A stretch of DNA of 38,861 nucleotides. It comes from an uncultured archaeon (lineage in GTDB: Archaea > Nanobdellota > Nanobdellia > Pacearchaeales > GW2011-AR1). The DNA lies in the NCBI GenBank assembly GCA_937143345.1, contig CAKZRD010000020.1, forward strand, positions 1 through 38,861, written 5' to 3'. The notes under the pieces were generated by a model. It did not search any database. It saw nothing but the letters and a program-made list of their open reading frames with translations, and was not told where the DNA came from. Positions 1-38,861 of the stretch are shown in pieces (position 1 is the stretch's first letter; each line of letters begins with the position of its first letter). Both the position numbers and the translations under genes were made by a program.

Positions 1-307
1 GTGGGGAATTATCTTCGTTAAGTTGATATCTGTTTTGATTTGGTAAATTAATTTGTTGTTGGGATATTTGTAATGGGGCAAAATTAATATTTTTTCTCTT
101 TGGAATTAACAAATGAATTTCTTTTTTTGAATCATCTATAGATTCTGGAATATAACCTTTTTTTATAAAAAAGTCCTCACTTAACCTGGGAATCATTGAA
201 ATATCTAATGAATATTTTTTTGAAGTATTAAATTTTTCATAATGAACTTCTCTTATCAAATTAAAAACAATTGATTGAACTATTGGTGACTTGTGTGCAA
301 GATTCAT
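1..307 (-). CDS. hypothetical protein, C-terminus truncated by window edge
   Basis: Open frame from ATG at 307 (MNLAHKSPIVQSIVFNLIREVHYEKFNTSKKYSLDISMIPRLSEDFF...) to window edge; ATGA overlap with the upstream ORF stop at 304. Confidence 0.6.
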   Translation of the reverse strand, partial: MNLAHKSPIVQSIVFNLIREVHYEKFNTSKKYSLDISMIPRLSEDFFIKKGYIPESIDDSKKEIHLLIPKRKNINFAPLQISQQQINLPNQNRYQLNEDNSP

Positions 308-648
308 ATTTCTTTAGTAGGTAGTGGTTTAGGAGCAATTTTTTCATTAAATTGTTGCTTCTCTTTTCTTCTTAAAACATCATCAATTAATAATAATCCT
401 TCTGCAATCGCTTTGTTTTGTTCTATCAAAAGATTAATTCTTTTTTCAATATCACTGCCACCATTAATTTTTTCTTTTTCTAAATAATTTTTTGCTGATA
501 ACTCTAAAACTTCTAATAATTTTGAGATATTATCAGCTAGCATCTCAAATTTTATAGAAAGATTTGTCATTGCTTTCTGAAGTCCGACGAAATTTTCTAT
601 AAGAAGAGATTCAATTTTTTCATAGTTTTTTTGTTTTTTTATAGGCAT
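304..648 (-). CDS. hypothetical helical/coiled-coil protein
   Basis: 114-aa ORF, heptad-like Leu/Ile pattern, 4-bp overlap with the next gene. Confidence 0.65.
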   Translation of the reverse strand: MPIKKQKNYEKIESLLIENFVGLQKAMTNLSIKFEMLADNISKLLEVLELSAKNYLEKEKINGGSDIEKRINLLIEQNKAIAEGLLLIDDVLRRKEKQQFNEKIAPKPLPTKEI

Positions 649-712
649 AAATCAATATTGTTTTTAGGCTTTATAAAATTTGTCTTTTTTCATACGACGA
701 AAAAAAGAAAGA

Positions 713-750
713 TTTAAATAGTTCATTTTGTAAAGAATATAAAAGGAGGT
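713..750 (+). promoter_or_regulatory. TATA-like box (TTTAAATA 713-720) and strong Shine-Dalgarno (AAAGGAGGT 742-750)
   Basis: Sequence motifs directly upstream of the 756 ATG. Confidence 0.6.
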
Positions 751-755
751 AAAAA

Positions 756-881
756 ATGGGAAAAGTAATTTTAAAGAATGCTGTTCAAAGAAAACCTGGG
801 CATTTATACTATGTTGATGCAAAAGGAAATGTTTGCGAAGCAGTAATGGCTAGAGGTGGAAAAAAGAAAAAGAAAAAATAA
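756..881 (+). CDS. small basic protein, 41 aa (MGKVILKNAVQRKPGHLYYVDAKGNVCEAVMARGGKKKKKK)
   Basis: ATG 5 nt after a strong SD, clean stop, K-rich tail; below the ORF-track length cut-off. Confidence 0.75.
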   Translation: MGKVILKNAVQRKPGHLYYVDAKGNVCEAVMARGGKKKKKK

Positions 882-906
882 ATTTTAATTTATTTCATGT
901 TTTTTT

Positions 907-940
907 AATAAGCCTGTTCTTTAGGGAGGACAGGCTTATT
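907..940. terminator. 13-bp stem hairpin between convergent genes (possible bidirectional terminator)
   Basis: AATAAGCCTGTTC / GGACAGGCTTATT complementary arms (one G-U), 8-nt loop. Confidence 0.5.
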
Positions 941-949
941 CCAAATTTT

Positions 950-1471
950 TCACTCTAGAAAAAAATTTTCTAATCTTTTATAAAAAGCTCTTTCTTTTGT
1001 TAATATAGACATATTAAGAAAAAATTTATCTACAGAAAAATCTTTTCTTTCATAATTTATTTTTTTAAGACCTTCTAAAAAAGCACCTTTATTTTTTAAT
1101 GATTTAATTCTTGCAATAGTTAAATGTGACATAAATCTTTTTTCTTTTGGAAAAACTGAAGAAAGTTTTTCATCAATTTCTTTTTGTAATCCGTCACAAT
1201 TTTCTATTTTTATCCAAACAATTCTCACAAAATTTTCACTAAAAACACCCAAATCGCCAAGTTTTGCCTTAAATTTTTTAAAATTTATTTCTGAAAGTTT
1301 TTGTTTTGTTTCATCTAAATCTTTCTCTGTTATTTCCCCAAGAAATTTTAAGGTTAAATGAAAGTTTTCCTCTTCAATTTTTTTACCATTAAATTCTGGG
1401 AGATTTTTTTGTATTTCTTTTACTATTTTCTTTATCTCTTGTGGGATATCTATTGAAATAAAAATTCTCAT
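950..1471 (-). CDS. thpR: RNA 2',3'-cyclic phosphodiesterase / 2'-5' RNA ligase family
   Basis: Two HxTx motifs: HLTLKFLG and HLTIARIK. Confidence 0.9.
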   Translation of the reverse strand: MRIFISIDIPQEIKKIVKEIQKNLPEFNGKKIEEENFHLTLKFLGEITEKDLDETKQKLSEINFKKFKAKLGDLGVFSENFVRIVWIKIENCDGLQKEIDEKLSSVFPKEKRFMSHLTIARIKSLKNKGAFLEGLKKINYERKDFSVDKFFLNMSILTKERAFYKRLENFFLE

Positions 1472-1562
1472 TAAAAAAAGAAGATTTTTTAATTAAAAAC
1501 ATTTCCTTTTTTATTGAAAATTATTCTAAATTATCAAATATATTTTTTAATTATTGAAGATA

Positions 1563-1713
1563 TCCCGCCACCCAGAATCGAACTGGGGTACCGCGGGTTC
1601 TGTTGAACAGCAGATTCATCGAAACTGCCCTTATCGCGCTTCATTCTTTTTCCAAAGGAAAGTTTGCGCTAGTTAATCTACAGCCGCGTGCTCTACCATT
1701 GAGCTATGGCGGG
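1563..1713 (-). tRNA. tRNA-Tyr(GTA) with 80-nt intron (1598-1677)
   Basis: Acceptor CCCGCCA/TGGCGGG (C1-G72), D arm GCTC-AATGGTA-GAGC, anticodon stem CGCGG/CCGCG, T arm CCCAG-TTCGATT-CTGGG; CTGT/ACAG central helix of a bulge-helix-bulge at the splice sites. Confidence 0.93.
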
Positions 1714-1747
1714 ATTTTTTTAAAAGGTGAAGTGTGTTTTTAAATTT

Positions 1748-1978
1748 TTATCTTTTCATTAAAACTATAACGAAACCAATTATTTTGTAGCTAAATTTTT
1801 CTCCAAAATTTTTTATTAATTCTTCTGCAATATTTCTTATATCTTCTTTATTCCTACAGCAGGATTTTAAAACAGATATTTTTATTCTTTTTGTATTCTT
1901 AAAAGAATTTTTTATTTGTTCTATAAAATTTTGACTAACTCCTCTTTTTCCAAGCTGAAATTTTTTTATTTTTTCCAT
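1748..1978 (-). CDS. YhbY/CRM-domain RNA-binding protein
   Basis: 76 aa with YhbY-like pattern (LGKRGVS...IKISVLKSC...IAEELIKNFGEKFSYKIIGFVIVLMKR). Confidence 0.75.
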   Translation of the reverse strand: MEKIKKFQLGKRGVSQNFIEQIKNSFKNTKRIKISVLKSCCRNKEDIRNIAEELIKNFGEKFSYKIIGFVIVLMKR

Positions 1979-2040
1979 AGATAAGTTTAAAAACCTTTCT
2001 TTTATCTTTTTTAAGCTTAAAAACTTTTTGTTTATTTAAA

Positions 2041-2388
2041 ATGAGTTATAAAGAAAATATCGACGAAGAAAAAAGAACAACTGAAAATGGAGAATTGGAA
2101 AAAAAAGTAGAAGAGGAGGATACTTCTTCTTTTACTCTAACCGTTAAAAATACTTTTGGGATCCACTTTAGATCTGCTACTCTAATAGTTAATTACTGCA
2201 GAAAATTTAATGAAATGATAATGGTGGGAAAAAACGGTAAAAGAGTTGATGCTAAAAGTATTCTTGGACTTTTGACTCTTGGGATAAAACAAGGAGAAAA
2301 TCTAACTTTTTATGTTCCGAGAAATCTTTATGAAAGAATCTATCCCGATCTAAAAGAATTATTCGATGCTAAATTTTACGAAGATTGA
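2041..2388 (+). CDS. HPr-like phosphocarrier protein with acidic N-terminal extension
   Basis: GIHFRSATLIV (His15/Arg17 region) and VDAKSILGLLTLGIKQG (Ser46 region) match the HPr fold. Confidence 0.82.
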   Translation: MSYKENIDEEKRTTENGELEKKVEEEDTSSFTLTVKNTFGIHFRSATLIVNYCRKFNEMIMVGKNGKRVDAKSILGLLTLGIKQGENLTFYVPRNLYERIYPDLKELFDAKFYED

Positions 2389-2762
2389 CTTTCTAAAAAT
2401 TTGTCTATTTCTTCTTTTTTAACTTTTATTTCTTTAAATTTTTTAACTCCAAAAGTTCCTTCCTTCATACTTTTTTCTTTGTAAATTTCTTTTCCTAAAA
2501 AATAATGGACTATCACATCTTTCTTGTTTTTTTTCCAATCTTTACTGAATGCAGCACAAAATATAGCTGTCTCTTTTATATCTTTTTTTGAAATTTTTTT
2601 GTAATTTTCTTTTATATTGCAAAAAGGACTTCCTGCTTCTTTAGTATGAAAGACCATTTCATCATTTAAAACCTGCTTAATTAGATCTTCATTGTTCTTA
2701 GCATTTTTTCCCCCAAGAACTAATTTTCCAGAAACTAAATTTAATTGTCTAAACTTAGCCAT
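2376..2762 (-). CDS. stand-alone NFACT-R (DUF814) RNA-binding domain protein
   Basis: LVLGGKNAKNNEDLIKQ...DEMVFHTKEAGSPF pattern of NFACT-R. Confidence 0.8.
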   Translation of the reverse strand: MAKFRQLNLVSGKLVLGGKNAKNNEDLIKQVLNDEMVFHTKEAGSPFCNIKENYKKISKKDIKETAIFCAAFSKDWKKNKKDVIVHYFLGKEIYKEKSMKEGTFGVKKFKEIKVKKEEIDKFLESQSS

Positions 2763-2994
2763 TTATTTTTTCCCCTTCTAATTCTTTTCTCAAATCTTCT
2801 ATATTCTTTAGTTTAATCCCTTCTGATCTTTTTGGTTTTTCTGTAGGACTTAAAGATTCTGGCAAAAAATTTTTAGCAAATATTTGTACAATAAAACCTA
2901 TTGCTTGGTTTTTATTTTTCATTCCGTATTTTGCCTTTGCCATATTTATAATCCTGTTCTCTCTTTCTGAAAGTTTTATTATGTTTTGGACCAT
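2755..2994 (-). CDS. DUF2683-like small protein
   Basis: MVQNIIKLSERENRIINMAKAKYGMKNKNQAI pattern; overlaps the downstream gene by 8 bp. Confidence 0.6.
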   Translation of the reverse strand: MVQNIIKLSERENRIINMAKAKYGMKNKNQAIGFIVQIFAKNFLPESLSPTEKPKRSEGIKLKNIEDLRKELEGEKING

Positions 2995-3163
2995 TATATT
3001 AACCTAAAAGTTTTTAAACAAAATTAATATTTTTTCTTTTTTATTTTATAATATTTTATAATAATTTATTATATTCTTATTTAAAATAATAAACTTTTTA
3101 AAGCTTATCTTTTTATTTTTATAGTGCCTTTTGGCATAACTTTTAACTAAATTTTGAGGAAAA

Positions 3164-4447
3164 ATGGCAAAACAAAAACCAATTATTAATGTAGTGTTCG
3201 TAGGACATGTTGATGCAGGGAAGTCTACAACAATTGGACAACTTTTCTATCAGTCAGGAATTCTTTCCGAAACTGAATTAGCTAAGCTAAGAGAAGAAGC
3301 TGCTAAGCATGGAAAGCAAGGTTTCGAGTTTGCTTATTTTATGGACACCATTAAAGAAGAAAGAGAAAGAGGGGTTACAATAGATCTTAACTACAAAAAG
3401 ATTCAAACTCAAAATTATGAAGTTACTATTATTGATGCTCCAGGACACAGGGATTTTGTCAAAAATATGATTACTGGAACATCTCAAGCAGATGCTGCTT
3501 TCTTAGTAATTTCTGCTCCTCATGGTGTTCAAGAGCAAACAAAAGAACACTTGTGGTTAATGAGAACAATGGGTGTAAAACACATAGCTATAATAATCAA
3601 CAAGATGGACATGGTTAATTATGATGAGAAAAAGTATAACGAAGTAAAGAAAGACGTTGGAGAAATGTTGAAAAAAGTTGGAATAAATCCAGAAACTACT
3701 GTTTTTATAGCTTCATCTGGATTAAAAGGAGATAATGTAGCAAAGAAATCAGATAAAATGCCTTGGTACAAAGGTCCAACTGTTCTAGAACAAATAGATA
3801 AATTTCCAACACCAGAAAAACCTACAAATCTTCCTTTAAGAATGCCTATACAGGATGTTTATGAAATTACTGGAATAGGAACTGTTCCTGTTGGAAAAAT
3901 TGTTTCAGGTATAATGAAACCTGGACAAAAAATAATGATTCTACCTGGAAGAACTGGGAAGGGTATTTTAGGGGAAGTTAAAACTATTGAAGCACATCAC
4001 GAACAATTACCACAAGGAGAAGCAGGAGATAATGTTGGTGTCAACATAAGAGGAATAGGGAAGAAAGATATTGCGAGGGGAGATGTCATTTGTGATGCAT
4101 CTAGTCCTGCAAAAATAGTTGAAGATTTTACAGCAACAATAACAGTTATAAATCATCCAACTGTTATAGCAAAAGGATATACTCCTGTTTTCCATGTACA
4201 CACAGCCCAAGTTCCATGTCAATTTATAGAACTTGTGTCAAAGATTGATCCACGAACAGGACAACCTATACAGCAAAATCCTGATTTTTTAAAGAACGGA
4301 GATGTAGCTGTAGTAAAAATCAAGCCAGTAGGAAATCTTGTATTAGAAACAGCAGATGTTAATCCTTACATGGCAAGATTTGCAATTAGAGATGCAGGTG
4401 CTACAGTTGCAGCAGGAATTTGCAAAACAATAACTGAGAAGAAATAG
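3164..4447 (+). CDS. tuf: translation elongation factor EF-1 alpha
   Basis: GHVDAGKST, DAPGHRDFVKNMITG, NKMD GTPase motifs. Confidence 0.98.
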   Translation: MAKQKPIINVVFVGHVDAGKSTTIGQLFYQSGILSETELAKLREEAAKHGKQGFEFAYFMDTIKEERERGVTIDLNYKKIQTQNYEVTIIDAPGHRDFVKNMITGTSQADAAFLVISAPHGVQEQTKEHLWLMRTMGVKHIAIIINKMDMVNYDEKKYNEVKKDVGEMLKKVGINPETTVFIASSGLKGDNVAKKSDKMPWYKGPTVLEQIDKFPTPEKPTNLPLRMPIQDVYEITGIGTVPVGKIVSGIMKPGQKIMILPGRTGKGILGEVKTIEAHHEQLPQGEAGDNVGVNIRGIGKKDIARGDVICDASSPAKIVEDFTATITVINHPTVIAKGYTPVFHVHTAQVPCQFIELVSKIDPRTGQPIQQNPDFLKNGDVAVVKIKPVGNLVLETADVNPYMARFAIRDAGATVAAGICKTITEKK

Positions 4448-4500
4448 TTTCTTCTCTTTTTTCTTTCTTTATTTTTTAATTCTTTTTTTAATTTATTGTT
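4448..4500 (+). terminator. T/pyrimidine-rich archaeal-type terminator
   Basis: TTTCTTCTCTTTTTTCTTTCTTTATTTTTTAATTCTTTTTTT directly after the tuf stop. Confidence 0.5.
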
Positions 4501-4707
4501 AAGTTTTTAGATGCCAAAAATAGATATAAATCCTACTTTGACAAAGTTCTTCTGACCTTAGAATGGAACGAAAGATTTTTGGAACAGCTCACAAAACCGA
4601 ATTTTGTATAGACAAACAAGATAAGAACTATTTAATCTAGGGTATATTCTTAGAATACTTAAGGAATTTGATTTTTATACAAAGACTTTGTGGGCAGAAA
4701 TAAAATT

Positions 4708-5280
4708 TTAAGATTTAATATCAAATTTTTCATATTCAATTTTTACTGGTTTGCCATTATGTAATAATTGTATTAATCTAGCTCTTCCTGAATTAGTAAT
4801 AGCCACTTCAGCTGTAATATTTGTTGTTGGTAGATTCGCATTTCTTTCAAAGAAAAATTGTTCTATACCATATTCAACAACTATTATATTATTTTCATAA
4901 ACATCGATAATTTTTCCTTTTTTATAAACTATCATATTATTTTCATAAACATCGATAATTTTTCCTTTTATGAAGTCACCTTTATCTGGTTTTGATTTTG
5001 AAACATTTTCTTTTCTCCAAATTCCTTGCTCATCTTTTTTTAATGAAACAAAAACAGAATCTCCTTTACTGAATTTTTCTTTAACCCCGCTTATTATCGA
5101 AATTTCATAATTGATCGCCATGTATTGACCTCTAAAAGGATCAAAGGAATCTACAGAGTTAGTAGCAAGAACTATTTTTTTTCCTACTATAAAAGGCCAG
5201 TGATTATATAAGATAAAAGATAGGATAACAACAGATACTAAACATATAACAACTATTAACGCAATATTTTGCTTCTTCAT
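4708..5280 (-). CDS. GDYXXLXY-family membrane-anchored protein
   Basis: N-terminal TM segment; YMAINYEIS and VFVSLKKDEQGIWRKENVS; ATGA-coupled to DUF2157 gene. Confidence 0.7.
   Translation of the reverse strand: MKKQNIALIVVICLVSVVILSFILYNHWPFIVGKKIVLATNSVDSFDPFRGQYMAINYEISIISGVKEKFSKGDSVFVSLKKDEQGIWRKENVSKSKPDKGDFIKGKIIDVYENNMIVYKKGKIIDVYENNIIVVEYGIEQFFFERNANLPTTNITAEVAITNSGRARLIQLLHNGKPVKIEYEKFDIKS
4879..4969. repeat. tandem duplication, period 48 bp, inside the GDYXXLXY-family gene
   Basis: 4879-4921 and 4927-4969 match at 42/43 positions; duplicates KGKIIDVYENN(M/I)IV. Confidence 0.9.
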
Positions 5281-6851
5281 CTTATTAAACTTTCCTGATG
5301 TTTAGTTTTTTCTAAAATTTTTTTTCTCCATTTAGGGATTAGCAATGCTCCAACTATAAGCATTATACCGCCTAATATTGCTAACACACTAAATGTAAAA
5401 TATCCTCTAAAATCTCTCCAAAATCCAATATACCTAGTTATAATCTCTAAAACAAATGTGAATAAGGCAAGATTGATTATTTTTGTTGAGCCAACTTGTT
5501 GTCCATACCATAAGATTAAAATAATAAATCCAATAAAAACAAAGTTATTTATTATCCATAATAACCATAGGATTGTCGGTAATCCTCTAGACACGTTCCA
5601 ACCCCAAAAAGAATAGGGTTGCCATTTACATAAAGAGTTTTTAACACAATTATCTTTTTGATTTGTGTTCTTAATGCATGTCTTATAAATATCTTCTCGT
5701 TTGTTTATATTTAATTCTTCATTACATTGACCATTTTGCCACTTACATTTAAGTTTATTTGTAACAGAATTACACTCTTTTTCTGTTTTATAATTGTAAC
5801 AGCTGGCATATTCACATCTACCATAAGGATCAAATGCATCGGTTTTCCATTCGCAATTTAAATAATCTTGTAAGGAGATACATTCTGTTAAATTTAAACC
5901 ATAACACTCTTTTGGATAACAAGTACCCATCAAACCTGCGCCTGCTTTTGTTGAGAGTATCAAAATAAATAATACTGCTAAAATAATTATAAATCCGAAA
6001 ATTTCTTTAAGAAATATAGAACTCTTTCTTATGGCAAAAAGTGATCCGATAATAAAAACAAAAAAGCAGATTATTATGAATATCACTAAAAATGTTGAAA
6101 ATGCTTTTATTTTAAATGAATATTGGCTTATTAGAGGTAAGAATGATTGGAAACTCAATAAATAAAATATTGCTAAGAAATAAAAAACTGTCCAAAATCT
6201 ATATATGTTTGCGAACTTATGCTCTAAAGAATTATGTAATATGTTTAGTCCAAATAATAACACTCCAGAACTTAAGAAAATTAAAATAAGATCAAAAATT
6301 ATTGCTCCTCCTAAAGAATAGCCAAATCTGGAAATTGAAGAATAATATTGCAATATGACCCAAGGGAAAAAAATAATCATTGAAACAACCAAGTTTTCTG
6401 GTGAATCAAGTAAATAAGCAGTAATAATTATCACTACCAAAGCTAAAAATAAGAGCCAAGCATAATGTTGTTTTGATGTGGCTAAGTGATATATTTGAGA
6501 AATTAAAAATAAGCTTAGAATAAATAACAATGCACCTAAAGTAATTAATGATCTTCCAACCCCTTCATGATTCTTTTGTCTTAATATACCTCCAGAAACA
6601 AAAGCTCCAAGAGTAGAGCCAACAAGAATTAAAACTTTAATTGGATTAGGTATTTGACGCCAGGTCTTTGCAATTAACCAGGCGAATCCAATAAAAATTA
6701 AAACTACTCCAATTATAGAAATAATAGAAATAAACTTATTTGATTTTTCTTCTGAATACTCTTTATTAGAATCTACAAGCATCTTTTTTGCTTGTGTTTT
6801 TGTTATAGTTCCATCTATTAGCCATTTTTGAATCAATTTTTTATCAACCAT
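5277..6851 (-). CDS. DUF2157 multi-TM membrane protein with Cys-rich insertion
   Basis: N-terminal KWLIDGTITKTQAKKML plus many TM helices, followed by a GDYXXLXY partner; 12 Cys in an internal loop. Confidence 0.75.
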   Translation of the reverse strand: MVDKKLIQKWLIDGTITKTQAKKMLVDSNKEYSEEKSNKFISIISIIGVVLIFIGFAWLIAKTWRQIPNPIKVLILVGSTLGAFVSGGILRQKNHEGVGRSLITLGALLFILSLFLISQIYHLATSKQHYAWLLFLALVVIIITAYLLDSPENLVVSMIIFFPWVILQYYSSISRFGYSLGGAIIFDLILIFLSSGVLLFGLNILHNSLEHKFANIYRFWTVFYFLAIFYLLSFQSFLPLISQYSFKIKAFSTFLVIFIIICFFVFIIGSLFAIRKSSIFLKEIFGFIIILAVLFILILSTKAGAGLMGTCYPKECYGLNLTECISLQDYLNCEWKTDAFDPYGRCEYASCYNYKTEKECNSVTNKLKCKWQNGQCNEELNINKREDIYKTCIKNTNQKDNCVKNSLCKWQPYSFWGWNVSRGLPTILWLLWIINNFVFIGFIILILWYGQQVGSTKIINLALFTFVLEIITRYIGFWRDFRGYFTFSVLAILGGIMLIVGALLIPKWRKKILEKTKHQESLIR

Positions 6852-6927
6852 ATTATTTTAATATAGATAATTAGATTTATAAATATTTTTTTGGGTGTGC
6901 TTTTCTCTTTTTCTAAAATAAATTAAT

Positions 6928-7347
6928 CTAAAAATTTAAAATAATTTTTCCGCCTTCTTTTTCCATTTTTTCTATAGCGCTTTTTGAAGCCTCTTTTGCG
7001 TGAATTTCAGCTTTAAAACCTTTCCCTTCGCCTAAAATTTTATAACCTTTTAGTTCAATCTTTCCAGAACTTCCATAATTTCTTGCAATATCTCTTAAAT
7101 TAATTACTTTTTCTTTTTTCTTTTTCGTTGAAGCGGAAGTAAAACCTCTTTTTCCAAAATAATTTTCAAAACCTTTTTCTCTAGCAATCATTAAAGCTTT
7201 TAATTTTTTGTGTTTTGCCCTTTTTCCAGTTCCAGCCATTCCAAAACCGCCTTTCTCACCATGGCCTTTATGCTTTTTTCTAAATCCCCATCCACAAGTT
7301 CTTGCGCCCCTTAATCTCGACCTTTTTTTTCTTTTTTTTAATTTCAT
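6928..7347 (-). CDS. rpl15: ribosomal protein uL15
   Basis: SRLRGARTCGWGFRKKHKGHGEKGGFGMAG; operon position. Confidence 0.95.
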   Translation of the reverse strand: MKLKKRKKRSRLRGARTCGWGFRKKHKGHGEKGGFGMAGTGKRAKHKKLKALMIAREKGFENYFGKRGFTSASTKKKKEKVINLRDIARNYGSSGKIELKGYKILGEGKGFKAEIHAKEASKSAIEKMEKEGGKIILNF

Positions 7348-7727
7348 AACATCCTCTCCAAATATTTTGCAATATCTTTATTTTCTCCTAAAACTCCTTT
7401 AGGACAAGGAAGTTTTGTGCTTTTTTTAAAACCTCCTCTCGGTGGATGTAATCTTATCCAAGGTTTTATATTTTCAAGAGTTTTTTTAGCTTTTTTCTTT
7501 TTTTCTTTTAACTCCCCTCTTACTTCAATTATTTTTTGAACTAAAGAATCATCGATTCTACCATACATAACATAATCTTTGGATTTCTTTACCATACCAA
7601 ATCTTACACTATCTTTTTCATCAATAAAAACAAGATTATATTTCTCTCTAATCCTTAATCTCCTTAAAGTCTCTTCAATTTCTTTGCTTAAACCAACTTG
7701 TCCGTGAATTCTTACAACAGCTATCAT
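7344..7727 (-). CDS. rpl30: ribosomal protein uL30
   Basis: AVVRIHGQVGLSKEIEETLRRLRI; RLHPPRGGFK. Confidence 0.93.
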   Translation of the reverse strand: MIAVVRIHGQVGLSKEIEETLRRLRIREKYNLVFIDEKDSVRFGMVKKSKDYVMYGRIDDSLVQKIIEVRGELKEKKKKAKKTLENIKPWIRLHPPRGGFKKSTKLPCPKGVLGENKDIAKYLERML

Positions 7728-8473
7728 TTTGTTTTTATCCTGTTTAATTTTTCAAGAGCTTCAATAGTCGCAAAAGCAACATTAATTGTTGTCCTTGATT
7801 TCCCAAAACTTTTCGTATAAACATCTTTTATTCCTGCCAGTCTTAAGATTTTTTTTACTTCATCTCCGGCAATCAAACCAGTACCCCTCGGAGCAGGCAT
7901 AAGATTTATTTTGTAAGATGAGCACTTTCCTTCTGTTTTTGCAGGAATGCTATGTAATTCAGAACAACCACAATCAAAACTTGCGCAGCCCCTTTTTATT
8001 TTTATTAAGTTTATTTTAGCTTTCCTTAGGGCTTTTTCTCTAGCAGGCAAAGTTTCTGAAGCTCTTCCTAATCCAATTCCAACATACCCTTTCCCATTAC
8101 CAACTGCAACCATAACAGAAAAAGTTAATTTGTTTCCTTCTTCAGTCTTTTTTTGCGTTTGTCTCCAAGCCCTCCTTTTTCCTCCCCCAAACTTTCCTTT
8201 TGCTTGACCAATATTTAAAATTTCAGTTTGAAAACCGCCAAAATAATCGACTATTTCTGGCTCAGATATTTTGCGACATTCTTCAAAAATTTCATCAATA
8301 TCTTTATATTTTCCGGCAAGCACTTCTTTTCCAAGTCTTGTTTTAGGAACCCACTTTTCAAGAAGTTTCTCTCTATCACTTTTTTCTTTTTCTTCAAGTT
8401 CTTTTTGTTTTATCAATTCTTCTCTTAATTTTTCTTCTTCTTTCTCTATAATCTTCTCAATTTCTTCATTCAT
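7724..8473 (-). CDS. rps5: ribosomal protein uS5 with charged N-terminal extension
   Basis: VAVGNGKGYVGIGLGRA; PAPRGTGLIAGDEVKKILRLAGIKDVYTKSFG. Confidence 0.96.
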   Translation of the reverse strand: MNEEIEKIIEKEEEKLREELIKQKELEEKEKSDREKLLEKWVPKTRLGKEVLAGKYKDIDEIFEECRKISEPEIVDYFGGFQTEILNIGQAKGKFGGGKRRAWRQTQKKTEEGNKLTFSVMVAVGNGKGYVGIGLGRASETLPAREKALRKAKINLIKIKRGCASFDCGCSELHSIPAKTEGKCSSYKINLMPAPRGTGLIAGDEVKKILRLAGIKDVYTKSFGKSRTTINVAFATIEALEKLNRIKTK

Positions 8474-8957
8474 TTTTAATTAATTTTTCTTTTAGTTTAT
8501 TAAATTCTTTTTTTATTTCTTCTTTTAAATGTTCCCCTTCCAATCTTTTTTTTGACGGAAAAACTTTTTCATCAGCATTTATTTTTATTCCGCCGTCAAT
8601 CAAACCTTTGACAACAGAATATAACCTTCCCCCATATTTATTCTTATACAAACCAATATCAATAACAGCTTCTTTATTTTTCATTTTTTTAGCCATAACT
8701 AAACCAGTTAAATAACAGGCGGGAAGAGACTTTAAACTACCAGAAAATTTTGTAGGAAAACCTTCATTTATTAAGTCTTTCGAACTTACAGTATTTAAAA
8801 TAAAATCTTGCGCTTCCTTACTTTCAACTTCTTGAACAAAAATATATTTATTTGATTTTCTTATAACAATTCGTGGTTTCTCGGATTTTAAGATTTCTAA
8901 TCTCATTCTATAATTTGTTTTTCCTTCTCTTCTTCTTCGTTTAGGAACAATTTTCAT
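8466..8957 (-). CDS. rpl18: ribosomal protein uL18
   Basis: RRRREGKTNYRMRLEILKSEKPRIVIRKSNKY. Confidence 0.94.
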   Translation of the reverse strand: MKIVPKRRRREGKTNYRMRLEILKSEKPRIVIRKSNKYIFVQEVESKEAQDFILNTVSSKDLINEGFPTKFSGSLKSLPACYLTGLVMAKKMKNKEAVIDIGLYKNKYGGRLYSVVKGLIDGGIKINADEKVFPSKKRLEGEHLKEEIKKEFNKLKEKLIKNE

Positions 8958-9352
8958 TCTTTCAAAACCTCCTGTAAATGCTTAAGACTTCTAAAATAAT
9001 GAGCTTTAATTTTTTTTCTCATCTCATAATATTTTTCTTTATTAATCTTATTTTTTATCTTTAAAACCTTCAAAAAACGCCTTAATTTTCTAGTCAGCAG
9101 AACATACTCTCTCTTTTTATTTTTAACTCTTTTCTTTATTTTTCCAGGCCCTCTTTTATGCTTTCTTTTTTCAACCTTTTTTCTCCCCTTTTTCTCTTTG
9201 ATTTTTATAGCCCCTTTTGAATGCAAATCCAAAATGTCTTGTCTTGTCAAAGCTTCAGTTATCTCATTAAGATTTTCCTGATTAAAGAAAACTCTTTCTT
9301 TTCCAACACCTAAGACCCTCGCTGCAAATTCTTTTTTATTTTTCAAGTTCAT
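8954..9352 (-). CDS. rpl19e: ribosomal protein eL19
   Basis: KKEFAARVLGVGKERVFFN; KHKRGPGKIKKRVKNKKREYV; operon position. Confidence 0.93.
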   Translation of the reverse strand: MNLKNKKEFAARVLGVGKERVFFNQENLNEITEALTRQDILDLHSKGAIKIKEKKGRKKVEKRKHKRGPGKIKKRVKNKKREYVLLTRKLRRFLKVLKIKNKINKEKYYEMRKKIKAHYFRSLKHLQEVLKE

Positions 9353-9722
9353 TTTTTTCCTTTTTGTATTTATTTAAAATTATTAAACCAATTTCATTTG
9401 CCTTCTTTTTTATCTCTTCTCTCTTCTTTTTTCCTACTGAAGAAATTAAAATTGCTTGTCCTTTTTTTAGGTTCTCCAGTTGATTTAAATTTTCAACTTT
9501 TACAAAGCTCATCCCATTAATTTTTCCCCTAATTCTTTTATCATTTCTCCAACCAATAGAAGGTCTTGTCGGATAACCTTTCTTTTTTTTTCTTGTTTTG
9601 CTGTCTCCACCTTTAGGATATCTCCACTTTCTTTTATTTTTTCTTCTTTTACCTAACTTAGAAAATCTTCTCCACTGAACTCTTAAAAAAAGAGGTTTTT
9701 TTCTTTTTTTTATTTCATTCAT
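9336..9722 (-). CDS. rpl32e: ribosomal protein eL32
   Basis: RRFSKLGKRRKNKRKWRYPKGGDSKTRKKKKGYPTRPSIGW. Confidence 0.92.
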   Translation of the reverse strand: MNEIKKRKKPLFLRVQWRRFSKLGKRRKNKRKWRYPKGGDSKTRKKKKGYPTRPSIGWRNDKRIRGKINGMSFVKVENLNQLENLKKGQAILISSVGKKKREEIKKKANEIGLIILNKYKKEKNELEK

Positions 9723-10294
9723 ATCCCCCTCCCATCTTTCTCTATTAAAAATATTCCGTCCTGAAAAACTCTTCTATCTCTTTCTTTGACTTTGGATGCT
9801 CTTTCTATATTAGCAACAGTTTGACCAACAGAGTCTATATCTTCTGAAGAAACTTCTAAAAAATTCCCCTTTATTTCCACTTTAACACCTGGTAAAATTT
9901 TTGCTAACCTTGGTACTTTCTCTCCTAAAAAGTTTTTTATCACTAAATTATCTCCTTCAATTTTTAAAGTCATTGGAAAATGGGCATAGCAAGCTTCCAT
10001 TTTATATACAAAAGGTTTTTCTAAACCTTTAACCATGTTCTTTAAATGTGCTTCTAAAGTGCAAATAATCTTATTTTCTTTTTTTGTAGCTTTTTTTATT
10101 GCTTTAATAATTATTTTTTTCCCTTCAATTTTTATTGAAATTGTTCTAGGATATTTGATCTTTTTTCTAATTTCTTTTTCATTTTTTTTCATTATGAAAA
10201 ATTCATTCTCCAAACTAAAAGAATAACCTTCTGGAAGTTCAATAACTCTTATCGATTTTTCTTGTTTCATCAATAAACATATGCTATCAAGCAC
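9719..10294 (-). CDS. rpl6: ribosomal protein uL6
   Basis: YKMEACYAHFPMTLKIEGDNLVIKNFLGEKVPR; operon position. Confidence 0.93.
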   Translation of the reverse strand: MLDSICLLMKQEKSIRVIELPEGYSFSLENEFFIMKKNEKEIRKKIKYPRTISIKIEGKKIIIKAIKKATKKENKIICTLEAHLKNMVKGLEKPFVYKMEACYAHFPMTLKIEGDNLVIKNFLGEKVPRLAKILPGVKVEIKGNFLEVSSEDIDSVGQTVANIERASKVKERDRRVFQDGIFLIEKDGRGI

Positions 10295-10653
10295 CCTCCA
10301 ATATTTTTCTCATAAGCTTCTTTGTGAGACATTAATCCTTTGTTTGTTGAAATAAAAAGATTGCCAAAATTTCTTGAAATTAAATACCTTCTTGTATATT
10401 TTTCAATTTCTTCTTTTGTTACACTAAACCTTGGTTTTATTGCTCCGCATTTGTTTAATTTTTCTTTTATATGAACTTTAACAGAAGGTTTTTTATCATC
10501 AATAACCTCAAAATCTATGTAATCTTCTTTTTTCATAAGATTAAATAAAGAAATTAAAAGTTTAGAGATTTTTTTTATTTCTAACTCTTTTTTTCCTACT
10601 TTTTTAACATTCATTATCATATTCAATGCATCTGAAATTATGTCTTGTGCCAT
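10270..10653 (-). CDS. rps8: ribosomal protein uS8
   Basis: DIISDALNMIMN; IKPRFSVTKEEIEKYTRRYL; NKGLMSHKEA. Confidence 0.94.
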   Translation of the reverse strand: MAQDIISDALNMIMNVKKVGKKELEIKKISKLLISLFNLMKKEDYIDFEVIDDKKPSVKVHIKEKLNKCGAIKPRFSVTKEEIEKYTRRYLISRNFGNLFISTNKGLMSHKEAYEKNIGGCLIAYVY

Positions 10654-10654
10654 T

Positions 10655-10885
10655 TTAACTGTATTTTTTAAAACCTATTTGTTCTGCAAGTTGTCTAAAA
10701 CATTGTCGACATAAATTAATTCCATATTGACCTACGTGCGCTCCAATTCTCCCGCAATTCTCACATTTCTTAACTGATGTTCCAAACTTTCTTTCTTTTG
10801 GCTTGTTATGCTTAAGAAATCTTTTAAGTTTTGCTGGTTTGTTTTTTAATTGTTTTGTTATTTTTTTCCAATCACTTGCAGTCAT
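10655..10885 (-). CDS. rps14: ribosomal protein uS14 (zinc type)
   Basis: [36 protein letters not shown]. Confidence 0.93.
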
Positions 10886-11394
10886 TTTTTCCTCCTTAAT
10901 ATTTTAGATTTAAAGTTTTCTTCCATAAATCTTATAATTTCTTCTTTTGAAACATCCATTCTTCTAACTCTTGTTTCTCTAATTTTTCTCAGAGAAACTC
11001 TTCTCCCATTTCTTGTAAATGAAACATCGACTCCAAGCCCCATTATTCCAACTTCTCTTACATATTCAACTCCAGGGATTTCAATATACTCTTTTATGCC
11101 AAATGAAAAATGATTTTTTTGTATTTGTTTTTCTTTTAGAGTGTTATTAATTGCACCGAGAAGTTTTTTTAATTGTTCTGTTGCTTCTTTTCTTCTTAAA
11201 GTAACAATGGCCCCAATCTCTAAACCAGGTCTAACCTCCCAAGTTGGAATTCTCTTTTTTGCTTTTGTTTTAAGAGGTTTCCTTCCTGTTAAGATCTCTA
11301 AAAGTTTGCAAGCTTTTTCTATTTCTTCTCCTTTTGCTCCAATACTCAAAACAACTTTCTCAATTTTTATTTTTCTCATAGGATTTTCTTTCAT
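10882..11394 (-). CDS. rpl5: ribosomal protein uL5
   Basis: [42 protein letters not shown]. Confidence 0.95.
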
Positions 11395-12029
11395 TCTATA
11401 ACAAGGAGTGCCTCTTTAGATAGAAGTGCTTCTCCATCATCGAATTTAATTTTAAACATTGTTTTTTCTCCAACTTTTTCAATAGAAACAACTTTACCTA
11501 TTTTTCCTAAATATTTCCCTTTAACTATCTCGACATTTGCTCCTTCTTTTAAAGAAAGGATTTTTATAAGTTTATTTTCTGGAGAAGAAAGAATAACACT
11601 ATCTCCCAAAGAAAATTTTTCTTTGATTAAAAGATTTGTTCCGTCTTCTAAATTAGCTTGAACTTTTTTATCTTTTAATATTTTTTTTCCAATAACTTTA
11701 AGTATCCTTTTTTTCTCTTTTTTTATTTCTTCTAAAAAATATTTCTTATTTTTCAAAATAACTTTATAACATTTTTCTTCAACCTCAACAAAATCCCTCA
11801 AACCAATAGGAAACTTAATATCTTTTATTACTCTTCCATTCACTTTAATATTTCCTCCTAAACAAATTTTTTTAGTTTCGTGTTTTGTTCTTGCAATTTT
11901 TAAAATATCTCTTAAAATAAAAATTAAAGGCATTTTATTATTTTGAAAATGAGAAGCTACACTAACATATTTTGTTCCTTTTCTCGGAAGAGGAATTTCC
12001 CTGGGCAACTCACTTCTTTTCTTGTGCAT
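11391..12029 (-). CDS. rps4e: ribosomal protein eS4
   Basis: S4-like IKVNGRVIKDIKFPIGLRDFV and KOW-like VEIVKGKYLGKIGKV. Confidence 0.94.
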   Translation of the reverse strand: MHKKRSELPREIPLPRKGTKYVSVASHFQNNKMPLIFILRDILKIARTKHETKKICLGGNIKVNGRVIKDIKFPIGLRDFVEVEEKCYKVILKNKKYFLEEIKKEKKRILKVIGKKILKDKKVQANLEDGTNLLIKEKFSLGDSVILSSPENKLIKILSLKEGANVEIVKGKYLGKIGKVVSIEKVGEKTMFKIKFDDGEALLSKEALLVIE

Positions 12030-12414
12030 TTTCTTTTTCCTCCTTCAATCTTTTAAAACGTTTTTTGTCATCTTCTTTAAGTTTAATTATTTTTAATTTT
12101 GATGGATGAAACCAAACAACCACTTTCGTTCCATCTTTTTTTGTTCTCGTTATTCCCTCAATAGAAACCCTGACTTTTTTCCTATCAACAGAATCTATTT
12201 TTCCATACCTATTTTTAAATTCTCCCCTCATAACTTTAACTTCATCTCCTTTGACTAATTCGAAATTTCTTCTTCCGTATTTTTTTCTCAAAACTTTATC
12301 CAATGTAGCTGACATTAATTTTTGCCTTAAATGTAAAGGCAAGTTATACAAATATTTTCTTTGTTTTCTTGGTTGCTTACTCGATTTCCATTTTTTTGAA
12401 AATTCTTTTTTCAT
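12010..12414 (-). CDS. rpl24: ribosomal protein uL24
   Basis: KSSKQPRKQRKYLYNLPLHLRQKLMSA; KOW motif VKVMRGEFKNRYGKI. Confidence 0.95.
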   Translation of the reverse strand: MKKEFSKKWKSSKQPRKQRKYLYNLPLHLRQKLMSATLDKVLRKKYGRRNFELVKGDEVKVMRGEFKNRYGKIDSVDRKKVRVSIEGITRTKKDGTKVVVWFHPSKLKIIKLKEDDKKRFKRLKEEKENAQEKK

Positions 12415-12415
12415 T

Positions 12416-12817
12416 TTAATAGATTACCGAAGCTAACTTCGATACCTCTTTCCATCTTTCTTGAATTTCTCTTGCTACTGGTCCTTTTATTTGTGTTCCT
12501 TTCGGATTTCCTTTATCGTCTTTTAATAAAACAACGGCGTTATCTGTAAAACAAACTCTTTCTCCATTTAATCTTCTCCAAGGTTTTTTTTGTCTAACAA
12601 TAACAGCATCAAAAACTTGCCCCTTAATTTTAGGATCCCCTTTTTTTATAGATACTTTTACCCAATCACCAACTCTTGCAGGAGTTTGCCTACCCTTTCT
12701 AGCATGTGCTCGAATAACAGAAACAATCTTAGCAACTCTTGCCCTACTGTTATCGCACACTTCGACATAACTTCCAACATTTAGTCCTCTTGTAACTCTA
12801 GATGCTATTGCTTTCAT
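12416..12817 (-). CDS. rpl14: ribosomal protein uL14
   Basis: ASRVTRGLNVGSYVEVCDNSRARVAKIVSV. Confidence 0.96.
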   Translation of the reverse strand: MKAIASRVTRGLNVGSYVEVCDNSRARVAKIVSVIRAHARKGRQTPARVGDWVKVSIKKGDPKIKGQVFDAVIVRQKKPWRRLNGERVCFTDNAVVLLKDDKGNPKGTQIKGPVAREIQERWKEVSKLASVIY

Positions 12818-13121
12818 TTGTACCCCTTATCTTTTTATTTAATACAAAATGAATGGTTTTTGATATTGGCCTACACTCTTTTATTTGAACTAAATCACCA
12901 ACATTTATTGAATCTTTTAACTCTAAAGGAAGTTTAGCATGAAGGGTTGTTTTTCTTTTTTCGTATCTTTCATATTTTGGAATATAAAGTAATCTATCAA
13001 AAGAAACAACAACTCTATTAGTAAATTTTTTTATTACAAAACCTTCAAAAGTTCTTCCCCTTAGGGAAAAATTTTTTTCAGAGAGATTCTCTTTGTTTTT
13101 TTTATTTTTTTCTTTTTTCAT
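12798..13121 (-). CDS. rps17: ribosomal protein uS17
   Basis: RGRTFEGFVIKKFTNRVVVSFDRLLYIPKYERYEKRKTTLHAKLP. Confidence 0.93.
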   Translation of the reverse strand: MKKEKNKKNKENLSEKNFSLRGRTFEGFVIKKFTNRVVVSFDRLLYIPKYERYEKRKTTLHAKLPLELKDSINVGDLVQIKECRPISKTIHFVLNKKIRGTNESNSI

Positions 13122-13414
13122 AGTGTTATATTTTCAGGACTAAAACCTTCCTCCACTAAAACTTTTTTGATTTTATTTAAGTGGTCTCCTTGAAGTTCTA
13201 TTTTATCTTTCTCTATTTTTCCACCACAAGCAAGTTTCATTTTTAATTTTTTTCCGAGTTTCTGAGTGTCTAATTCGCTAAGGCCAGAGATAACGGTTAT
13301 TATTTTTCCAAACTTTCTTTTTTCTTTTTTTATCGTTATTGTTTGGCTTTTTTTTGTTAATTCAACACAAACACAGGCCTCTAACGGAAGACCACAATTT
13401 GGACAAATATGCAT
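13118..13414 (-). CDS. translation initiation factor aIF1 (SUI1 family)
   Basis: N-terminal zinc-finger-like CPNCGLPLEACVC and SUI1 core GKIITVISGL...KLKMKLACGGKIEKDKIELQGDH. Confidence 0.93.
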   Translation of the reverse strand: MHICPNCGLPLEACVCVELTKKSQTITIKKEKRKFGKIITVISGLSELDTQKLGKKLKMKLACGGKIEKDKIELQGDHLNKIKKVLVEEGFSPENITL

Positions 13415-13542
13415 TATCCTTTTTTCTTTTCCTCCTTAACAAATTTATTTGAAAGTATTTTTGATATTTCTCTTCTAATAAGTTTCTTCTTATTTTTTTC
13501 TTTTAACAATCTTATTTTTAGTTCTTTTAGTTTTTCATTCAT
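13414..13542 (-). CDS. rpl29: ribosomal protein uL29, very short (42 aa)
   Basis: MNEKLKELKIRLLKEKNKKKLIRREISKILSNKFVKEEKKKG between uS3 and SUI1; TAATG junction with SUI1; missing from the ORF track. Confidence 0.8.
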   Translation of the reverse strand: MNEKLKELKIRLLKEKNKKKLIRREISKILSNKFVKEEKKKG

Positions 13543-14212
13543 TTCTTTTTACCTTTTTTTTAATTTTTTCTTCTTTTACATTTTTAGATAAAGATGATTC
13601 CTTTAATCCCTGAATCAGTTCTTCATTAATAATTACGCCTTCTTTCGCTTCTTTTATAGGTCTTAATATCAAAACCTCTATTCCTACTACACCTGCATTA
13701 TCTTGGGCAGCTGTTTGTGCCTTATCAACAAGTTTTCTTTGATTTCCTGTTTTCTTTAAATAACCAAACTTAAATCTCCATGTTTTAGCTCTTTCACTTG
13801 GAAGTCTTCCAGAAAGAACAATTTCCCCGCCCAATGCACCGGCTTTTTTCATTTCTTCAAGTGCTTTATAAGCAATTGCTTTAAACCTCAAAGAACCAAA
13901 TCTTTCTATAGACAAAGCTATATTATCTGCGACCAATTGTGCATCTAACTCTTTAACTTTTATTTCTTGTATTTCAATATGTGGATTCTCCATCTTAAAT
14001 TTTTTCTTTAATATTTCAGTTAAATTTTCTATTGATTCTGATCTTCTTCCGATGATAACTCCAGGTTTGGGCGTTGTTATAATAACTTTTTCTCCTATAG
14101 GAGTGTACTCTATTTTAACAGAAGAAATTTTTCCTTTTCCAAATTCTCTTCTAATAAAATTTTTTACCCCCAATTCTTCTTTAGCCATTGAAACAAACTT
14201 TCTTTCTTCCAT
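13535..14212 (-). CDS. rps3: ribosomal protein uS3
   Basis: KH domain PKPGVIIGRRSESIENLTE; SGRLPSERAKTWRFKFGYLKKTG. Confidence 0.96.
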   Translation of the reverse strand: MEERKFVSMAKEELGVKNFIRREFGKGKISSVKIEYTPIGEKVIITTPKPGVIIGRRSESIENLTEILKKKFKMENPHIEIQEIKVKELDAQLVADNIALSIERFGSLRFKAIAYKALEEMKKAGALGGEIVLSGRLPSERAKTWRFKFGYLKKTGNQRKLVDKAQTAAQDNAGVVGIEVLILRPIKEAKEGVIINEELIQGLKESSLSKNVKEEKIKKKVKRNE

Positions 14213-14799
14213 TATTTTTCCTCTTGAAATTCTTTAGCTTCTAAATAAATATGAGTTCTTTTTCCCCTAACTCTTCCTCTTCTATAAGGTCTTGAAGAAA
14301 TATTTGAAATAGCTAAATTTATATAAGGATTTTCTATTCCACAAACATTCGAATTTGCCTTTAATTGTTTTAATAATTTAATTATTTCTTTTGAAGTGTT
14401 TAAAGGATAACGCCCTGCTTCCATTCCCCTCCTATGCGGAATTTCTGCTCCCTTCATTGGAACAGCTCTTTTAAATTCTAAAACTTCTTCTAACATTTTT
14501 ATTGCATCATCGATTTTTTTACCTTTTATCATTTTTAATATAAACTTTGATTGTTTTGCGCTTATTCTTAATGAAAGCCCACGAACAATTGCTTTTTCTT
14601 TCTTTTTAGTTTCTTTTGTTTCATTCTTTTTCTCCTCTGGCTTTTTTTCCTTTTCTTCAATTTTCTCTTCCTTTTTTTCAGGAGAATTTTCTTTTTCAAT
14701 CTTGTTTTCTTCTCCTATATTTTCAATTTTCTCTTTTGCTTTTTCATTTTTTTCACTAACTTTCTCTTCAGTTTTATCTTTGAATTTTTTTATTGCCAT
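14212..14799 (-). CDS. rpl22: ribosomal protein uL22 with Lys/Glu-rich N-terminal extension
   Basis: RGLSLRISAKQSKFI...IPHRRGMEAGRYPLNTSKEI; SSRPYRRGRVRGKRTHI. Confidence 0.95.
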   Translation of the reverse strand: MAIKKFKDKTEEKVSEKNEKAKEKIENIGEENKIEKENSPEKKEEKIEEKEKKPEEKKNETKETKKKEKAIVRGLSLRISAKQSKFILKMIKGKKIDDAIKMLEEVLEFKRAVPMKGAEIPHRRGMEAGRYPLNTSKEIIKLLKQLKANSNVCGIENPYINLAISNISSRPYRRGRVRGKRTHIYLEAKEFQEEK

Positions 14800-14801
14800 T
14801 T

Positions 14802-15203
14802 TTATTTAACAGACAAATGAGAAGAACCTTTAGTTGCTCCTATACCAGCAGCCCCATGCTTAACTGGTTTTCGGTTTAGTACGAATTCTCCTAATCTATG
14901 TCCTATCATCTCTTCCGTTATTTTGACAGGAACAAATTCTTTTCCGTTATGAATACCTACTGTCCAACCAATAAATTGTGGAATTATCACTAAATCCCTA
15001 AAATGTGTTCTTGGCATCTTACCTTTTTGTATTTTTTTTGATGCTTTCTTTAAGAATTTTAAATGCAAATTTTCATTTCTTATTAAGCTTCTTCTTTCTC
15101 GCGCTGTTAAGAGTTTAGAAAATTCTAAAAAACTCATATTTTTTAATTCGTCTAATGTTTTTCCTCTATATTTCTTTTTTTTAGAAGTAACTTCTTCCTT
15201 CAT
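14802..15203 (-). CDS. rps19: ribosomal protein uS19
   Basis: THFRDLVIIPQFIGWTVGIHNGKEFVPVKITEEMIGHRLGEFVLNRK. Confidence 0.97.
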   Translation of the reverse strand: MKEEVTSKKKKYRGKTLDELKNMSFLEFSKLLTARERRSLIRNENLHLKFLKKASKKIQKGKMPRTHFRDLVIIPQFIGWTVGIHNGKEFVPVKITEEMIGHRLGEFVLNRKPVKHGAAGIGATKGSSHLSVK

Positions 15204-15898
15204 GCTTTTTTCCTCCCAGTTCTTTTAGGATAAAGTAAACCAACTTTTTGTCCAGAAGAAGCAAATCTCTTTACTATCTTGCTCTTTATTCTTTTTCCTC
15301 TTCCAGAACCAAAAGGATGATCAACTGCATTCATCTTAACAGCAGATGTTCTCGGCCATTTTTTAGATTTTGCTTTTTTGATAAAATATTTTTTTCCTGC
15401 TTTTAGAATTGGTTTGTCTAATCTTCCCTGCCCTGCTATTTCCCCTATTGTTGCTCTACAATTTTCTTTAAATATTTTTATTTCTTTTGAGGGCATTAAA
15501 ACTTTAACACCGAAATTTTCTTTAGAAAGAATTAAAGCAGAGTTCCCACCTGTTCTAACAAATTTTCCCCCGTCAAACGGATTTTTTTCTATATTAAAAA
15601 TTTTAGTTCCTGGATTGATATTAACTAAGAAATTTATACTTCCTTCTTTTTCTCCACCAAAAGAAATTTTATCTCCGACTGCTAAACCTTTGTTAGCTAT
15701 ATTTATGAATGTTTTTCCAGTTTTATTTTTTAATTTAACCAAGGGGGCGCTGTGACCTGCAGATCTTAAGAAATCAATAATTTCCCATTCCCCATTCAAA
15801 TCTTTAGGATAAGAAGGTTTAACAGAAAAAGCTTTCCTTTTAACTCTATAAACTAAACTTCCATGCCCTCTTGCTTGTTGGATTATTCTTTTTCCCAT
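15200..15898 (-). CDS. rpl2: ribosomal protein uL2
   Basis: GKRIIQQARGHGSLVYRVKRKAF; WPRTSAVKMNAVDHPFGSGRGK. Confidence 0.97.
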   Translation of the reverse strand: MGKRIIQQARGHGSLVYRVKRKAFSVKPSYPKDLNGEWEIIDFLRSAGHSAPLVKLKNKTGKTFINIANKGLAVGDKISFGGEKEGSINFLVNINPGTKIFNIEKNPFDGGKFVRTGGNSALILSKENFGVKVLMPSKEIKIFKENCRATIGEIAGQGRLDKPILKAGKKYFIKKAKSKKWPRTSAVKMNAVDHPFGSGRGKRIKSKIVKRFASSGQKVGLLYPKRTGRKKA

Positions 15899-16155
15899 TA
15901 TAATGTTCCTACTTTCGTCGCCACATCAGCGGCAGAAAATTCCTTTTTTAATTTAACATAAGCATATTTTTTATTTCCTTTTATTAAAGTTCTTACTTTT
16001 TCAACTTTAACATCAAATAAAACTTCAACTTCTTTTTTTATTTCTTCTTTTTTTGTTTTTCTGTCTGTTTCAAAAACTAAAGTGTTTTCTCTTTCAATCA
16101 TCTTAACTATTTTTTCCGTCGATTTAGTTCCTCTTAAGATTATTTTTTCTTCCAT
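15898..16155 (-). CDS. rpl23: ribosomal protein uL23
   Basis: TEKIVKMIERENTLVFETDRKTKKEEIKKEVEVLFDVKVEKVRTL. Confidence 0.95.
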   Translation of the reverse strand: MEEKIILRGTKSTEKIVKMIERENTLVFETDRKTKKEEIKKEVEVLFDVKVEKVRTLIKGNKKYAYVKLKKEFSAADVATKVGTL

Positions 16156-16928
16156 ATTTCTCCTATCTCTTTAATCGAATTTTCTGTAAATAAAATTAAT
16201 CTTCCAAGTTTTCCGTTTAAACTTAAATCAGCTATTTTTAATTCTGGAGTTTTTTTAATTTCTAATCCTTTAATTTTAAAATTCTCATTTTTGGAGATAA
16301 CAAATAAAATCCCTGCAGTTTTTTTGTATTTTCTTCCTCGCATTTTTCCTTTTCCTGCCCTTATTTTTTTATTTTGAAGCAAACTATCAAATTTCTCTCC
16401 GATTATTTTTTTCATTAGATTGAAAAAATCTTTTGTTTTGAGTTTTAAGACATCGCTTGAAAAAATAAATGGCAAATTTGAAATTTTTAGATTGTAATTT
16501 TTCTCAATAATCTTTTTATCTATAGATGATGTTAGGCAAGAATTAATTGCTAAAAGAAGCTCTTTTTTATTTATTTTTCTAAATTGGTTTTCTTCAACTC
16601 TTGGTGGATGTGCCTCTCTACCTCCGACAGTAGAAGCTGCTGTTGCTCCGACCCATGTAAAAGAAGAGCCGTTTCTCGCCATAATTTTCCTAGGTATTCT
16701 TGAAATTCCTCTTCCATATGTAACTTTCCACGCATGTCTTTTTTTTCTTAAAATCCCAGAAGCAGAATACATTGCTCCAGCACCTATTTTTGTTCCGTGT
16801 GGTTGTTTTCTTTTTTGTGCTTCGAAAACTTTTTGAACAATATCTTTTCTTATTCCAGAAAAAAAATTAAATGGTAAAACAATTTCGCCCGTTTCCTTCC
16901 CTTCTTTGTTTAATATTTTTGCTTTCAT
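16140..16928 (-). CDS. rpl4: ribosomal protein uL4
   Basis: RKKRHAWKVTYGRGISRIPRKIMARNGSSFTWVGATAASTVGGREAHPP. Confidence 0.97.
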   Translation of the reverse strand: MKAKILNKEGKETGEIVLPFNFFSGIRKDIVQKVFEAQKRKQPHGTKIGAGAMYSASGILRKKRHAWKVTYGRGISRIPRKIMARNGSSFTWVGATAASTVGGREAHPPRVEENQFRKINKKELLLAINSCLTSSIDKKIIEKNYNLKISNLPFIFSSDVLKLKTKDFFNLMKKIIGEKFDSLLQNKKIRAGKGKMRGRKYKKTAGILFVISKNENFKIKGLEIKKTPELKIADLSLNGKLGRLILFTENSIKEIGEIWKKK

Positions 16929-17872
16929 GTTAAATCAATTAACGAATATCTCTTTTTTAATTGTCTTTTAGTCGGTCGTAATGGTTTTGTTAATAATAAA
17001 ACTCTTTTTTTAGGTCCTTGAACAGAACCAGCAATAATTAAATAATCTCCATTAATTTTTCCATATTTGTGAAAACCGCTTTTTGGCGTAATATCTTTTT
17101 CTTTTGCATTTCCTCTTCCAATAATTAACAAATTATAGATAATTCGTGTATGAAATCCGGTTTGTCCGGCCATCGGGGTGATAAACATAACTCTTGCAGG
17201 ATGCCAAGGTCCTAAAGAACCTGGTCTTCGAACTCCTTTTTCTGATTTGTGTTGCCTCAAAGAAATTCCAAATCTTTTTACAGGTCCTTGTAAACCTTTT
17301 CCTTTTGTTACACCCCTAACATCTACCAAATTTCCATTAAAAACTTCTGAGATTTTGATTGTTTTCCCAATTTTTTCTTTTATAAAAGAAATTTTTTCTT
17401 CTTTTGTTCCTACTATAGGCAGTTCAACAAAATCCGGAGTTTTTTTAAAGTATTCTTTTCCTAAACGAGAATAAACAAGAATTCTAACATCATCGAACTC
17501 CTTATTAAAAGATTCTATTTGAGAAAAAATTTTTTTTGGAAGTTTAATTTTTCTTTTTAAATTTCTTTCGTTAGAAACAATAATTTCGCCGACAACATTT
17601 TTATTTTTATAAAACCTTACAGAAAAGATTTTTAGTTCTGGACATTCTAAAATTGTTACTGGTATTGAGATTTTTTTTCCTTTTGTCATTGAATCCGGAG
17701 TTTCATCTTTAACAATAGCAGACATCATACCTACTTTATAAGCTAAAAAACCTAACAAACCTTTTTCTTCAGTTTTTATAACTTCCCAATTAATGTCAGG
17801 AATTAGTTGCTCAGCTCTCTTCTTTGGCCATACCTGTAAACTTCCGTATTTTGGTCTATGTAATCTTGGCAT
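16925..17872 (-). CDS. rpl3: ribosomal protein uL3
   Basis: RPKYGSLQVWPKKRA; GVTKGKGLQGPVKRFGI; RRPGSLGPWHPARV. Confidence 0.97.
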   Translation of the reverse strand: MPRLHRPKYGSLQVWPKKRAEQLIPDINWEVIKTEEKGLLGFLAYKVGMMSAIVKDETPDSMTKGKKISIPVTILECPELKIFSVRFYKNKNVVGEIIVSNERNLKRKIKLPKKIFSQIESFNKEFDDVRILVYSRLGKEYFKKTPDFVELPIVGTKEEKISFIKEKIGKTIKISEVFNGNLVDVRGVTKGKGLQGPVKRFGISLRQHKSEKGVRRPGSLGPWHPARVMFITPMAGQTGFHTRIIYNLLIIGRGNAKEKDITPKSGFHKYGKINGDYLIIAGSVQGPKKRVLLLTKPLRPTKRQLKKRYSLIDLT

Positions 17873-17879
17873 AATTAAA

Positions 17880-17912
17880 GTTGCATTCGCCTATTAAAGA
17901 CGAGTGTGCAAC
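17880..17912. promoter_or_regulatory. inverted repeat plus TATA-like box (17922-17929) just upstream of the rpl3 start
   Basis: GTTGCA...TGCAAC arms with inner TCG/CGA pairs, 8-40 nt upstream of the ATG. Confidence 0.45.
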
Positions 17913-18088
17913 ACCAAAAGTTATTTAAATCTAATAAAAAACATGCTTTTTAAATTCTTCTATTTGAAAAATCTAAATTTTATACCTTTGAAATAACCTT
18001 TATTTAGAAGAGAAACTCCTGCTGTTAGAAATCAAGAAGTAAGAAAGTTCAATTTTTGAAATAAAACTTGTATGAACAGAATAAAAAG

Positions 18089-20284
18089 CTATTGGTTTTC
18101 AGCTAAACCTTTTCTGTTTCTTATTTGTTGTATTACTTTTTGTTGAAGTTCGTTAGGAAGTTTCTCAAAAACCTGGTCAACTAAACTTGAAACACCCCTT
18201 CCACCAGTAGCACTTCTTAAATCACTACTCCAACCAATCATTTCACCTACAGGCATTTTCGCTTTAATAAAAGAAACAATTCCTTCTTGCTTAGCTTCTA
18301 AAATTTGTCCTCTTTTTTGTGTGACTAATTTTGTAACTTCCCCCATATATTCTGTTGGAACTTCTATTAAATGTGTCTGAACTGGCTCAAATAAAACAGG
18401 TGTAGCATTCTTAAAAGCAAACTGAATAGATTCTCGAATAGCAGGATATACTTGTGCTGGCCCTCTGTGAATTGCGTCTTCGTGAAGCTTTAAGTCAACT
18501 AAAGAAACTTTTAAATTTGTACAAGGTTCTCTAGCCAAAGGTCCTGCTTTCATAACCATTTCAAAAGCGTCAAGAATTAATTCGATAACTTCTCCGATAT
18601 AAACTTCTCCTTTCGTTTTGTCTAAGAAGACATTTCCCATAAAAACATCCCTATATTGGCGAGCTTCTTCATTAGGAATTCCAAGAGAAAATAAAAGAGA
18701 CCTCACTCTGTCATCGTTTTTCTTTATTCTTCCTTCCGGAATTTCTCCTTTTTCTATTGCTTCGACAACATTTTGTTCAAGTGGCTCAACCTGAAGATAA
18801 AATGTATTATGCTTATTAGGTGATCTTCCCTCGGTCGGAGAAGATTTTTTTAAAACAGTTTCTCTATAAACAATAATTGGATTGGAAGTTTTAACTTGAA
18901 CATTTTTCTCATTTCGTATTCTTCCTTCAATAATCTCTAAGTGTAATTCCCCCATTCCAGAAATTAGGTTCTCTCCAGTTTCTTCATTTATTTCGATTTT
19001 TATCGATGGATCTTCTTTTGCAACTTTTCTTAAAACATCAATAAGTTTAGGTAAGTCAATAGATTTTTCTACAGTTATAGATTTTGTAATTACTGGTTGA
19101 AAAATATGTCTCATTTCTTCAAAAGATTGTTGTTCATTAATTGTTATTGTCTCACCAGCTTCAGCATTAATTCCAGATATCGCACAGATATTTCCAGCAG
19201 TAATTTCATCGACTAATTCCGGCTTTATTCCATCATAAACAAAAACTTGTTGAATTCTTTGTTTTTTCTTTGCTAAATTTAAATAGATCTCTTGCCCAGT
19301 CTTTAACCTACCAGACCACAATCTTCCTGCGCAAATTTCTTTTCCAGAACGAGGATCAATAACAATTCTTGTAATAACGAAAGCAGTTTCTCCGTCTATA
19401 TCGCAATTAATCAAATTTTTTCCGAACTTTGTCTCAACATCTCCCCTCCATATCTTAGGAATTCTATATTTTTGTGCCTCTATTGGGGAAGGTAAATGTT
19501 TAACGACAATGTCCATAATAGATTCAAACAAAGAAGCATTTTTCCAAACCCAATCTTTTCTTTCTTGTTCAGACAATTTTTCATCGTAAATTTTATAAAT
19601 ATCTTGGAAAGATACATTTTTCTTTTTCATAAAGGGAACAGTTAAGGCCCAATTATCTCTAGCAGAACCAAAAGCGACGCTTCCGTTATTAACGTTAACT
19701 TGCCATTTATCTTTAAATTCTTTTTCAGCAATATTTGCAACTAAAGTATTGAATTCGTTAATAATTTTAACAAATCTCTCTTGCATTTGCTGGGGGGTTA
19801 ATTTCAATTCTTTGATTAATCTATCAACTTTATTAATAAAAAGAACTGGTTTAACTCTTTCTCTTAATGCTTGTTTAAGAACTGTTTCTGTCTGTGGCAT
19901 TATCCCTTCAGAAGCGCAAACTAAAACTATTGTCCCATCAACAGCTCTCATCGCTCTTGTAACATTACCTGAAAAATCTACATGCCCTGGAGTATCAATT
20001 AAGTTAACTAAAAACTCTTTCCCCTCGAATTCGTGAACCATTGAAACATTAGCAGAGTCAACTGTAAGCAATCTCTCTTGCTCGTCAGCATGTTGCCATG
20101 TCGCCATTCCTTCCTCCAAGTCGCCTGCATTTTTAGCAGCAAGTTTTCCAGCAGCAGCTAAAAGATTATCTGTAAAAGCGGTTTTCCCATGATGAATATG
20201 TGCGGAAGTAGCAATATTTCTTATACTCTCCCTACTTGTCATCAATCTTTTTATCTTATCAAAATTTTTTTCACCTGTCACCAT
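18089..20284 (-). CDS. fusA: translation elongation factor EF-2
   Basis: SAHIHHGKTAFTDNLL, DTPGHVDFSGNVTRAMRAVDG, NKVDR, diphthamide region LHEDAIHRGPAQVYPA. Confidence 0.97.
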   Translation of the reverse strand: MVTGEKNFDKIKRLMTSRESIRNIATSAHIHHGKTAFTDNLLAAAGKLAAKNAGDLEEGMATWQHADEQERLLTVDSANVSMVHEFEGKEFLVNLIDTPGHVDFSGNVTRAMRAVDGTIVLVCASEGIMPQTETVLKQALRERVKPVLFINKVDRLIKELKLTPQQMQERFVKIINEFNTLVANIAEKEFKDKWQVNVNNGSVAFGSARDNWALTVPFMKKKNVSFQDIYKIYDEKLSEQERKDWVWKNASLFESIMDIVVKHLPSPIEAQKYRIPKIWRGDVETKFGKNLINCDIDGETAFVITRIVIDPRSGKEICAGRLWSGRLKTGQEIYLNLAKKKQRIQQVFVYDGIKPELVDEITAGNICAISGINAEAGETITINEQQSFEEMRHIFQPVITKSITVEKSIDLPKLIDVLRKVAKEDPSIKIEINEETGENLISGMGELHLEIIEGRIRNEKNVQVKTSNPIIVYRETVLKKSSPTEGRSPNKHNTFYLQVEPLEQNVVEAIEKGEIPEGRIKKNDDRVRSLLFSLGIPNEEARQYRDVFMGNVFLDKTKGEVYIGEVIELILDAFEMVMKAGPLAREPCTNLKVSLVDLKLHEDAIHRGPAQVYPAIRESIQFAFKNATPVLFEPVQTHLIEVPTEYMGEVTKLVTQKRGQILEAKQEGIVSFIKAKMPVGEMIGWSSDLRSATGGRGVSSLVDQVFEKLPNELQQKVIQQIRNRKGLAENQ

Positions 20285-20554
20285 AAAAAAAATTTGAAAG
20301 GAAGGTTTATAAATATTTTGTTAAAAAGTTATCATTTAATAAAATATAGTTAAAATTCAGTTAAACACGATTTATCTTTTTAGAAAGAATTATCATCAAA
20401 AATTAATAATAAAAGAACTTTCACTTGTTTTGTTTATTGTTAACTTTAAGTATTTTTATTCCAAATGTAAAAAAGTATCTGCATAGTTTTATTACTTAAA
20501 AAAAGCAATAAAGATTTATAAAGAAAAAAAATTTTATTTTTTCACTTTAAAAAA

Positions 20555-21874
20555 ATGAGAGAAGAAATAAAAAAATTCGTCGGTGAGTTCTTGCAAGAAA
20601 TAAAAAATAAAAATATAAGAATTGTGAGTCATTACGACACGGATGGCATAAGTTCTGCTACAATTTTAATAAAAACAATGAAGAGATTAAACAAAAAATT
20701 TTCCGTAAGAATAGTTAAAGGAATAGATGAAAACATAATTAATGAAGAATTAAAAAGACCTGAGAAAGAAATATTGCTTTTTAGTGATCTTGGTTCTTCA
20801 AATGTAGAAGACTTTTCAAAAACAAATTCGAAAGTTTTTATAATCGACCACCACGAAATAAAAAAGGAAAATATGGGAGGAAATGTTTTCATCTTAAATC
20901 CTCACTTAAATAAAAAAGAAAATCTTTGTTCTGCCGCTTTATGTTATCTTTTTTCTAAAGAGATATCTCCTTTCAACAAAGATTTATCAAAGCTTGCTCT
21001 TCTTGGAATGGTAGGTGACAGACACGAATCAGAAATAACAAAAAGCTATTACGAAATAATAAAGGACTGTGAAGATATAGAAATAAAAAAGAGTTTATTA
21101 ATTTTTTCTGCAACGAGACCATTAAAGAGAGCTCTTGAATATTCTACAACATTTTACATTCCGGGGATAACTGGTTTTTCTGAAGGAGTTAATGAACTTT
21201 TAAAGGAAATAGGGATTCAAGAAAATAAAAGTTTGCATGAATTAGATGAAAATGAAACTTCTAAATTAATTACAAGAATAATGTTAAAAAAAGGAAGAAA
21301 CTTTAGCGAAGAAGAAATTCTTGGTAACATTTTCATAACAAATTTTTTTAACAGAAAAGAGGATTTAAGAGAAATAAGTGTTTTAGTAAATGCGTGTTCT
21401 CGATTAGGCTTTCCTGATTTAGCTATTTCTTTTTGTATGGAAAAAGAAGGGTTTTATGAAAGAGCACAAGAAATTTATATTAAATATAGGAGAGAATTGA
21501 TAGATAGTTTAAAAAATTTTGAAAGGCTAGAGAAAATAAACGGGAATGGATTTGTAATTTTAAACGGAAAAGAAAAAATAAAAGATGCAATAATAGGAAC
21601 TGTTTGCTCTATAATTTCTTCTTCAAACATTTATGATAAGGGAACTATCTTGATAGGCATGGCATACAATAATGATAAAATAAAAATTTCTGCAAGAGTC
21701 GTTGGAAAAAGTGATAAAAATCTTAAACAAGTTCTAGAAAAAGCTGTTTGCAATATTAAAGCGGATGTTGGTGGACACAAGGAGGCTGCCGGCTGTTTAA
21801 TAAGAAAAGAAGACGAGAAAATATTTATAGAAGAAATAAAGAAAAATTTAGAAATAGAACTAATAAAAGTTTAA
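20555..21874 (+). CDS. DHH/DHHA1 family phosphoesterase, RecJ/GAN-like
   Basis: SHYDTDGISSA (motif I), FIIDHHEIKK (DHH), GGHKEAAGCLI (DHHA1). Confidence 0.85.
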   Translation: MREEIKKFVGEFLQEIKNKNIRIVSHYDTDGISSATILIKTMKRLNKKFSVRIVKGIDENIINEELKRPEKEILLFSDLGSSNVEDFSKTNSKVFIIDHHEIKKENMGGNVFILNPHLNKKENLCSAALCYLFSKEISPFNKDLSKLALLGMVGDRHESEITKSYYEIIKDCEDIEIKKSLLIFSATRPLKRALEYSTTFYIPGITGFSEGVNELLKEIGIQENKSLHELDENETSKLITRIMLKKGRNFSEEEILGNIFITNFFNRKEDLREISVLVNACSRLGFPDLAISFCMEKEGFYERAQEIYIKYRRELIDSLKNFERLEKINGNGFVILNGKEKIKDAIIGTVCSIISSSNIYDKGTILIGMAYNNDKIKISARVVGKSDKNLKQVLEKAVCNIKADVGGHKEAAGCLIRKEDEKIFIEEIKKNLEIELIKV

Positions 21875-22136
21875 ACTAAACAAGCTTGTTCTAATATTAA
21901 TAATCTAATTACCTATGATTATATTTAACTTTTTATTACAACTTTGATAGTTCCATACAATAGAAAATATCTCATAAATAAAATTTAGTTGGGTTATAAA
22001 AAAGTAAGAAAATAAAAAATTTTCAGCATAAAAAAGCCAATAAATCTTTTTTCTAACAAAAAACATAAATGTCTTTTAAATATTTTTTAACTTATCTATA
22101 GAATTAATTTTAAATATATTTACAAAATTTTATTTT

Positions 22137-22331
22137 CTAATTAGATTCTATACTAATAGCTCCGGTTGGGCAGGAGTTCTTTGCTTCTTCTTCGCAAGTT
22201 ATTTTTTCTTTTTTTTCTTTTTTTACATTGGCCTTTCCTTTCTCAAGAAAGAAACTTTCTGGACAAATAGACTCACAGCTACCACAACCAATACACTTCT
22301 TTTTATCAATTTTTATCTTGTACACTTTCAC
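22137..22331 (-). CDS. ferredoxin (one CxxCxxC cluster motif)
   Basis: CIGCGSCESICPESF ... CPTGAISIE. Confidence 0.88.
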   Translation of the reverse strand: MKVYKIKIDKKKCIGCGSCESICPESFFLEKGKANVKKEKKEKITCEEEAKNSCPTGAISIESN

Positions 22332-22692
22332 ACCCCGTTATTTTAATTAAAGTTCCTTTCGAAAAAAAATTAAAATAAATTTTATCATTAACTTTCCAAG
22401 CAGGAGTTACGATAATTCCGCTACACCTATCATTATTTTTTGAACAATCAATAAAATTAATATAATTAAAAGTTTCTTCAAGTTCTTTTATTTGCTCTTT
22501 TGTTGTTTTGTAATCGGAAAAACCATAAAGAGTAATATTTTTTTCTTTGATACATTCTTCTAAATTTTTTTCTTTTGGCTGTTCTGGAATTATTTTAGGT
22601 AAATAATCCTTATAAAGATAAGCTAAAAATAAAAGAATCAGGATTATAATAGAAAAGATTAGTAAAGGATAAAACTTTTTTTTTCTCTTCAT
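22306..22692 (-). CDS. membrane-anchored thioredoxin-like protein lacking CxxC
   Basis: N-terminal TM; ITLYGFSDYKTTKEQIKELEETFNYINFIDCSKNNDRC...VTPAWKVNDKIY resembles the VKOR-linked thioredoxin-like pattern. Confidence 0.6.
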   Translation of the reverse strand: MKRKKKFYPLLIFSIIILILLFLAYLYKDYLPKIIPEQPKEKNLEECIKEKNITLYGFSDYKTTKEQIKELEETFNYINFIDCSKNNDRCSGIIVTPAWKVNDKIYFNFFSKGTLIKITGCESVQDKN

Positions 22693-23028
22693 CTTCTTTA
22701 TAAAAAAATAAAATATTTAAACTTAACTATTTAAATTCTGTTAAACTAAAAGAAACGTAAATTAAGATAGTTTTTTCATTCTTCCTCTTATCAAAACTTT
22801 TTGTGAATTGACAAAATATCCGCACTCTGCAATATTCTTTGAACAGGATAGTTTTAAGAAAGATTATTAGAATTTTGGTGTTTTCATCTAGAAAAATATT
22901 AGAAATCTCTCTTCATAAATTTAACTCTACTATTGCAATTATAACCTGAATAGGAGGTTTAAAATAAAAACAAGCCCACTTAAATAAGATAAAGAAAAGT
23001 TTATAAATGCCTTTTTCTAAAATCTCAA

Positions 23029-23337
23029 ATGAAATTTTGTCCTAAATGTGGGGCAATGCTGGTTTTGAAGAACAAAAACTTCGGTTGCCCAAGGTGTAGT
23101 TATTCGACAAAAGAAAAAGTCGAATTAAAAGTTAAAGAAAAATTAGAAGAAAAACAAGAAATTGAAGTTGTCAAAGATAAAGATGTTGATATTCTCCCAA
23201 AAGTTTTTGCTGAATGTAAAAAATGTAAAAACAATGAAGCATATTTTTGGACATCACAAACAAGGGGAAGTGATGAAACAGAAACAAGATTTTTTCGTTG
23301 TACAAAATGTAATAACACTTGGAGAGAGTATAAATAA
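23029..23337 (+). CDS. tfs: transcription factor S (TFIIS/RPB9-like)
   Basis: CPKCGAML...CPRC and C-terminal CKKCKNNEAYFWTSQTRGSDETETRFFRCTKC. Confidence 0.95.
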   Translation: MKFCPKCGAMLVLKNKNFGCPRCSYSTKEKVELKVKEKLEEKQEIEVVKDKDVDILPKVFAECKKCKNNEAYFWTSQTRGSDETETRFFRCTKCNNTWREYK

Positions 23338-23458
23338 TATTAATTCTTATTAAAATTATAAAATAAAAAAATATTTTTAGTATTTTTAAAAAATTTTTAA
23401 ACTTTCGTATTTCCCAATCTGCTATCACAGAATTTTTATAAGAATTCTAATACAGAAA

Positions 23459-23533
23459 TGACCCCGGAGGGATTTGAACCCTCGACACCCGCGTTAAGAG
23501 CGCGGTACTCTAACCGAACTGAGCTACGGGGCC
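23459..23533 (-). tRNA. tRNA-Lys(CTT)
   Basis: GGCCCCG/CGGGGTC acceptor, CCGCG-CTCTTAA-CGCGG anticodon arm, GAGGG-TTCAAAT-CCCTC T arm. Confidence 0.95.
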
Positions 23534-23616
23534 AACAACATCTTATAGATGAACAGTTTTAAAAAACTTCCTAAATTAAACAAAAAGTTTTTAAATAAAA
23601 AATCTTCTTCTTTTTT

Positions 23617-23928
23617 ATGAAAATTCCAAAAGTTGTAAAAAGATATTGTCCTTATTGTAAAAAAGTTACTGAACAAAAAGTTAAACAATTAAGTAGTTCT
23701 GGAAAAAGAAGTTCTTTGAAGAGGGGAAGCATTGAAAGAGCAAAACTTCGTGGATTGGGAAGAGGAATCGGTAATAAAGGAAGATGGGGCTCTAAACCTC
23801 CTGTTGGACAATGGAAAATGAAAACAAAAACAACAAAAAAAACAAATCTTTTATATTCTTGTAACGAATGTAAAAAATCCAAACCGCAAAAAAAAGGAAA
23901 GAGGAGTGGAAAAATCCAAGTAGAATAA
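23617..23928 (+). CDS. rpl44e: ribosomal protein eL42 (L44e)
   Basis: MKIPKVVKRYCPYCKKVTEQKV; KKTNLLYSCNEC. Confidence 0.93.
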   Translation: MKIPKVVKRYCPYCKKVTEQKVKQLSSSGKRSSLKRGSIERAKLRGLGRGIGNKGRWGSKPPVGQWKMKTKTTKKTNLLYSCNECKKSKPQKKGKRSGKIQVE

Positions 23929-23929
23929 A

Positions 23930-24466
23930 ATGGCATTGAAAAAAAAATTTTCAGAAATAGAAGTTCCTTTAATAAATGAGAAGGTATATATTCTCGGAGA
24001 AAAAGAAAACATATTAAAGAAAACTATTAAAATTGATATATCAAAAAAATTGAAAGGAAAATCTTGCGAAGCAGTTTTTTCTATAAGAGAAATGGATGGA
24101 AAATTTGTCGCATTACCTAAAAGAATAACTGTTTTAAAAAGTTACATAATAAAATTAATAAGAAATAAGACTTCTTGTATTGAAGATTCTTTCAGTACAC
24201 AATCAAAAGATGTTATTTTAAAAGTTAAACCTTTTTTAATTACAAGAAGAAAAATACCAAGATCCTTAAGAAAAGAATTAAGAGAAAAAATAAAGGAGAT
24301 ATTAATTGAAAATTTTAAAGAGATGGAATTCCTGGAGATTTGTGAAAATATCTTAAACGAAAATATACAAAAAGAAATTGTAACAAAAATAAAAAAGATA
24401 TATCCTCCTCTTGCTTTCGAAATAAGAGAAATAGAAACAAAAGAAAAAATAAATTTTAAAAAATGA
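23930..24466 (+). CDS. rps3ae: ribosomal protein eS1 (S3Ae), short form
   Basis: IRNKTSCIEDSFSTQSKDVILKVKPFLITRRKIPRS; KIYPPLAFEIREIET. Confidence 0.85.
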   Translation: MALKKKFSEIEVPLINEKVYILGEKENILKKTIKIDISKKLKGKSCEAVFSIREMDGKFVALPKRITVLKSYIIKLIRNKTSCIEDSFSTQSKDVILKVKPFLITRRKIPRSLRKELREKIKEILIENFKEMEFLEICENILNENIQKEIVTKIKKIYPPLAFEIREIETKEKINFKK

Positions 24467-25017
24467 TTAAAATGGGGGAGATACAACAATGTCTTGTTCT
24501 TATTAAGCCAGATGGACTTGTTAAATCCCTTACAGGAAATATAATAACTTGCCTTTCTGAAACAAAGGCGAAAATTGTTGGTGCTAAAATTATTTCTGTT
24601 TCAAAAGAATTAGCAGAAGCGCATTATTCAGAATTAAAACAAAGATTATCTAAAAAATGGGGAGAGGAAAAAGGACAAGAAATTTTTGAAAGTGTTTTAA
24701 AATATATTATGGGGGAGTATCACACAAATAGAGTTATGGCTTTAGTTTATGAAGGGGTAGATTGCATTAATAAAATAAGAAAAATTGCAGGAAATACAAA
24801 TCCAGAGGATGCTGATCCAACAACAATAAGGGGAAAATATGGAAGAATAAACAGCAAAACAAATGTCTTTGAGAACGTTATTCATGTTTCTGATTCTGAA
24901 GAAGAAGCAAAAAAAGAGATTGAGCTATGGTTCGAACCAGAAGAACTTGTGAATGTTATTTATCCAACGAAAAAAGAAAATGTTTGTATGGACAAAATAG
25001 TTTGGGCCAACGATTAG
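24463..25017 (+). CDS. ndk: nucleoside diphosphate kinase with internal insertion
   Basis: LVLIKPDGLVKSLTGNI; TNPEDADPTTIRGKYG; NVIHVSDS active-site His. Confidence 0.94.
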   Translation: MIKMGEIQQCLVLIKPDGLVKSLTGNIITCLSETKAKIVGAKIISVSKELAEAHYSELKQRLSKKWGEEKGQEIFESVLKYIMGEYHTNRVMALVYEGVDCINKIRKIAGNTNPEDADPTTIRGKYGRINSKTNVFENVIHVSDSEEEAKKEIELWFEPEELVNVIYPTKKENVCMDKIVWAND

Positions 25018-25048
25018 TTTAAAAATCCTCTTTGTTTATTTTTTTTAT

Positions 25049-25121
25049 GCCTGCATAGCTCAGCTGGAAGAGCAACTGCCTTGTAAGCAGTAGGTCGGGG
25101 GTTCGACTCCCTCTGCAGGCT
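25049..25121 (+). tRNA. tRNA-Thr(TGT)
   Basis: GCCTGCA/TGCAGGC acceptor, ACTGC-CTTGTAA-GCAGT anticodon arm, GTTCGAC T loop. Confidence 0.95.
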
Positions 25122-25159
25122 TTGGTGTAAAAATAAAAAGTTTTTTTAAAAATAAAGGA

Positions 25160-25580
25160 AGAATTCCAAAAAAATACATCTTTGGTGGAGAAAACATTGA
25201 TCCTTTTTTAATTAAAGATTTTCCTAAAAACACCAAAACATTACATTAATTTGCGAAGATCTTGATGCTATTCGGATTTGTGGCTTTTCTTGATCATTGA
25301 TTTTATTTAATATAAAAGTTTCTAAAAAAGAAATTAAAATTGAAGAAGAAAAAATTCCAGAAGAAACAAAAAGAGAAATTAATAGTTTTAAAAATCCTGA
25401 TTATGGGACCATTCTTCTCCTAAACGAATAAGAATTAGTAATTATAAATTTGTCTTTTACGTTCTCGACAATTTTCTAAATCTTGAAGAAGGTGCAAGCA
25501 AAAGAGAAGTGGAAGAAGCAATGAAAAACTTTATTTTAGAAAAAAAAGAAATTGTTGGAATTTATTTTAGAGATTACTAA
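25160..25580 (+). pseudogene. decayed protein-coding gene (multiple frames/stops)
   Basis: Fragments in shifting frames: GRIPKKYIFGGENIDPFLIKDFPKNTKT / TLICEDLDAIRICGFS* / KVSKKEIKIEEEKIPEETKREINSFKNPDYGT / HSSPKRIRISNYKFVFYVLDNFLNLEEGASKREVEEAMKNFILEKKEIVGIYFRDY*. Confidence 0.6.
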
Positions 25581-26691
25581 AATTAATGAAGTTGAAAAGA
25601 GAGTTAAATAAATAAAAAGAAAGTAAAAGCATTAAAATTCCTGCTGCCAATCTCATAAATCTTTTTTCTTTTGATATCCATTTGGAGATTTTTTCTGTTT
25701 TTGTACCAAAATAAACTAAAAGAACCATTAAGAAAAGAGGCAAAATAAATACTAAATTATAAAGAAAAAGGTAAGAAATTCCAAAAGTTTTATTTACTGC
25801 CATTAGGCTCAAAATTGCTAAATAAATCCCTCCGGTACATGGAAGTTCGACTAACGCTACGAGAAAGCCTAAACAAACTACTGCTATCAAAGTACCTTTG
25901 TTTGTTAATTTTTCGATTAAAGGTTTTGCAGAAGAAGGAATTTTTAAAGAAAATCCTTTTCCATAAAAAAAGAAATCTTTAATTTCTAAAACAGCTCCAA
26001 TAAAAACCAATATTGCAGAAATAAAAACAAAATAATAAGTTAAATTTGAATTTGAAGTTAAAAATCTTATTATTCCAATGCCTGCTAAAAAATAAACTAA
26101 AAAAACAATAAAGATATATACTAATCCATATTTTAAAGCTCTTTTATGAGAAGAGAGAGACAAAAGAGTCGCCATTAAAAAAATCAAAACTCCGAAAGCA
26201 CAAGGATTAATTGAATCAATTAAAGCGGCGAAAATTATACTCCAGAGAGTTAATTTCTCTGTATGTGGGCTATCTGATGAGAAATCAGAAGATAGCTTAT
26301 TTTCTACTTCACATTTTAAAACAGATTCTTTAAGATGTTCAATTATTGGTTTATCGCCTATAAAATAAAATGATTTTTCATTACATTCAATAACTAAAAA
26401 AGGTATTCCTCTTTGTATTTGGGGAACTTGGAGTCTTTCAACAAAATTAAAATAAAGGTTTCTATTTTCTTGGTTAAAATAAACTTCTCTTTTATCAATT
26501 TTTACTCCGTCTATTTTTTCAACTTCTTCTAAAACTCCAGAAGAAAGAACATTTTTACAATGAGAACACCCTTCTCCCCAAAAATAATAAACTTTTGTTG
26601 AATTTTTATTTTCTCCACTAACTATGAAAAAATTCGAAAAAAGTCCGAACAACATTAATATTAAAATAAAAATAAATAATCTTTTTTTCAT
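25567..26691 (-). CDS. thioredoxin domain fused to CcdA/DsbD-like transmembrane domain
   Basis: Signal peptide, YYFWGEGCSHCKNV, then DSINPCAFGVLIFL and ELPCTGGIYLA CcdA motifs; start trimmed from 26814 to MKKRLFIF. Confidence 0.87.
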   Translation of the reverse strand: MKKRLFIFILILMLFGLFSNFFIVSGENKNSTKVYYFWGEGCSHCKNVLSSGVLEEVEKIDGVKIDKREVYFNQENRNLYFNFVERLQVPQIQRGIPFLVIECNEKSFYFIGDKPIIEHLKESVLKCEVENKLSSDFSSDSPHTEKLTLWSIIFAALIDSINPCAFGVLIFLMATLLSLSSHKRALKYGLVYIFIVFLVYFLAGIGIIRFLTSNSNLTYYFVFISAILVFIGAVLEIKDFFFYGKGFSLKIPSSAKPLIEKLTNKGTLIAVVCLGFLVALVELPCTGGIYLAILSLMAVNKTFGISYLFLYNLVFILPLFLMVLLVYFGTKTEKISKWISKEKRFMRLAAGILMLLLSFYLFNSLFNFINFSNL

Positions 26692-26768
26692 AAAGAAGTT
26701 TATTTTATTGAATTTAAAAAATTTTTGTTTATAAAAAAACTTATATAGAATCCTTATTTTAAGTTTAA

Positions 26769-27500
26769 ATGGAAAAGATAAAAAAAGGAGTAAAAGTTGA
26801 AATATTAACGACAAAAGAGAAAAAAAGGGTTGTTGGAATCGTTGAAGATGTTGGAGTAAAAAAAGAAGGAAAGCCTTTGATGGTACGCCTCAAAACTGGC
26901 GAGGTTGGAAGAATAAATAAGATTATCGAAGAAAAAAGAAAAACCGAAATTGAAGAGTTGATAAAAAAAGGAGAAAACCAAAGATTAGAGTTTAAATCTG
27001 AAGCACTTTGGAGTTTAAATTATAATGAAAAAGAAAGCAAATCTTACGAACTTCGCACTTACAAGCAAAAAGCTTCTAAAGTCATTATCGCGAAATCTCT
27101 TTCTGCCTTGATGAACAGCGAAGGAGGGATTTTAGTTATCGGAGTAAAAGAAAATAAAGAAATTTCTGGCTATGAAATCATAGGTATTGAAAAAGATTTA
27201 GAAAAATTAAAAGAACTAAAAAAAGATTTTTCTATCGACGGCTACAAAAGAATGATAATCGATGAAATAATTCGACCTTTCTTTCATTCAAAAATTTATA
27301 ATAAAATAAACTTTTTTCTTGAATTTAAATTTGAAGTATTTGAAGGAAAAACTGTTTGTTTAATAAAAGTTAATTCTTCCAATTTTCCTGTTTTTCTCTC
27401 TTTAGAAGGAAGAGAAATTTTCATGATTAGAACAGAAACACAAACACGGCAAATTCAAGATAAAGAGCTAGTTGATTATTGTATGGATAAGTTTAAGTGA
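26769..27500 (+). CDS. YwbE-like (DUF2196) domain fused to Schlafen/AlbA_2 domain
   Basis: N-term IKKGVKVEILTTKEKKRVVGIVEDV...VRLKTGEVGRINKII; then GENQRLEFKSEALWS...MNSEGGILVIGVKENKEI. Confidence 0.82.
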   Translation: MEKIKKGVKVEILTTKEKKRVVGIVEDVGVKKEGKPLMVRLKTGEVGRINKIIEEKRKTEIEELIKKGENQRLEFKSEALWSLNYNEKESKSYELRTYKQKASKVIIAKSLSALMNSEGGILVIGVKENKEISGYEIIGIEKDLEKLKELKKDFSIDGYKRMIIDEIIRPFFHSKIYNKINFFLEFKFEVFEGKTVCLIKVNSSNFPVFLSLEGREIFMIRTETQTRQIQDKELVDYCMDKFK

Positions 27501-27585
27501 TTTGAAACTTGTTTTTTATATGTTTTTTAAGAAAAATCAAGAATAAAAAAAGATCGTATGATATGAAAAGATATTTTTATTAAGA

Positions 27586-27657
27586 CGCCCCAACCGGGAA
27601 TTGAACCCGGGTCTCAAGCGCGACAGGCTTGCGTACTAACCGTTATACTATTGAGGC
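27586..27657 (-). tRNA. tRNA-Asp(GTC)
   Basis: GCCTCAA/TTGGGGC acceptor, CAAGC-CTGTCGC-GCTTG anticodon arm, CCGGG-TTCAATT-CCCGG T arm. Confidence 0.95.
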
Positions 27658-27689
27658 ACGAAAATAAATAATAAAAAAGATTTTTAAAT

Positions 27690-28529
27690 TTAATCTTTCT
27701 TTTCCTTTTCCGTATCATTGATAATCTCTGTTTTTTCAAAATCTATTTCTTCCTTAATAATTTCAACATCTTCTTCAGGATATTTTTCCAACCTTATAAA
27801 AATTTCTTCAAAATGATTATATTGTTTAGTATAAATTTTTTCATGGTTATCTAATTGAAGTATTGGTAAAAATAATGCTTTTTTTTCTTCTTTTGTAGGA
27901 GCTAGATCAGAAAAAGTTATTTCTTCTTTTTTTAGTTCTTTAAAATGTTTTTCAATTTCTCTTATAATCAAATTTATTCTCTCTTTTATAGGAACTCTTT
28001 TATCTTTAGAAAGAAAAAGTTCGTAAATTTTTTCTGCTTGTTTTTTTCCTATAACCTTTCTTATTCTTCTCGTTTCTGTTTCTATTGCTTTATTTAATGA
28101 TAGCATCAATTCTTCTAAAGTTACTTTTCTTTGTCTTGGTAATGGTGTTCTTGGAAAAAGAAGAGGGATTTCTTCATCAAACACTTCTAATTTTGGAATA
28201 ACTTTTTTTTCTTCTTTTTTTCCATAAATAATTTCATCTATTTCCTTTAAGAAAACATCATTTAAAATTTCAGATTTCATTTTTAAGAGGATAGCACAAG
28301 CAAGCAACATTTTAGATGAAACAAAAAAATTTGCTTCTTCCATTTTTTTTATAACTTCTAAATATTTGTCTGCCAATAGAGAAATATCTATATCCCAAGG
28401 ATCTAATCTTTCAGTATTTATTAAATCATAGATAAGAGATTGCCAACTAATTTCTTCTTTTGTTATTATATCATAAAATTGCTCAGAACCTATTTTTGAC
28501 TCTTCTTCCATTAAGTTTGATTGTTTCAA
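27690..28529 (-). CDS. scpA: segregation and condensation protein ScpA (kleisin)
   Basis: LDPWDIDISLLADKYLEVIKKMEEANFFVSSKMLLACAILLKMKSE. Confidence 0.92.
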   Translation of the reverse strand: MKQSNLMEEESKIGSEQFYDIITKEEISWQSLIYDLINTERLDPWDIDISLLADKYLEVIKKMEEANFFVSSKMLLACAILLKMKSEILNDVFLKEIDEIIYGKKEEKKVIPKLEVFDEEIPLLFPRTPLPRQRKVTLEELMLSLNKAIETETRRIRKVIGKKQAEKIYELFLSKDKRVPIKERINLIIREIEKHFKELKKEEITFSDLAPTKEEKKALFLPILQLDNHEKIYTKQYNHFEEIFIRLEKYPEEDVEIIKEEIDFEKTEIINDTEKEKKD

Positions 28530-28588
28530 TAGTTAAAAAGCTTAACTAATAACAAAAAATATATAAATAATAATTAAATTCTTCAAGT

Positions 28589-29623
28589 ATGGAAGAAAAA
28601 GAGAAGATATTTCTTGAATTTTTAAAGAAAATATCTCCTGGAACTCATTTAAGAACTGTTATTGAAGATATTATTCGTTCAGGTAGAGGGGCTTTAATTG
28701 TTTTAGATACACCAAAATTAACAGAAATTACAGAAGGAGGATTTAGAGTTAATTGTAGATTCACTCCACATAGATTGTTTGAACTATGTAAAATGGATGG
28801 TGCTGTTATTATCTCTTCCGATATGAAAAGAATATTTTATGCAAATGTTTTATTAGTTCCACCGACTTCTGTAACATCAAATGAAACAGGAACAAGACAT
28901 AAAGCGGCAGAGAAAACAGCAAAATATGCAGAGACTTTTGTTTTATCAATATCTGAAAGAAGAAAAAAAACAACAATTTATTATTGTGATTTGAAGTATA
29001 GTTTAAGAAGTTTAGATGATTTGTTAAAAATTCTTTCTACTAATTTACAAATAATTGAAAAACAAAGAGAACAATTCAATGAACTCTGGTCTAGATTAAA
29101 TATTTTAGAAATTTCAGGACTTGTTTCAGTGAGTGATGTTTGTAAACTCTTACAAAAAAGTCAAGCTATAATAAAGATATCCTCATTGATAAGAAGAGAT
29201 CTTATTGAAATAGGAAAAGAAGGCAGTGTAATAAATCTAAGATTTAGGGAACTTACAAAAAATGTTGAAAAAATAGAAGAAGAAATATTAAGAGATTATT
29301 CCCAAAAAAATTTAAAAACAGTTAAAAAAATTCTTAAAGGTTTAACTTTTGATGGACTTTCAGAGGTAAGCACTATAGCAAGGTTAGTTTTTGATTTGGA
29401 TTTGGATGAACAAATAAAGCCGAAGGGCTATAGATTTTTGGAAAATTGCGGACTAACAAAAAAAGAAATCGCTAGTGTAATATCTAACTTAAACACGCTT
29501 GATAATATTATTAATGCAGAACAACAAACTTTAGAAAATTTGTTGAAGGCGAGAGCTTCTCAAATAAAAGAAAATATTCTTAAATTAAGAGAAGAAATAT
29601 TAGAAGGAAAGAAAACTATATGA
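28589..29623 (+). CDS. disA: DisA-like diadenylate cyclase (DAC + linker + C-terminal HhH-like region)
   Basis: GRGALIVLDTPKL...EGGFRVNCRFTPHRLFELCKMDGAVIISSDMKRIFYANVLLVP...ETGTRHKAAEKTA; C-term DEQIKPKGYRFLENCGLTKKEI. Confidence 0.92.
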   Translation: MEEKEKIFLEFLKKISPGTHLRTVIEDIIRSGRGALIVLDTPKLTEITEGGFRVNCRFTPHRLFELCKMDGAVIISSDMKRIFYANVLLVPPTSVTSNETGTRHKAAEKTAKYAETFVLSISERRKKTTIYYCDLKYSLRSLDDLLKILSTNLQIIEKQREQFNELWSRLNILEISGLVSVSDVCKLLQKSQAIIKISSLIRRDLIEIGKEGSVINLRFRELTKNVEKIEEEILRDYSQKNLKTVKKILKGLTFDGLSEVSTIARLVFDLDLDEQIKPKGYRFLENCGLTKKEIASVISNLNTLDNIINAEQQTLENLLKARASQIKENILKLREEILEGKKTI

Positions 29624-30639
29624 TAAGCAAAGATAGATTAAAAAAATTAAAAGAAATTTTACTTTTTTCTAAAAACCCGGTCTTTCTTTTTGATAATGAT
29701 CCAGACGGTATTTGTTCTACTTCTATTTTGATAAGAAATATTGGTAAAGGAAATGCTTTTGTTTTAAAATCAATAGAAAAAATAAGTGAAAATCTCTCAA
29801 AAAAAATATTTTCTGTTTATCCTAGTGAAATATTTATAATCGACAAACCAATTCGAGATCTGAACTTTATAAAAAAAACAAAAGAAAAAAATGTCCCTTT
29901 AATTTATATAGACCATCATGAACAAAAAGAAAGCAACTATTGTGTTTATTTTAACAGTTATCCCTCTTCCGAACCTGTAAGTTTCATAACACAAAAAATA
30001 TTTGATTCAAAAGAAACAAGATTTCTTTCTTTAATGGGTTGTATTTCAGATTCTTTTTTACCTGATTTTTACGAAGAAGAAAAAAATAAATTCCCTGAAC
30101 TTTTTTTAGAAACAAAAGATGCTTTTGAAATATTTTATAAAAGCGATTTTGGAAAAGCTATTCAAATAATTTCTCTCTCATTGATGAATAACGACAAAGT
30201 AATAGAAAAAATTTTAGATTATTTAAAAAAAATAAACTCTCCTTACGAGATTTTAATTGAAAATGAAAAAAACAGATTTATGCACGAAAGGTATAATGAA
30301 ATGATAATGTTTATTGAAAAAAATATTGAAAAAACAAAAGAATTTGACGAACTTATTTTTTTAGAGTTTTCTGGAAAATATAGTTTAGTCTCCGAGTTGG
30401 CAAACAGATTAAAATTTATGAGAAAAAACAAGTTTATTGTTGTTTGTTATAAAAAAGAAGACTCTATAAATATTTCATTGAGGGGGAAAAGGTCTAAAAA
30501 AATTGTGCAAAAAGTTTTGGGCGATATTGAAAACTCATTTGGTGGAGGACATGAGATGGCCTGCGGATTAAGAATTCCATCAAGCGAATATGACAAATTT
30601 AAAAAGATAATATCAGAAATCTTTTTTGTTGAAATTTAA
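29620..30639 (+). CDS. DHH/DHHA1 family phosphodiesterase, ATGA-coupled to disA
   Basis: FDNDPDGICSTS, YIDHHEQK, MGCISDSF, FGGGHEMACGLRI. Confidence 0.87.
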   Translation: MISKDRLKKLKEILLFSKNPVFLFDNDPDGICSTSILIRNIGKGNAFVLKSIEKISENLSKKIFSVYPSEIFIIDKPIRDLNFIKKTKEKNVPLIYIDHHEQKESNYCVYFNSYPSSEPVSFITQKIFDSKETRFLSLMGCISDSFLPDFYEEEKNKFPELFLETKDAFEIFYKSDFGKAIQIISLSLMNNDKVIEKILDYLKKINSPYEILIENEKNRFMHERYNEMIMFIEKNIEKTKEFDELIFLEFSGKYSLVSELANRLKFMRKNKFIVVCYKKEDSINISLRGKRSKKIVQKVLGDIENSFGGGHEMACGLRIPSSEYDKFKKIISEIFFVEI

Positions 30640-31089
30640 AAAAGAATCTTTTAGATTGATCTTTTCTCTTTTTATTATCTCTCCTTCTTTATTTAAATCA
30701 ATTTTCTCTATAAAAAAGTCGTTACGAAAAACCCTTAATTTCCATCCATCTTCTAAAAGAAAACAGATAATCTTAGAAAAACTGCCGCCAATAATTTTTT
30801 CAACAAATTCTTTTAAATTATCAATATCAATACTCTGTTTGTTTAAAAAAAGTTCTTTTAGCTCTGTCTCTTTTTCTTCAATAAGTTTCATTTCAAAAAA
30901 AGGATAATCCGAAGAAAAAAAGCTCTTTTTTGATGGAGAATAAAAATTAAAAGTTATTTTATCGCTCTCTTTTTCAGATTTTGAAAGAATACAAAAAACA
31001 GAGACTAAAAAAAGATCTAAATTTTCTTTTTTAAACTCTTTAAAAAAATCCTTATTTTTTAATCTATTGAAAAAATCATTAAGTTTCAT
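30613..31089 (-). CDS. hypothetical protein
   Basis: 158-aa ORF, 27-bp tail overlap with the convergent DHH gene. Confidence 0.6.
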   Translation of the reverse strand: MKLNDFFNRLKNKDFFKEFKKENLDLFLVSVFCILSKSEKESDKITFNFYSPSKKSFFSSDYPFFEMKLIEEKETELKELFLNKQSIDIDNLKEFVEKIIGGSFSKIICFLLEDGWKLRVFRNDFFIEKIDLNKEGEIIKREKINLKDSFLNFNKKDF

Positions 31090-31119
31090 AAAAGAATAGT
31101 TTTTAACAAATTAATAAAT

Positions 31120-32088
31120 TTATTCTTTTTCAAAAAATGCTTTAGCTACTATCAAAGGAAAAATTAAAGTGGCATCGGCAAAAATCTTAATTGATTTTCC
31201 ATCTAGTGCTATTTTTCCCCATGAAACTGCTTCATCCGGTCGTGCTCCAGAATCAGAACAATCAAACTCTTGTTGTGAATTTATATAAACTGCATAATCT
31301 GCCCCACCTCTATACAAATTACAATTACAAATAGAATGCTTTATTATGCCTTCTCCGATTATTATAATTCCTGTTTTAGCTTTTCCTATAGAAGAGTTAT
31401 TAAATTCTTCTGTATCTTTTAATATGTCTAAAAAGAAATTTTTGTTTTTATAGTTTTTATAGAAGTAAAGAATATCTCCTAGACTACCGTCCATAATTGC
31501 AGGACAATAAACTTTTACTTTGTTTTTATATGCCCAATAATAAATAGAATCTTTATTGTTTATTTTTTTTGCTAAAAAATAAATTAATTCTGATGGCGTT
31601 TTGATTTCTTTTTCATATTTTTCTAAAACAGAAAAAACAAACTTTTCAAATTTTTTGTATAAAGAATTTTCAATCAAAATGTTTCCTGCCCTATTAATTC
31701 CTTTTTTTCTTAATTCTTTTCCTTTTAAATTAAAATCCCCGAGCTTAAAATTTCCAAAACACTTAATAAAATCTTCTTCTATACCTCCAGCACTAGTTAT
31801 TAAGTAATTCACAAATTTATTTTTAACTAAGGCTTTTATCGTTTCCCTTATTCCTGTAGTAACCATGTTAGATGTATACCCAAGATAAACGAAAGAATTT
31901 TCTTTTTTCATTTGTTTTAAAATTTTAATAGCTTTTGCAAAATTTGTTGCTTGCCCACCTGTAGTTAAATAACTATCAAGAATCTTTGAATAATCTGTTT
32001 TTCCATCGAAGGAATAACCTTTTATAGGGGGAGATTTTATTCTTTTGCTCTTTTTGAAAATATTATTATAAACCTTTATTTTATTCAT
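31120..32088 (-). CDS. dys: deoxyhypusine synthase
   Basis: YLGYTSNMVTTGIRETI; YLITSAGGIEEDFIKC; SWGKIALDGKSIKIFADATLIFPL. Confidence 0.95.
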   Translation of the reverse strand: MNKIKVYNNIFKKSKRIKSPPIKGYSFDGKTDYSKILDSYLTTGGQATNFAKAIKILKQMKKENSFVYLGYTSNMVTTGIRETIKALVKNKFVNYLITSAGGIEEDFIKCFGNFKLGDFNLKGKELRKKGINRAGNILIENSLYKKFEKFVFSVLEKYEKEIKTPSELIYFLAKKINNKDSIYYWAYKNKVKVYCPAIMDGSLGDILYFYKNYKNKNFFLDILKDTEEFNNSSIGKAKTGIIIIGEGIIKHSICNCNLYRGGADYAVYINSQQEFDCSDSGARPDEAVSWGKIALDGKSIKIFADATLIFPLIVAKAFFEKE

Positions 32089-32387
32089 TATTTTTTTAAT
32101 ATATTTTCTTTTTTATTCTTTTTGATTTTCTCTTTTTGCTCTGTTTTTTCATAACATTTGGATTTTGTTTCTTTTATTGTTTTTTCAACTTCAAACATCC
32201 TTCTTCTTTTTTCATCTATAAACTCAAGAATTGCTTTTGCTTTTTCAGGATTCTCTCTAACCATATTCAAAACAAAAAGAATTTTTCTTATTATATCATC
32301 ATAAGTTTCTCTTTTATGTTCTCTTAACTTTTCTAATCTCTCTTTTGTTTCTTTCTCTAGTTTTAATGTTGTAATTCTATTATTCAT
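32088..32387 (-). CDS. ribbon-helix-helix-like small protein
   Basis: TTLKLEKETKERLEKLREHKRETYDDIIRKIL. Confidence 0.6.
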   Translation of the reverse strand: MNNRITTLKLEKETKERLEKLREHKRETYDDIIRKILFVLNMVRENPEKAKAILEFIDEKRRRMFEVEKTIKETKSKCYEKTEQKEKIKKNKKENILKK

Positions 32388-32398
32388 TTTAATATTAA

Positions 32399-32414
32399 GT
32401 ATACTGTAGTATAC
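32399..32414. promoter_or_regulatory. perfect 16-bp inverted repeat GTATACT-GT-AGTATAC, putative operator
   Basis: 7-bp arms 12 bp upstream of the RHH-like gene start. Confidence 0.5.
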
Positions 32415-32513
32415 CTTTTTAAATTTTTCGTAATTATATAGTTACAACATTATAGTAAGATTTAAAAAGGTTGCTAACCTATGTTTTTTAACTAAATTTG
32501 ATAAAAATACAAA

Positions 32514-33716
32514 ATGAAAGCAAAAAAAACTTTGTTCCTTTTGGCATTTGTCTTTGCAGTTTTTGCTTTGACAAGTGTCTTGGCAGCAGATATAGCTAGT
32601 AATGTCAATGTTTACTTTAAGGACTTACAATTGTCAACAAACAATAATAGTGTTGGTTATGTCGGGGAAACTGTTCCAATAAGAGTTATTTTTACAGCTA
32701 CAACAAATGCAAAAGATGCTAGAATAAGAGTTTGGCTCGGTGGAAACGAAGAAATATCTTCTTCCACAAGGAAACTTTCACTCATTAAGAATGCAGTATA
32801 TAACGAATTGCTTAATTTAAGAATGCCTTCTAGATTAGAAAAAACAAATGAGCCATACACTTTAAGAGTAATCATAGAGGATTCTGTAAATCAGACAATA
32901 TTGACTTATCCGGTGATTATACAAAGAGAATCATACAACTTGAGATTGTTGTCTGTTGATAATAGCAACTCCGTCGAAGCGGGAAGTGTCCTTCCTGTTT
33001 TAGTTGTTGTTAAAAATACAGGTTTTGAAAACAATGAAGATGTTTATGTGACGGTTTCTATACCTGAAATAAGAGCATATGCTAAAGCGTATTTAGGCGA
33101 TTTAGTTGCAGTAGAATGTGAAGATGAAAAGTGCGACAGAGATGACGCAACTTCAAAAGTCCTTAATCTACAAATACCTGAAAACGCTAATAATGGGGTT
33201 TATGAAATGATTGTAACAACATACAATTATGACTCCAGACAAGTTGAAAAAAGAATGGTTGAAATAAGAAGCAAAAAATCTGACTTGACATTGTTTTCAG
33301 GTTCTGCAGTTCAAGAGATTGCTGCTGGAGAAACAAAGAACTATGAGATTGTCTTAGTAAATGCGGAAGACAAAATAAAAGTTTTCAAACTAGATGTAGT
33401 TTCTGACTCTGCTTTGGTTGTTTCAGCTCCTTCAGTGGTTACTGTAGGACCGCAAACAGCTCAAACAGTTAAAATAACTGTAAAAGCAAAAGACGGAGCA
33501 GAAAAAGGAAGATATTCTTTTTTTGTCAATGTAGATGGAAAAAGAACAAATTTTGTGGCAAATGTAGTCGAATCTTCTTCTACGTCTGAAAAATGGGCAA
33601 TAGCTTTAACTGTTGTCTTAGCAATAATCTTTGTAATTTTACTCGTAGTTCTTATTGTTCTTCTTTTTAGAAGGGACAATAAAAAAATAGAAGAAATAGA
33701 AACAAGTTATTATTAA
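32514..33716 (+). CDS. secreted membrane-anchored Ig-like/COG1361-type surface protein
   Basis: Signal peptide MKAKKTLFLLAFVFAVFALTSVLA, beta-rich domains with VLVVVKNTGFEN, C-terminal TM and basic tail. Confidence 0.75.
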   Translation: MKAKKTLFLLAFVFAVFALTSVLAADIASNVNVYFKDLQLSTNNNSVGYVGETVPIRVIFTATTNAKDARIRVWLGGNEEISSSTRKLSLIKNAVYNELLNLRMPSRLEKTNEPYTLRVIIEDSVNQTILTYPVIIQRESYNLRLLSVDNSNSVEAGSVLPVLVVVKNTGFENNEDVYVTVSIPEIRAYAKAYLGDLVAVECEDEKCDRDDATSKVLNLQIPENANNGVYEMIVTTYNYDSRQVEKRMVEIRSKKSDLTLFSGSAVQEIAAGETKNYEIVLVNAEDKIKVFKLDVVSDSALVVSAPSVVTVGPQTAQTVKITVKAKDGAEKGRYSFFVNVDGKRTNFVANVVESSSTSEKWAIALTVVLAIIFVILLVVLIVLLFRRDNKKIEEIETSYY

Positions 33717-33751
33717 GGGGATTTTTTTCTTTTTTCCCTTTTCTTTTTTTA
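33717..33751 (+). terminator. T-rich terminator-like tract
   Basis: GGGGATTTTTTTCTTTTTTCCCTTTTCTTTTTTT after stop. Confidence 0.45.
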
Positions 33752-36616
33752 TTAGAATTTTTGACTAACTATTTTTGAAATTCCTTCTTGCATACTCACT
33801 CCATATAATACTGGCGCATGTTCTATTAGAACATCATTATGTGTTACTATTATATACTGGCCTGAGACCATGTATCTCTTAATTAAAGAAGCTAAAAGTT
33901 CTGAGTTGTGTTTGTCTAATGGTGCGTCTATTTCATCAAAAATATAAAAACAATAGGGTTTATATTCTTGTATAGCAAAAATTAAAGAAAGAGCAACGAG
34001 TGCTTTTTCTCCACCTGACAATGAAGAAATATCAAAATATTTTCCTTTTGCTACTTTTAAGATTATTTCCAAACCTCCGGCAAAAGGATCTTCCATGTTT
34101 TCAAGTTCTAAAAAAATCTCTCCTTTTCTACTTAATTGCGAAAAATTTCTTGCGAAAAGAGAATTAATCGCTTCCAAGGTCTTTAAAAAAGTTTTTCTTT
34201 TTTTCTTGTCTATCTCACTAATTACTTCTAAAATTTTTTCTTTTTCTTTTAAGATGATGTCAACTTTTGCCTGTATTTCATTGCAAGCAAACTTAATGTT
34301 ATCATAAACTTCAATAGCTTTCATATTAATACTACCAAAATTCCTAAGTTTTTCTTGAAGTAAAAAAAGATTTTTTCCCAAAGATTCTTTCGAACCTTGT
34401 ATTAACTCAACTTCCTTGAATAAAGAAAATTCTTCTCTTAGAGTTTCCAATTTTGCATTTATTTCTGCTTCTTTGAGTTTAAAAGAATTATTTTTATCCT
34501 CGATATTTCTTATTTCGTTCTGTAATCCTATTAAACTTGTTTCAAATTCTTTTTGCTTATCTGCGATTTTGTTTCTCTCTAAATATAATGAATTGAATCT
34601 TTCATAAACTTCTCTTTCTTTTTCTTCTTTTTTTAACAATTCCTTTTCTCTTTCTTTTATTTTTTCAATAATCTGAGAAAGAAGAGCTTCGCTTTCTTGA
34701 TCATCTTTATCAATCGAAGATATTTCTACTTTTATTCTTTCTATATCCTTTCTTTTGTCTATCAAATTTATATCTAAACCCTCTTCTTCAAAAGACAACT
34801 CTTTCAATTGTAAGTTTACTTCGTTATATTTTTCTTCTATTCCTTCGAGATTTTTTAAGGAAAAAAGAGTTTTTGAAATATTTTTATTTAATTCTTCTAT
34901 TTGCTTTTTTAAGTCTTCGCTTTCTAAAAAAAGAATTTTGATTTTTTCTTCTTTTTCCTCAGCATAAATAATTTTGCTTTTCTCAATTTCCACTTCTCTT
35001 AAAATCTTTTGTTTTTCTTCTAGTTTGATTTTACATTCTTGAAGAATCTTTTGCAATTCTTTTTTTAAAATGGAATTTTCATTTAGTTTATTTTCTGAAA
35101 AAGAAATTTTTTGTTTCGCTTCATTAATAACATTTAGTTTATGTTCTTCTGTTATTTTGCTTTTACATAAAGGGCAAATTTCTAAGGAGGAAAGATTTTT
35201 TAATATTTTATCTTCTTCTTGAACCATTTTTTCTAAAACAGCGTTTTCTTTTTCTATAGAAAGTATCCTTTTTTCTGTTTCAATAATCTCATTTTTAATT
35301 TGAAAGAGAGAGAGCTCTATTTCTTTTTTTAATTTTTCACAATCGTGCTTGTTTTTGCAAAACTTTAATTCTAAAAAAATTTTATTTAAAGATTGATCAA
35401 TAACTTTAAGTTCTTGTTCTGTTTGAAATAAAAGTCTTAATTTTTCCTCCTTTTTACTTTCTAATAAAGAAATTTGGTTTTTTGTTAAGTAAAACTCTCT
35501 TCTTTTTTTTTCTAATAAGGATAAATTATCTTCAAGCTCTTTCTTTTTCTCTCTTTTATTTTTTATTTGAGGAGATCTCTCCATAGATAGAGAAATCTCT
35601 TTTTCTAAATTTTCTATTCTATTTTTTAAATTGAGAACTTTTATTTTATTTTGTTTTATCCTATTTTCATAATTCTCTCTTCTTACATTCAAACCTGCAA
35701 GCTCTGCTTTTAAATCAGAAATTTCTTTGTATAATAAATCTTGTTCCCCGCTGGTTTTCTCCTCTATCTCTTTAGTTATATTTTTTATTTTTTCTTCACA
35801 GATGGAAATTTCAATTTTTATTTGATTATATTTTTCCTTTAAGGAAGCAATTTTCTTATTATTTTTTTCTTTTTCTTCTTCTAAAAAAAGAATTTCTTTT
35901 TCTTTTTCAGAGATTTCTTTAAAGAGAATCGTTGCCTTATGTTTTTTTATATTTTCTTCTATTCTCTTAAATTCTAAGGCGTTTTTTCTTTCTTCTTCGA
36001 GATTTTTTAAATAATTTAATTTTTCTTTTAAAATAGTTGTTGTTTCTTTTAATTTTTCTTCTGTTTTTTCTAACTCTTTCAGAGATTTTTCTTTTCTTAA
36101 CTCATAAAAAGAAATTCCTGCAACCTCCTCAATAATTTTTCTTCTTTCTTCAGAAGATATTTTTATTAACGAACCTATTTCTCCTTGAAGCACAATATTA
36201 AAACCATCTGGATCTATCCCTGCCTTGGCTAGTATTTCAATTATTTCTTGACGGGTTTTTGTTTCGTCGTTTAATTTATATATAGAAACCCCATTTCTTT
36301 TTACAATCCTCTTTATTGATACTTCTTTTTTATCTGCTAAAAAAACATTTTCTTTATCTTCAAATACAATTTCTACTAAAGCTTCGTTTGCAGGTTTGTA
36401 ATATTTATTACCGCTAAAAAGAAAACTTTCAATTTTTTCAGCTCTCATAGATTTTTTACTCATTCTACCTAAAGCAAAACAAATAGCATCGGTAATATTG
36501 CTTTTTCCTGAACCGTTTGGTCCCACAATAACATTCATAGAATTTTCTAAAATAATTTCAGTTCTTCTCGCAAAACTTTTAAAACCTTGTAACACCAACT
36601 TTTTTATATAAACCAT
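33752..36616 (-). CDS. smc: SMC-family chromosome segregation ATPase with Rad50-type zinc hook in place of hinge
   Basis: SMC heads: GPNGSGKSNITDAICFALG, FNIVLQGEI, LSGGEKALVALSLIFAIQ, FYIFDEIDAPLD; central LEICPLCKSKITEEHK at residues 479-494 flanked by coiled coils. Confidence 0.93.
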   Translation of the reverse strand: MVYIKKLVLQGFKSFARRTEIILENSMNVIVGPNGSGKSNITDAICFALGRMSKKSMRAEKIESFLFSGNKYYKPANEALVEIVFEDKENVFLADKKEVSIKRIVKRNGVSIYKLNDETKTRQEIIEILAKAGIDPDGFNIVLQGEIGSLIKISSEERRKIIEEVAGISFYELRKEKSLKELEKTEEKLKETTTILKEKLNYLKNLEEERKNALEFKRIEENIKKHKATILFKEISEKEKEILFLEEEKEKNNKKIASLKEKYNQIKIEISICEEKIKNITKEIEEKTSGEQDLLYKEISDLKAELAGLNVRRENYENRIKQNKIKVLNLKNRIENLEKEISLSMERSPQIKNKREKKKELEDNLSLLEKKRREFYLTKNQISLLESKKEEKLRLLFQTEQELKVIDQSLNKIFLELKFCKNKHDCEKLKKEIELSLFQIKNEIIETEKRILSIEKENAVLEKMVQEEDKILKNLSSLEICPLCKSKITEEHKLNVINEAKQKISFSENKLNENSILKKELQKILQECKIKLEEKQKILREVEIEKSKIIYAEEKEEKIKILFLESEDLKKQIEELNKNISKTLFSLKNLEGIEEKYNEVNLQLKELSFEEEGLDINLIDKRKDIERIKVEISSIDKDDQESEALLSQIIEKIKEREKELLKKEEKEREVYERFNSLYLERNKIADKQKEFETSLIGLQNEIRNIEDKNNSFKLKEAEINAKLETLREEFSLFKEVELIQGSKESLGKNLFLLQEKLRNFGSINMKAIEVYDNIKFACNEIQAKVDIILKEKEKILEVISEIDKKKRKTFLKTLEAINSLFARNFSQLSRKGEIFLELENMEDPFAGGLEIILKVAKGKYFDISSLSGGEKALVALSLIFAIQEYKPYCFYIFDEIDAPLDKHNSELLASLIKRYMVSGQYIIVTHNDVLIEHAPVLYGVSMQEGISKIVSQKF

Positions 36617-36652
36617 AAAACTAAAGAGAAAATAAGGTTTTTAAGAGTATAG

Positions 36653-37303
36653 TTAAAATAATTTTTTTTGTTTTTCATCTGATAATCTTTTTATACTTTC
36701 CCAAGAAAACCTGATAATTTCTTTAAACTTATCGTCTTTAAAATTATTTTTTATAAAACTAATTGTTTTAGGGTCGCTTGGATAACCGGAACCAAAATCC
36801 TTCTTAAAATCTTTTTTTAACTTTTTAATCTCTTCTTCTCTCTTTTCTTTTGCAAGAATGGAAGCAGCAGAAACAACTGGAAAATTAATATCTGCTTTAT
36901 GCTCTATAAAAAGCTCCATGTCTTTTCTTAATAACAAAGATTTTAAAAGAAAACCCCATTTAATTTTATTATTTGAAGGACAGTCGACAAATACTTTAAT
37001 TTTCTCTTTTTTTTCTAGAGATAATTTATTTATAATAACGGCCATCCTTTCCGCTTCTAAAGTGTTAAGATTCGGTGAAGAATCTATTTCTCTTGGAGAG
37101 ATAACTTGGAGAAAATATTCAACTTCTTTTTCCAAAATTTCCTTTATTCTTTCTCTCGCACTTGAAAAAAGTTTTTTTGAATCCTTGACACCTATCTTTT
37201 TTAATAGATTTTCTTTTTCTTCATTTATTAAAACCCCTGCTAATACCATTGGTCCTATCACCGGTCCTCTTCCAGCATCATCCACTCCTAAAAGATAAAC
37301 CAT
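36653..37303 (-). CDS. rnhB: ribonuclease HII
   Basis: GVDDAGRGPVIGPMVLAGVLI; VFVDCPSN; HKADINFPVVSAASILAKEKRE. Confidence 0.94.
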   Translation of the reverse strand: MVYLLGVDDAGRGPVIGPMVLAGVLINEEKENLLKKIGVKDSKKLFSSARERIKEILEKEVEYFLQVISPREIDSSPNLNTLEAERMAVIINKLSLEKKEKIKVFVDCPSNNKIKWGFLLKSLLLRKDMELFIEHKADINFPVVSAASILAKEKREEEIKKLKKDFKKDFGSGYPSDPKTISFIKNNFKDDKFKEIIRFSWESIKRLSDEKQKKLF

Positions 37304-37353
37304 AATAAATATAGAAAAGTTAAATTTAAATATCTTTTATTCTTTTTTTTTTA

Positions 37354-38043
37354 ATGAAAAAGTATGTGTTTTTTTTTATTATGTTGATTTTTCTTACAAA
37401 TTTTGTTAGCTCTTTTTCCTATAAAGAGAAAAACAGACAGATAGATAATAAAATTTTTTATGAGATTTTTTTAGATGACAAAATTTTTGATAAAGGAATT
37501 AAAGAGATGATAGAAACAAAAGAAGGATATATCTTTTTAGATAAAGTTTATTTTGAAGAAGATTATGAAAATGTAGAAATTTCGTTAATTCTTGATTATG
37601 GATATTTATTATCTGAAGTCGGAGCAAGCCCTATAGATTATGAAACTTTTACAGATGGAAGATTGATCGAAATTAAATGGAAATTTGACAATATAAGGAA
37701 AGGGGATCAAAAAACTTTTTTTGCAATAATAGAAAAATACAAAGAGAAAAAAGGTGGTTTAATTTATGTTATTTCAATAATTTCTTTGGTTTTAATTTTT
37801 CTTTCAATTTTTTTATTTTTTACGAAGAAGAAAAAAGAAAATAATATTTACTTATTAGAAGAAGAAAAAAAGATTGTTAATTATTTAAAAAAATGTGATA
37901 GAAACGAAAGTTGGCAAAAAAATATTCAAAAAGATCTTGGCTTTTCCAAGGCAAAATTATCACGACTAATCAGAAATCTAGAATCTCGCAACTTAATAAA
38001 AAAAATACCTTTCGGGAATACAAATAAAATTATTTTAAAGTAG
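37354..38043 (+). CDS. membrane-anchored protein with C-terminal cytoplasmic winged-HTH domain
   Basis: Signal peptide, extracytoplasmic domain, TM (LIYVISIISLVLIFLSIFLFF), then EEEKKIVNYLKKCDRNESWQKNIQKDLGFSKAKLSRLIRNLESRNLIKKIPFGNTNKI. Confidence 0.75.
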   Translation: MKKYVFFFIMLIFLTNFVSSFSYKEKNRQIDNKIFYEIFLDDKIFDKGIKEMIETKEGYIFLDKVYFEEDYENVEISLILDYGYLLSEVGASPIDYETFTDGRLIEIKWKFDNIRKGDQKTFFAIIEKYKEKKGGLIYVISIISLVLIFLSIFLFFTKKKKENNIYLLEEEKKIVNYLKKCDRNESWQKNIQKDLGFSKAKLSRLIRNLESRNLIKKIPFGNTNKIILK

Positions 38044-38129
38044 TTCCATCTTGTTTCTGGAATGTTTCAGGAATATTTTAAATAGTATTTTTGCATAACT
38101 AATTTAACTAAATTTGGATAGGAGGTAAA

Positions 38130-38798
38130 ATGAAAAAAATTATATTAACAGCCTTAGCAGTAACAATACTAGCGAGTTTAATTTCAATAACTTTAGCAGA
38201 GGAATTCACATCTTCAGAAGAAGTACAGATTGTTTCATTAGACAAATCTATAGTAAATGAAACAGAACAATCTTTAAATGAAGAAGTTAGTGGTTTTCGT
38301 ATATTCTGGGAAAAAGTTGGACTTTGGTTTACATTAAACAAACAGAAAAAAGTAGAAAAAGAATTAAGATTGGCTAGTATGTTATTGAATAGGGCAAGAG
38401 TTCAAGCAAAGAATAAAAACGATGCGGCATTAAACAAAACCCTTGAAGAGCACAACAAGATAATAGAAAGAGTTAGAGGAAGAGTTGAAAAATTGAACAA
38501 AGAGAATATTTCTTCTGAAAAATTAACTGGTTTAGACAGAGCAATACAAGTACATGAACTTAAAATACAAAGATTCAATGAAATGTTAAGTAAAGAAAAT
38601 ATTTCAGAAAAACAAAAAGAAAATATAGAGAAAATGCTTGGAAACTCTCAAAAATCTATTGAAGTTTTAACACAACTTAAAGAATTAAGAGAAGAAAGAG
38701 AGCAAATAAAAAAAGAAATAAGAGAGAATATTTCTAATAAAGAGAAAAGAGAACTTCTTGAAAAAAGAAGAGAAAAGAATTCTACAAGTAAGAGATAG
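38130..38798 (+). CDS. secreted coiled-coil protein (DUF5667-like)
   Basis: Signal peptide; FWEKVGLWFTLNKQKKVEKELRLASMLLNRA; strong SD GGAGGT. Confidence 0.6.
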   Translation: MKKIILTALAVTILASLISITLAEEFTSSEEVQIVSLDKSIVNETEQSLNEEVSGFRIFWEKVGLWFTLNKQKKVEKELRLASMLLNRARVQAKNKNDAALNKTLEEHNKIIERVRGRVEKLNKENISSEKLTGLDRAIQVHELKIQRFNEMLSKENISEKQKENIEKMLGNSQKSIEVLTQLKELREEREQIKKEIRENISNKEKRELLEKRREKNSTSKR

Positions 38799-38838
38799 TT
38801 TTTATTTTTTCTCTTTTTTCTTTTTTTATTTTTTTAAT
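38799..38838 (+). terminator. T-rich terminator-like tract
   Basis: TTTTTATTTTTTCTCTTTTTTCTTTTTTTATTTTTTT after stop. Confidence 0.45.
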
Positions 38839-38861
38839 TTATATTTCATGGTTTATGTTTT

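Follow-up and report, generated by a model that had tools for sequence, protein, structure and literature searches.

A hinge-less archaeal SMC protein with a Rad50-type zinc-hook motif, likely the sole condensin of a Pacearchaeota-type archaeon

An open reading frame in the window (the whole 38,861-nucleotide stretch of DNA analyzed here, contig CAKZRD010000020.1 of an uncultured archaeon) encodes a 954-aa protein with SMC heads and a zinc-hook motif in place of the hinge. The protein is likely the sole chromosomal SMC (condensin) of this Pacearchaeota-type archaeon, dimerized through zinc and working with the kleisin ScpA; zinc binding, dimerization, and complex formation are inferred, and we hold this reading to be likely because Mre11-Rad50 is encoded separately and ScpA and ScpB are conserved. 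The hinge is generally treated as a defining part of the SMC motor, with roles in dimerization, in DNA binding, and as an entry gate. Our search of the open-access literature (subscription journals and preprints were outside our reach) turned up no chromosomal SMC that naturally bears a zinc hook, and within that literature the exchange of hinge for hook was apparently known before only from a laboratory chimera, while here it is likely to extend across a whole order of very small archaea, the Pacearchaeota. The gene and its parts are as follows.

33752..36616, minus strand: smc gene, ATG start, 954 aa, with SMC-type heads and a zinc hook at the apex replacing the hinge (Pfam, NCBIfam, and PDB matches)
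36107..36616, minus strand: N-terminal head half, residues ~1-170, with Walker A and Q-loop (PDB match to the Pyrococcus Smc head, 5xei/4i99)
36500-36523, minus strand: Walker A GPNGSGKS, residues 32-39 (invariant P-loop residues)
35177..36106, minus strand: N-terminal coiled-coil arm, residues ~171-480 (spacing between Walker A and the first Cys of the hook)
35141..35176, minus strand: zinc-hook apex, C481-P-L-C484...H492 (invariant Cys, PF04423 score, AF2 fold)
35165-35176, minus strand: CPLC, residues 481-484
34247..35164, minus strand: C-terminal coiled-coil arm, residues ~485-790 (distance from the first hook Cys to the ABC signature)
33752..34246, minus strand: C-terminal head half (PDB match to the Pyrococcus Smc C-head, residues 803-952)
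34004-34021, minus strand: ABC signature LSGGEK
33926-33949, minus strand: Walker B FYIFDEID

The criterion of SMC-type N- and C-terminal head halves with an ABC signature was met by Pfam, NCBIfam, PDB, and tree evidence. Pfam SMC_N matched at 193.5 bits (cut-off 40), TIGR02169 (SMC_prok_A) ranked first among the NCBIfam models, in two stretches of which the first covers profile positions 1 to 461, and the closest solved structures were Pyrococcus Smc heads (E 2.4e-101), covering residues 1-309 and 708-951. The equivalog cut-offs for SMC were not reached (501.3 versus 729.4 bits for TIGR02169 and 474.7 versus 567.35 bits for TIGR02168), and the hinge segment of these two models has no counterpart in the protein. 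Furthermore, no SMC_hinge was found at E ≤ 10 in the protein (Pfam) or anywhere in its genome (profile search); the absence from this genome, which is 89.7% complete, rests on profile searches.

The placement of the heads was examined in two trees, both of which left out ASRP rows. In a quick tree including Rad50, the latter was split off by a 100% branch and the hinge-less SMCs of the order formed one clade (SH-aLRT 99). A more careful tree of SMCs alone recovered the same clade with an ultrafast bootstrap of 100 and SH-aLRT of 99, with the hinge SMCs on the opposite side. The heads of all hinge-less members therefore sit inside SMC, apart from Rad50, and from the single clade we infer that the hinge was lost once, an event that would have occurred in the ancestor of the order.

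The apex carries a Rad50-type hook motif, CPxC...H, as shown by sequence; the hook criterion is met at that level and not by chemistry, and zinc binding is inferred. When the 160-aa apex was searched in isolation, PF04423 (Rad50_zn_hook) scored 26.4 bits (cut-off 24.3), and no PF04423 match was returned when the whole 954-aa protein was scanned. Across 54 aligned apex segments (the window protein and relatives, 15 to 38% identical to the window's), PF04423 was detected at E ≤ 1 in 48, C481 and C484 were the sole invariant columns, P482 and H492 were kept at ≥90%, and the surrounding residues varied freely. A 40-column profile built only from 73 Rad50 hooks gave 39.1 bits on the window protein. 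It matched each of the 50 hook SMCs tested across the CxxC, at 12 to 46 bits, and did not exceed 1.6 bits on the controls (SMCs with a hinge, SMCs without a hook, and shuffled sequences). Since these cysteines are the only invariant columns and the Rad50-only profile separates hook SMCs from controls, the CxxC is more than a chance occurrence. When PDB sequences were searched with the apex profile, Rad50 hooks came out on top (1L8D from P. furiosus, 9.4e-10; 6ZFF, 1e-9). AlphaFold2 predicted two long helices with CPLC in the connecting tip loop (mean pLDDT 92.9), and Foldseek of this model placed Rad50 hook chains at ranks 1 to 3 with weak E-values (best 3e-3); weak Foldseek E-values are usual for coiled coils. 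The modeling covered monomers only, and a Cys4 zinc site shared between two chains is inferred, with no metal or dimer data.

We also considered whether the homology with Rad50 extends beyond the motif, and this was rejected. The 160-column apex profile gave 40 to 67 bits on the Rad50 proteins of the order, but once the hook motif was cut out the coiled-coil flanks carried no Rad50-specific signal and scored no better on Rad50 than on the arms of hinge SMCs. Homology is therefore claimed for the hook tip only (~20 to 40 residues), and convergence is not excluded.

These results bear on most of what the initial annotation had proposed. Its reading frame, 954-aa length, and CPLC at residues 481-484 held exactly. 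The SMC-like nature of both head halves was upheld by SMC_N, TIGR02169, and the Pyrococcus Smc structures, and the lack of a hinge by the PF06470 search, which gave no SMC_hinge in protein or genome. The Rad50-type hook held by sequence, through the PF04423 score of the apex alone, and the refuting case it had named, heads placed inside Rad50, did not arise, as the head phylogeny put them in SMC (without ASRP rows).

Homologues of the protein were present in 133 of 138 genomes of the window's family and in 174/180 genomes of the order, and the named relatives are Pacearchaeota and Nanoarchaeota MAGs. SMC_hinge above cut-off was found in none of the 138 family genomes and in 0/180 genomes of the order, among them 20 with completeness of ≥90%. 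Across the class, SMC_hinge was present in 200 of the 280 genomes sampled, all listed ones from families outside the order. Of the full-length hook-type sequences inspected in the main set, all 47 that were non-identical carry the CxxC, which was also found in 7 sequences from other families of the order and in 20 further genomes. The genomes examined are incomplete MAGs. One weak SMC_hinge match in the family (genome G090, 19.4 bits, below cut-off) was rejected; it lies in an unrelated 316-aa frame, which we take to be a YvcK/CofD-like protein.

Two side observations were made on SMCs in the class. Inserts of ~500 to 530 aa interrupt the P-loop directly behind GKS in both hook and hinge types; those read, in L053 (6324-10802), L157 (182-4723), and L168 (a hinge-type SMC), are intein-like and end in HN before SN, and long open frames of ~1490 to 1520 aa occur in G015, G019, G022, G024, G081, G091, and G118, where only the frame length was seen. 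In addition, nine genomes of class family f10 (G142, G154, G163, G170, G177, G185, G190, G196, and G201), two of them single contigs with 94 to 95% completeness, had neither SMC_hinge nor a homologue of the 954-aa SMC, and it is possible that this family has lost SMC altogether.

Within the order, hinge and CxxC are both missing from eight SMCs of ~780 to 810 aa, which come from the families coded f4 and f75 and from part of f3.

L060, L062, L063, L064, L154, L155, L159, L161: hook-less, hinge-less SMCs from at least three sub-lineages

The hook is thus not indispensable across the order, being absent in three sub-lineages. ScpA and ScpB are still encoded in most genomes with a hook-less SMC. 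For the hook-less apex, AF2 predicted four helices without a hinge-like fold (pTM 0.47), and Foldseek returned mainly SMC and other coiled coils, with no dimer module identified. These sub-lineages resemble the hinge-less SMC of marine Actinobacteria (PMC12153180), which has in common with the window protein its SMC heads, the loss of the hinge, and not being in tandem with a regular SMC. CXXC is stated to be absent from the actinobacterial protein (PMC12153180), unlike that of the window.

On the head tree, the hook/no-hook label required 3 changes on starred branches and hook-less f75 branched first; with this branching, step counts do not distinguish a gain of the hook after loss of the hinge from a gain of the hook followed by its loss. 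An 89-column tree of the hook module was unresolved (6/75 branches starred), the SMC hooks needing 2 changes, and it did not identify the donor; a single origin of the hook is neither shown nor ruled out. The motif, which at least three sub-lineages lack, likely derives from a hook of Rad50 or of an ASRP, without convergence on the same tip being excluded. Either domains were exchanged between the branches of SMC and Rad50, or the two converged in this way.

The arms of the hook SMCs were nearly fixed in length: in 43 sequences, 445 to 449 residues separate Walker A from the first Cys of the hook, and in 39 of these 43 another 386 to 387 lie between that Cys and the ABC signature. The arms of the order's Rad50 are shorter (317 to 321 residues from Walker A to the hook Cys). 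In B. subtilis, whether Smc functions varies with the length of its arms in a patterned manner, also with a Rad50 hook (PMC5344682), and the lengths seen here agree with a constraint of this kind.

The initial annotation had pointed to a ScpA encoded 5 kb away as the probable partner.

27690..28529, minus strand: ScpA-type kleisin, 279 aa, probable partner, 5.2 kb from smc (PF02616, 37.4 bits, cut-off 24.6)

Its presence was confirmed, and ScpA proved conserved in the order (120 of 132 genomes). ScpB was found in 87/91 order genomes, in the window's own genome on contig C26. Since archaeal ScpB may not belong to the complex (PMC7055376), we claim only ScpA as a partner; the partnership is likely, inferred from gene presence without binding data. 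A hinge-bearing SMC elsewhere in the genome, which the initial annotation had named as an alternative partner of ScpA, was not found. The zinc-mediated dimer interface it proposed has support from sequence only, dimerization itself being inferred. The order-wide nature of the trait, the coexisting Rad50 with its own hook, and the three sub-lineages with neither hinge nor hook go beyond what it had claimed.

The window's own genome encodes a separate Rad50 (G000:C28:5040-7094) of 689 aa, with hook CPTC, adjoining Mre11, and a Rad50 homologue was present in 54 of 55 order genomes. With a separate Mre11-Rad50 in the same genome and a Rad50 homologue in nearly all order genomes examined, the 954-aa SMC does not simply stand in for Rad50. 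As a side observation, Rad50 is short throughout the order (~680 to 720 aa). Both hooks were readable in 34 genomes, and in none of these did SMC and Rad50 agree at once in the variable position between the cysteines and in the position that follows the second; cross-genome pairing gave a chance expectation of 0.9, so that this result lacks statistical significance. Within the main family, SMC hooks read CP[LVI]C[KQ] and Rad50 hooks mostly CPTC[LFYM], and seven genomes from lineages without the SMC hook, or related to these, have a Rad50 hook of CPVCK, CPLCK, or CPECG. The differing hooks are no more than suggestive of a possible insulation between the two proteins.

In the mechanism we propose, two protomers would join apex to apex, with four Cys on one zinc ion as in Rad50, ATP would engage the heads, and ScpA would bridge them; the outcome would be an SMC-kleisin ring or rod of the usual kind, which organizes DNA and may form DNA loops. 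This inferred mechanism draws on two chimeras: B. subtilis Smc engineered with the P. furiosus Rad50 hook supports normal growth (PMC5344682), and, in reverse, a Rad50 given the MukB hinge is functional in fission yeast (PMC6969161). Against this explanation stand the lack of zinc, dimer, or protein contact data and the missing hook in three sub-lineages. A bolder reading, toward which the balance tips only slightly, is that the only condensin of the whole order is held by a hook, that at least three sub-lineages do without both hinge and hook while keeping ScpA/ScpB, and that the differences from the Rad50 hooks may prevent pairing.

Among the alternatives, the one that survives best, although unlikely, is that the CxxC acts only locally, as a zinc knuckle or a redox thiol pair shaping the hairpin tip, with dimerization through arms or heads. 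In its favor, the three sub-lineages without the motif keep ScpA/ScpB, so that apex dimerization is otherwise possible, and one CxxC holds only half a zinc site. However, two tip Cys per chain need a second chain for a Cys4 site, as in Rad50, and no other zinc-finger model fits the motif, P482 and H492 included, as well as that of the Rad50 hook. A role as an additional Rad50 that repairs breaks together with Mre11 is very unlikely: the hook motif is held in common and the Rad50 model NF003034 gave 88.9 bits, but mostly over coiled coil and far under its cut-off of 700, the heads group with SMC, and the Rad50 adjoining Mre11 is a separate protein with homologues in 54 of 55 order genomes. Membership of the ASRP (ClsN/Sph) family, SMC-related proteins with a hook that are not the chromosomal SMC, is also very unlikely. 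ASRPs have hooks too (PMC9389158) and apex members match the ASRP model, but NF045487 gave only 73.7 bits on the 954-aa protein (cut-off 300) against 501 for the SMC model, the heads group with the hinge SMCs of the class (in trees without ASRP rows), and the protein occupies the place of the only SMC. Finally, pairing of the SMC hook with the same cell's Rad50 hook into mixed SMC-Rad50 assemblies is suggested by the coexistence of both hooks with conserved CPxC...H/Y motifs, but is very unlikely given the 0/34 identity (not significant) and main-family motifs that point, if anywhere, to insulation.

Compared to known systems, the zinc-dimerized condensin favored here has in common with canonical SMCs (TIGR02168/TIGR02169; Smc-ScpAB) the head halves, signature, Walker B, long arms, and ScpA and ScpB in the genome, and its heads fall phylogenetically inside this group, whereas canonical members are ~1100 to 1170 aa with SMC_hinge and the window protein, at 954 aa with a CPxC hook, stays below the equivalog cut-offs. 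With the Rad50/SbcC zinc hook (PF04423; 1L8D, 6ZFF, 5GOX) it has in common CPxC...H at the tip of an antiparallel coiled coil, and it differs by its SMC heads, longer arms, and lack of an Mre11 neighbor. ASRP/coalescin ClsN/Sph (PMC9389158) are likewise archaeal SMC-superfamily ATPases with a zinc hook, but form a separate family with its own heads, while the protein described here is far under the ASRP cut-off and is its genome's chromosomal SMC. The engineered B. subtilis Smc(Zh) (Tuned SMC Arms, 2017, PMC5344682) also has SMC heads and arms with a Rad50 hook replacing the hinge; it is laboratory-made, and the window protein is a natural, order-wide version. The B. subtilis study claimed that the fold of the dimerization domain is irrelevant (PMC5344682), and a natural SMC with a hook structurally unrelated to the hinge it replaced agrees with this. 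Together with the lineages lacking both, the natural exchange indicates what the motor requires, namely heads, a kleisin, and arms that hardly vary in length, and the order supplies natural proteins for testing models with an active role for the hinge.

A few neighbors in the window were also noted. Upstream of smc lies RNase HII (36653-37303, minus strand), which is on the same strand in many relatives and forms a conserved neighborhood. A Schlafen AlbA_2 domain protein with a weakly DUF2196-like N-terminus is encoded at 26769-27500, plus strand. Beside ScpA, at 28589-30639 (plus strand), a DisA-type diadenylate cyclase gene (DAC and DisA-linker) adjoins a DHH/DHHA1 phosphodiesterase-like gene, a pair that could possibly make and break c-di-AMP.
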